Source: Corallium rubrum (taxonomy: Eukaryota; Cnidaria; Anthozoa; Scleralcyonacea; Coralliidae). Taken from it: a DNA stretch of 64,000 bases. Positions within the stretch are counted from its first letter, which is position 1; every line of letters begins with the position of its first letter. The stretch spans positions 20,354,727-20,418,726 of the forward strand of contig OZ035998.1 of assembly GCA_964035015.1 (NCBI GenBank), written 5' to 3'. The notes under the pieces are model-generated. The model was not told where the DNA came from and did no database searches. It saw nothing but the letters and a program-made list of their open reading frames with translations. Below are positions 1 to 64,000 of the stretch, piece after piece. Position numbers and translations under genes: made by a program.

Positions 1-764
1 CCTTCTACTAATTTGTATTAGATGTTTCAGTTAATTTCTATAGTTCTTAAATATATTATGATAATAAGTTGACCTACAGTTTTAATATATGTTTTGTATA
101 GGCTATTTTTAATATTTAAACATACCCTTAAGGCACTAGTAATCCAAGGTTTAGACATATGTTTAACTTTCTTATTATTTATTTATAGATCCTTATTATT
201 TATCTGTTTCAATGGAAGATGTTTATCAATAATTGTATTCAACTTAGTGTAAAAAGCCCCCAAAACAATATTAACATCATTGTTCTCAGGCAATTCCACA
301 TTCCAATCCATTAATTGTAAATCATCAATTAGATCATTTTCATTGTAGTTGGAATAGTCCCGTCTAAAGAATTTGAACTTTTTTGGAAGAGTGGAAAATT
401 TATTAACAATTAGAAAATCAGGAAGATGATCTGTAAGGTCATGAATTATATTTCCACTTATATAGTATGATGGGAATTAAAAAACATATTGTCAGTTAAA
501 GTAGCAGAATGATCAGTTGTACGAGTAGGTTGAAGTATATGAAGGCTAAACAAATATGACCCAAGTGTATTAAGAAAATCATCTGTTGGTTGATGAGAGT
601 CAGAGTTAAGTAAATTTATGTTGAAATCAACCATTATAATACAAAACTTTTGTGTCCGATTAATTTTATCTATTGTTGTATCTAGATAACTCATAAACGT
701 TTCAAGATTACTACCTGGGTGTCTATAAATAACTCCACAAATAAGATCATGTTGCAAATCACTA
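1..764 (-). pseudogene. CR1/L2-like non-LTR element, distal endonuclease and linker
   Basis: This is the downstream part of a non-LTR retrotransposon ORF2, read on the minus strand and running off the window edge. The reading ICGVIYRHPGSN, then FCIIMVDFNINLL, then LQPTRTTDHSATLTDNMF matches the APE-type endonuclease of CR1/L2-like elements, which nicks target DNA to prime reverse transcription. Below 460 the minus strand continues as the usual linker toward the reverse transcriptase (HDLTDHLPDFLIV, SKPWITSALR, NSLYKTYIKT), with interruptions. It is broken at 764/765 by the YR retrotransposon; the missing upstream half resumes at 5539. The reading frame changes across that point and there are stops, so the copy is dead. 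The reverse transcriptase would lie outside the window. Confidence 0.8.
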
Positions 765-870
765 TTACGTTCTAATTCACTGCGTTCAAACGAACGTAAA
801 GCATTTTCCCCTTTTATTACTATGAAAACAGACAAACAGGTTATGGTTGGATTCACTAGCAGATCCCAAC
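765..870 (-). repeat. Split direct repeat A1 (outer)
   Basis: A 106-bp block repeated with near identity at 4660-4765, in the same orientation. It forms the outer, coding-downstream end of the YR retrotransposon. Its plus-strand left edge TTACGTTCTAATTC abuts non-LTR endonuclease sequence, which fixes the boundary of the element. Confidence 0.85.
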
Positions 871-967
871 TATTTTAATAATCGCGAAATACGACGTTCG
901 TTAAATCATCGCACAATGTTATTACGTTGCAAATTGCCTCAAGAAAGTACAAATAATAATTTTACAA
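871..967. other. YR element 3' untranslated segment
   Basis: Short AT-rich stretch between repeat A1 and the stop of the recombinase ORF. No further motif is seen. Confidence 0.5.
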
Positions 968-2014
968 TTATAGCCCCAGATAACTGGAAACTTCTAATCT
1001 GCTGTGCAAACTTTCCTGAACGTACATATCCTTAGCAGTGTCCGTTTTCCATCTTCCGTGTAATTTGAGAAGTCTTTCAGGAATGGAGTTGTTACTGTTT
1101 TGTACCACTGATGTTATACCACCTGACCTTAAACTGTGTAGACCATACTTCGTGGCGTCATAATCGAGAGTCGTTAACGCTTCCTTAAATAACTCTCGGC
1201 TTCGTGAATACGAAAGTGCACCTTTTCCCAACGAATAGAAAGATCCGCGCTTGTGGAACACCAATGGACGGAACAGAAAGGCCGAGCTGTCGAACTCGAT
1301 GTTGGCAAGGCCCATGTACTTCGATAACACGCTTACGGGACAGTATTCGCCGCCGATTTTTTGAATGTAAACAAATTGTCCTTCACGATAAATATCCGTT
1401 TTGCTTTGTGGAACAAGTATTCTAAGATGGTCGTCGTGCCAATCAATGTGATCTGCTTGAATATTGCTCAATTCTTTAAACCTAAAAAATCCTGCAAAAC
1501 CTATTGAACACATAGCTGCAATTCTTAAATCTTTTAGATTATTGTTACTTCTGCCAAATTTGTCTATTAACTTTTTGATAAGGCCTGTAGACACGGGTTT
1601 CTTCTTTCGGATGGGTTTGCTATATGTTCTCTTCGCAGATTCTATTATGTTCTTACAAAAAGGACTGTCCAGTGGATTAGGATTATTATCAGGTGTAAAA
1701 GAATGCAACCACTTTAAAGCGGCGCTGGCTAGCTGAACTGAACTTACGGACTTCGAGTCTTTGGCTTTCGAAAATAGAAACAACGCGATAACTGAAACGG
1801 GAAAGGACAATGTTAGCGGAATTTCCTTTTCCTTGCAGCACTGAAAGAACTTACTAATAACTCGTTCGTATGCTTCTGTCGTTGAGTCGCTACGAGATTT
1901 TAACACGACATCAACAAGACTTTCCAGACGTTGAATGACAACTTTAGGCGCATTTTCCCAAGATTTGCTTGAGCATACAACCTGAAAGAGGGGAAACGTT
2001 AGTGTGTGCAACAA
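968..2014 (-). CDS. Tyrosine recombinase of the YR retrotransposon
   Basis: An open 348-codon frame. The product would be a tyrosine recombinase that joins circular element DNA to the target in the nucleus. The N-terminal half looks like a core-binding domain (about residues 30-130). The C-terminal half has the family's catalytic set: Arg in GFFRFKEL (R178), Lys in SKTD (K205), HSLR (H293 and R296), HGRW (H319) and the nucleophile Tyr in MYVQES (Y331), all in the right order. The length fits DIRS/Ngaro recombinases. The first codons overlap a pyrimidine-rich stretch ending in CAG (minus strand, about 1990-1999) that looks like a 3' splice site, so the true N-terminus may be spliced and the ATG at 2014 is uncertain. 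Catalytic residues appear intact, unlike the damaged gag and RT. Confidence 0.85.
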   Translation of the reverse strand: MLHTLTFPLFQVVCSSKSWENAPKVVIQRLESLVDVVLKSRSDSTTEAYERVISKFFQCCKEKEIPLTLSFPVSVIALFLFSKAKDSKSVSSVQLASAALKWLHSFTPDNNPNPLDSPFCKNIIESAKRTYSKPIRKKKPVSTGLIKKLIDKFGRSNNNLKDLRIAAMCSIGFAGFFRFKELSNIQADHIDWHDDHLRILVPQSKTDIYREGQFVYIQKIGGEYCPVSVLSKYMGLANIEFDSSAFLFRPLVFHKRGSFYSLGKGALSYSRSRELFKEALTTLDYDATKYGLHSLRSGGITSVVQNSNNSIPERLLKLHGRWKTDTAKDMYVQESLHSRLEVSSYLGL

Positions 2015-2324
2015 TACTTCTATTCACGCTCAAAGAGAATTGCAATAATTTAAAGTCTGTACTGTGTAAGCCGTGCAAAAAACAATATTTCATATTCTCT
2101 CAAAACGTTGGAGCAGCCAGCGCCGCTTCTGCACATATAATATAGGCCAGTGCCACATTAAATCCTCTTTTAAAATAGCTGACACTAACAAATTGTGGCC
2201 AGTGCCACTTGTTAGTTCGTTTCATGATAACCCAAAACCATTTCTTACTATTAAAGGCGATTTCAAATGAAATATGCTGCCAGACTGTATAAAACATACG
2301 AACAGAAAGTAGAACACAATTTAA
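2015..2324. other. Spacer or intron between RNase H and recombinase frames
   Basis: About 310 bp without a convincing coding frame. A 12-bp direct repeat (GGCCAGTGCCAC) occurs twice on the plus strand, near 2146 and 2197. The acceptor-like tract ahead of the recombinase suggests an intron end here, but I see no clear donor in the RNase H frame, which ends in a plain stop. Confidence 0.4.
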
Positions 2325-3154
2325 TTATCTCTGGAAGTCCATGCGAAAAGCTATCATTTGTCCCCAGAATCTGTCAGATCCGAATAGTGAATTAACATTG
2401 CGACCCTGCTTTAAAATATCTCGACCCTCAAAAACTTTACGATCTATGACAAACGTTCGAAACTTCGACATGATAACAGGCCAAGAATTAGCCGATGGCC
2501 AAAAGGGTACTACTATGGTCGTTGTTGCTTGCTGATGCCACATGTAATGCAGAACTCTGGAAATAATGGGAACTGGCGGGACAGCCCAACAAATCTCATT
2601 GGCTAAGTTTTGGATGAAAAAATCGACTCCGCTTGTATTGGGATTCCAAAATCTTGAGAAAAATCGTTGTAACTTACAATTGTAGTAATTCGCAAAACAA
2701 TCAACCGTATACGGTCCCCATAGATTATTCAAATAAGCAAAACACGCATTCGTGATTTCCCAATCGTCGATATCGATAAGACGGCTTAGATAGTCAGCTC
2801 TAGTGTTCAAATCTCTCGGGATCCACTGAATATCCAAGTTAATAGCGTTTTGAAGACAAACGCTGAAGATACGAAGAGCAATATCGTGCAGCTCTAAACG
2901 CATACTTCCGACCTCAACTATTTTGCTGCTGCCTGATTGTCAGTAAACCATTTAACGGGGGAACCTTTTATAATATCTTTAAACGATAGAATAGCAAATT
3001 CGATGGCAGCCAATTCTCTCCATGTGGAACTTTTAGCCCTCTCATGAGGTAACCACATTTTGTGACATACAGTAGCCTCATTCATTGTTATCAGCGATCC
3101 GCAGCCGGTATCGCTGGCATCTGAGTACGCAAAACAACTTGGCGTTTTATACAA
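2325..3154 (-). pseudogene. RNase H and downstream domain of the YR retrotransposon
   Basis: Two minus-strand frames (2918-3154, then 2325-2903) together cover the RNase H and the conserved region after it. The first has FAYSDASDTGCG, WRELAAIE and FTDNQAA, the Asp/Glu/Asp signature of RNase H in DIRS/Ngaro elements. The second continues IQWIPRDLNTRADYLSR, then a conserved stretch with VDCFANYYNCKL and RFWNPNTSGVD, and ends at a natural stop. A frame change near 2905-2918 breaks the reading, so this copy is not translatable as one protein. RNase H would degrade the RNA template during reverse transcription. Confidence 0.8.
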
Positions 3155-4443
3155 AAAACAGTTCCTTTCGTTGTAAGACTCTTATATTGTCTCTCCAAAA
3201 ATAAATCTCCCGTCTACAGTAATCATCTAATCGGAATTCTGTGTCCCAAGTAGAGGCAGTAGCTATGGACATGCTACAATGCCTGGTCATTATCCTCGCT
3301 ATGGTACCAATAACTGCCCCAGTGGAAATAATCTGCCCGACAAGAGCTGCCAATTGCCTTGCCGAAATTTTAAATGCAAATGCAATTATTTGCTCTATTG
3401 TGTCGAAAATTTTTTGAATTCGTCTTGGCACAATACTCAAAGTACCTTTTTGAGAGTTCCACGTCAGCCCCAACCAATCTAACGATTGTGTAGGTTCCCA
3501 AATTGATTTTTCATCGTTTGGGATAAAACCGGCGCGTATGAGATCATGTCTCACCGTTTTGGCATTAGAACTGCAAGTTTGCATACTTTTGTCTAAAGAC
3601 CAACCGTCATCCAAAAATATAGCAATGATTATACCGATATATCGCCAGTGCTTTTCTAAAGGTTTCACCACTTTGGTGAAAATATGTGGAGCTGTCGATA
3701 GACCAAATGGAAGGACAGTAAAAACGTAAAAGGAATCGCTTTGTGCATTAGGAGAACGCCAAGAAAAACCTAAATACGTTTGATGCTCGTTGTATATGTC
3801 TATATGATGATATCCGCTTTTCAAATCAAAACTAAACGTATGCATTCTGCTGGTAATACGCCAAGGCTATTTTCCAATCTTCGTATTTGACTTTCATTTT
3901 CAACAAACACTTATTCACGTGCCTTAGGTCTAGGATTAATCTCTTTTTACCGCTCGCTTGGACAGCGACTGATAAAGGATTAACAACTTGAGGAGCAGTA
4001 TGAATCTGGATAACCCTGCCAGAGTTAACAAGCTCTAAAATAGCTTCGTTGACGAAAACCACATGCTTTTCAGCTGATTTATTATTCTTCAAATGCACTG
4101 GTTCCGGTAATTTTTCGAAAGGCAATTTGTAGCCATGCTCTATAACGTCAAGGATAAATCTTGATGTACCAATTGTTCTCCAAAACGATACATTTCTTTT
4201 GAGATTTCCTTTCACGTTTTGAGTATAGCCTATTTCAAACTCAAAATTTTTAGAGGATAATTCAGGTACCTGTAACAATTCATCGCGGCTTGAAATTGGG
4301 TCCTGATTTACCGTAAGTATATCCACTTTGGCCTCCGTATTGGAATGGTCTGTCATTCCACGGTAATTTACACTGCCTTGCCCAGTGGCCGCAATTGTTG
4401 CATTTGAAACATCTGCCGTAGTCCTCATTAGTGCTTCTACTGC
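3147..4443 (-). pseudogene. Reverse transcriptase with upstream gag zinc knuckle, frameshifted
   Basis: Second exon of the element's main reading region. After a predicted acceptor (AG at 4445-4444) the frame opens with a CCHC zinc knuckle, CFKCNNCGHWARQC (C-x2-C-x4-H-x4-C), typical of a gag nucleic-acid-binding tail. It continues into an RT N-terminal region with KRLILDLRHVN (ORF 3832-4428). A one-base frame change near 3840 leads into 3147-3845, which holds FSFDLKSGYHHIDI (first catalytic Asp), FTVLPFGLSTAP and IAIFLDDGW (the catalytic pair, the DIRS/Ngaro form of YxDD). All core RT motifs are present, but the frameshift inactivates it. Confidence 0.85.
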
Positions 4444-4504
4444 CTGCGAAAAGAAGATTGCTCTGCAGTTACAAATTAAACTGTGAAAGGGAGGGTGGGA
4501 GGGA

Positions 4505-4660
4505 ATGTGTAGTTGTAGGATCAGCGAGTGAGAGTGATAATAGTGCGGCAGAAGGGCGTATTTATACGATACAAGACAATGAAATTACTGAAGCCTTGCA
4601 AGGTATTGTGCTAAGCACAATCAATCTGCTAATCATATTCATACCAGCGGAAAATTCATT
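4505..4660 (-). repeat. Split direct repeat B1 (internal)
   Basis: A 156-bp block repeated at 5383-5538 with no visible difference and the same orientation. It directly adjoins A2, forming the B1-A2 junction expected to match the circle junction of a YR retrotransposon. Confidence 0.85.
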
Positions 4661-4765
4661 TACGTTCTAATTCACTGCGTTCAAACGAACGTAAAGCATT
4701 TTCCCCTTTTATTACTATGAAAACAGACAAACAGGTTATGGTTGGATTCACTAGCAGATCCCAAC
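4660..4765 (-). repeat. Split direct repeat A2 (internal)
   Basis: A 106-bp direct copy of 765-870, joined to B1 inside the predicted gag intron. Confidence 0.85.
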
Positions 4766-4821
4766 CATATGAGAAATAACAAAGTACAAAAGAACCAAAT
4801 GGTCATTTAACTACATCCTAC

Positions 4822-5373
4822 CACGAAAAAGCTGATTATCAGAACCAATAGCAGCAATTTTAGGTCTTTTGTCGCTGGATTTCGACTGCAGCTCTTTCTG
4901 TCTCCGTTTTCGGCTGACGGATTCCTTTGCTTTCTTGAGACGTTTCTCGTCTTCCGATCCGGAAGCCAAGTCATTGGACTCATATTCCTCGACAACTTGC
5001 CAGCCATCTTTGTTCCGATCAGCTATTTTGATCAGCTTTTGCCTCTTTCAAATAAGCTCTTTGCCTTGTTCTACCAGCTGCTGCACTGGACGGCCGTGTT
5101 CCGGCTTTTGATTTTCTGTATGAATGCTGTCGAAAATCGAATCAATCTGCGCGTTTAACTCGAATTGCTTCTGATTTCCCTTGTATTTAAGCTGAACGAT
5201 CTCTTTTTCTTGCTTTTGATCTCAAATTCCTTGCCTTTCTGATCAAATCGCTCTTCTAAGTAGGATTTGAACATCGAAAAGACTTGTTGTACACTGTCAT
5301 CTTTTGAATTTTCTTCAGCAAACTTTGAGGATTCTCCGGCTTCGTTATCAACTGGTGATTCGCGGTCAGACAT
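4822..5373 (-). pseudogene. Gag exon 1 of the YR retrotransposon
   Basis: Starts at ATG 5373 (MSDRESPVDNEAGESSKF), ten bases inside repeat B2. An acidic N-terminus is followed by a likely coiled-coil region. The frame then shifts near 5215 and meets one in-frame stop near 5046. It continues as KLIKIADRNKDGWQVVEEYE and an acidic-then-basic tract ending at IGSDNQLFRG, just before the predicted intron donor at 4821. The DGWQVVEEYE region followed by charged residues is typical of gag-like ORF1 proteins of DIRS/Ngaro elements. The predicted role is packaging of element RNA. This copy is inactive because of the frameshift and the stop. Confidence 0.7.
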
Positions 5374-5382
5374 AGCAGAATT

Positions 5383-5538
5383 ATGTGTAGTTGTAGGATC
5401 AGCGAGTGAGAGTGATAATAGTGCGGCAGAAGGGCGTATTTATACGATACAAGACAATGAAATTACTGAAGCCTTGCAAGGTATTGTGCTAAGCACAATC
5501 AATCTGCTAATCATATTCATACCAGCGGAAAATTCATT
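5383..5538 (-). repeat. Split direct repeat B2 (outer)
   Basis: 156-bp outer repeat, identical as read to 4505-4660. Its plus-strand right edge, GAAAATTCATT, abuts the resumed non-LTR endonuclease sequence at 5539, defining the second boundary of the YR element. Confidence 0.85.
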
Positions 5539-6740
5539 GAATCTCACTCAATTCACAGTGCTTCATAATCAACGGTTGATACTGACAGATCATCTCTCAT
5601 ATTAATAAAACTCAATTGATTATTAACAAAGAACCCAGGTCCACCAGCAGGTTACTTAAGCTGGGTTGTGAAAAAATGTATAGCCAGAATATTAATATTA
5701 GTCAACGGATGTTTATTGTTTTATAATAATCTTTGTTTCAGTTAAGCCAATAACAGAAAAGTTGTGCTTTAAGTCGGATAATAATTGCATTAGGTCATCA
5801 AAATTTACACTAAGACTTCGAATGTTCGGGAATGCAGAACTGAGAAATGCTGTCTAGAAGTACAATTTCTTATCTCATCACTGTCTTGAAATTCAATAAT
5901 GTAATATTTGAAATTTGTTTGTGTAGGAATGTTTATATCAGGATCAAAATTGGAGAGATTTGAATTAGGGATTATTGAGAAAGGGATTTCAAACCTTGGT
6001 AAGTTTACAAAATTAGATTGAGACAGGCATAGCAATAATAAAATAAATACAATAATCTTAGAAGCTTATCTGTCAGATCAAGAGTTGGCATTTTTGTACA
6101 TCCTCTCTATGTCACGACCATTTTTTTACACACGGCAGGGCTATCAGAATCTCGATGAAGAAGGATTTTAACGGAAAACGTCCAAATAAATTTGAAGTTC
6201 AGTGCTCTTTTAACCCGAAGACATTGGTTGAATAGGGATTTATTCTGCTGAGTCAAACTTTCAGAAAATTACTGAAATTTTTTCGTTCATCGAGTCTTGT
6301 AAAACCAAGGTCTCATGTGGATTTATTGCGCATGCCTCGCCTTGCTTTATAGTAGGAATCTCGCGCATTTCTACGAACAAACTTGACAATAATCGGTGGC
6401 TCTCGTTGGACATGTTGTTGATTACTTGCAGAAGACCTCCTAGGACTAGGGAGTCTGTGGCTTACTGAAATGCCACCTTCATTCACCTCAAACCCTATCA
6501 ATTTACCAACATCTCTAACGATAACATTTGTATCTTCTTTGCTCTGATCTTGTGTATAGGAATACCTCGGATTTCCAGACTCGGGTCTCCCTCCTCCATT
6601 TCGTTCATGCCATTCTTCAACAGGCTCAACTTGTTCGATATATTGTTCAAATCAGATTTAAACACTTATTATCTTTAACCAGAATACAATTCTCTGTTTC
6701 AAGAACATCAATTCTAGCCATATAGTGAGGATGTTGCAGT
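5539..6740 (-). pseudogene. CR1/L2-like non-LTR element, ORF1 and endonuclease start
   Basis: Upstream half of the element broken by the YR insertion. From high to low coordinate, the minus strand first gives an ORF1 region with EIRGIPIHK, then GKLIGFEVNEGGISVSHRLPS and PPIIVKFVRRNARD (6313-6501), an RNA-binding (RRM-like) ORF1 signature. It then gives the start of the APE endonuclease: RSLSVNFDDLMQLLSDL, FSVIGLTETK, and near 5560 TVDYEAL followed by a stop where Trp is normally found. That stretch leads into the YR boundary, and the continuation is at 764. Several stops and frame changes show the copy was decayed. ORF1 would coat element RNA and the endonuclease nick the target. Confidence 0.75.
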
Positions 6741-6744
6741 CATC

Positions 6745-6985
6745 AATAGCCCCAATTGTGTGTTTCATGCTACCAACACAAAACTTGGCAATCTTATAGA
6801 GTTTGAGGTGCTTAAAAATATAGGGTCAGGACCCCAACGCCAAAGTACCTCTAAACGTTATTTTTAGACATCCCAACTAGGTCCCAAACCCCCCGGAGAG
6901 TTTTGTGCAATTTAACCTTATAACGAGATTAAATTAAGTCATATTCAGTTGAAAATGGATACAACTAAACACTTCCATCTTAAGA
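6745..6985 (+). repeat. Dispersed repeat R, left part
   Basis: Matches the reverse complement of about 19105-19345 at high identity (shared words include AATTTAACCTTATAACGAGAT and AAACACTTC). It leads directly into the pentanucleotide array. The repeat family is not recognised; it may be a non-autonomous element or the untranslated region of one. Confidence 0.75.
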
Positions 6986-6998
6986 ACGATACATTACT

Positions 6999-8083
6999 TG
7001 CTATACTATACTATACTATACTATACTATACTATACTATACTATACTATACTATACTATACTATACTATACTATACTATACTATACTATACTATACTATA
7101 CTATACTATACTATACTATACTATACTATACTATACTATACTATACTATACTATACTATACTATACTATACTATACTATACTATACTATACTATACTATA
7201 CTATACTATACTATACTATACTATACTATACTATACTATACTATACTATACTATACATATACTATACATATACTATACATATACTATACATATACTATAC
7301 ATATACTATACATATACTATACATATACTATACATATACTATACATATACTATACATACTATACCATACCATACCATACCGTCCATACCAAATCATACCA
7401 TACCATACCATACCATACCATACCATACCATACCATACCATACCATACCATACCATACCATACCATACCATACCATACCATACCATACCATACCATACCA
7501 TACCATACCATACCATACCATACCATACCATACCATACCATACCATACCATACCATACCATACCATACCATACCATACCATACCATACCATACCATACCA
7601 TACCATACCATACCATACCATACCATACCATACCATACCATACCATACCATACCATACCATACCATACCATACCATACCATACCATACCATACCATACCA
7701 TACCATACCATACCATACCATACCATACCATACCATACCATACCATACCATACCATACCATACCATACCATACCATACCATACCATACCATACCATACCA
7801 TACCATACCATACCATACCATACCATACCATACCATACCATACCATACCATACCATACCATACCATACCATACCATACCATACCATACCATACCATACCA
7901 TACCATACCATACCATACCATACCATACCATACCATACCATACCATACCATACCATACCATACTATACTATACTATACTATACTATACTATACTATACTA
8001 TACTATACTATACTATACTATACTATACTATACTATACTATACTATACTATACTATACTATACTATACTATACTATACTATAC
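6999..8083 (+). repeat. Mosaic pentanucleotide array (CTATA/CCATA), 1.1 kb
   Basis: Pure (CTATA)n to about 7254, then an 11-bp unit (CATATACTATA) to about 7350, a short irregular stretch (7353-7393), (CCATA)n from about 7394 to 7962, then (CTATA)n again to 8083. The unit order is roughly symmetrical. Long open frames on both strands are artefacts of the repeat and are not called as genes. The related copy at 19.1 kb has only about two CTATA-like units here. Confidence 0.97.
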
Positions 8084-8169
8084 ATAACCAAACTTTTACA
8101 ATGATTTAAGGGTGTTACTTGGCCCAGTCCTCCAATATACACTCTTACTCGAAAATGCACCTCAGCTTT
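8084..8169 (+). repeat. Dispersed repeat R, right part
   Basis: Continues the match to the second copy (reverse complement of about 19026-19105): AATGATTTAAGGG, then CCAATATACACTCTTACTCG, ending at CACCTCAGCTT. Similarity stops near 8169, where the CR1-type element begins. Confidence 0.75.
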
Positions 8170-10575
8170 TGGTAAACAAGGAAAAAATCATTGATTGTCT
8201 TGATCTTAATATGCCTTTATCGTATAACTTTTTATTTGACCTAAATACCCAAAGTGTGCAATCCATGTAACACAATAATTAGTCGTGGTCGTGTTTCCCT
8301 CCGTATAATTAATAAACATAGTAAAGCAACGAACGTCATCAGTAAGCGTGATTCAAGAGCTAGTTGCAAAAGAGCAATGGGGAGATTTTTAAGTTCGATG
8401 GACTGGCCTCTGCTACTTAATTCTTTGGAAAGCTGCGAAGATTCTTCGAAAGTCTTCCAGGATGTGATCCATATTGGGCTTGATTTTCTTATGCCTGTGA
8501 GAAAAATCCGTGTGATTCCAGCCGACCCCATTTGGATGTCTCAGAAGTTAAAGTCATTAATCCTAAAAAGACAAGAGGCCTTTTCAAAAAATGGAGCTGA
8601 CTCTGTTCTTTTTAGGTTCTATAGGAACGCAGTCAATCGCGAAAGGAAAACCTGCAAAGCTAATTACTATAAACTGAGAGTACAACAAATGAAAGGCGAA
8701 AATCCTAAGGCTTGGTGGAGAGAGGTCAAGCGTATTAGTGGAATGCAGTCTCGCTCTGGTAACTTACTTGGTCAGATAAATGTTGAAGAGATCAAGGATT
8801 TGCCTGACCAAGAAATAGCGAATGTAATCAATAAGGCGTTCTTGGGTCCTCTAGAAGAATATCGATTGCCTTCCTCAATAACTCCCCTACAATTGGAAGA
8901 GGACAACCCAGAGTTACTAGAGGTATCTGAAGAGAGAGTCCTTAAGTTGTTGTCGAAACTCAACCCCGCAAAGGCTTCCGGACCGGATGAGATACCAAAT
9001 TGGTTGCTGAGGGAGTATGCTGAGTGGCTCGCTTACCCCGTGAAAACTATTCTGAACGCGTCATTCAGCGAACAACGCCTGCCCAGTATATGGAAATGTG
9101 CTGATGTAACTCCACTGCCAAAAAAAAAACCCGTGCAGTGTCTGAAGAAAGATCTGAGGCCTATTTCATTAACGCCGTGCATCTCAAAAGTCGCTGAGGA
9201 CATTGTTGTTTGTGACTATGTTAAGCCTGCCGCTATGAAAATCATCGACCCCAACCAATACGGAACGGTTCCCAAGTCATCTACCACGCTTGCCCTGCTG
9301 AGTATGATCCACGAATGGACCAAGGGAACTGACGGAAACGGTTCTACGGTAAGAGCTCTCTTTTTCGACTATCGTAAAGCTTTTGACCTGATAGACCATA
9401 ACATTCTTGTTCATAAATTACGCACGTTAGATGTACCAATCAGCATTACCAACTGGATAATTGACTTTCTCAGCAATCGGCTCCAAAGAATCAAACTTGC
9501 AGAGGGTTGTCTGTCCGAATGGGGCTCAGTTCCATCAGGAGTTCCACAGGGAACTAAACTAGGGCCCTGGTTATTTATCATAATGATAAATGACCTAGTA
9601 ATTAGAGACGCCCGCGTGTGGAAGTATGTGGATGATACGACGATATCAGAAGTCGTCCGGAAAAACGATGTCAGCAGTGCCCAACTTTTCACCGACAACG
9701 TGGTTCAATGGTCTCTTGATAACAGAGTTCAACTAAACACCAACAAATGTAAGGAGCTACGAATCTCTTTTGCTAGAAACCAGCAGGAATTAGAGCCGAT
9801 TAAGGTTATGGATAAGGATTTGGAGATTGTAGACAGTGTTAAGCTTTTAGGGTTAACGATTACAAGTAATCTATCGTGGAATTTACATGTAAATGAGGTT
9901 ATTAAAAAAGCCTCTAAAAGGTTATATTTTTTAGTGCAGCTGAAAAGAGCTAACGTCCCTCGAAAAGACCTAGGGCTATTTTACATTACTTGCATTAGAT
10001 CTCTTTTAGATTATGCTGTCCCTGTGTTCCATTTTTCTATCCCACAATATCTAATGTGTGAATTAGAACGTATACAAAAGGGGGCATTGTCGATCATTTG
10101 CTATAATCACGATTATACCGAAACACTAAAATGTATGAACATCGTCCCTCTAGCTGACCATCACAAGGATATATGTAATACATTGTTTACTACCATTGTT
10201 AATGATAAGAACCATCGACTCCATCAATTATTACCGCCGTCTTATGAGACTAAGCACAACTTGAGACATTCGCGATCATTTAATGTTCCCAGATGGAAGA
10301 CTAACCGTTTTAAGAACACTTACATAATGTCTTCATGCCTTAATGCTAACATGAAATAGTCAATGTCCAGTTTTAAGAATTAGTTTTAGTTTAGGCTTGA
10401 CATTTTGTTATAGCTATTTTATGTAAGCTCATGTAAATTTATTTTACATATAAATTTGTAATTTTAATATAAGAATATCTATTATAACAAATGTAATTTT
10501 AATGAAATACGCAATTCAGCCCTTGGCTGCTATGTATTTTTTTCAAATAAACCATCTATCCATCTATCTATCTAA
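8170..10575 (+). mobile_element. CR1/Rex1-type non-LTR retrotransposon, 5' truncated
   Basis: Contains the endonuclease-RT linker and the full reverse transcriptase but no ORF1 or endonuclease start, the usual result of incomplete reverse transcription. The 3' end is AATAAACCATCTATCC followed by a short CTAT repeat (about 10553-10575), a simple-repeat tail typical of CR1/L2-type elements. The exact 5' junction is uncertain; 8170 is where similarity to the flanking dispersed repeat ends. Confidence 0.8.
8254..10359 (+). CDS. Non-LTR reverse transcriptase (CR1/Rex1-like), 701 codons
   Basis: One open frame without internal stops. The first 200 residues are the linker between endonuclease and RT (WMSQKLKSLILKRQ, FYRNAVNRERKTCK, NPKAWWREVKR). 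The RT follows with ordered motifs: KASGPDEIPNWLL, LRPISLTPCISK, FFDYRKAFDLIDH (catalytic Asp), PSGVPQGTKLGPWLF and KYVDDTTISE (the catalytic pair in the YxDD box). After that come the thumb and the C-terminal region of the family. The ATG at 8254 is only the first Met of a truncated frame and not a natural start. It copies element RNA at a nicked target. Intact coding suggests a recent insertion, but the copy lacks the endonuclease and cannot act on its own. Confidence 0.9.
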   Translation: MCNPCNTIISRGRVSLRIINKHSKATNVISKRDSRASCKRAMGRFLSSMDWPLLLNSLESCEDSSKVFQDVIHIGLDFLMPVRKIRVIPADPIWMSQKLKSLILKRQEAFSKNGADSVLFRFYRNAVNRERKTCKANYYKLRVQQMKGENPKAWWREVKRISGMQSRSGNLLGQINVEEIKDLPDQEIANVINKAFLGPLEEYRLPSSITPLQLEEDNPELLEVSEERVLKLLSKLNPAKASGPDEIPNWLLREYAEWLAYPVKTILNASFSEQRLPSIWKCADVTPLPKKKPVQCLKKDLRPISLTPCISKVAEDIVVCDYVKPAAMKIIDPNQYGTVPKSSTTLALLSMIHEWTKGTDGNGSTVRALFFDYRKAFDLIDHNILVHKLRTLDVPISITNWIIDFLSNRLQRIKLAEGCLSEWGSVPSGVPQGTKLGPWLFIIMINDLVIRDARVWKYVDDTTISEVVRKNDVSSAQLFTDNVVQWSLDNRVQLNTNKCKELRISFARNQQELEPIKVMDKDLEIVDSVKLLGLTITSNLSWNLHVNEVIKKASKRLYFLVQLKRANVPRKDLGLFYITCIRSLLDYAVPVFHFSIPQYLMCELERIQKGALSIICYNHDYTETLKCMNIVPLADHHKDICNTLFTTIVNDKNHRLHQLLPPSYETKHNLRHSRSFNVPRWKTNRFKNTYIMSSCLNANMK

Positions 10576-10640
10576 AATATATAGTTTAATAAGGAGTTGC
10601 GAATGTTTTTGTTAAGTTCACTAAAATATTCCTTTAAAAC
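10376..10640. other. 3' untranslated region of the CR1-type element and flank
   Basis: AT-rich untranslated sequence after the RT stop, ending in the CTAT tail near 10575, then about 65 bp of unassigned AT-rich sequence. Confidence 0.5.
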
Positions 10641-12434
10641 TTATCAAAATGTAAAAAAAGAAATGCTCTATATATAGAGCTAATTTGTTCAGTTCCACTA
10701 CTGGGTAACCGTGATTGAGCTGGAGGCTTTGCTATTAAAGTTAGTGAGAAGCCTTGAGGGGATTGAATTTCCAAATGTTTGTGAATGCCCTTTACGAGAT
10801 TGCTCCTTGGATGCTTGCTTTGCATCACACACAGATTGCTGCCAATCTTCATACAAAACATTAAAATGCTTACAATGAAACATCCACGTGTATAGCTACA
10901 ATGAGTTCCAGAAAGGCCATTTTACTTTCAAGAACACCAACAGACCATTCTCTTGTATGGCAGAGGATCAAGCACATGAGCAGAATAATAAGGATGTGAA
11001 GACTGATGGAGGAGCAGTGGGAATCCTGGATAACGAAAGCTCTCTGACGAAATGGATGATTGGTGGGCCAGAGATTGCTCGCTTAGTAGCTAAAGGATTT
11101 CAACAGAAATGAAGAAGAAATCGAGATAGAGAAACGACACCATGAAGACACAGATGCTTATGAAAACAAATTTCGTAAAGATATTAAGAGCTTCAAGCAG
11201 TCTTTTACTGAGGTTGGAAACCCCTTCAGTGATGAGGAAGATTCACTTGTACAGGTTATGACAAGAACCGTCATGAACAGTCCTTCTGTTGAGTCAGTGA
11301 AAAATGCCGAGAGCATCGGAAAGGAACAATACAACGAATATGTCGTGAAAAGGCGTGTGAAATGTGAAAACTCTATCTATCTTGCCATACCCAAAAACAG
11401 CCTGCCGCTTTTCCGTAAAAAGAACACAGTATCAACATCCAAGGGGAAACTGAAAATAGCTTCACTTAAAGATAACTGCGAACTATATGCCTCTCTTTAT
11501 GTTGCATGCCAATCAAGAAGTGGTGACTTCTTCGCACACGAAAGCCATTCTTATCCACCATCAATCTCCAAGTATGGAAAATTAAGGAAATGTATGAAGT
11601 CTGGCTTTGTTAGCATCTTGGATTGGAATCTACTGGTACAACTAAAGAAATGCCACCTGTAGATTTGACAGTGAAGGTGTTTGATGGGGGTGCTGTCGTA
11701 CAAATGATCGGATCCCAGGCTGCTATAAGACATATGGAGAACACAGCAGAAACATCTTTTGGCCATTCATTTTGAGTTCTCAAGATGGCACTCTCACCAG
11801 AATCGATGTCGTTTTTGACACTTATATCGAATGGAGTTTGAAGCCAGAAACCAGGGAAAGAAGAGGCAAATGTGTTAGGATTGCTGTGAAAGATAACACA
11901 CCTTTATGAAAAACTGGCAACAATTTCTGCAGGTAGATGAAAACAAGTCAGAGCTGTTCTATTTACTCGCACAAGATCTCATTAACTGTCCCACTATTCA
12001 AAGCTTTGAAGGAGTTATTTTGGCAACAGATACTGAAGAAGTGGTTAATTTGTGAGATATTGACCTCCATAATTTAACTCCTTGCAACCACGAGGAAGCG
12101 GACACCCGCATACGTCTTCATGTAAAACATGCTGCTGCTTCTGGTCATCACAAAATTGCAATAAGAACAGTTGATACGTTATAGTTATTGCAGTCTCCTT
12201 TTTTCATCAGCTAAACATTGATGAGCTGTTGATAGAATATGGTGTTGGGAGAAACAAACGTTGGTTACCTGTCCACGAATATGCTGCTAGTCTTGGAAGA
12301 AATGTATGTGATGGTTTGCGCTTTTGGATCGCCTTTACGGGCTGTGATACAGTATCTGCTTTTTGTGGTAAAGGAAAGAAGACATGTTGGAATATATGGA
12401 GATTATTTCCTGAAATCACTGAAACATTTACAAG

Positions 12435-12601
12435 GTAATAATTTAAAAGTTTTGTAGTTTAGCAAACTTTATTTTTACAAATTTCTACAAATCCAGTGAC
12501 TATAGTTCTTTTCATTCATGTCTATGATATATAGCTTGTATTCTTTCTGTTACGTATTAAGGCTAACAAGAATCTTCATTCACTTCGTTTCGTACGTGTA
12601 G
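12435..12601 (+). other. Intron 1 of the nuclease-like pseudogene
   Basis: Donor AAG|GTAATA (G at 12435) and acceptor CGTACGTGTAG|GTTATC (ends 12601). Joining the exons keeps one reading frame from EITETFTR into LSLCNQDELRGDH, supporting a real 167-bp spliceosomal intron and an origin as a transcribed gene rather than a processed copy. Confidence 0.75.
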
Positions 12602-12814
12602 GTTATCACTCTGCAATCAAGATGAACTGCGCGGAGACCATTTCATAGCTGTTGAGCGTTATGTTGTTTTGTTATATGACAAAACTAGCAGTCTATGTGA
12701 TGCTAATGAAACCAGACGACGTTTGTTCACAAAGAAAGGGTGTCCCAGCGAAAACCTACCACCTACAAAGGATGCATTTTACCAGCATATCAAGAGGGCT
12801 ACATTCCAAGGAGG

Positions 12815-12926
12815 GTAAATATTATTTTTTTAATACGCAGTTCATGATTGTACTTGAGACTGTAAATGAAGTGGTCCATTCACATTGTATTCTTCCTCTC
12901 TTTAACAACTCTTTTTTCGTTTCTAG
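12815..12926 (+). other. Intron 2 of the nuclease-like pseudogene
   Basis: Donor GGAGG|GTAAAT (G at 12815) and acceptor TTTCTAG|ATATG (ends 12926), 112 bp. The exons join in frame from RATFQGG into YVWGQSLTKW. Confidence 0.75.
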
Positions 12927-12986
12927 ATATGTATGGGGACAGTCACTTACCAAATGGCAAGATTTACCCCAATTTATAGAATGGGG

Positions 12987-12991
12987 CTGGG
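12987..12991. repeat. BEL target-site duplication, left (CTGGG)
   Basis: CTGGG directly before the left LTR, repeated at 18702-18706 directly after the right LTR. Five bases is the usual BEL/Pao duplication length. Confidence 0.9.
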
Positions 12992-13206
12992 TATACCAAA
13001 TTCGTCCTCGGTATACACTCACGCACAAACTTGAAACATTGCGTTGTGATTTATAAAGTATTTAATAAAGAAAATAAACAAAAAAAGGTCTCACAACATC
13101 ACTGAGAATCACAAGTCTCTCTCGAAGTGAAATTGACAAGTTTTTTATGGCCTCGTGATTGTACACGTGACCCCAACCCGTGTCCGGGGGGGTGCTAATC
13201 AGGACA
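12992..13206 (-). repeat. BEL 3' LTR
   Basis: 215 bp, matching 18487-18701 except A at 13175 versus G at 18670. Contains AATAAA (about 13059), on the plus strand. As the element reads on minus, this is the downstream LTR. Confidence 0.95.
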
Positions 13207-13215
13207 CACTCCCCT
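13207..13215 (-). promoter_or_regulatory. Polypurine tract of BEL
   Basis: On the minus strand AGGGGAGTG sits directly before the 3' LTR start TGTCC. Its position and purine content fit the primer for plus-strand DNA synthesis. Confidence 0.7.
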
Positions 13216-13270
13216 ATAAAAATGTAAAGTTTTTCATTTTTATACACTAAAGTAAATTAATTGTTTGAAC

Positions 13271-16200
13271 TCAATTGTCCTCTTCGGCTAATAGTGTTAT
13301 CTTTGCTTTGGCATTCTTAGCAGCTTCTCTTACACTTCGAACTCTTGGAATGTTTCCATTCAAAACGACTTCGTTACCGTTTACTTCATGTGCTGCTGCT
13401 TTGATCTCTAACGGGCAAATAAGTTGGAGTGGACGCTCGATATTGTTTCCCTTGTGTAAGATAATAACTCCTCGAACGATCCCATCCTTTCCCTTGACGT
13501 GCTTTATCACCTTCCCTTTCATTGCGTACTTGAGTGGCCCGGCGAAATCTATCCCGGTATGTTGAAATGGTCGGCTAACTTCTGTACGGAACTTTGGTAA
13601 CGAAGCTGTCGTGGTTGCTCCATACGGCTTGGCTGAATACACTTTGCAAATGTTGCAGTTTCGTATTTGCTTCTTAACACGGGCTCTAAGGTGTGGTATC
13701 CACCAGTCATCTCTCAGGCTTGCCATCGTATGCGCTACTCCTAAATGGTTGTTTTGTTCGTGGACATGTCGGATTAGTTTTTCGGCTAGAAGATTATCTT
13801 CTAAGTACGTAGGCGTGTAATTTTGGATTCTTCCATGGCATTTCAGGATTCCTGTATCTTCGCCTTTCACCAACTTGAAGCTGGGGGTTTCTAGGTTTTC
13901 TGGAATTCCTCCTTGGCACTTTTTCACCCAGTGGTTTCTCGCTGCGATTATTTCTTCGCTTGTTAGGGGCCCAGATCTTTTCTTGATCTTTCGTAGTTTG
14001 GCGAGGCTGTTGTGCATAAATCGTAAAGCCCAGGCTGTAATTCTTAGAGTGTTCCAATATGGCTTTCGTTCTAACAGGTCGTTCCATTCATCTGTAATAG
14101 CTCTGGCGGCATAGGAAGCTTCTTTTACTGGCTTTTGTTCTTCAATTGCTTTAGGCGTCTGCTTCAATTCTGGTTGTTCAGGCCAATCTTCTTTCTTCAA
14201 AATCCAGTCTGGACCAGTAAACCATCCCTTGTTTTCCATTCTATCGATTGAAGCTCCCCTACTTGCGAGATCCGCAAGATTCTTCTCTGTCGGGCAGTAT
14301 TTCCAGTTGACTTCGATATCCTTGGTAGTTTCAGCGATTTTCCTCACCCGGTTGGCAACAAATACTTTCCACGGACGTTCTGGTTTTGTAATCCAGTACA
14401 ACGCAACCATACTGTCCATCCATATTGTCACCGAGGATATTGGCCACTGCTTCAGTGCTTGACAGACATTTTTCACCATGTTGGCTGCCATATGGCCGCT
14501 GATTAACTCCAAACGAGCGATAGAGGTGTTGCGCTTGGATATTCTCGACTTGGACGTTAAGATTCCCTTGACTGTTCCTGTTTCGGACTCTACTGCTGCA
14601 ATGGTTACTGTGGAACAGGCTAGGTTGCTTGCATCAGCAAATTGGTGGATATGGATTCCCCTCGTTCTTCTACACTCCTTTGTAATACTTCTCGGAACTC
14701 GTACGTTTCTCAGTTGTCCTGTCCATCTGAACCATTTTGACTTCAAGGCAGGCGAGACTTCTTCATCCCATCCTTTTCTTTCCTCACACACTTCTCGGTA
14801 AAGATGTTTCCCCTCTGCCAAGGTTGGTGATAGAAGACCCAACGGATCGTAAATGCTCCCCAATTGGCTCAGCACTGTCTTCTTGGTCACTGGTCTGTTT
14901 GGAGGAAACACAGGAACTTCAAGTTCTAATGTGTCTTGTTTCTTGTCCCAGCGGTGTCCCAGTATCTTTCCTGGATTTGGCATGTCACACCCATCTAGTG
15001 CTCCGACGTTTGATTCCCATTTGTGAATAGGGAATTTGGCATCTTCCATGATCTTTGTTGCTTCCACTTTGAACTTGTCCAATCCCTCGATGTCACTGCT
15101 GGTTTTCATTAGGTTGTCGACATAGGTGTTCTCTCTCAGGGCTTGAACGGTTTCCTCAAACTCTGGTGGTTGTTGATTGTAGTGGTACTGTAGTGTCGCA
15201 CCAAGGATAAAGGGGCTCGCTTCAGCACCAAAGGGAACTCTTGCAAATCGAAAATGTTCTTGTATGCCATTGAAATTGAACAGAAACCGAAAAGCATCTC
15301 GATCTTCTTCTTTTATACCGATTTGATGGAATGCTTTCTTAATATCTGCGAGCAAGAGGTTTGTTGACATCCTGGCTCTGATCATGATGTCCCACAGGTG
15401 CGGCTGAAGAGGAGGTCCAGTATGCATACACTCGTTAATGCTGCTTGCTAGGGGGTGAGGCTTCGCACTAGCATCAAACACCATTCGAACCTTTGTAGTT
15501 GCTGCATCTCTCCTGACCACAGGTTTGTGTGGCATGTAAAAGACTCGTTGTCCAGTCTGTGTTGGTGGCACTCTCTCGATGATATTGGACTCCAACTGTT
15601 CACCAATAATTGCTTGGTACTCTGTGCACAGCTCTTTGTCTTGGTTCAACTTCCTTTCAACATTGACCAATCTCTTCTTGCTTTGAACGAGATTTGTTTC
15701 ACTCAGGTGACTTCCGGCTATCCATGGGATGTTTACCTCGTATCTACCGTCCTCACTTCTCACAATGTTCTCATTGAACTCTGAGTAGACTTCTTGCTGA
15801 TCATTTTCCTTTCGGTCTTCAATTCCAAGAACATCAAGAGTGTACAGCCTCTCGTAATCTGAATCTTCCTTGGTAAACAGGCATTTGTTAGATGGGTAGT
15901 CTCCTCCATGTATGACCCAACCAAATGTGGTCCCTTCGACAATTGGTTCTCCTTCCTTTCCCTTGAATACTTCCTCAGTCTTCATCTTGCAATACAGGTT
16001 GTCTCCGATTATCAGGTCGATTGGATACTCATTATCCTTCTTCATGTAGAACTGTTTGTTCTTGGCATGTTCGTATTTCTTAATCAACTTGTTCATGTCT
16101 GGTCTCCTCACGGTTGTAAAGTTGGGCATCGTTGATCCTGTAACTTCGCATGTCTCCACTTGCTTTCCATCCACCGATTCTATTCCAACAGAGTATATTG

Positions 16201-17682
16201 GCAATGACTGCTTCTTCATCCCATTTACTGTAACGATTTGTCTGACCTCATGACGAATTGGAGACAGCTTCATGTTTTTGATAGCTTTGCTTGATATAAA
16301 ATTTCTCCCTGAGCCAGTGTCGAGGTAGGCCCAGAGTGTTTCTCCTTTTATTCTCACAGGAATGATGGCTGGCAATGATTCTTCGGCATCAGAAGGGGTA
16401 TACCCAGTAAGAACAGCATTCCCATCTAGCACCTTCTCACAGAGACTAGTATGGTGTCTCCCTTTACATTTCAGGCAATTTCTACTTCTACAGTCATTCC
16501 CTCGATGACCAGCAACACCACAGTTGAAGCAAAGCTTATTTGCAACGAAAAAGGCTTTGCGTTTCTCCCTTGTATCTTGGATTTTACAGGAATCAGGCCA
16601 ATGATTTCCCTCACAGAATATGCATTTCTTCTCTTTTGGTTTTCCATTTCCCTTCTGAGTATACCACTGTCTCTCCTTCTTGGTACTGTCATTCTTAGAT
16701 GAATCTTCTACCTTGTTTCTTCTTAACCACTGCTGAAGACTCTCGAGGAACTCTTTCATACTCCATTTCTCCCAACTGTCGTCAGTTCGTACAAGATCTG
16801 ATCTAATGTGTGGTAACTTGTTGAGTGTTGACATCACAAATCCTTTTAACATGTCTGCTTCTTCTAATGTTTCCAATGCATCATAATTTCGACTTACTTT
16901 CTCGTAGAATTCCTTCACTTGCTCGTAGTTTGATCCCTTCACAACTTGTAAGCTAATAATAGCCTCCATATGAGCACTCACAACCAAGGTAGTATGTCCA
17001 TAGTCTTTCTTTAGTCTGTCCCATGCAGTGTTGTACCCGTGTGTACTTGGTTTTAGATTGCTAATCTTTTCTCTTACCTTCGTGTTGACCATCTCTAGTA
17101 GGTACCCGTATTTCTCCTCGTCACTTATTGGTTTGCTATGTACTTGAGTTGCAAACATGTTCTCGAATCTTATCCAATCTGTTGGCGTACCATTAAATGG
17201 CGAAATTTTCAATTTTGGCAATTTCGCTTGAGTCGACTTCGCTTGTGCTTCCAATTCAAGTTTCTGCTCGGTTGCCTTGATCTCAGCTCGTAATCTCTCC
17301 TGCCAAATTTGTCGCTCTTGTGCTAACTTCTCTTGTCTTAATCTCTCCTCTCGTTCTTCTTGTCTGGCACGAATCTCCTCTTGTTGTTGTTCTGCTCTAT
17401 GTTGTTGTCGCGTTTCCGCTTCGATAATTTGTTGTTCTTCTTCTCGTTTGATCTCCTGTTCTCGCTCTTGCAAGGCCTTTGTTATCTTTTCTTTCTCTTC
17501 GATCAACGGTGCGTAACTCAACTTTATTTCCTTCTTCCATTGTCTAACACTTCTTGGTGAAATATCAAGCTCGATTTTCATTTCTTGAGTACGCGATATT
17601 AACTCCGACAATCTCTCGTTGATTTTGGTTGTCCTTTGCTCCACAATATTCATCTCTTCGTAGTCATTTGATGCTAGTAACT
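13271..17682 (-). CDS. BEL gag-pol polyprotein with integrase core deleted
   Basis: An open frame of about 1480 codons reading into the inserted DNA transposon at its 5' end; the BEL-derived part begins near 17682. Coiled-coil charged region (about residues 25-165), DUF1759-like gag (about 170-330), zinc knuckles with [14 protein letters not shown] (about 397) and a second Cys motif, aspartic protease DTGS (about 466), reverse transcriptase with [12 protein letters not shown] and YVDN in the catalytic box (about 866, the BEL form), RNase H with FADAS (about 1025), integrase zinc domain H-H-C-C (about 1315-1355). Then [10 protein letters not shown] (first catalytic Asp, about 1392) runs after a few residues into the C-terminal chromatin-side region ([12 protein letters not shown]). 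The second Asp and the Glu are absent, so an in-frame deletion of most of the catalytic core is inferred. The C-terminus ends naturally at 13271. Confidence 0.9.
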
Positions 17683-18310
17683 CCACAGGGAGCCCATCTT
17701 GGCAGCACTTGGGCACCTGTGGCGGACTCGAAAGACGCGCGGGGGACTGTGGCAGGGGATTTAAAAAAATACGGAAAACGGTTACCGGAAGCGAGGGAAA
17801 AACGGGGGAAAGGGGGGGAGGGAGAGAAAAAAATATAAGGGATGAAACACCAAACGTTCAACGTGGAATGTGTTCCGCAAGTAGCCAGGACATCTCGTAT
17901 CGTCGGGAGCCACCGTTGGAATACTGAAACCTACTGAAACTCAGAGTCAGATGAATGTGCAATAAATCAATAATCCTGAGACTTCCCGCTTTATCCGAAA
18001 AGCTTATCGTAGGATTTCGTAGCTATCCGAAGTGTCAACGATGACGTAGTGTCCTAGCTACTTGCGGAACACATCTCTCGAAAATACGATATGTAATTTA
18101 GCTGCAAAATCACGGCTAAAAGGTGAGATTTTGCCTCATTTTGATTATATTTTGATAAATGAATCATTATCACAACTACTTCGCTCAGTTGTAAAACGAT
18201 GTTCAAAACAAGGAAGAATTCGTGTTTCATCCCTTTATTATTTTCCTAAACACACCACGATCGAGTGTGCCACAGGGTACCCACGCTCTGCCAAGATGGG
18301 CTCCCTGTGG
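17683..18310. mobile_element. 628-bp TIR DNA transposon (MITE) inside BEL gag
   Basis: Ends are inverted: CCACAGGGAGCCCATCTTGG at the left, and the complement at the right ending CCCTGTGG at 18310. Flanking bases TAACT occur at 17678-17682 and 18311-18315, a 5-bp duplication. Removing the element and one copy of the duplication restores a continuous gag frame. Inner inverted pairs are also present (AAGGGATGAAACAC near 17836 with its complement near 18221; GTGTTCCGCAAGTAGC near 17869 with its complement near 18055). No transposase is encoded. The superfamily is not assigned. Confidence 0.85.
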
Positions 18311-18439
18311 TAACTCTTCTGTCTGGTCCAAGTAAAATGTCAGTTTTGAAATCTCCTCTTTAATGTCGTTTTCCAATCGTTGAACGCCTTCATTTCTCGG
18401 CCCTTCGTCTGCTATTTGTCTCGACTCGTTTTCATCCAT
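18311..18439 (-). CDS. BEL gag N-terminal fragment
   Basis: Starts at ATG 18439 (MDENESRQIADEG), 31 bases after the primer-binding site, and runs in frame to DQTEEL at the transposon insertion. Past the insertion the frame would continue at ASNDYEEMN near 17676. This is the natural start of the BEL polyprotein; the Met at 17716 inside the transposon is fortuitous. Confidence 0.8.
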
Positions 18440-18470
18440 GGTTTTAAATCTCTGACTCGGTTATAATCCT

Positions 18471-18483
18471 GGTCACGGCACCA
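18471..18483 (-). promoter_or_regulatory. BEL primer-binding site
   Basis: TGGTGCCGTGACC on the minus strand begins three bases after the 5' LTR end. A TGG start right after the LTR is the usual tRNA primer site. The tRNA is not identified. Confidence 0.7.
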
Positions 18484-18486
18484 CTA

Positions 18487-18701
18487 TATACCAAATTCGT
18501 CCTCGGTATACACTCACGCACAAACTTGAAACATTGCGTTGTGATTTATAAAGTATTTAATAAAGAAAATAAACAAAAAAAGGTCTCACAACATCACTGA
18601 GAATCACAAGTCTCTCTCGAAGTGAAATTGACAAGTTTTTTATGGCCTCGTGATTGTACACGTGACCCCGACCCGTGTCCGGGGGGGTGCTAATCAGGAC
18701 A
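18487..18701 (-). repeat. BEL 5' LTR
   Basis: 215-bp upstream LTR, one mismatch to 12992-13206. It would hold the element promoter. Confidence 0.95.
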
Positions 18702-18706
18702 CTGGG
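18702..18706. repeat. BEL target-site duplication, right (CTGGG)
   Basis: Second copy of the 5-bp duplication; see 12987-12991. Confidence 0.9.
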
Positions 18707-18882
18707 TACAGAGAAATGGGAAAGTATCTCCCAACTGGATGACCATCCCAGATGCTTCCAAGGCTTGTCAGGAACTAATCAAGTGTGGTTGCAAAATACA
18801 GAAATGTTCCACAAGATGCAGGTACAAATCATTCAGATTAGAATGTACAGAGCTCTGTAATTGTAATTGCAATGGTCAATGA
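18707..18882 (+). pseudogene. Last exon of the nuclease-like pseudogene, Cys-rich tail
   Basis: Directly after the BEL target duplication the plus strand continues the interrupted frame: GKVSPNWMTIPDASKACQEL, then closely spaced cysteines (CGCK, CSTRC, CTELCNCNC), then TGA at 18880. Upstream coding ends at EWGW at 12991, and the five duplicated bases CTGGG bridge the two halves in frame. The Cys-rich tail could bind zinc. Confidence 0.75.
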
Positions 18883-19025
18883 TAATTCAAGAAAAATAAT
18901 TTTTGTTTTATTGGATATTTAGATCAAGAAAAATGGGAGCTAGCACCTACTAAAATGGATTGGGTGCACGTTTTCATTTTCTGATCTATCTTTTTGGTTA
19001 TAAAGTGTTGAACATTTAATGTTAA

Positions 19026-19345
19026 GCTTAAGCTGAGGTGCGTTTTCGAGTAAGAGTGTGTATTGGAAGACTGGGGCCAAGTATCGCCCTTAAATCATTG
19101 TAAATTTGGTTATGTATAGTATAGCAAGTAAATGTATCGTTCTTAAGATCGAAGTGTTTAGTTGTGTCCATTTTCAACAGAATATGACTTAATTTAATCT
19201 CGTTATAAGGTTAAATTGCACAAAACTCTCTGGGGAGTCTGGCATCTAGTTGGGATTTCTAAAAATAGAAAATTTCTATCTTTTTAAGCACGTCAAACTC
19301 TATAAGACTGCCAAGTTTCGTGTTGGTATCATAAAACGCACAATT
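19026..19345 (-). repeat. Second copy of dispersed repeat R, without the expanded array
   Basis: Reverse complement of 6745-6985 plus 8084-8165. Where the first copy has the 1.1-kb pentanucleotide array, this one has about 15 bp (TATGTATAGTATAGC). Flanks match on both sides, so the two are paralogues differing in array length. Confidence 0.85.
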
Positions 19346-21290
19346 TTTTCCTATACCAACCCCACTAATAAGATCATCATACTACTTGCTTAGGAATTCA
19401 ATCGATTCTTCAATCTTTTGCACCGTTGTATAGGCCGGAATTGAAAGTAGTTGGATTAAGCTTTTTGTCTAATAGTTTTTCAAATACCAATTCCAGCGAC
19501 TTCTCATCCATTGTAGTATAGGCGATTGAAAATAAACGTATAAGGATTACTGAAGTCTCACACTCAATGAAAATACTACAAAAATAGTTAAATTCTTAGC
19601 GAGATAAGAAATCGAAATCGCGTCTAGCAAGTGATTTGAATGTAAATACATAAATCAGCTCTCGATCATCCTGTGCGAGAGTGGCCGCAGGTATTTGCTT
19701 GAATCAAATATTAATAACATAGCAGTTATTTGCTTAAATCAAATAACACAATTATTGACGCCTATACATCATTCATTCTCTGGTGATGTTGCGTGAAGCA
19801 ACGAAACGTTAGAACCTTAACAAATTTTATTATACTTTTACAATACCTTACATTCGTGTTTTATGCTGGGCTTTAATTTTTATCACTCGTCTACGATTCC
19901 CGACTGAATAAAAGATCTCATCAATTATAGCTGGCATAGTAAGGTTTTCATATTTCTAGTTACTCTTGTATTCCATTTATTCCCCGTTTGGCAACTAGCC
20001 TGCTTAGAAAGCGTTATTTTGTTTTTTCGTTTGAAATCTACATTATTTAATTTATATTAGTTTTACCGATAAACCGTTAGACCGACTTTATTTTGTTCAA
20101 CGGAAGTAAAATTCGCTTTTGTTTATTTAACGCTTTATTTTCATTGGTCGGCATTTGACAAATATGAAACGTTCAAGTGTGGACGGTTTTTAAAATCTCG
20201 GTGTCTGTCTGCAAGCGTTTCCTCGCCCAGGCTACTAAGAAACACTTGCCAGCAGGCTTAAACGAAGCACTGGTGACTGGAACCTCTCCTCCACAAAGGC
20301 TCGGAGGCGAAGGCATGCGGGCAATGGAGAAGGCGCGCGGGGAATGAAGGGAAGAGGGGAAGAAAATGAGCCAGATATTGATGTCAGTGTGGACAAAAAA
20401 ATATGGCACCCAAACTCCGTGATGGACTAGGCGCCAGACTCAGGATTTCAATATATAATCAAATCTACTACGGAAAAGTTGGAAATCAATAAATTGTGAA
20501 CAAAAGACACACTTAAATCGCTGCCAGACAATTCTCAACTCGAGAACTGTTATTGTAGCACAAGGACAGGGTTTTCCGGCTTTGAATTATGCAAATAAAT
20601 ACTGACGCTATACCCGACAAGAAAGTTTATCATTGATCTCTAAGGACAAAGTGACTTGTAAATATAGATCTTACCATTTTGTCGTAGAAAGTCAGCGCTG
20701 AGAATATTTCCAGCGCTGTAAGTCGGCTTTGTTGATGAACGTTCGATAAACATTTGTCAGTCGATCTGGCAACGTTTTGAATCAGTTTTTCATATTTCCA
20801 TAGAAAAATTCAAAATAACATCCAGAACATCTAGCATTCTGTAGACTTAGATCTTGAAGAAAACGTTGTACTTCGTGCAAACTATCGTCATTATCTCCCA
20901 TGGCCAGAAAACTGCAGTCCACAGATCTATTAAAATTTGATTTTGACTAGAGAACCGCACATTACAACACGCTCGTTTTCAATTCCGTCTTCCGATCCTC
21001 CACCGCACGCCTCTGATCTTCCTCGGCCCACTACGCCTGCCTTTGCTCGCGCGCTTTCCCAAGGCCCTAGCTATTACTGAGCCCTTGCGGAGGAGAGAGC
21101 GAGTGGAAATAACTCAGATTAGTATCAGATAAAGAATGAATCTTTCAAGGAGACTCTCATCAGTACTTCTTTTGCTGGCTCTAATTCCACTCTCAATTAT
21201 CTTCAATAAAACGAAAGTCAGTATTACGTATACTAGGCAAGAATAGAAGCGTCAGGCGGAAAATTAATTATATATAAATGAGTATGCGTG
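19346..21290. other. Unassigned region, about 1.9 kb
   Basis: No coding frame that I can support. A small hairpin near 19797-19815 (GTTGC-loop-GCAAC followed by GAAAC) recalls ends of Penelope-like elements but is too weak to call. The 20.17-20.41 kb stretch is GC-richer with a short minus-strand frame lacking recognisable motifs. Confidence 0.5.
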
Positions 21291-21292
21291 CA

Positions 21293-21383
21293 TTATATAA
21301 TATATAATATATAATATATAATATATAATATATAATATATAATATATAATATATAATATATAATATATAATATATAATATATA
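21293..21383 (+). repeat. (TATATAA)n microsatellite
   Basis: About 13 units of a 7-bp AT repeat, just past the NACHT exon's 3' end. Confidence 0.95.
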
Positions 21384-21500
21384 AAAGAACATGATTCACC
21401 AGTACGTCTCAATAAAATCACCAGGTTAAATACATATATATATTGGAAGTGAAGCAAAAATAACCAAACCAAACTAAATATCAATTCAAAGATTTTTTAC

Positions 21501-22834
21501 CTCCTGTGTCATGGGTCACTTTTTTGAGATGGCCAATACCATGTTTTGTCGCATACTTTTGTTCTGCAGTCTTAGTTACGCCATCTGTTCCCTTTCGTTC
21601 TAATTCCACGAATCTCTCTCGACATGCTTGCCATAAGTGTTTGTGCCCAACTAAAACTCGCTTCACAACAAATCGATGCTGATTATATCCACTGGATAAA
21701 AGAAGCCAGTCCACTACTGTTTTGTGAAAAACAGTTAAGCAGTTGTCATAAACAAGCAGCAATGCTGAAAGGCTATCGTTGACTTTGCATATTACTTCAT
21801 TCATGTCACAGGTACCGCTTGGTAAGTTCAGAATTTCAGCGACAAAATTCAATGGAAGGGGACCTTTCATTGCAACCAGGACTTCTAAAATTCGTGAAAA
21901 GTCAATTTCGGGTGACAACTTCTTTAGTTCCTTTTCCAGGCGCTCGAAGTACTTCTCATAGCAAACACCTATGCTTTGAGGCATAATATCTACAGATATA
22001 TCATCGGCACGTAATCGTTCATCTCCTTTCAATCGACAAAGTTCCAACTGGCAATGATAAGCATAAAGAAAGGAACCTTCGCATTTGTCAACCCATATTT
22101 TAAGAAAACTGGTTTGAATTGCAACATCAAGATCTTTCAAACAGCATTGAAGATAGGATTTCAGATCTTTTTTGTTGTCTGCATTATCGGGTCGGATCTC
22201 AATGGGATTGAAGTGAGTTAATTTCTTCAGCACAGGCAACTCAGGTCTGCTGGTAATAAAGATCTTAATCCAGGTCGGAAGCTTTGGAAATTCTTCTGCT
22301 ATTAGGTCTAACAGTTCGCTCTTGCCACCAGTCTCGCTCTCATCCAATGCATCAATTACAATCAACATGGGTTCTTGATTTTCTAGCGAGATCAAGGGAT
22401 CTTTTAAGAGTACACGGAAAGCATCTGTAACGCTATCTCTTGTATTATTTCTTAGTAGCTCTCCAACCAGCGTCTCTTGAAATTTATTCACGTTCGTACA
22501 CATGTGGACTGCTAGAGATTGTAGCATTTTATGTGGATCTTTGTAATCTGCGAAGTTGAACTTACAGAAATGACACGCAGCCAATTTTCCTTTATCTTTA
22601 TACACTTGGCACACTTTGGCAGCAAATACACTTTTTCCAACTCCAGGACCAGCAGTCAAGATCATTACTCGTGAATCTTTATCTGTAAACCAGCCATCAA
22701 CTTTCTCTAAAAGCCAATTCCTGGTTCCTTGATGAAATGATGTGTTCAGTCTCCTAATGTCACCTGCAAAATCGCACTTTGTCAGCTGACGAAAAGGATC
22801 ATCTTTTACCGGATACAAGACACTTCCCAAGATC
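21501..22834 (-). CDS. NACHT ATPase exon of an NLR-like / ankyrin-type protein
   Basis: One large exon. The minus strand has acceptor TTGACTTTAACAG just before 22834 and donor GAG|GTAAAA at 21500. It encodes a STAND-type NTPase: LNTSFHQGTRNWLLEKVDGWF, Walker A GPGVGKS, Walker B LIVIDALDES, sensor-like IKIFITSRPELPV, and the helical region LEVLVAMKGPLPLNFVAEIL, FHKTVVDWLL, ending near GHKHLWQACRERF and ATKHGIGHL. This family usually carries an N-terminal adaptor such as HEPN and C-terminal ankyrin or TPR repeats and acts as a cytosolic sensor or scaffold. No repeat domain follows in the window; the next exon is not found. The upstream codons to 23013 look intronic. No internal stops. The HEPN exon at 40.4 kb is a candidate partner. 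Confidence 0.85.
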
Positions 22835-22990
22835 CTGTTAAAGTCAATAAAAATATATTTGTGAGTGCATGTGACAAATGTTTCGCAAAAAAGTGTCAAA
22901 ATATACAACACTTTCATAATGGCGACTAATTTGAATATTCTTTTATTGCATCTTGATAAGCCTTTTACAGAATCATCCTCAGAGACATGA

Positions 22991-23080
22991 GAAAATTTTC
23001 CATGATGTCTCACACTGCTAAAGTCAACCGAAAAAGTTTCGGTTGACTTTGGCAGTGTAAGACATCATGAAAAGAAAATT
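22991..23080. repeat. Hairpin with about 33-bp arms at the NACHT exon's upstream side
   Basis: CATGATGTCTCACACTGC and AAGTCAACCGAAA pair with TTTCGGTTGACTT and GCAGTGTAAGACATCATG around a two-to-three-base loop, with weaker flanking extension (GAAAATTTTC / GAAAATTC). One or two mismatches. Probably a tiny foldback insertion in intron sequence. Confidence 0.85.
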
Positions 23081-23312
23081 CTTAATAAGCCTTTCTAGCC
23101 TAGTTTGTGTGTCTGCTTCAGAACGAAGCCAGAAAGGCTCATTGAGATGCACATAAAAGAATATTTAAAGTGAATTAAATTTCCTTAATCTTTAATCTTC
23201 AATCTTTAAACTTATTTTCACACAGTGACCTTTCAGTTTCCTGATTTTCAAAGGGCCGTGTTTATAAAATACAATAATAAATACAAATGAATTCTAATAA
23301 CAATTACTAACT
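23081..23312. other. Unassigned AT-rich sequence
   Basis: No coding or structural signal seen. Confidence 0.4.
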
Positions 23313-25650
<2,338 letters not shown>

Positions 25651-26980
25651 CAAAAAGTACGAAATTCATCAATTTTTTATTTTTGAATAATTTCAATCTT
25701 TGAAGCCTACTTAATCATCTCTATTGCGTTTTATTGCTGAAGCGGGAACAAAAAAGCTAATTTCTCTATTATTTCGTGAGTGTTTACCTCAACCGCGTGG
25801 GAAAAGTAATGGGAACGAGTTTGTTTTTCGTTACTAGAGCGTAATGGCTTCTCATAGCAAGACGTATTTTGTACGTTCCTGTTGTGTTAAAATCTGAAGA
25901 GGACTTAACTATGTAACCAGTTGGGTAAAGACATCATAAAGTTTCGTGATCCCGATCCCTGTCATGCGAAGAACTGTGTGATAGAAGTACTGTGCGAATC
26001 GTGGCAGTATGGGAGGCTGGTTTTAAGTCCGTCTCGTAGCAAGTAAAAATGTTTAAATTTTACTTCATATATGTGAATTAGATTTATTGAAGTATTGCTC
26101 TAGTATTTCGAAATGTTTGAATTGTGAATATAAATGTTTATTTATGGTTGGGGGCCGTAGGGTGCTGTCCGAATTTCAATTTGTATCCCATAATGCAACA
26201 GGGTCGTAGTGTTCTTAGCGCCAATTTTACCCCTGGCATACCACATATGAGGGAGGAGCTTTTTAAAGTGATATCTATCGTTATGTTACTATATATTGCT
26301 ACTTTAAGCTGATTATCTTGTTAATAATCAAAATATTTAGCTTTAAAGCCATTTTTTTCAATTTGACAAAAAAGCCCGATTCCTGATATTGCGCGCAGGA
26401 TATCTCAAAAAGTATTTAAGCAATCTTGATCAAATTTGCAGGGCTAACAGTATATACATTTCTCTTGGGAATTAACTAAAAGCATTGAATTATGTTTAAT
26501 TGTTATGAAATAATAACAGTTTTAGTGAGACTAAGTGTATACATTTCTAGTATTCAGGCTGTAAAATCTTTATTATGGCTTCTATGTCCATAGTTCTAGT
26601 TCACTCCCTTCTCAATTTTAGAACTTACCCTCTAAAGACTATTTACAATTACAGTATCAGCCACACTACATTACTTCATTAATATATATCGCTGTTACTT
26701 CTTTTTAAATAGACGAAGCTTTCAAGCATAGCTAAGCGGAATACGAAAGTCTCTCAGTTGCAGATACAATCAAGTGTTGTCGAGTTTTTCATTACAATGA
26801 ATGTTAGTTTTGTGTCTGTAGGTTTTGTTACTAATAAAATCAGTTTCAAATCTAGTGTTTCTTATTTATGATTGCCCAAGTCGTTCGTTATTTTTAGGCC
26901 GATTTTTGTGTTCTATGTTTGGCCCCGTAGCCGTATATAGCGTAATGCGTTTATAATAACACATTTTAATATGTATAAAA
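25651..26980. other. Unassigned region with a repeat fragment near 26395
   Basis: No supported gene. GCAGGATATCTCAAAAAGTA near 26392-26411 closely matches the start of the non-microsatellite part of the TIR element at 61505, so a fragment of that family is likely. The stretch from 25638 (GGGGGTCCTATACC) looks like a transposon end, but its partner was not found. Confidence 0.45.
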
Positions 26981-27120
26981 AAACACATCTAGGCGTGTAA
27001 AAAAACACCTTTTCAAAAACACGGCAAAAGGTGTGTTATTTTGGCGACAAGCACATTACACATCTTTCCGTGTGTAAATTTACACACCTTTTCAAATTAC
27101 ACACCTTAATATGTGTAAAA
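26981..27120. repeat. Cluster of short ACAC/GTGT words
   Basis: Repeated words such as ACACATCT, ACACCTTTTCAAA, GGTGTGTT and CGTGTGTAAATTTACACACC occur in both orientations, related in style to the clusters at 43.4 kb and 53.9 kb but with a different core. Confidence 0.5.
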
Positions 27121-27124
27121 GAGT

Positions 27125-28860
27125 GTACTGATCGGCTGTGCATCTGTTTGGATCCTAGTGATGTAAATAAATCCATAATAAGGGAACACTACCCACTGTT
27201 AACTTTAGAAGATATCACGTGCAAGATCAGTAGTGCAAGATATTTCAGAAAATTGGATGCAGCTTCGGGCTACTGGCAGGTGAAATTAGATGACCAAAAG
27301 CAGCAAGCTAACAACATTTAGTACACCTTTTGGAATATGGTACTTCGCCAGGATGGCATTTGGAAGTGTGTCTGCCAGGCGATATTTGAGAAGAAAGCAG
27401 ATGAGGCTCTGGGAAATGTGGACGGAGTAAACGTCATAATTGATGACATCTTAATGACCGGTAAAACTCGTGAAGAGCATGATAACAATTCAAGAGCCAC
27501 ACTGCAACGTTGTCAAGAAAAAAAGCCGACGCTAAATCCTGCTAAGATGGAGATTGGAGTGGAAGAGGTGGTATATCTTGGCCACAAATTTACCGCCAAA
27601 GGGTTGGAAACAGAAATCGACAAAATCGAGGCCATACAGGTAAGACAACTAGAGGAGACCACCTACATCAAAGAAGAAACTGGAGACGGTGATGCCGTGA
27701 TGGGGATGATAAACGGCTTAGCCAAGTTTTCCCTATAAGCTTTCTGATACAGCACATCTACGTCAGCTTCTGAAGAAAGACAATATCTTCATCAAAGTCA
27801 AGGAATTACTAACACAAACACCCCGGTGTTGCAGTACTTTGATCCAAAGAAAGAGATTACCTTGCAAGTGGATGCTTCTCAATATGGAATGGGAGCTGTA
27901 TTGATGCAAGAAGGAAGACCTATTGCCTATTCCTCAAGAGATACAGCACATCTACGTCAGCTTCTGAAGAAAGACAATATCTTCATCAAAGTCAAGGAAT
28001 TACTAACACAAACACCCCGGTGTTGCAGTACTTTGATCCAAAGAAAGAGATTACCTTGCAAGTGGATGCTTCTCAATATGGAATGGGAGCTGTATTGATG
28101 CAAGAAGGAAGACCTATTGCCTATTCCTCAAGAGCAATGACATCTGCACAAAGTAATTATTCCCAAATTGAGAGAAGGAGTTGCTTTCAAATGTCACTGG
28201 GTGTGAGAAGTTCCAACAATATATTTTTGGTCGTCGAATCACCATTGAAGCCGATCATAAACCTCTTGACCACGAATGCAAAGAATGCAACTTCACTTAC
28301 AGAAATACGATCTGTATTTGTATATGTGTGTAGAGAAATAAATTCCAGTCGCAGACAACCTCTCTAGGTGACAAAGACCAAATGAGTTTAGAAGAAATGG
28401 TGCACACTGTGTGGAACAATATTTCAGTCACAGATGACAAGCTGCAAGAAATCACGAACGAGACAGACTGACTCGAGCGGGATTTGAAGGAGCCAATGAT
28501 TAACTCAGAAGTACAGGAACGTCCATGACAGCGTTTAGCGGTCTAATTTATTCACACTGGACAACAGGTCAGGAACTATGGTTTGGTAGTCGACTATTAG
28601 AGCCGATAGTTTGAAATCATAACAGCTACTCAATACTTTGGCCAGCACGGTTATAGAAGTCATCCAGTCTCTGTTAGCCCGGCATGGAATATGTGACAAA
28701 ATGGTAACGGATAATGGACCTCAATATACATCAACCGAGTTTGAGAAATTTGCCTCACCATGGGGATTCAAGCATACTTTGACCAGTCCATATTATCCAA
28801 AAGCCAATGGTCTTGCAGAGAAATATGTTCATATCGTAAAGAACTGAAAACCGAACTGCA
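27125..28860 (+). pseudogene. Gypsy/Ty3 fragment: RT, RNase H, integrase remnants
   Basis: RT start with IREHYPLLTLEDI and FRKLDAASGYWQVKLDD (27124-27300). The next frame has GVNVIIDDILMTGKTREEH (catalytic pair as IIDD instead of V/YxDD) and YLGHKFTAKGL (27337-27738). RNase H follows with LQVDASQYGMGAVLMQEGRPIAYSSR, present twice because of a 194-bp tandem duplication. Integrase core is at 28638-28847 with DKMVTDNGPQYTS and SPYYPKANGLAEK (Asp and Glu of the DDE triad). Large parts are missing, and stops and frameshifts are frequent. A dead copy. Confidence 0.85.
27746..28133 (+). repeat. 194-bp tandem duplication in Gypsy RNase H
   Basis: 27746-27939 and 27940-28133 are near-identical adjacent copies (GATACAGCACATCTACG... 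to CTATTCCTCAAGAG). Each holds the DASQYGMGAVL coding segment. Confidence 0.9.
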
Positions 28861-31440
28861 AGCAATTGCAAAAAATGGCGATGATGATACTAGCACGCCA
28901 GACGAAATCCTTCGTGACCGCCTTGTGTTGGGTAGCATGATCATGTACGAGAACGTTTATTGAGGTCAAACGAACTTACACTATACAAAAGGCAGTCGAC
29001 ATCATAAAGGCAGCAGAACAAACCTAACAGCAAGTTAAGTTCACGGCCGCGGGAGAAGATTCAGTTAACCTGTTATACAAACAACAAAGTGAATGGGCAC
29101 AACAACCTTTGCCGGAATGTAAACAATCGCAAATGTCTAATCAGCCCCCTCAGAATCAAAGAAATTTTAGACGACGCCGCGAATAGGGAGAGTTTGCTAC
29201 AGAATGCGTAAATTACGGCATGACACATGAAGAACGAAACTGTCCGGCATTTGGAAAAAAGTGTTTTATCTGTGACAAAATGAGCCAGTTTGCGCGCAAG
29301 TGTCGATCAGTGAAGAATAAAGAATCAAAGGTCCACCAGACCATCGAAGAGCCAGAGGAAGAATCGTATTATATCAGTTCTTTTTTCGACAGCGCTGAGC
29401 CCACAGTACGAAAAGCTGTAATCAATATGCAAATTTCAAAATCTGAGAATACAGATGCAACAAAGAGATTGTTTCATATACAGGAGAGCGCCGCAAAATT
29501 ACCGGTAAAGTGAAACTGCCTATTTGGTTCAAGGGTCAGCGAAGGTTCTTACAGTTCAACATCATTGATGGGGATTACCAACCAATATTGTCGTTAGATG
29601 TGAGCATCTCTCTCGGTGTTGTCAACTTACGTGACTGTGACATCCTTTCATTAATGATAAAGCATCCAGAACAGACCACACCACACCACACCACACCAAC
29701 AGAACAGACCTTGCCAACAGACCTTGTAGAAGAGTATGCCGACGTTTTTGAAGGCTTGGGGGAGATACCAGAAACCTACGAGATAGTCCTTGATGACACA
29801 GTGAAGCCAATTGTCCACGCACCTCGATGGGTGCCAGTAGCATTGCGATCACGAGTAAAAGAAAAGCTGGATGAATTGGTCAAACGCGAAGTCATAACAC
29901 CTGTCACAGAGCCGACTTGTTGGGTGTCTAGCATGTTAGCAGTGGTACAACCAAACAAACTACGAATATGTATTTATCCACGAGACTTGAATCGTGCAAT
30001 ACAAAGGGAACATTATCAGCTACCCACCGTAGAAGATATCTCAACGCGATTAACCGGCGCCAAGAAGTTCACTCTTTGTGACGCAAAGGATGGATTCCAC
30101 CAAATCAAGCTAGACAAGGCCTCAAGTTATCTGACCACCTTACACCCTTCGGTCGGTACCGTTGGAATATCAAGCGCATCAGAAGTGTGGCAAAGGCGAA
30201 TGCATGAGTTTGTTCAAGGTCTTAGTGGAGTTGAAGTTATAGCGGACGATCCCCTTATAGCTAAATTTGGAAGAAGATGTACATCGTAGCCTGGAAGCGA
30301 ATGAAAGAGCGTTTTTTCAGAAGTGCCGCGAGTGGAACCTTAAACTAAACAGATCGAAGTTGAGGAGAGCGCAGATGGAGGTTCGTTTCATGTGACATAT
30401 TCTCACCCCCGCTGGCCTTAAAGCTGACCCAGCAAAAGTGGAAGCCATCCTCGACATGCTCACACCAAGTGACACCAAAGGGCTAAAGAGATTTCTTGGG
30501 ATGGTGAGTTATCTTGCTAAGTTCTTGCCTTTATTGTCGGACATGACAGAACCCCTAAGAAGACTCGAAGACAAGGATGTTGAGTGGTGTTGGCTCGAAC
30601 AACATCGGCAAGCATTCGACACCGTCAAACAAGCCATAGCTCCAGTCCTGAGATATTATGATGTCAAAGATGAAGTGCCATTGAATGTGCTAGTGACACT
30701 GGCCTGGGTGCAGTGCTAATGCAAAAAGGACAACCCGTTGTTTTTGCTTCTAGGCCATTAACGGATACAGAAACCCGTTATGCCCAAATAGAAAAAAAGT
30801 TATTAGCTATCGTGTGGTCAACCAGCAAATTCGATCAGTTCATCTTGAGCAGAGATACCGTCACTATAGAATCGGATCATGAACCCCTGAAAGCGGTTTT
30901 CAGTAAACCTATCCACAGATCCCCAAAGAGATTGCAGAGAATGTTGATGGCCCTCCAAAACTACAATCTTAACATACAGTACAAAAAGGAAAACATATGT
31001 GGATATTAGATACATTGAGTGAAAGATTGTGTTTCAAAATGCCCGACGTGCCAGACCTACCAACCGAATCAATGTCGCGAAGAACTCAAACCATACTCGA
31101 TACCATCGCATCCCTGGGAAACAATAAGCATCAATCGACTATCCACTTGAACACGCGACATTTGGATGCAACGTTTGGACAAGAAATGGAATCCAGCACA
31201 GGTGTCATTAAGATCAGCGGTACCCCAAGGTCGTTCATAGTATAGTTACTCAAGAGGCAGTCAATATCGACGCAACCAAAGATGCTTGATGAAGCAGCTA
31301 GAATCAGCCAAAATATCAGAGCGCAAAGAGTTGCAACAACCAAACGCAAGTGTCTTTTGAACACCCTAGTCCAGAAATACCTGGAGAAAGTTTTCGGGAT
31401 GAGGCTATTGCACCCGCATGTGGTACTCATCAAAACTCAG
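28861..31440 (+). pseudogene. Second Gypsy/Ty3 fragment: gag to RNase H plus pol end
   Basis: Starts inside gag (PDEILRDRLVLG near 28900), abutting the integrase remnant of the previous fragment. Zinc knuckle area 29220-29330: CFICDKMSQFARKC, with Gln where the metal-binding His is expected. Protease-linked region, then RT at 29510-30289 (FTLCDAKDGFHQIKLD; catalytic box reads IADDPL). Connection region 30438-30719 (LKRFLGMVSYLAKFLP). RNase H at 30713-31009 (PVVFASRPLTDTETRYAQIEKKLLA, SDHEPLKAVF). After 31080 it jumps to a pol C-terminal motif (STGVIKISGTPRSFIV), so most of the integrase is deleted. Stops and frameshifts throughout. Confidence 0.85.
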
Positions 31441-32363
31441 ATATGGTCGAGTAATTAAATCAACCGTAATGCAGGACTATGTGCATCCTTAAAACTTGAG
31501 CTTTATTATCTAACTTTCAGTAAAAATAAGGTACAGTACTACATAATGAATACTAACAGTTACATAACTATTGACAATATAAAAAAACTGCTGGTCAGAA
31601 AAAAAAATTTTTTTTACTATGTTAACTTTTTGTTTAGAATTTTAGAAAAAAGCGTTTAATTTACGAATTATTGAATAAGATAGGTGGGTGATATATACGC
31701 GGTTTAATAGTTGTAAATTTGTTGATATGATTCCCATGAGGGCAAGGGTGTAATATATTGTATATTTGGGATCCCTACCCATGACTCAGGTAGAGGCAGA
31801 ACGAAGTCCACCATCTTGAATAAAGTTCATTTAGTTTCTTGGAGTTTGAATCCTTACTAATCCTGTGTGGCTAAGTGCCATGTGAACATTACCAGTATCC
31901 CAGCTAGCACACAACGTAATCGTAACGTTATATTTAGGTTGTGGTTTGGTTAGGTCGGACCTAACTTTGCCACAACTTTGCCACAACATTGTTTTTCTCT
32001 AGTCCACAACAGATAAAGTTACACCACGTTACATAAACGTTGTGAGAACGTTCCCGTTGAACGTTGTATTACTACGTTGAGATAACGTTATCAGACGTTC
32101 CTTATAAAACTAAAAACCTTTTGAAATATACTTATAGAGAAATTTTTACCCAAGGACTAACCTTGCAATCCATTAATGTTCTAGTGCCAACCTTAAAAAA
32201 TGCACTTAAGAAGTATTCGAAAAGATTTATCAGCTAATACACTATATTTTATCATTATTTCACTTAAGTAGGCCTACTTTTCATACACAATTATGAACTC
32301 AAGAATAATTAAAGGAATATGATTATTAATTCTTTGAAAGTTTTCATGGCGATAATGTAATAT
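31441..32363. repeat. Unassigned, with an AACGTT-rich word cluster at about 31900-32100
   Basis: No gene. Around 31900-32100 the words AACGTT, ACGTTAT, CCACAAC and GAACGTTC recur in both orientations (for example AACGTTGTGAGAACGTTC), suggesting a degraded palindrome-rich element. The rest is AT-rich. Confidence 0.45.
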
Positions 32364-32409
32364 AAATAAGTTTTGTGGAAACACCACGTAAAATATTTCT
32401 TTGCTAAGG

Positions 32410-32439
32410 TTTCTGCCTGTTGACTCAAGCCTTCATCAG
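32410..32439 (-). ncRNA. Hammerhead-ribozyme-like core, left Penelope-like copy
   Basis: On minus: CTGATGA, a stem GCTTG/CAGGC closed by a 6-base loop (AGTCAA), then GAAA. This is the conserved hammerhead core order. Stems I and III and the cleavage triplet are not clear. Hammerheads are known in Penelope-like terminal repeats. Confidence 0.45.
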
Positions 32440-32776
32440 AGCAATGACAGCAAGTTGTTGGCTCACGTCATTTATATATAAACTTCGCAACTGATCAATC
32501 AAATCACGTAAGAATACAATGGCGTATCACGTTAATTTTATTAATTAGCTAGAAATCAAAATCAAGGATGTTCTCCGAATAGGGTACACCACGTGCTGTT
32601 TAGTGGCTGTCCTTCCTGAGAAATAGTGCGATGTTTTGCAATCTCAATAGACTCCCTTGTTCTTCGCGTGAAGTATTGCTTGTCGCTGGCTAAGAGTGAC
32701 GACTCGTCCCACCTAACACGATGCGTGTTTGGCAACCCAAGCGTGTTTGGCAACAGCAGATTTATCCTGTTGGGCT

Positions 32777-32989
32777 TTAACTCATTCCTGTCCGGGGGCT
32801 TCCCCAGAGGTGAATAAAATCGTCTGGCGTTAGCCAGAATAAAATACTAAAGACCGATTCGGACAAGAAAGAGTTAAAGAGATAGTTTATAACTCATTCC
32901 TGTCCGGGGGCTTCCCCAGAGGTGAATAAAATCGTCTGGCGTTAGCCAGAATAAAATACTAAAGACCGATTCGGACAAGAAAAAGTTAA
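32777..32989. repeat. Two tandem ~100-bp TTAA-ended MITEs in the GIY-YIG region
   Basis: Units 32777-32877 and 32890-32989, nearly identical. Ends are inverted (TTAACTCATTCCTGTCCG and CGGACAAGAAAGAGTTAA), and the core holds the palindrome TCTGGCGTTAGCCAGA flanked by AATAAAAT-type words. Related copies lie at 52.0-52.25 kb and 56.03 kb. The other Penelope-like copy has no insertion here. Confidence 0.85.
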
Positions 32990-33746
32990 TGCAACATGTC
33001 TTGTGCTCCTTCAGGCGAGTTGAGAGATTTCTTCCCGTTTCCCCGATGTAAACCAAGCCACACTCACACGGAATACGATACACTCCAGGCTTAGATAAGC
33101 TATCCGCCTCATCTTTATGCGTGAAAAGTAAATTGAACAATTTGTGTTGACTATATACTGTGAAATACCTTCATACCTACCAGCACGATTTAGAATCCTA
33201 GCTCTCAATCTTGTGGGTGCTGGTCCGATGTACGAAAGAGAAACTGAAGGTGGTTCTGGCTGGAACTGAGTATTCAGCTCCGGATGTACCGAAGGTGTCA
33301 TAGAAGCTTGAATCATCTTCTCAGAAAAACCGTTGTTAGTTAAAACCAACTTAAGGTGATCTAATTCAGAAGATGTTCTTCGTCACAAATTGTTCGCGCT
33401 CCATGAACGAGAGTTTTGCACACAGACGATTTAATACTTGGATGATGGAATGAAGTGCAATTAAGGTATCTGTCAGTGTGTGTTGGTTTTCTATACGCAG
33501 TATGACTTAAAGTCCCATCTGGTTTAACGGAAAGCAAAATGTCCAAGAATGGGATAGATTTGTCTTGATTTTGTAATTCCATAGTGAATTTCATTTTAGG
33601 GTGTGTGGTGTTAACAAAATTAACGTGATTGTAGGGTGTATGCAATTAATAAAATTAACGTGATACGCCATTGTATTCTTACGTGATTTAATTGACCAGT
33701 TGCGAAGTTTATAAATGACGTGGGCCAACAACATATTGTCATTGCT

Positions 33747-33776
33747 CTGATAAAGGCCTGAGTCAACAGCTTAGCA
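33747..33776 (+). ncRNA. Degenerate hammerhead-like motif, upstream terminal repeat
   Basis: Homologous to 36997-37026 but reads CTGATAA and has lost the GAAA segment, so it is a decayed copy. Confidence 0.35.
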
Positions 33777-33879
33777 AAGAAATATTTTACGTAGTGTTTC
33801 CACAAAACTTATCTATATTACATTATCGCCATGAAAACTCTCAAAAAATTAATTATCGGACTCTATGGAGAGCATACAC

Positions 33880-35473
33880 ATTCGTCGTTTAAAAGACTGG
33901 AATGTCTTTCCAACCAACGATCGCGCCTGGTCAACAACGTAGCGCAGCTTCTTAAAAAGATGTCGGGACCATAACATCGTTCCGAAGGGTATCCGTATCT
34001 CCACCTCATACTATACTCAGTCTGCTCGAAGAATCTTACGCCAAACTGAGTTTGCTTTGGTAAGAGAACGAATCTCGTGGACTCGTAGAAAATTGCACAA
34101 TGTTGTCTCAGGTATTTCGTTGTTAACCACCGAACTCCAAACAATGTTGGGTGAGGAACATTATACAATTGCGAGTAGGATGATATCTAATTCCTCCACG
34201 AAAAATTTCAACAATTCTCGTTCCACACAAATTGCCAAATATGAGAAATTGGAGAACAAAGACCGAAAACAAACAAAGAATGAAAATGGAAGAAGACAGA
34301 CATCCCGAATAGTCATCAACCTCAACAAGAAAACACTTACCAAGGAAGAAGAAAAGGTATTACCTCTGGGTTTGAATTTTGTGGTAGTGGCCAAGATCTA
34401 TTCCAAAGGAAGAAATTGTTCAACAACTTGAGGCTAAACTGTATTTCCTACCGGGTGAAACTGCCAACAACGTTGAGTCCAAGCTGCTGAAACAATCCGC
34501 CAAGCCAAGCTACCGAAAAGCAATCTCAGGAAAGAAGAAAAGATTGCTTTATCAAACATAAGATCAGATAAGTCAGTACGTATTTTAAAAGCAGATAAGG
34601 GTAATGCTACTGTTGTTTTAGATCGTGAAGAATAATATAAAAACAAGGTAAGTGCTCTCTTAGATACTCCAACTTATAGAGAGTTAAAACGTGATCCGAC
34701 ACCTAGCATTGAACGTAAGCTTTCTAGTAAATTGTTAGAACTTTGTAAGATGGAAAGTTTACCTAAAAACCTCTACCGACGTTTACTCCCTTCTGCTTCA
34801 GTATGTCCAAACTTTTATGGTCTTCCAAAGATTCGTAAAACTAATGTCCCATTTCGTCCAATAGTGGCTTCACGAGACTCTCCAACATACGCCTTAGCAC
34901 AATATCTTGCTACTGTTTTGAAGCCTTTGGTAGTAGGTAAATCCATTCACCATGTATTAAATTATAAGGAATTTGTCTCTGAAATTAAGACACTTAAGTT
35001 AGCTAATGATGAGATATTAGTTAGTTTTGATGTTGTTAGTTTGTTTACGAATGTTCCCACTGAAGAGGCCTGCCTGATTGCAAAAGAAAGACTAGTACAG
35101 TACTTCTAGATAAAACGCTCGTTACAAGAACGAATCTTTCTGCAGATCAGGTATATGAACTGTCAACGCTGTGCCTAAAATCAACTTGTTTTCAATGGTG
35201 GAACAGATTTTTCGAACAAACGACTGGAGCAGTAATGGGTTCCCCATTGTCTCCAATCATAGCTAACTTATACTTGGAGGAATTTTAAAAGAAGGCTCTT
35301 GCAACTGCCCGTTAAAACCAGGTAGATACGTTAAGTACCTGGCCACACGGTTTGAATGCTTTGTCTAATTTTCTTGACCATCTTAACAGCATACACCCTA
35401 CTATGAAATTCACTATGGAATTACAAAATCAAGACAAATCTATCCCATTCTTGGACATTTTGCTTTCCGTTAA
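33880..35473 (+). pseudogene. Penelope-like N-terminal region and reverse transcriptase
   Basis: N-terminal region with KGIRISTSYYTQSARRILRQ and FALVRERISWTRRKLH (about 33960-34100), frame 34057-34431, then a shift. RT frame 34732-35109 has FYGLPKIRKTNVPFRPIVAS, LAQYLATVLKPLV and ILVSFDVVSLFTNVPTEEA (catalytic Asp). Continuing in other frames, GAVMGSPLSPIIANLYLEEF (about 35225-35288) follows a stop, then the region expected to hold the catalytic pair is damaged (GRYVKYLAT near 35325), and NSIHPTMKFTMELQNQDKS leads to the insertion at 35474. Reverse transcriptase of the telomerase-related Penelope class. Not functional here. Confidence 0.8.
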
Positions 35474-36154
35474 GGTGGCTCCATACAGTTTCTTGAAAAA
35501 TGGTAAATACAAGTTTGAGAGAACAAAACACGTGGTTAAACAATTCGGGAAAAGAATAAAACTAAATGTTATGCATAGTTAAACAGTCTGACAATCAAAA
35601 ACTGTTACCAAATAAATAGCAACAGTTGTTGCTATGGCAACAATGACGTTTCAAAATGGCTGCCAATTACACTTCAAACTAATTTAATTCGAAAAAAACT
35701 TTGGTGACCCCCAATTTTTTTTTCATTAAAACTTTTCTTGAAGTATGAGTAATCAATACGCCGATTTAAAAAAAATTCTGTTGAACGAAATTTTTTAAAA
35801 ATTAACAAACATGATTTTTTCGAAGAAAAAATTATTCCTTCTACAGAATTTTTTTAAAATCGGCCTATTGATTACTCATACTTCAAGAAAAGTTTTAATG
35901 AAAAAAAAATTAGGGGTCACCAAAGTTTTTTTCGAATTAAATTAGTTTGAAGGGTAATTGACAGCCATTTTGAAACGTCATTGTTGCCATAGCAACAACT
36001 GTTGCTATTTATTTGGTAACAGTTTTTGATTTTCAGACTGTTTAATTATACATAACATTTAGTTTTATTCATTTTTGGAATTGTTTAAGCAGGTGTTTTG
36101 GACTCTCAAACTTGTATTTCCCATTTTTCAAGAAACTGTGTGGAGCCACCTTAA
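35470..36154. mobile_element. 677-bp foldback element with TTAA duplication (piggyBac-like MITE)
   Basis: The element occupies 35474-36150 and is flanked by TTAA (35470-35473 and 36151-36154). Its arms are inverted over most of the length: GGTGGCTCCATACAGTTTCT at the left pairs with the right end AGAAACTGTGTGGAGCCACC, and inner words such as CAACAGTTGTTGCTATGGC and CTTGAAGTATGAGTAATCAA recur inverted. No transposase. TTAA duplication fits piggyBac or Kolobok mobilisation. The empty site is seen in the minus-strand copy (33513-33535). Confidence 0.92.
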
Positions 36155-36887
36155 ACCAGATGGGACTTTTAGTTATACTGTGTATAGAAAACCAACACAC
36201 ACTGACAGATACCTTAGCTACACTTCATTCCATGCATCATCCAAGTATCAAATCGTCTGTGTGCAAAGCTCTCGTTCATCGACCGTGAACAATTTGTGAC
36301 GAAGAACATCTTCAGGATGAATTAAATCACCTTAACTTGGTTTCAACTAACAACGGTTTCCTGAGAAGATGATTCAAGTTTCTATGACACTTTCGGTACA
36401 TCCGGAGCTGAATACTCAGTCCCAGCAAGAACCACCTTCAGTTTCTCTTCTGTACATCGGACCAGCATCCCACAAGATTGAGAGCTAGGATTCTAAATCG
36501 TGCTGGTATGAAGGTATTTCACAGTAGTCAACACAAATTGTTCAATTTACTTTTCACACATAAAGATGAGGTGGATAGCTTATCTAAACCTGGAGTGTAT
36601 CGCATTCCGTGCGCTTGTGGCTTGGTTTACATCGGGAAAACGGGAAGAAATCTCTCAACCTGCCCGAAGGAGCACAAGACATGTTGCCCAACAGGATAAA
36701 TCTGCTGTTGCCAAACACGCTTGGACATCGTGTTAGGTGGGACGAGTCGTCACTCTTAGCCAGCGACAAGCAATACTTCACGCGAAGGACAAGGGAGTCT
36801 ATTGAGATTGCAGAACATCGCACTACTTCTGAGGAAAGACAGTCACTAAGCAGCACGTGGTGTGCCCTATTTGGAGAACATACTTGA
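36155..36887 (+). pseudogene. Penelope-like RT end and GIY-YIG endonuclease
   Basis: Continues after the insertion with PDGTFSYTVYRKPTHTDRYLSYTS (36150-36299), then MRARILNRAGMKVF and the GIY-YIG nuclease SKPGVYRIPCACGLVYIGKTGRNLS (36478-36699). A frame change follows, then RVRWDESSLLASDKQYFTRRTRESIEIAEHRT and WCALFGEHT at the natural end (36609-36887). The GIY-YIG domain cuts target DNA for element insertion. Frameshifts near 36690 and upstream stops disable this copy. Confidence 0.85.
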
Positions 36888-36996
36888 TTTTGTTTTCTAA
36901 TTAATAAAATTAACGTGATACGTCGTTCTTACGTGATTTAATTGATCAGTTGCGAAGTTTATAAATGACGTGAGCCAACAACTTGTTGTCATTGCT

Positions 36997-37026
36997 CTGA
37001 TGAAGGCCTGAGTCAACAGGCCGAAA
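36997..37026 (+). ncRNA. Hammerhead-ribozyme-like core, downstream terminal repeat
   Basis: CTGATGA, one A, perfect 6-bp stem GGCCTG/CAGGCC with loop AGTCAA, then GAAA. The core and stem II match the hammerhead consensus. The cleavage-site side (stem III and NUH) is not evident, so catalytic activity is uncertain. Confidence 0.5.
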
Positions 37027-37038
37027 GCTTAGCAAATA

Positions 37039-37515
37039 ATTTATCAATTATTGGATGAGTCTGAGCAAAATATCATGATTTGTCGGTAGCGAGACACTGA
37101 CAAATCATGATATTTTGCGATAGACGAGTTCAATAATTGATTTATCATTCATAAAATAGTTAAAAATTTGAAATGCCTATAAAAGTAAGAGCTCGCCACT
37201 CTTCTCTCTGTCTTGGGCATACTAAAATCTTCGTAAAACTTACTTTTTTTTGGCACGAGTCTTGCTTTTTATCTCCCTAAAACTTCCCTTTCCCTATTTC
37301 TTTTCTGAAGTACATTGTCGTTATGGATGCTTTCCAAATACTCTCGATTATTTCCTCGGATAGTTGAAGAACTAGCCGCCATGTTTACGAGAATTATTTG
37401 CCGTCAGCAGCGTTATCGCTAGTGCGCATGCTCATAAAATTATTTGCACTCAGTTATTTGCAGGTAAATTAACCAATCAGAATGTGGGAATGAAACGAAA
37501 TGAATGATAAGTATT
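37039..37515. mobile_element. ~480-bp insertion in the Penelope-like 3' terminal repeat
   Basis: Terminal-repeat sequence stops after CTTAGCAAA and resumes at about 37516 with GTGGCGTTTCCACAAAACTT, which is contiguous in the two other terminal repeats. The inserted DNA starts with a long hairpin: 19-bp perfect arms CAAAATATCATGATTTGTC (37079-37097) and their complement (37106-37124), with outer words CAATTATTGG and CAATAATTG. Element type unknown. Confidence 0.6.
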
Positions 37516-37560
37516 GTTCGTGGCGTTTCCACAAAACTTATTTATATGAGTATGATTTTA

Positions 37561-39038
37561 TATTATGCGGAACTGCAGAAACCATGAAACATATAGTCAG
37601 TCAATAGAGATATGGTCTGGTAATTCGCAAACCTCAAGCTGGTTAACAAATATGAGCTGCGGTTTATGTTGAAGCGTACCTTACACCGTGCACATCCTTT
37701 GTTTTAGGTTTATTAATATTTAAATAGAACGGTTGAGTGATTGAACTGAAATGTTGCTATTGGATAATTCGTTCATTATACTAAAATACAATGGCTTCAG
37801 TGACCGTGCACCATGCACAAATCCGCATAAAGACGAAGAAAGAGATAGAACAAAGAGTTTAGCTGAGTTTCCAGACCATATTTTCAATGACTATGTTTGA
37901 AACCTTGCAGAAATAAGCAAGACGTTTCTTTTTTCGTTTATAAACATTGCCTTGAATAAACAAACGAATCTCCATATCGAAATTACAATAATTTTATAAT
38001 TTCTTAAATATATACTGTAAATATAGATCTGTCGGAATGTTGGAAGGTTTAATGAGAAGGCGTGAATCGTCGCCATTTTTAATTTATTGTCATTAGCCAG
38101 GTGTCCAAATTGCTAAAGGGAGGACCATTAGAAAAGTGATGGGGGCGAACCAAAAAAAATTCGTGCAAGGCAATTTAACAAAATTCATTTTAAGGCATTT
38201 TAAGAAATTCTTTAATTGCATACTGAAAATACTGAAAATAATAAGGGTTATCTAAATTTTGAATTTTACAAGTACCCAAAATACATTTTTGGTTATTCTC
38301 GGGAGTAAATATGACGTTTTCAGGTGTTAGTTTTAATTGTCTTACGTATAAATAAAACGAGAACTTTTATAAACTAACAAAAAACTTGAGCAATAAATTC
38401 TAGGAACATTTAGATTTCAGAGCATAAAACATTATATTTTGTGATTTGTGGGTATTGTATATGATACCGCGGCGGTATGAGATCAAAAACTGCAGTCCGC
38501 TACATGCTTTGGGTATCACGGAATTAACACCATAAAATTGTTCCTATGATTGGTTGCCAGTAAATGAAAAGATATAGTTTTTTAGTAGCTTGGTGGTAAT
38601 ATCGTCGGTTGTTTTGCGAACATGGTCGGGTTTAAACATTTATTTATTTAATCATATTTTAACACGGTAGCCCATCAACTGTAGTCTATATATATACAGA
38701 TAAAATTTGTTATGAAAGAAGAAAATAAAGAAAAAGAAGAGGAGAAAAGAAAGGTTACTTTTCATGGGGCCGTGCAGCCTGCGAGCCGCCTCTTGGGTAG
38801 GAGCGGGAGGCTCTCTGGGAGGCGCGGGCGCGGAGTGGGTGGAGTTGAAAGAGAGCCTGCTACTGAAGCAGTAACTTTTTGGACTTGTGCGTACAGAATG
38901 TATGCAAAAGTCCGATTGGCTAATCCCTTTTAATTAGTAACTTAGGCCTGGTGTTTCTGCAAAATATCGCATCAGACGCTCTCAACTTGATATTTTTATG
39001 GTTTTTATATAGTTATTTAATGCAGGCTGTGATATTTT
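37561..39038. other. Unassigned AT-rich region, about 1.5 kb
   Basis: No coding frame with recognisable motifs. A GC-rich patch near 38770-38850 is not obviously genic. Confidence 0.4.
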
Positions 39039-39841
39039 GAACTCCGATGCCGATGGGCTTTCATGTTGACGATTTTTGAATGATTCTGAGGAGAAAAGAG
39101 GTGAGTGTGAAGTGGCATGGCATAGTATTTGCACACGGTATCTTGTCAGTAGAGAATTTTAGAATTTTTTAAATGATATAACAAATGAGATATATATCAA
39201 ACAGAAGCCATTGAAAAATGTTATTTGGAGTAGAAATTTCTAGGGAAATATTCTTAAAATGGGGAAACGTCGGTCATTTGATTCATTGCGTGAATGTGTT
39301 TATATGGCTGATTCGTATAAACACATTCACCCAATGAATCAAATGACCGACGTTTCCCCATTTTAAAAATATTTCACGTTTAGCTAAAAACTAGAAATTT
39401 CTACTCCAAATAGCATTTTTCAATAGCTTCTGTTTGATATATATCTTTTTTATATAAACATATTTATTAAAGCATTTACCCCAAGAGCAGACCTGCTCAT
39501 CTAGATATATATCTCATTTGTTATATCATTTAAAAAATTCTAAAATTCTCTATTAACACTTGCGAGAAGTCAACTTCCTGTTTATTTGTAATATTTTATA
39601 TTTCGAACAGCGGTTCGCAGATTTTGGACATTTTAACGAGTTTTACTTAACGGAGAAACTTGAATTATACATCAAGTGATACATTTTAGCGATGAGTAGT
39701 TCTGAAATTACTAGCCATCTTGTTCCACAACTGACAAGATGCTGTGTGCAAATATTATGCCATGCCACTTCACACTCACTTCTTTTCTCCTCAGAATCAT
39801 TCAAAAGTCGTCAACATGAAAGCCCATCGGCATCGGAGTTC
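39039..39841. repeat. Large imperfect inverted repeat, about 800 bp
   Basis: Outer ends are complementary: GAACTCCGATGCCGATGGGC at 39039 and its complement ending at 39841. Inner arms include ATGATATAACAAATGAGATA, GGGGAAACGTCGGTCATTTG and TGAATGTGTTTATA around a short centre near 39313. The right arm holds extra sequence near 39448-39505 and 39545-39730. A foldback element or inverted duplication; no transposase. Confidence 0.85.
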
Positions 39842-40011
39842 GCTTGTTTATTTTTTGGGGGTTTCTTTTCTTTTCTTTCTTTCTTTGTAGTTGGTTTTTG
39901 TTGAATATTGGGATTTTTTAGGGGGGCGCGCTCGCATGGGTCTTCGTGTCCCGTTTGCGCCTTCTCCCTATTGGGTACACTATTTTCCTCAGTTATTTTT
40001 CTTTTAACATT

Positions 40012-40170
<159 letters not shown>

Positions 40171-40424
40171 TTGTTTTTGTTTTTGTCTTGTAACTTAGTC
40201 TTATTATAGGGATATTTACTTTTCCTAATACCGAATAATGTTGTTAAATTTGAAATATATTTTGAATTGTTCCGACAGGAGTGACTATTCCCAGCCCCGA
40301 TATGTTAGGGGCGAAGAGGTTTGCAATAACGTTTTCTAATCAGGGGGTGTTCACAAAATGCATGTAAAAGCAAGCGAGGGGTTGTCGCACATTTACGTAT
40401 TTCTATATAGTATAAATTTCTAAC

Positions 40425-40969
40425 CTGTCTTCGTTCTCCTTCAATTGGTTATCTTCTTCCAACGGTGATGTCTGTAATCGCTGAATGTCACCACGATCAA
40501 TTCCCAAGCCGATCAGCGCAGCGGAAATTCCATTCCAGTATGAACGAAAGTCTGTATCTTTTATTCCCGTGGTGGTAACGTGGCCATAAACTGCATTTCT
40601 GTAATTTTTGATTCTTACCAAGTTTGCTTCTCTGGTTGTGTCATTTGCAGGAGGATCATCTTTCCAATTACCAGTAGACAAAGGAGGATGCAGGCCACAA
40701 ATAAGGCGAAGCAAAACAAACAGTAAAGTAATATCATAGTCTGCAGACTTTGATGGTACTCCACTGGGTGGGAACAAAATGCTGAGCTGTTGGGGTGTGA
40801 TAGAGCGTTGGTTGTTGAGAGAACGTTGGTGAGAATTCAAAGTGGCGGTCAGTGCAGCAGGAGGATGAATGGAATCAAAGACATTTCTCATCGCTTCAGT
40901 CTCTTTATCGACGAGCAGTCGACTAATTCTTGTTCCATTAGCTTTCTCATGGTCTGATAATGATGCCAT
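40425..40969 (-). CDS. DZIP3-like HEPN domain, first exon
   Basis: 181 codons plus 2 bases from ATG 40969 (MASLSDHEKANGTRISRLLVD) to a predicted donor ACAG|GTTAGA (G at 40424). The sequence has TEAMRNVFDSIHPP, ITPQQLSILFPP, DYDITLLFVLLRLICGL, REANLVRIKNYRNAVYGH and FRSYWNGISAALIGLG. This is the pattern of the DZIP3/hRUL138-like HEPN domain, with the conserved RN-x3-Y-x-H segment as RNAVYGH (Arg and His fit the HEPN RNase-type motif). In marine invertebrates this domain is often N-terminal to NACHT, death-fold or TPR modules. No close exon follows downstream on minus; the nearest compatible one is the NACHT exon at 22834. Confidence 0.8.
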
Positions 40970-41438
40970 ATTCTCTAAAATGTCACAACAAACCTATCTT
41001 TAATGTCTTTTGTGTTCTATAATCTTTATATGCAAATTATCTTTAAATTCTGCACATTCTATCACCGTGTGAATTATAGAAAGTGTCACTTCAGGGGGCA
41101 TTCAATGTTGTTTGAAAGTTAAAATGATAATACTTATAACCTTTTATTTTCACTTCTCAAATTATTAATAATTGATGTCATTTTACTCAATCAGACAGCT
41201 TCACTTATGTCACATAAATGCTTGCATGCAAGGGCTTTGATACACCGGCGGAATACCGCATCAAACACCAGTGTTTCATTTATGTTAATTCACAGGCAGC
41301 CCGTATATGCGATTCGTCTTATATACAATATAATTCTGGTTATACCCTCACATCTAATCGTCCAATCAAATGTCTACATAAGCATCACGTGTATGCCAGC
41401 CCAATATTTTACGATGTAGGACAACTATATATTGCATG

Positions 41439-41811
41439 TTATAAATGATATTGGGCATTTCACTCGATTACATAGCATGTTCTAAGGATTTAGGGTGAAG
41501 GAAAATTCGAGTGTAGAATATATACATTTTAAGACCAAACCGGGAGCAGTTGCGAAAAATGCAACTACAGGCCCTCCGGCAGGAATTGAACCCACGACCT
41601 TGCGATTCTAGTGCAATGCTCTGACCACTGAGCCACGGAGGCCGTTGCCGAGAGCTTGATCGCGAGTTCTGTATATATAATAAGGTGGTAATGCCAGGAG
41701 AGAATTGGGTATATTATAAATGATATTGGGCATTTCACTCGATTACATAGCATGTTCTAAGGATTTAGGGTGAAGGAAAATTCGAGTGTAGAATATATAC
41801 ATTTTAAGACC
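41439..41811 (-). mobile_element. tRNA-like SINE between two 98-bp direct repeats
   Basis: Direct repeats at 41439-41536 and 41714-41811, nearly identical (start TTATAAATGATATTGGGC, end TTTTAAGACC). The 177-bp interior on minus carries a tRNA-like head: GGCCTCC acceptor-like start, TGGCTCAGTGGTCAGAGC (A box) and GGTTCAATTCC (B box), about 41570-41643. This would be an RNA polymerase III promoter. Flanking repeats of 98 bp are far too long for a SINE target duplication, so either a segmental duplication or a miniature terminal-repeat element is possible. Confidence 0.65.
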
Positions 41812-42357
41812 TTTTATATATTGCATGGGCAGTAACCTTTGGACAGGTGCACAAGGTCAGTATATTTACTTGCCAATTGCACGATTATTTGTTTGATATA
41901 TAATAAAACACCTATTCGATTCATCTTCGCCCGATATGGAAAATATTTAAGTCTCAAATTTTAATATTAAGCTCAACCTTCGGTTTCACCCAATATTGAA
42001 TTTTCGTGACTTAAATATTTTGCCATACCGGGCTTAGATGAATCCAATGACTACCTACCAAGAAGATACCACGTAACCATATACTGCTGTCTGCTGCATG
42101 ATTGTTTCGTACTAGCATTGTGTAAACGGGGTCTAAGATACATAGTGACAGATATAATAATATAGAATGAGGTTTCGAGCAGAGCTTTTGGTCACGTTTA
42201 ATCCTAATGAAGAGCTCCATAAAAACATCAGTATTTCATTGCTAAACATTTCGGCATTTCCGACTTCCTGTTCGCCGCTTTCAGTTGCTATGTTCAAAAC
42301 ACTACCTACGCAGTACGCCGCGCTACCTTTTTTCACTCTGTGGTACTGTGGTACTAT

Positions 42358-42434
<77 letters not shown>
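42358..42434 (+). repeat. (TA)n dinucleotide array
   Basis: About 38 TA units. Confidence 0.97.
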
Positions 42435-42435
<1 letters not shown>

Positions 42436-42560
42436 TCTGCATATATTTTCTACGCTGCAGCATTTCTGTGGAGAACTCACTGCATACGTATATAACATGC
42501 ACGACGTATCAGTATATAAACGTCATTGAACTAACTGGTACATGCAGCGCCGACAATTAA

Positions 42561-43228
42561 AGCCTGGTTTCCATATAGTTGTAACTGTTGTAATTCAGTC
42601 GCCGACTGTCGCCGATCAAGTCTTACAACAATCACGATTTAATAGAACGCGAGTTGTAATTGTTGTAATGCAATTGGCGATCGATCGCCGACTGTTGTAG
42701 AAGTTGAACCGTGTTCAACTTCTGCATTACGACAATTACAACACTCGCCGATGCAACAAGAGTTATGGTTTCGCAACCTAAAAGACCAAACTCATTACAA
42801 AAACCGGTCATGCAAATCCTTTCAAAAAAATCTCGATTTTGTTAAAGAAGTCTACCAAATGACTAAGTGGAAGACTTGAGCGCCAAACTCCGAACTCAAT
42901 GTTCGCAAATGTCCTTAAACGTTCACGAAACATGAGACTCAAAGCGGCAAAATTACTGCACTTGTAAATACTGCATGCTATATTGTTATATATCCTGTAA
43001 GAGTGATTACAAACAAACTTTTAGTCTTCCAATTTGATTTTGAATACCATATTTAGCTCATTTAAGCATTTTAAAAACTGAGAAGTCCTGAGTTCGAGCG
43101 AATCGTCAATTTGAATTACAACAATTACAACTATTATATGGAAACACGATTGTTGTGAAATATCGCAAGCAATCGCCGATCAATCGCCGACTGAATTACA
43201 ACAATTACAACTATATGGAAACCAGGCT
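42561..43228. mobile_element. 668-bp TIR element, TAA duplication
   Basis: Ends AGCCTGGTTTCCATATAGTT and the complement ending CCAGGCT. Similarity of the ends continues for about 50 bp through GTTGTAATTCAGTCG. TAA flanks both sides (42558-42560, 43229-43231); a 3-bp duplication suggests the PIF/Harbinger type, but a longer reading of the duplication is possible. Interior has further internal copies of TTACAACAATTACAAC and no transposase. Confidence 0.8.
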
Positions 43229-43399
43229 TAAATAATTAAACGCGGCAGTGTTACAGACCGACAGCTACACACTCACTTCTATAAGGAGCCTGTTGTTGTT
43301 ACAGTTATTCAGTTGTCAATGTATCATATCATGACTGATACCATATTAAATATCTAAAAACAGGCTGTATCGTGCAGTGGTCGCTACATTCTTTCTACA

Positions 43400-43980
43400 T
43401 TGCACTAGAAAACCTGACGTGTTGCAAATGTGTCGAAACAACACGCCGTTTTGTCCTCTCAGTTGACACGCTGAAAGTGTGTTGAACACACTTTTAACGT
43501 GTTGTATTTTTTGGCGTGTTGTAGTTAGACGTGTTGCATAAAACACGCCTTTGGCGTGTTGTATATTGACTAAAACACGCCTTCGGCGTGTTGTATAAAA
43601 CACGCATTTAGCGTGTTTTTCATTATCGAAACAAAACGCCGTTTTGTCCTCTCAGTTGACACGCCAAAAGTGTGTTGAACACGGTTTTGGCGTGTTGTCA
43701 ATGTTAGTGTGTTGTAGGAGCACATCAGGCGTGTTCTTACTGGTCACACATCAAGAAACAACACGTCAGGCAACAACACGTCAAGAAAACAACACGTCAA
43801 GAAAACAACACGTCAAGAAAACAACACGTCAAGCAACAACACGTCAAGAAACAACACATGTTAAAAACAACACATCAAGAAACAACACGTCAAGAAACAA
43901 CACATCAAGAAACAACACGTCAAGAAACAACACACCAAAATAAATATCACGCCAAGAAACAACACGTCGAAATGTGTGAT
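43400..43980. repeat. Cluster of AACACG/CGTGTT palindromes and a CAACACGTCAAGAAA minisatellite
   Basis: 43470-43700 has spaced palindromes such as AACACGCCTTTGGCGTGTT and AACACGCCTTCGGCGTGTT. 43755-43975 is a direct array of a roughly 14-16-bp unit CAACACGTCAAGAAA with small length changes. Not coding in any convincing frame. Confidence 0.85.
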
Positions 43981-44518
43981 CTGAGAGAACAAAGTAAAGC
44001 ACTTAACAACACACAAATTGTGTGTTAAATTAAAAAACAAATACAAAATATACCTTAAGGTTGATAAATTTTATTTTTACACTTTAGTTGCCGAATGATG
44101 AACCGCTAAGCCTAAACGATATCAAGGGTATTACTGTAGAGGCGCGCGAATAAATAGTCTATGATATATAATTGGTACTGATCTCAGTGAAAATTGGCAA
44201 TCTATTGATTGTCTCGCATACGATAACGTCGCCAGAGAAAGTAATATACTATCTTTAACCTTCGTAATTTAATAGTTCGTTTTTGTTAATCAATTAACCT
44301 GTTCTATAGTGTAAATATAACATAAATCGTTTTAGATATCGCGTTCCTTTTTTTTTCACTTCACGCAGTTCTGTAAACCTATAATAAAATAGTAAAAGAG
44401 TTATGTAAAAACTATAAATTAAATTGCATAAGCAATTATAATACTATAACACTTTAGGATTCTAATGTCATAATACCACATTATACAATTAGGCCTAGAG
44501 TATTTTGGTATTTTAATA
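43981..44518. other. Unassigned AT-rich sequence
   Basis: No coding or structural signal beyond scattered simple repeats. Confidence 0.4.
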
Positions 44519-47500
44519 TTGTACACTCTACACTCTGCATTCTCAAACTTCCACACTCTCTGCACTCCACACTCACTGCACTCTACACTCCACACTCACT
44601 GCACATTACACCCTGCACTCCACACTCACTGCACTCTGCACTCCACACTCACTGCACTGCACACTCACTGCACTCTACACTCTGCACTCCACACTTACTG
44701 CACTCTGCACTCCACACTCACTGCATTCCACTCCACTCCACTCCACTCCACTCCACTCCACACTCACTGCACTCTACACTCCACACTCACTGCACTCTGC
44801 ACTTCACACTCACTGCACTCTACACTCTGCACTCCACACTCACTGCACTCCACACTCACTCACTCACTGCACTCTACACTCACTGCACTCCACACTCACT
44901 CACTCACTCACTCACTCACTCACTCACTCACTCACTCACTCACTCACTCACTCACTCACTCACTCACTCACTCACTCACTCACTCACTCACTCACTCACT
45001 CACTCACTCACTCACTGCACTCCACACTCACTGCACTCCACACTCACTGCACTCCACACTCACTGCACTCCACACTCACTGCACTCCACACTCACTGCAC
45101 TCCACACTCACTGCACTCCACACTCACTGCACTCCACACTCACTGCACTCCACACTCACTGCACTCCACACTCACTGCACTCCACACTCACTCACTGCAC
45201 TCTACACTCTGCACTCTACACTCTGCACTCCACACTCACTGCACTCTGCACTCCACACTCACTGCACTCTGCACTCCACACTCCACACTCACTGCACTCC
45301 ACACTCACTGAACTCTATACTCTGCACTCCACACTCACTGCACTACACACTCACTGCACTCCACACTCACTGCACTCCACACTCACTGCACTCTACACTC
45401 TGCATCCACACTCACTGCACTCTACACTCTCTGCACTCCACACTTTCTACACTCCACACTCTCTGCACTCTACATTCTGCACTCTACACTCACTGCACTC
45501 CACACTCACTGCACTCCACACTCTGAGCACTCCACACTCTCTGCACTCTACACTCTCTGCACTCCACACTTTCTACACTCTACACACTCTGCACTCCACA
45601 CTCTATGCACTCCACACTCTATCCACTCCACACTTTCTACACTCCACACACTCTGCACTCTACACTCACTACACTTTGCACTCCACACTCTCTGCACTCC
45701 ACACTCTGCACTCCACACTCTGCACTCCACACTCTCTGCACTCCACACTCTCTGCACTCCACACTCACTGCATTCCACACTCACTACACTCTACACTCTC
45801 TGCACTCCACACTCTCTGCACTCCACACTCTCTGCACTCTACACTCTCTGCACTCCACACTCTCTGCACTCCACATTCTGCACTCTACACTATGTACTCT
45901 CCACCCTCCATTTTGCAGTCTACACTCTGCAGCTTGCACTCTACACTTTCCACTCTGCAGTCTTCACACCGCAGTATACACTCTGTAGCTTGTGCTCTCC
46001 ACTCTGCAGTCTTCATTCTGTAGTCTACACTTTGCAACTTGTACTCTACACTCTGTAGCTTACACTCTGCACTCCACACTACACCCTGAACTCTACACTA
46101 CACACCACACTCTGTACTTTCCACTCTCCGCTAAGCACTCTGAAGTTTGAATTCTGCACTCCGAATTCTACACTCAGCAATCTGCACTCCATACTCTGCA
46201 CTCTGCACTCTACACTCCCCACTCCCCACTCCCCACTCCCCACTCCCCACTCCCCACTCCCCACTCCCCACTCCCCACTCCCCACTCCCCACTCCCCACT
46301 CCCCACTCCCCACTCCCCACTCCCCACTCCCCACTCCCCACTCCCCACTCCCCACTCCCCACTCCCCACTCCCCACTCCCCACTCCCCACTCCCCACTCC
46401 ACACCCACACCCACACTCCACACTCCACACCCACACCCACACCCACACCCACACCCACACTCCACACTCCCACACTCCACACCCACACTCCACACCCACA
46501 CTCCACACTCCACACTCCACACTCCACACCCACACCCACACTCCACACTCCACACTCCACACCCACACCCACACCCACACTCCACACTCCACACTCCACA
46601 CCCACACCCACACCCACACCCACACTCCACACTCCACACCCACACTCCACACTCCACACCCACACTCCACACCCACACCCACACTCCACACCCACACCCA
46701 CACTCCACACTCCACACTCCACACCCACACTCCACACCCACACCCACACCCACACCCACACCCACACTCACACACTCCCACACTCCACACCCACACCCAC
46801 ACCCACACTCCACACCCACACCCACACCCACACCCACACTCCACACTCCACACCCACACCCACACCCACACTCCACACCCACTCCCACACCCACACCCAC
46901 ACCCACACTCACACCCACACTCCACACTCCACACCCACACCCACACCCCACACACCCACACTCCACACTCCACACTCCACACCCACACTCCACACTCCAC
47001 ACTCCACACTCCACACTCCACACTCCACACTCCACACTCCACACTCCACACTCCACACTCCACACTCCACACTCCACACCCACACTCCACACTCCACACT
47101 CCACACCCACACTCCACACCCACACTCCACACTCCACACTCCACACTCCACACTCCACACTCCACACTCCACACTCCACACTCCACACTCCACACTCCAC
47201 ACTCCACACTCCACACTCCACACTCCACACTCCACACTCCACACTCCACACTACTACACTACTACACTACACTACTACACTACTACACTACTACTACACT
47301 ACACTACACTACACTACACTACACTACACTACACTACACTACACTACACTACACTACACTACACTACACTACACTACTCTACTCTACTCTACTCTACTCT
47401 ACTCTACTCTACTCTACTCTACTCTACTCTACTCTACTCTACTCTACTCTACTCTACTCTACTCTACTCTACTCTACTCTACTCTACTCTACTCTACTCT

Positions 47501-48340
47501 ACTCTACTCTACTCTACTCTACTCTACTCTACTCTACTCTACTCTACTCTACTCTACTCTACTCTACTCTACTCTACTCTACTCTACTCTACTCTACTCT
47601 ACTCTACTCTACTCTACTCTACTCTACTCTACTCTACTCTACTCTACTCTACTCTACTCTACTCTACTCTACTCTACTCTACTCTACTCTACTCTACTCT
47701 ACTCTACTCTACTCTACTCTACTCTACTCTACTCTACTCTACTCTACTCTACTCTACTCTACTCTACTCTACTCTACTCTACTCTACTCTACTCTCTCAG
47801 TGCACTCTACACTCTCAGTGCACTCTACACTCTCAGTGCACTCTACACTCTCAGTACAGTACAGTACAGTACAGTACAGTACAGTACAGTACAGTACAGT
47901 ACAGTACAGTACAGTACAGTACAGTACAGTACAGTACAGTACAGTACAGTACAGTACAGTACAGTACAGTACAGTACAGTACAGTACAGTACAGTACAGT
48001 ACAGTACAGTACAGTACAGTACAGTACAGTACAGTACAGTACATGCTCCGCTCCCAGTGCACTCTACACTCTCAGTGCACTTTACACTCTCAGTACACTC
48101 TACACTCTCAGTACAGTACAGTACAGTACAGTACAGTACAGTACAGTACAGTACAGTACAGTACAGTACAGTACAGTACAGTACAGTACAGTACAGTACA
48201 GTACAGTACAGTACAGTACAGTACAGTACAGTACAGTACAGTACAGTACAGTGCAGTACAGTACAGTACATGCTCCACTTTCAGGGCACTCTACATTCTA
48301 AACTCTGTACTCTGCATTTTCCAATCTGAACTCTAGACTC
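44519..48340 (+). repeat. Compound simple-repeat domain, 3.8 kb
   Basis: Blocks in order: degenerate CACTC/GCACTC words (44519-44885); (CACT)n (44886-45016); 16-bp CACTCACTGCACTCCA-type unit (45016-45190); degenerate 45190-46200; (CCCCACT)n (46212-46398); mixed CACACTC and CACACC (46399-47250); (CACTA)n (47251-47375); (CTACT)n (47376-47794); 19-bp CTCTCAGTGCACTCTACA-type unit (47795-47852 and 48043-48113); (CAGTA)n (47853-48042 and 48114-48270). Open frames of up to 729 codons are artefacts of repeat composition. Confidence 0.97.
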
Positions 48341-51300
48341 TACGTACAATTAATTCAAATTCAGTAAAATTTTGCTGTTAAGAACCTTCACAGGAATTTT
48401 TTTTGCATAAAATCTGCATATTTATGTAATTGATAGTGATCAACAGAGTGTTTATATAGTTTGTAATACATAATTGCTTTAATTTTCAGATGATTTTATT
48501 CAAGCCATTTATTAAATTGCTTTTTTGTGGGTTTAATATAAAAGGGCATGTACAAAACTAGTGATCACTTGATATTTAGTAATGTATTTAGAATACCTGT
48601 TCTTTGACTATCTCTTGCAAATTTTAAATTGTTTGGTTGCATTATTTCTTGTCGGGCCTCATTAGGGAACTCAAGTAAACAAAACTTCACAAGAAAGGTT
48701 GCTTGGTAGCTTCAGGAAGCATACAATACATCACTTGTATCACAAACATTCCTTCATTCAGTGCAAAAATGCTAGTTCGCTTAAACAGAGAAATGTGGTT
48801 TAATTGCAGACCTCTGTTCCCTAGTCTTCTTTTAAAGTGTTTATATTTTATAGTCTGTTTAGATCTACCAACTATAGGTTGATAATAGTTAATTGTAAGT
48901 TCAATTGGATTGGGACTTGAAATTTAGGACGACAGCTCATGGGTTATGGCGGCGGATGTACATGCAAGGATTTAAAAGTTTAAAAAATCCGTAAAAAACT
49001 CGATTTTAACTAGATGTTTAGGACAAATATGTGTTTAGTGAACAATTTACTTTAATCGTTATATGAATTCTTACCTTATATATACAATGATATTACGGCG
49101 TTGTAGTTTTTTTTGTCGAATTGTTTCATTTCACACAGTATAAAACTTCATGCCAGATAACAAGCAAAAACGAAAACCCGAACCATTCAGTATTTCCACA
49201 CTTGACTGGCCAGTTTGAGATGCTTTTTCTTTTACATCGCGTTCTCAAGAGTTGAACATAAAAATAGAACAATATTATATTATTCATATGATATTGATAG
49301 GTTTTTTTAATCAACGTCGTGGCGTTCATGCTGAAAAACACTGACTTTTTATAGCAACCCGTTATAAAATTTTACTTACTGTGTCCAAAGCTTGATATTC
49401 TTCGTAACATTTCTTTATTAAAAGTCCTCAGCTCTGCCTGGTGGTGGTATTTACAGTTGTAGTGAACTTTGTCTCTTCCAAGGATACAATTCAGACGTTA
49501 TAACTGTTGTGGTTTACTGTTATTTTCTCAAAAAAACTCTTTTTCAGACAAAAAAATTATAAAAACCTTCGCCCCAAAGCAGAGGTGGTTGGACAAGTAC
49601 CACGTGAATATCTCGACCAATGAAATGGCTAATTTTCTCATCGTTTGATCGGCTGAAAATTTTGCATTGGACTTAGAATACCGAATATTACGCTATTGTC
49701 ATTCATTTTTTTCTTTAAAAAAGCAGCGATATCGTTTGATATATTGTTGGACTATCCATATCTGCAGGATTTTGCAAGGTAAATGTATTTTTCTACTTTA
49801 TTTTGATCGTTTATGTAGGTCGTGTCGCGCTAAGCGAAGACCCCACTTCCGGTTTTTTAACAATCTTCAAAGCAAAAAATCTCGAATTCCCATGGTTCGA
49901 ATTCTCTAATTTTTGCGTAATAAGTTGAAGAAATGTCTAATCTTGGATTCTATCCGGACGCCCCCCCTCGCCCCCGCAACCGTTTTCGAGATATTCGCCA
50001 TTGAACCGACCATGGTATTTCGGCTTTCGCTAAGATGGCGCTTAATGAATTTAAGAGAGCCTTTCGCCACTAAAGTTTGTTTTCTCAAGAATTTTGGAAG
50101 TTTCCTAATAATTAGAGCATTATTCCTTTGAGTAAGTGTAGAATGAGTGGTGGACAATTATTAAAGAGTAAAATTTGATATTTGTCTGTTTTTATGGTCC
50201 AAAACGCTTGCCCTCGCTGTATAAAAACACCATCAATTCTGAAAAAATTGTATACATATCACTAGACCTACATACATTTGTAATTATTACAGAATGTACT
50301 GAACTTTCTTAAAGATCTGCTATATCTGTATACAGAACTGATACGTATAGCTATTTTTCATTTATTAAATAACATTGTGTTCCATGACAGCAGTGTTATT
50401 AAAAATGTATGTGTGGATTATTTGTAGTTTATTGTTAGTCATTGTTGTTGTGAATATAAATATATTGTAGTTGTAGTATTTTTTGCTTAGTATTGCTAAT
50501 TTGTTATAATTTGTTGTTCATATTATTTTTCAGTGTACAAATATATATTATTCCTTTTGCCGATGGGTGGGGGAAGTGTACACTTTCAAAAGTCCCTTGA
50601 GGCACATGTCTTCTGATGAAGAGCTTTTTTGTGCAAAAGGGGCTCTAACCAAGTGGGGGTGGGGTGGGGGGTGTTGGCATCTGCCCCTGTGTCCACCCAT
50701 GAAGTGAATACAATAGTTAGGCATTGGCTGTGCACTACAGTCAACTCTTAAGACATAAAAGGGTTAATAATTCCATCTCACATCCCATTTTTTACAGGAA
50801 GTGAAGATATACAGTACAGATGTCAGTGCTGGAATAACTTACTTTGGTGGTGTTGAGACTGAGTGCCCAGGCACGAGCACCAGTCTGAACAGGATTTTTA
50901 CAATGATAAATTGATGGATTCTCTTTTACTAAATAACATTAAAATAATATGTAGTTTGAAGTTTTGCATATGTTGTCATGTTATCCCCGAGCCCGGGCGG
51001 AGGGCCGAAGGCCCGGAGCCCGGTGAGGGTGCTAATCTCGACGTGCGTGGAGTCCACTTTACACGCGAGATGAAAAGCTGAAAGCAATTCTGAAACCTGT
51101 TTGTATATATATATGTTATCAAATCCACAACTTGCGCAGTTCGAATAGCAGGGTACTGGTAACTAACCTGTTAAATTATTCAAATTATTTAAATTTACGT
51201 CAGCAAATTATAATTTATAAGTTCGGTTGGATTACGAAACAGTTTTTCAACGATCATGACGAAAGAAATCTTTGCCAGAAAAAAATGGTTTCAGCTAAAA

Positions 51301-52022
51301 TGTACATTAATATTACTATGAAAAAAGACCAAAGAGAGAAGGCTAACAAGAGATGTGGCAGCGAGAAGAAGACAACAATAAATACGACTTAAAACCACTG
51401 GAAAAAGCCTAAAAATTAATACGATAAAGACGGAAAACGATGCCGACCGAAATGTTACTGAAAGAAGAAGGATGTGTCCTGGCTGAAACTGTTCAAAGCC
51501 GGTAAAGATTTTTGCTCTGGTGTAGTCTACATAACTCGAGAGGGAACGATGGAGAAATTTTGAAACAAACGGCTTTTTAGATCATGAAGAGAACTAAATG
51601 ATGCCTTGTCATATTTCAATGTGTCAAGAACGAAAAAAGTAGGAAACCGCGAACGAGAAAAACAATCCGAAAAGACTAGACTGAATTGGCAGTGTTTGTG
51701 GTGACAAAAGGAGAAGAAAGTTTAACGGTAGGAGATTCGTATTTACCAGTTTAGCTGAGTTAAAACGGAAGAAATCCTGATAATGAAAATGAAAATTAAT
51801 ATAAATAACATATTGTCTAGAACTGTCTTGCAACGCAAGCACGTTGACATTGTGTCTTTTCTTGGCCACTGTTTATATATATTTTTGAATGAAAATTTGT
51901 CATTTGGTTCATCTCGGGGTTTTTTTTAATATTGACATTGCATGTTCTTTCGGTGTGTCAATACATGACTACAGATGAACCTTGCTAACTAATTTTCTGG
52001 ATGTTTTCTGACCTGTGTGCCA
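48341..52022. other. Unassigned region, about 3.7 kb
   Basis: AT-rich, with no coding frame longer than about 85 codons and no recognisable motif. A GC-rich patch at about 50995-51060 (CGGAGGGCCGAAGGCCCGGAG) can form a short hairpin. No genes called. Confidence 0.5.
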
Positions 52023-52252
52023 TTAACCGTTTATAGTCCATTGGTCACTTTAAGAATTTTATTCTGGCTAACGCCAGACGATTTTATTCAGCATATGGGA
52101 AGGTCTTAGGCTATAAAGGGTTAAGCAACTATGTCATGCTATCTCCTTAACCCTGTATTGTCCATTGGCCACTTTCAGAATTTCATTCTCGCTAACACCA
52201 GACGATTTTAATCAGCATATGGGAAGGTCTTGGGCTATATTAAAATGGTTAA
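52023..52252. repeat. Two TTAA-ended ~100-bp MITEs, same family as 32.8 kb
   Basis: Copies 52023-52124 and 52147-52252, each starting TTAACC and ending GGTTAA, with the core TTCTGGCTAACGCCAGACGA (the second copy reads CTCGCTAACACCAGACG) and shared GCATATGGGAAGGTCTT. Again two copies side by side, as at 32.8 kb. Confidence 0.85.
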
Positions 52253-53850
52253 TACAACAAAAAACAGAAATTAGGGGGGTGGGTAGGGGGGTGGGAGAGT
52301 GAGGTTAAAAAATGAATATAAAGCGGGCGAGGGGTTGTTGCGTTCATGTATTTCTAGTATAATTACATAAGGCAATGCATAATAATTGTGGACATAACTA
52401 ATAAAATTTTACAGAAGTATTATCTCACATATTATTGATACAATCCAAATGCTGGGTCTCAAAGCCTAATTAAATGCCTGGATATTATTCATCCCTTTGC
52501 CTTTGAGTGCTACTGCATGTACATACTAATAAATAGTGAACTATGTCTCTAAAACAGACACCCTTGGACTGGGCTTTGTCTGTCTTATAATAGTTCATTC
52601 ACATGTCTACCTTAATACAGTAATTTTTCTGATGCCCTCTCTAAATGTGCCAAAGTTGACATTTTCTTGGCAGATGGGGGGGGGGGGGGGGGTGCATCAC
52701 TGAAAAATGTTGGACCAATGTTAAAATGTTGACAATGCCCCTGATTGAATACCTGTATCAGTATCAATACGGTAGTGCTTTAGAAGTAACCAAGATCAAT
52801 ATTGAGATAAACTATTTTAATTTTATTCAAGTTCCTTATTTAAATATATGTTGAGGATACAGGAAATACACTTTATTTGATAAAATAGAAATATTTGACC
52901 AGTTATATACAAAATGTATCAATAGATTTTGGATGAAATCCAATAAATTATCTCGATTTTGAATTCACCTTAATACAAAGAAAAATACAAGATTGTTATT
53001 GAATAATAAATTTTAAGCTAGCTTTACTCACAATTTTATAAAATTTGGGACACAGGTACAGTAAATATAAAGGAAACAAGAGTTTTATTAAAAAATTGAA
53101 CATCGTCCCCCCCCCCCCCCCGGATGATAGTTGTATCTGGTTGAACCAAATAATTGCTATACACAACAATTAGAAGTTTACTGTAATATTGCAGAATGCA
53201 AAACATTAAACCACGGAAAATGCATCCATCATAAGGTTAGAATGGGAAGAATTTGAGGGGAAATCATTAACCACTAACAAATAATGTTGATTTCTCACCT
53301 CAAGTTTTCCTCAGCTCCAGTGAGTCGGTATTAACGAATCACACGTTGCACAGCACAACCAAATCCTTCTTTGTTGTAAATATCTAATTTGTTCCATTAT
53401 TTGTAACATAAAATGCGTCGAATTCAGTGGTCGAATCCGAATGAACTTGAGCTATCTTGAATGCCCATCCGCCATAACGCCATTCTCACGAATATATGCC
53501 AAATAAAGCACAATCTAATCATATTAATTGTCTATGATAACCACGAATTGTTCTCGTATTTTGCTGACCATCAGATTTATCAATTCTGGATCAACTGTGA
53601 CGAGTTTTCAAACGTTTTTGCGCTTCTAGTCCACCGAGCAGAGTTCATTCCTCGTCTGAGGTCAGAGGTAGAGTGAGACGCCCACGCAAAAATGAAAGCC
53701 AGCTGACCATGATGCTTTGCGCGGCTTGTCCAACCTCCTCTGGCCCCAAAGGTCTTCGCCCCGCAGCTCTGGACTTCGACTGAAAAAAGTGGCGTGATGT
53801 TTCGTCATAAATGGCGCGGTTTACCATATAAGGTCTGGTTACGTCACCAG
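52253..53850. other. Unassigned region with G and C homopolymers
   Basis: A G run at about 52675-52692 and a C run at about 53107-53120. No gene. The 53.69-53.85 kb part is GC-richer with no recognised motif. Confidence 0.45.
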
Positions 53851-53859
53851 CTTGCAGCA

Positions 53860-54365
53860 ACAACACGTTAACGTGTTCTTTTAACACGCTGGCGTGTTCT
53901 TCACCGACAGTCATCGGCAACAACACGTTAATGTATGTTTTTCATTCTTCAGTAACAACACGTCGGCGTGTTTTTTTAACACGCTGGCGTGTTCTTCAGC
54001 AACAATTTTTGGCGACAACACGTTGATGTGTTCTTTTAACACGTCGACGTGTTCTACTCCAACAACACGTTGATGTGTTATTTTAACACGTCGGCGTGTT
54101 TTATGGCTTTTGCAACACACTTTTGCTGTGTTGTAGCAGTTTTTTGACGTGTTGTTGGTTTTTGATGGCGTGTTGTTTAAATTTGGTGTGTTGTTACAAC
54201 ACGCTAGAACTTATGTAGACGTGTTCTTCCAACTACATATTGAAAAAAACAACACACTGACGTGTTATAACTTCACAAGGCAAGGTTTTCATAACACGTC
54301 AACGTGTCGTATGAACACGTCGACGTGTTCTAACAACACGCTTACAACACGTCAAGTTTTCTAGT
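53860..54365. repeat. Array of AACACG-N4-CGTGTT palindromes
   Basis: At least a dozen short palindromes, for example AACACGTTAACGTGTT, AACACGCTGGCGTGTT, AACACGTCGGCGTGTT and AACACGTCGACGTGTT, separated by roughly 10-35 bp of AT-rich spacer. The inner four bases vary while the outer AACACG/CGTGTT is kept. Same word family as 43.4-44.0 kb. Confidence 0.85.
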
Positions 54366-55628
54366 GTGTATGCATATTGCATAACAAACTTGGCACTGGG
54401 GTTGGCGGTATACATATTCTGCGTTTCTCCGTATGAGAGACTGCATACTCCTTCAACTCATGATTTGTTTTACATTTCTGTAATTTTAGTCCTTACCATA
54501 CGACTTACCAAGCGCACAACCATGCTGCTGTAGCTTATAACACAACTATGCTGGTATAACTTTTGACACGTCACCTAGATCAAACTGTGACGCTTAATCA
54601 ATATAGTAAAACCTAAACGTCTTTTAAACGTTTAGAACCAAAAATCGACAGTTTGACGAACCGTAGCACGATTTGGTATCAAGACACTTATATTGGAATA
54701 ACTACCAAGCTGTTGTGCCCAATTTAAAACGATTTTTAACTGAAAAAACTGAAAGTCGAGCAAACTTACCTTTCTTCTTGCCAGTTTACAAATACCAAGA
54801 TCTGCATTAAAATCGGTTTGAACCAAACGGCGAGCAGAGAAAGCTACATGATATCAGTTTGTCTTGTTCATGATAAATATAGAGTACGAAAAGTAAATTG
54901 ACTTCTTACTTCTTCATCTATTTGATCTTTAATCAAACAGAACGACTGTGGAATGATCTCGATTAAAGCCAGGAGGCGAAAGGTTTTGTGACGACAAAGG
55001 TCTTGTGACGACAAGACAACGCCAATAATAATTATAGGTATGGTTGAGTGCGAACGCGGTTGAGGATGCTAAACTGCCTTGTGAAAACCATCGCTTTCCC
55101 AGAACTAAGAGGAATTACATAGAATTATTTTGGCCCGTAGCCTATCTTGTATATTATTATGCATGTTATACCAAAGACCGCTAGATACAAGAGCTATTTT
55201 GTTTTTGGAGTCGTTTAATTTTTGACCATAGTTTTTTTATTAAGATAATTATCTACTTTCTTATTTTCTCTTGGACATGCATGTATTATTGTTACTTACT
55301 TTTTAAATAGGTAATATACGATATATAGTAAGGTTAGATATACTGCCGAAACAAAGAACGTAGGACCCTTCGTTTCTCTCTGACGAAGATGCTACTTTTA
55401 TTTCACTAATATACGATATGTACCCAGTTATCGATGAACTATAAAATAAGGTGCCCTCTACGCACGCTCTGATTGGCTCGGCTCCGTGCATTTATAAGAG
55501 AACAGAGATCATGAATGACGTAAAATGGCGTAGAATGGCGTCAGCTGGCCGGAAAAGCCCGCCAAATTCCAAAAGTACCTTCCTTTTAGTTTGATTTTTC
55601 CTCTACTTATTTTATAAAACAAATGAAA
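54366..55628. other. Unassigned region, about 1.3 kb
   Basis: No supported gene, repeat or structured element. Confidence 0.4.
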
Positions 55629-55799
55629 CATATCGCTCCTGTGCATATGTACTCTTATAAAGGTATATTTGACGTCATTTGAACACGACAGAAGTGTAAA
55701 GGCACTCGGCTATAGCCTCGTGCCTCTACTCAACTTCTTTCGTGTTCAAATGACGTCAAACGCGCATTTTTAAGAGTACATATGCACGGAGCTTTATGT
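55629..55799. repeat. ~170-bp hairpin element
   Basis: GTGCATATGTACTCTTA and TTTGACGTCATTTGAACACGA in the left arm pair with TCGTGTTCAAATGACGTCAAA and TAAGAGTACATATGCAC in the right arm, and short outer words also pair (CGCTCC/GGAGC). The arms contain the palindrome TGACGTCA. A small foldback MITE. Confidence 0.85.
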
Positions 55800-56435
55800 T
55801 TTATTTGTTAAATAAAGATTATTATTATTATTGTTATTGTAACCAACGCACAGCGTAGATGTTATCGCTGGATATATCTCAACACAGGACTGCATATCTA
55901 CTGCTTGTAGACTAAGCCCCGTCTTTGCTGCCTTATTGCAATACCTTTCTTAGAATGTGTTCTGTACCAAGTAAGGATGTCTTTTGTAGCTGTGGTATCT
56001 TTATAACATTTTGAAGCTTGGACCTCTCCCTGTCGTTAGCCAGAATAAAATATCGTCTGGCTTCAAAGTGTTAATCTTTAGGTATATAGTTTCACGTATT
56101 TTGTCCTCAACGCCTTTTCCTGTGCTGCAAAGAGTAGGGCCTCGGTTTCTGGCCGAATAAGGTCTTTTTAGAGCTGCAACGAGAAGGGTTTATTGGTGCT
56201 AAATCTTCGTATTTTAGCCACATTTCAAAAGCAACCCCAACTTCGTCATGTGGCGGACGAAATATTGTAAACACGATCGGATTAAAAATACTTGTTTCCA
56301 TCGTTCAAACTGACAGCTCGTAGGTGACACCAAAAAATTCTGAGCTTTGATTGGCCCTGATGTAATTGTCGCGCATTGGTTAGAGTTACACCACAGCACA
56401 CACTACCGGTCAGTGGTTACCCAAAAAAGCTAACC
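55800..56435. other. Unassigned, with a MITE fragment and one stray satellite monomer
   Basis: 56030-56074 is a fragment of the TTAA-ended MITE family (GTTAGCCAGAATAAAAT, CGTCTGGC). 56155-56235 matches part of the ~183-bp satellite (AAGGTCTTTTTAGAGCTGC, AACGAGAAGGGTTTATTGGT), about 1.5 kb away from the main array. Confidence 0.7.
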
Positions 56436-56610
56436 CACATACATACATACACACATACATACATACATACATACACACCACACCACACCACACCACACCA
56501 CACCACAACACAACACAACACAACACAACACAACACAACACAACACAACACAACACAACACAACACAACACAACACAACACAACACAACACAACACAACA
56601 CAACACAACA
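56436..56610 (+). repeat. (CATA)n, (CACAC)n and (CACAA)n arrays
   Basis: A tetranucleotide CATA block (about 56439-56474), then CACAC (56475-56506), then about 20 units of CACAA (56507-56610). Confidence 0.95.
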
Positions 56611-57719
56611 CGATAGCAATATATCTGGTGTGCAGATATAAAAACATTACACATATAGTTTTGAATAATATTTATTGAAAATAATTTGTGTTTACCCCAT
56701 CGCGAACGCGTGACGAACGCTGGAAGTATTTTTAGTAATACCATAATTTGATACGAGTTTCAGTTAAATTCTTCCCGCGGCGTTTGAGCATGAAGGCTGA
56801 CTCTTTAGGCCTCACTGCCTTACTGTGTCGTTGTTCATCGCCGTCGAATATACCATTTATTACTTTATACTAAATCATTATCGTTTACAGAATCATAATA
56901 TTATTATCTTTGGGCAAACCGAAGATTTAGTATTAAATAAATAGTATTTTCAACGGCAATATTCCTGTAACAAACAACATGTACTTAAAGTAAAGCTCAG
57001 CTTTAGTTAGGTCTCTCTGTACGTATTCACCCTTAGCACACTGACTTATTTTGAAGTAATATTCTCACACATCATTAGATATTCATAGCATTTCGGCCAA
57101 TCCGGTTGCTTGATTTACGTCACATGCACTTACCTAGAAACCCAGTCTAAACCAGAGACCAATTAATTCAAGTGCGAGAATACATATGTTAATTTAAAAT
57201 TTCAATACTGTATTTAGAAATGTTTTCCAAAAAAAGTAAACTGTATTTAGAAAACATTTCTAAATACAGTACGCTGTATTTAGAAATCATTTCCAAATAC
57301 AATTTTCTGTCGCTATAGAAACCAGTTCCAAATACAACGGATTTTTTTACCTAACAGCGCTTCACAATATAAGCGACTACATGCGATACATATATTACAA
57401 GTAAAATAGACTAACAAGAAACCAAACTTACGTTGGTGCAATTTAAGTTATTCGACGACAGACAGAAACCTACGAAAAGCACTAAAACAGAGGTCGACAA
57501 GAGATAAAACGCGTATAAACTATATACTCGCATAGGTTTCATATTCCAATATAATAGTCTCATGTCTACTATAACTATATATATATCCTAAGTCTTGCCC
57601 AATCATGTGCTATTATCCTGTTACTCCTTTCGTCACCATGGTTAGTCACCATGGTTAGTCACCATCCTGAATATTAATTACTTCCGTTGGTATATGGGGG
57701 TGGAGTTGGGTTGGGGGGA
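56611..57719. other. Unassigned region with inverted CTGTATTTAGAAA words at 57205-57340
   Basis: The word CTGTATTTAGAAA(A/T) occurs repeatedly in both orientations between about 57208 and 57340, including a 20-bp arm pair near 57240-57275. TAGTCACCATGG occurs as a short direct repeat near 57637-57663. No gene. Confidence 0.6.
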
Positions 57720-60290
57720 GGGGGGGTTATCTACTGTTAGCCTTTACTTTTTGAATGATTTGCGCCATTTTTTGAACTTTTGAAAGCGAGGTAAAATTCA
57801 AGTAAAGCCTTTTAACAGCTTTTATAGCAACTAGAAGGGCTTATTTGTGCTAAATTGTTATATTTTAGGTTTATTTAAAAAGTTTAAAACTTTTGAAACC
57901 GGTAAAAAATAATAATTTAATTCAAATAAGGCTATTTTGCGACTTCTATGGTAACGAGAAGGCTTTATTTGTGTTAAGTCTTCGTATTTTAGCCATATTT
58001 CAAAAGTTGAAAAAATGGCAAAAATCGGTCAAAATGTAAAGGGGTTAGCCTTTACTTTTTGACAGATTTTGGTCTTTTTTTCAACTTTCCAAATATGGTC
58101 GACAAAGGAGAAATAACGTCTTTTTAGAGCTTCTGTAGAAACGCGAAAGATTTATTTGCGCTAAATCTTCATATTTTTGCCATATTTCTAAAGTTGAAAA
58201 AATGACCAAAATCGGTCAAAATCTAGCCTTTAATTTTTGACTGATTTGTGCCATTTTTTGAACTTTTGAAAACGAGCCAAAATTCAAATAATGCCTTTTT
58301 AGAGCTTTTAGAGCAACTAGAAGGGCTTACTTGTGCTAAATTGTTATATTTTAGGTTTATTTAAAAAGTTTAAAAAATGGCCAAAATCTGTCAAAATATA
58401 AAGGGGTTAGCCGTAACTTTTGAAACCGGTAAAAAAAATATTTAATTCAAATAAAGCTATTTTGCGACTTCTATGGTAACGAGAAGGCTTTATTTGTGTT
58501 AAGTCTTCGTATTTTAGCCATATTTCAAAAGTTGAAAAAATGGCAAAAATCGGTCAAAATGTAAAGGGGTTAGCCTTTAATTTTTCAATGATTTGCGCCA
58601 TTTTGTGAACTTTTGAAAACGGGCCAAAAGACAAATAAAGCTTTTTTAGAGCTTTTTTAGCAACTAGAAGGGCTTATTAATTTTCCCTAAATTTTTATAT
58701 TTTAGGTTTATTTCAAAAGTTTAAAAAATGGCCAAAATCTGTTAAAATATAAAGGGGTTAGCCTTTACTTTTTGAGCGATTTTGGCCATTTTTTCAACTT
58801 TTGAAATATGGTCAAAAAAGCCAATTATGGTCTTTTTGGTGTATCTGTAGGAACGAGAAGGGCTTATTTGTGCCAAATCTTCATATTTTAGCTGTACTTC
58901 ATAAGTTGAAAAAATAGCCAAAATCGGCCAAAACTTAAAGGGAGGGGTTAGCCTTTACTTTTTGACAGACTTTGGTCTTTTTTTTAACTTTCGAAATATT
59001 TTTATAGAAACGCGAAAGATTTATTTGCGCTAAATCTTCATATTTTCCCAATATTTCAAAAGTTTATAAATGGCCAAAATCTGTCAAAATGTAAAGGGGT
59101 TAGCCTTTACTTTTTGACTGATTTGGGCCATTTTTTGAACTTTTGATAATAGGCCAAAAGTCAAATAAAGCCTTTTTAGAGCTCTCATAGCCACTAGAAG
59201 GGCTTATTTGTTCTAAATGTTTATATGTTAGGTCTTTTTAGCGTTTCTGCACCTAAATTGTTGTATTTTAGGTTGATTTCAGAAGTTTATAAATGCCAAA
59301 ATCTGTCAAAATTTAAAGGGGTTAGCCTTAACTTTTTGACTGATTTGGGACATTTTTTGAACTTTTGAAAACGGGCCAAAAGTCTAATAAAACTTTCTTA
59401 TAGCGTATATAGCGACCAGAAGGGATATTTTTTTGCTAAGTCTTCATATTTTATCGATATTTCGAAAATTGTAAAAAATGGCCAAAATCTGTTAAAATGT
59501 AAATAGGTTAGCCTTAACTGTGTGAATGATTTTGGTCATTTTTTCAACTTTTGAAATATGCTAGAAAGATGTCAAATAAGGTCTTTTTAGAGCTGCTGTA
59601 GCAACGAGAAGGGTTTATTGGTGCTAAATCTTCATATTTTAGCCATATTTCAAAAGTTGAAAATTTGCCAAAATCGGTCAAAATGTAAAGTGGTTAGCCT
59701 TTAATTTTTGACTGATTTGTGCCATTTCTTGAACTTTTGAAAACGGGCCAAAAGTTAGATAAAATATTTTTAGAACTTCTATGGCGAAGAGAAGGGATAT
59801 TTTTTGCTAAGTCTTCATATTTTAGCCATATTTCGAAAAATTATGAAATGGCCGAAAACGCTCAAAATGTAAAGGGGTTAGCCTTTCCTTTTTGACAGTT
59901 TTTGGTCATTTATTCAACTTTTGAAATATGCTGAAAAGAGGTGAAATAAGGTCTTTTTAGCTGCTGTAGCTATTTTAGCCATATTTCAAAAGTTGAATAA
60001 TTTGCTAAAATCGGTCAAAATCTAAAGCCATTTTTTGAACTTTTGAAAACGGGCCAAAAGTCAAATAAAGCCTTTTTGGAGCTTTTATAGCAACTAGAAG
60101 GGCTTATTTGTGCTAAATTGTGATATTTTAGGTTTATTTCAATAGTTAAAAAATGGCCAAAATCTGGAATATTTTTTGCTAAGTCTTCATATTTTAGCCA
60201 TATTTCGAAAATTGAAAAAATGGTCAAAATCTGTTAAAATGTAAAGAGGTTAGCCTTAACTCTTTGACCGATTTTGGCCTCTTTTTTTAA
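57720..60290. repeat. ~183-bp tandem satellite, about 14 monomers
   Basis: The landmark GTTAGCCT (or a close variant) recurs at about 57737, 58045, 58226, 58408, 58570, 58757, 58948, 59100, 59323, 59510, 59693, 59877 and 60250; most spacings are 180-190 bp. Monomers are diverged. Two types alternate irregularly: one with GAAAACGGGCCAAAAGTC and CTAGAAGGGCTTATTTG, one with TTTCAACTTTTGAAATATG and AACGAGAAG. Within the second type, TTTTTCAACTTTTGAAATATG is inverted later as CATATTTCAAAAGTTGAAAAA. Confidence 0.9.
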
Positions 60291-61100
60291 CTAAAATAAG
60301 TTCATAAAACGTAGATACAACTTTCAAATTCGTATTTGTGTTTGCGTTTGAGTTTGTGTTTGTTTTTGTGTCTTTGCATTGCTTCTCACACAATCATTTT
60401 CATGCCTTGCTTCTTTTTAATTAATTCTATGTCTTTTTCTGTGTTTCATAAACAAATTTATACTCAAAAGTTTTAACAGCGGTAGTCATGGGTACCTATT
60501 TTTTCAAATAACCCAGAGTGAAAGAACTAAAATTTAATATTAATATTAGTAGCCAATCAGGAATAAGGAAAACTTATTGAAATATTATTAATCAGTGAAC
60601 AAAACTGCATATACAGTTAATGTGGCTTTCAGATAAAAGCTTGATGAAGACGTCTTTGCATTTATATGTTTCGTCTGTCATAAACTATCTAATTAGATTT
60701 CAAATATTATTTAATTGTTAATGATAATAATTCATGAAAAAATTCCAAAAGAAATTAATGTTTAGTCAGTGCAATTAAATGTGTAGTGCGCCTGTGCCCG
60801 AGCACACAGGCAGGTAAATGTCATACAAACGACTAGTGCTTAGCTTGTGTCATTTGATACAAAATACTAATAAACCTATTAGTATTCTGTATCATTTGAT
60901 ACAGCATAGTAATAGAGTGAGAGACCTCTTACCTCAACTCTCAAACAGTGAAATTGATTTTTTTTTAACTAAATCCAAACATATATTACTTAAATTAACA
61001 CCACAGACTCAGAGTGTTTTGTATATATCCGATGCAACTCGGCCATTCATATTGTAAATAGTACATATTGGTACGATGTTGTACGATATATAGATACAGT
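60291..61100. other. Unassigned AT-rich region
   Basis: No supported gene. A short plus-strand frame at 60818-61057 has no motif. Confidence 0.4.
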
Positions 61101-61106
61101 TTTGTT

Positions 61107-61142
61107 ACCTCCGCCAGGAGGTTATGTTTTTACCCCTTTCTT

Positions 61143-61184
<42 letters not shown>

Positions 61185-61229
61185 CGTCCGTCCGTCCGTC
61201 CGTCCGTCCGTCCGTCCGTCCGTCCGTCC

Positions 61230-61284
<55 letters not shown>

Positions 61285-61433
61285 CGTTTCTTGGTTTGTT
61301 TGTCTGTCTGTCTGTCTGTCTGTCCGTCCGTCCGTCCGTCCGTCCGTCCGTCCGTCCGTCCGTCCGTCCGTCCGTCCGTCCGTCCGTCCGTCCGTCCGTC
61401 CGTCCGTCCGTCCGTCCGTCCGTCCGTCCGTCC

Positions 61434-61471
<38 letters not shown>

Positions 61472-61472
61472 T

Positions 61473-61504
<32 letters not shown>

Positions 61505-61842
61505 GCCAGGATATCTCAAAAAAGTATTGCAGCCATTTTCATGAAAGTTTGTAGAAGGGTTGGTCATAGACCAACGACCAATCCATTAAATTTTGGTTGA
61601 GTTTAGTCAAAATTTGGATTAGCAATTAATAAAAATCTGACCGCAAGATTCTCCATGCTGAAGAACTGCTTGATTACACTCATTATCCTTATTTTATACA
61701 AACATGTTTGCATAATTTTGGTACGAGTGCAATCAAGCATTTTATTTATACATGCATGCGTTGGTCTCGTGAGCTAGCCTGGTTAGCGGGATGGCTCGTT
61801 TTCTTTTTAAACATCTCTATAATAACCCGCTGGCGGAGGTAC
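61107..61842. mobile_element. TIR element expanded by TCTG/TCCG arrays
   Basis: Starts TACCTCCGCCAG and ends with the complement CTGGCGGAGGTA. Inside the left end, 61139-61503 is (TCTG)n and (TCCG)n alternating in blocks, with a short non-repeat break near 61285-61300. After it comes GCCAGGATATCTCAAAAAAG and ordinary sequence. A fragment of the same family is near 26392. No transposase seen. Tetranucleotide-derived open frames are artefacts. Confidence 0.75.
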
Positions 61843-62580
61843 AGGTATATGCAGTCTCTGACTGCCCTTTGTTTTAAATATTTAATTATATAATCTGGCA
61901 TATGATGCTGACTATAAATACCACAAGAATGTTGTGAACTGCAGTTTTAACTTTGTCCACACGAATTTGTCCTGCAGATGACCTAAAAATAACAATTAAT
62001 TAGAAAAAATAAAGCAATAATTAAAAAAAAATTTAAGCTCTTTGGTTTCCCATGGCTTACTGGGTTTTGTAGTAGAATAACATTATACAAGACCTGGACT
62101 GACCATTGTGTCATTTTGCCTTGGAACAATGGACAGCTATTTTTCTACAATACTTCGTCATTGTCAATTGTCTTACCACAATTGACGGTACTGAAAAATA
62201 TGGCGGCGGTACATTAAACCACAATGCTTTGCGACCTCATATCAGTTCGAATAACAACTAACCATTGTTTATCAGCTAAGTTGGATTAAGTAAGCAAGAA
62301 CTTCATTTCTACCAAAGTTGATCGTTTTTAAACCGTATCTTCCAATAATTCTGCAAGAAACAATATTTACTGCACGCAAAGAATTGTGGTTAAATGTACA
62401 AGTCGCCATCTTTTTCGGCACGGTCAATGACATACACGTTTTTCGTTACAGAAAAGAAATTTCGTGATTACTTTAGTCACATTTTTCAATAAGGTGGCTT
62501 TTAACTTAGCAAACGCTAGTTTACGCCTTCTAGTATTAATTTTTGTGTCTACTGCGCGCATACGCACAATAGATACTATG
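61843..62580. other. Unassigned region
   Basis: No gene or clear structural element seen. Confidence 0.4.
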
Positions 62581-62583
62581 CAA

Positions 62584-63510
62584 TACTGTAAGTCCGGAAG
62601 CTGTGTAACTCCGGAAGCTGTGTAACTCCAAAAGCTGTGTAACTCCGAAAGCTGTGTAACTCTGGAAGTTGTTTAACTCGAGAAGTTGTGTAACTCCGGA
62701 AGTTGTGTCATTCCAGAAGTTGTGTAACTCGAGACGTTGTTTAACTTCGTAAGTTCTGTAACTCCGTAAGTTCTGTAACTCCGGAAGTTGTGCAACTCGA
62801 GAAGTTGTGTAACTCCGGAAGTTGTGTAACTCGAGAAGTTGTGCAACTCGAGAAGTTATGTAACTCCGGAAGTTGTGTAACTCGAGAAGTTGTGTAACTC
62901 AGGAAGTTGTGTAACTCCGAAAGCTGTGTCGAGATGTTGTGCAACTCAAGAAGTTGTGTAACTCGAGAAGTTGTGTAACTCGAGAAGCTGTGTAAGTCCA
63001 GAAGCTGTGTAATTCCGGAAGCTGTGTAATTCCGGAAGTTGTATAACTCCGAAAGTTGTGTGTGTAACCGCGGAAGCTGTGTAACTCCGGAAGCTGTGTA
63101 CTCCAGAAGTTGTGTAACTCGAGAAGTTGTGTAACTCCGGAAGTTGTGTAACTCGAGATGTCGTGTAACTCGAGAAGTTGTGTAACTCCGGAAGTTGTGT
63201 AACTCGAGATGTCGTGTAACTCGAGAAGTTGTGTAACTCCGGAAGCTGTGTACTCCAGAAGTTGTGTAACTCCGGAAGCTGTGTACTCCAGAAGTTGTGT
63301 AACTCTAGAAGTTGTGTAACTCGAGAAGTTGTGTAAATCCGGAAGCTCTGTAACTCCGGAAACTGTGTAACTCCAGAAGCTGTGTAACTCCGGAAGTTAT
63401 GTAACTCGAGAAGTTGTGTAACTCCGGAAGTTGTATGTGTAACTTGAGAAGGTCTTAACTCTGTTAGCTGTTAACTCTGTTAGCTGCAAACTCCGGAAGT
63501 TGTGTAACTT
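62584..63510. repeat. 17-bp minisatellite of AACTC-GAG/CCGG-AAGTT units
   Basis: About 50 units of the form GTGTAACTCCGGAAGTT with frequent CTCGAGAAGTT variants. Most units carry the inverted words AACT and AGTT around a palindromic centre (CCGG or CTCGAG). A smaller, more diverged part continues after the inserted MITE (63772-63840). Confidence 0.92.
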
Positions 63511-63779
63511 CAGACAGGGACGTAACCAAAGGAAGCCAGGTGAGCCGCGGCTTCCCCTCCCCCCGAGATATAAAACGACAGACATGTACCTATGAAATGA
63601 TCAAATGCATGATGCGACGTATACGCGTTTGAGTATTTATATATAACGTTCTTTAACCTTTAGAATTTTGTAAAATCTTCCCCAAAACTAAATTTCAGAA
63701 ATTTTAGGGGGAAGTATGCCCCCGCGCCCCCTGAAACATTTTTCGTGATTTCGGTTCCCCTTTATGCCCTGACTTCAGA
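63507..63779. mobile_element. 257-bp hAT-type MITE with 8-bp duplication
   Basis: The element occupies 63515-63771, starts CAGGGACGTAACC and ends GCCCTG. The bases ACTTCAGA are present on both sides (63507-63514 and 63772-63779). An 8-bp duplication with CAGGG...CCCTG ends is the hallmark of hAT elements. No transposase. It sits within the minisatellite. Confidence 0.85.
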
Positions 63780-63840
63780 AGCTGTTAACTTCGTTGGCTG
63801 TTAGCTCTGTTAGCTGTTAACTCCGAACTGTTGATCACGG

Positions 63841-64000
63841 CATCGTAGCTGTTAACATTTCCATGTTGAAAATTCAAATACATGTTATGGCAGTAACCGC
63901 ATGCATGCATTGCATGGCTACTTTTAATATTGTGTAAATAGTACGTTCTAAATATTAGCAGTGTAAATTTCTCGTTTCTCAACACAAATTTGTGAATATT
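63841..64000. other. Unassigned AT-rich window end
   Basis: No feature seen in the last 160 bases. Confidence 0.4.

Follow-up and report, generated by a model that had tools for sequence, protein, structure and literature searches.

Organization of the element and its integration site

The window, that is, the whole stretch of 64,000 nucleotides that was analysed, carries a tyrosine recombinase (YR) retrotransposon with split direct repeats, which occupies positions 5538-765 of the minus strand (4774 bases). Read 5' to 3' on that strand, its parts follow in the order A1, gag exon 1 (module X), B1, A2, gag exon 2 with reverse transcriptase (RT), RNase H (RH), methyltransferase-like (MT) and YR regions (module Y), and B2; all coordinates below refer to the minus strand. 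In the repeat search, the left terminal repeat A1 (156 bp, 5383..5538) recurs internally as A2 (4505..4660), and the right terminal repeat B2 (106 bp, 765..870) recurs as B1 (4660..4765), with both B copies carrying AATAAA. The two A copies are identical in 156/156 bases (5383-5538 vs 4505-4660) and the two B copies in 106/106 (4660-4765 vs 765-870), which lies far beyond chance. B1 and A2 meet at 4660, a base common to both, to form the junction GAACGTAA|ATGAATT. No inverted repeat pair of at least 20 bases exists in window 1-9000 (seed 12). These exact matches bear out the split direct repeats with an internal B1-A2 junction that the first-pass annotation had proposed; repeats and a predicted gag intron are present in its interval, 4444..5538, but the element extends further, to 765.

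Gag exon 1, the coding part of module X (4822..5373), begins with an ATG at 5373, nine bases past A1, and is broken in the window copy by one frameshift and one stop. Gag exon 2, up to its stop (4280..4443), contains a CX2CX4HX4C zinc knuckle; the pol ORF already begins within it, in a different frame. The RT (3150..3866) is matched by RVT_1 with E=3.3e-15 in the window copy, where pol lies in several frames, and with 3.6e-16 in the pol of the full copy L010. Within this focal family, RNase H, MT and YR are matched in Pfam below the curated cut-offs: the RNase H (2921..3181) is a weak RT_RNaseH_2 match (E=5.5e-5, 23.6 bits, cut-off 29.8), and the Dam-like MT (2328..2939) is weaker (E=0.0024, 18 bits, cut-off 28.1). 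A Dam match is not listed for the L010 pol, and a homologous stretch occurs between RH and YR in relatives. The YR ORF of 351 aa (971..2023) is open in the window copy and is assigned by homology. Its Phage_integrase match in L030 (E=5.2e-4) is below the cut-off, and that of the homologue L053 (8.5e-10) is above it; a search of solved structures with the YR returned only two weak, irrelevant matches. At the start of the YR ORF (window 1981-2000), an acceptor-like TTTCCCCTCTTTCAG|GTTG is found and no ATG precedes the middle of the ORF in the window copy; pol and YR may thus be separated by another intron.

The element interrupts a LINE. The left flank (5539..5638) and the right flank (665..764), identified by similarity search, are the two halves of one stretch and match as a continuous sequence in other LINE copies, and an endonuclease-RT match, below cut-off, lies in 461-874. 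A search with the exact pattern of the empty site gave 0 matches, and a similarity search was used instead. In 5/5 LINE copies compared (five of nine non-self matches), the empty site reads ATTC-A-TAGTG, and the filled site reads ATTC-A-ATGAATT..GAACGTA-A-TAGTG; compared with the empty copies, the left flank in the window has three extra bases slightly upstream. Recombination between a circle junction GTA-A-ATG and the target TTC-A-TAG would explain this site, with no loss and with duplication limited to the shared base. As judged from these flanks, this one insertion is conservative and YR-type, without target-site duplication.

Elsewhere in the window, about 1.1 kb at 7000-8085 consists mostly of pentanucleotide repeats (CTATA/CATAC) between LINE-like stretches. 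A 1528-aa open frame with zinc knuckles at 13271-17857 (minus strand) belongs to what we take, by eye, to be a BEL/Pao-type element.

Copies, families and short forms in the genome

Queries of 601 bases across the junction and of the YR, RT and gag proteins were run against the genome (474 Mb, 312 contigs); the copy counts come from the best-scoring candidates only and are lower bounds. Family 1, with pieces 96-100% identical, includes at least eight full copies A-X-BA-Y-B (the window copy, L009, L010, L011, L012+L013, L014, L015+L016 and L017), spread over six contigs (four large, two small), at least two copies A-X-B (L018, L019), at least four A-Y-B copies (L020-L023), besides the 3' fragment L024. 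The 40-base flanks all differ among the 14 family-1 insertions, which are therefore independent. All 14 begin with ATGAATTTTCC, and the right end GAACGTAA is present in 23/23 family-1 B copies, including the internal ones and L024; the base preceding the left-end ATG is A in 8/14 insertions and another base in 6/14. The family is young, as indicated by the few differences between A1 and A2 within the eight full copies (5 in 1246 aligned positions) and between B1 and B2 (4 differing positions in the seven full copies measured). Gag exon 1 is open in four of the eight full copies (L009, L010, L014, L017), and at least one of 11 copies checked has open frames for gag exon 1, for pol and for YR. 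The tree of X has no starred branch and gives no resolution, and no relative was confirmed in viral contigs.

The intronic junction is present in three families, with one copy each in the second (L027) and the third (L059). In family 2, whose pieces are 89-97% alike and whose gag is 69-73% identical to that of family 1, L025 and L026 are A-X-B only, and L027, which contains inserts, is A-X-BA-Y. The decayed L059 retains X, the donor and B|A2, followed by pol, and L061, of a fourth family, is A-X-B only. L027 repeats the first gag codons downstream of A2, within the intron (L027:3504-3545, 5579-5620), possibly a trace of a tandem dimer. Long repeats encoding SVCL/PSVR and FVRS/ERTN strings in several frames occur both at L025:4773-5364 and in window 61000-61600.

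The same genome contains PAT-like relatives, more distant than these families, whose RH, MT and YR matches are ordered alike but in which B lies after the YR. This holds in 6/6 copies compared (L045-L048, L050, L056); all or part of A2 adjoins B in four of them (L047, L050, L045, L056), and a complete B1-A2-B2 follows the YR in two (L047, L050). In these two, a 107-base repeat flanks a 169-base stretch directly after the YR, and this stretch matches what precedes gag in L060. In L046 and L048, where B is not followed by any A2 that could be found, A2-B2 looks as if it had been lost. Direct repeat pairs after the YR, without resolution into A and B, are also found in L049, L051, L052 and L053-L055. 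L060 is the 5' part of the L046 element, and its Gag runs in one frame through CFSCGQRGHW into RT; the unbroken Gag of these relatives is seen in this one copy, which may carry a deletion, and A2 was not found in L046. The unrooted YR tree separates family 1, L041 and L043 from 11 other rows (96/97), with L041, L043 and L057 on long branches. Family 1 and L047 have the junction motif TAA-A-TG in common. No RT or gag match was found upstream of the RH of L043, and further gag/RT matches in the genome lie at C37:503702, C120:59459 and C1:69533439.

The A-X-B and A-Y-B insertions, which make up 6/14 of the family-1 insertions, have the same exact ends as the full elements; each half can thus stand alone. 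The explanation slightly favoured is deletion after insertion, in the manner of solo LTRs, through ordinary recombination of A1 with A2 or of B1 with B2, with no part played by the recombinase or by separate mobility, since such recombination yields exactly the ends seen; copies with no A2 found after B also occur among the relatives with the junction after the YR (L046, L048). Against it, though not decisively, six of 14 insertions are short despite repeats of only 156 and 106 bp and the youth of the copies, and L020 and L022 share four sites found in none of the eight full copies (support 97/92). These shared sites suggest that A-Y-B may arise frequently or be mobile in its own right; the other two A-Y-B copies, L021 and L023, fall in another clade. 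Alternatively, the short forms could result when the recombinase resolves a circle that has two B|A sites. None of the eight full copies has the permuted order A-Y-BA-X-B, which would be expected in half of them with two equal B|A junctions (p about 0.004), so that a free two-junction circle is unlikely.

The predicted gag intron and a proposed model of replication

The predicted gag intron (4444..4821, 378 bases, GT..CAG, phase 1) is defined by splice signals and frame. Its donor follows exonic GTG (GTG | GTAGGATG, first intron base 4821), and its acceptor is CTTCTTTTCGCAG | GCAG, with the last intron base at 4444. The predicted splice joins gag in frame and reaches the CCHC knuckle (..DNQLFRG|SRSTNEDYGRCFKCNNCGHWARQC), and the whole of B1-A2 is located inside the donor-acceptor interval. 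The first-pass annotation had placed B1-A2 between exactly this donor and this acceptor, with gag joined in frame to the knuckle, and this observation is confirmed.

The donor GT is kept in 15/15 X copies examined. All ten family-1 X copies have GTAGGATG; the family-2 donors, GTAAGT (L025), GTAAGT (L026) and GTAAGC (L027), are nearer the consensus than the family-1 GTAGGA. The donors of L059 (GTAGGA) and L061 (GTAAGA) were found by a pattern that itself contains GTA (at most 2 mismatches), and alignment of the proteins arrives at the same position. A donor search that tolerated up to 6 mismatches also gave one match in the window by chance, not at a GT. The residues encoded past the donor vary between copies (RM*, KLSRYS*, RTLILL.., KNVLNN..). 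Meanwhile, the acceptor is kept in 12/12 family-1 Y copies and in L027, with a deletion lying nearby, upstream, in L017. The zinc knuckle is in the spliced frame in the same 12/12 copies and L027, and none was found in the decayed L059. In the two copies tested, L010 and L027, the knuckle frame has a stop upstream and no in-frame ATG. Conservation of the splice sites in other copies, proposed earlier as a check on the intron, is thus observed for donor and acceptor in the families examined.

Between L010 and L026, the mismatches in exon 1 at codon positions 1, 2 and 3 amount to 49/179, 34/177 and 99/177, and this third-position excess between families indicates that gag exon 1 evolves as coding DNA. 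In the same pair, the B stretch is identical at 93/106 bases, and 31 of the 56 bases from the donor to B are identical (5 of the first 8, 26/48 thereafter). The codon-position signal of exon 2, where two frames overlap, is weak (18/45, 14/46, 24/46). By simple scoring, the L010 donor is moderate, matching the consensus at 3/6 positions, with one of 42 GTs scoring higher and six others tied; the L010 acceptor ranks in the top four of 25 AGs, outscored by one that lies 39 bases upstream of it. A gag copy with the exons joined gave 0 matches in the genome with up to 2 mismatches allowed, which is what would be expected if completion were confined to unspliced RNA.

A contains TATAAATA followed, 31-33 bases on, by TCTCACTCGC, a promoter-like arrangement. 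In family 1, TATAAA is present in 21/22 and TCTCACTCGC in 20/22 A copies, and AATAAA is present in 23/23 B copies. L026 and L027 retain TATAAA and TCTCACTCGC with a spacing of 31 bases, and L061 has neither; AATAAA is present in the B of L025 and L027 and absent in L026, L059 and L061. Neither these signals nor the free-standing A-X-B and A-Y-B insertions had been anticipated in the first-pass annotation. If these motifs are read as promoter and poly(A) signal, the RNA would lack most of A1 and the end of B2, and B1-A2 contains the parts of A1 and B2 that such RNA would miss. We consider it probable, at about 0.78, that this is a PAT-like element in which the additional B|A junction, probably the template from which the ends missing in the RNA are rebuilt, resides in a gag intron instead of downstream. 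The reading draws on the repeats, their order, the conserved splice signals and frames, the one conservative integration and the recurrence across copies and families; from these we infer splicing in vivo, the transcript ends, circle formation and the role of the unspliced RNA.

In the cycle considered most likely, transcription would start near the 3' end of A1 and end past the AATAAA of B2, and the full-length unspliced RNA would retain B1-A2. Reverse transcription on B1-A2 would then rebuild both the first part of A and the last part of B and yield a closed circle. The YR would recombine the B|A junction of this circle with a target base, without duplication beyond that base. The spliced RNA, devoid of B1-A2, would not be completable and would serve as mRNA for a Gag with the zinc knuckle. 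The earlier proposal that unspliced RNA acts as genome and spliced RNA as message fits this scheme, in which only unspliced RNA keeps B1-A2. In the published DIRS-1 model, as described in PMC5633606 and PMC3266345, an internal copy restores the missing ends and a circle forms; the present scheme would apply that model, by analogy, to split direct repeats, and circles are also assumed for split-repeat elements in the account of PMC1965478.

Alternative readings and relation to known elements

Alternatively, B1-A2 might be mainly a gene boundary between two transcription units, A1-X-B1 for gag and A2-Y-B2 for pol and YR, with splicing as a minor or regulated read-through. TATAAA and TCTCACTCGC in nearly all family-1 A copies, AATAAA in every family-1 B copy, the separate A-X-B and A-Y-B insertions and, in L010, a first ATG past the end of A2 that is in the pol frame would all suit such units. 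The signals are not general, however: the B of L026, L059 and L061 has no AATAAA, L061 lacks both A motifs, and in L027 other ATGs come before pol, whose own ATG is not conserved. As a main account, two units are rather unlikely, and they do not exclude the intronic-junction explanation. The same absence of AATAAA from B in 3/5 copies outside family 1 also lowers the odds of a segmented retrotransposon, in which A-X-B and A-Y-B would be separately insertable, each with its own promoter, poly(A) signal and recombination ends; the full element would be a co-integrate whose halves are rejoined in RNA by splicing, and the recombinase would split and fuse the modules. Under this modular organization, which we regard as doubtful, the repeated gag codons of L027 may be a trace of a tandem-dimer origin with complementary losses.

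Splicing could also be absent altogether, in which case X would be a short but complete gag ORF (ending RGRM*) that is expressed on its own, and the knuckle ORF would be a leftover or be reached by frameshifting or internal initiation. X does have its own stop just beyond the donor, the AATAAA of B1 (family 1, L025, L027) could end the transcript ahead of the acceptor, and free-standing A-X-B insertions are found. Nevertheless, it is the donor that is kept in 15/15 X copies examined and not the unspliced tail, the knuckle is intact in 12/12 family-1 copies and L027 with no upstream in-frame ATG in the two tested, and one relative (L060) has Gag and knuckle in a single ORF, all of which makes this explanation improbable. 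Finally, although the window copy is decayed and its surroundings are rich in repeats, there is next to no likelihood that the B1-A2 order, including the upstream placement of gag exon 1 that had been named as a point to check, arose because a single copy was rearranged late, took up a nested insertion or was misassembled, as the same order recurs in eight independent insertions with different flanks and in one copy in each of two diverged families (2 and 3).

With PAT-like elements (Pat1), the element has in common the split direct repeats A1-B1A2-B2, a zinc-knuckle gag, RT, RH and YR, the MT match being weak here, as well as integration without target-site duplication in the one insertion compared with empty sites. 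In nematode-form Pat1 and in Kangaroo, the internal repeats are described as lying between MT and YR (PMC4157794), whereas B1-A2 is here upstream of RT, in the predicted gag intron; the same source gives the echinoderm form of Pat1, SpPat1 of a sea urchin, another placement of the internal repeats. In Ngaro and VIPER, which also have split direct repeats and a YR, the description places the internal repeats downstream of the YR, without an MT (PMC4157794), unlike the arrangement here. The first-pass annotation had set the element against a junction near the 3' end in both PAT and Ngaro elements; with the nematode PAT and Kangaroo repeats between MT and YR, this contrast was overstated. An SGNH hydrolase is described in amphibian Ngaro (PMC9210276); none is among the Pfam matches here. 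DIRS1-like elements resemble the present one in the RT-RH-MT-YR order, the proposed circle and the lack of target duplication, but are described with inverted terminal repeats and an internal complementary region (PMC3266345), unlike the direct repeats here.

Further arrangements appear in the accounts available: internal repeats beside the 3' terminal repeat in a Daphnia element (among PMC4157794, PMC6681497 and PMC8547959), Bodo saltans copies with other repeat orders (PMC6681497), and other split-repeat configurations that are said to exist (PMC8969392). No report of an intronic split-repeat junction was found in a literature search of partial texts. Provisionally, judged against the placements described for nematode-form Pat1, Kangaroo, Ngaro and VIPER, the intronic B1-A2 would be a new variant among PAT-like elements rather than a new kind; a figure in the older literature may depict this position of the repeats with no mention of an intron.

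In retroelements, one RNA has to serve as both genome and message. Here, the part that the genome alone requires lies at a position from which splicing would strip it out of the message, so that two RNA fates would be built into the element and the spliced RNA could not be completed. Together with relatives of the usual arrangement in the same genome, the element offers a natural system for how split direct repeats restore ends and make circles.
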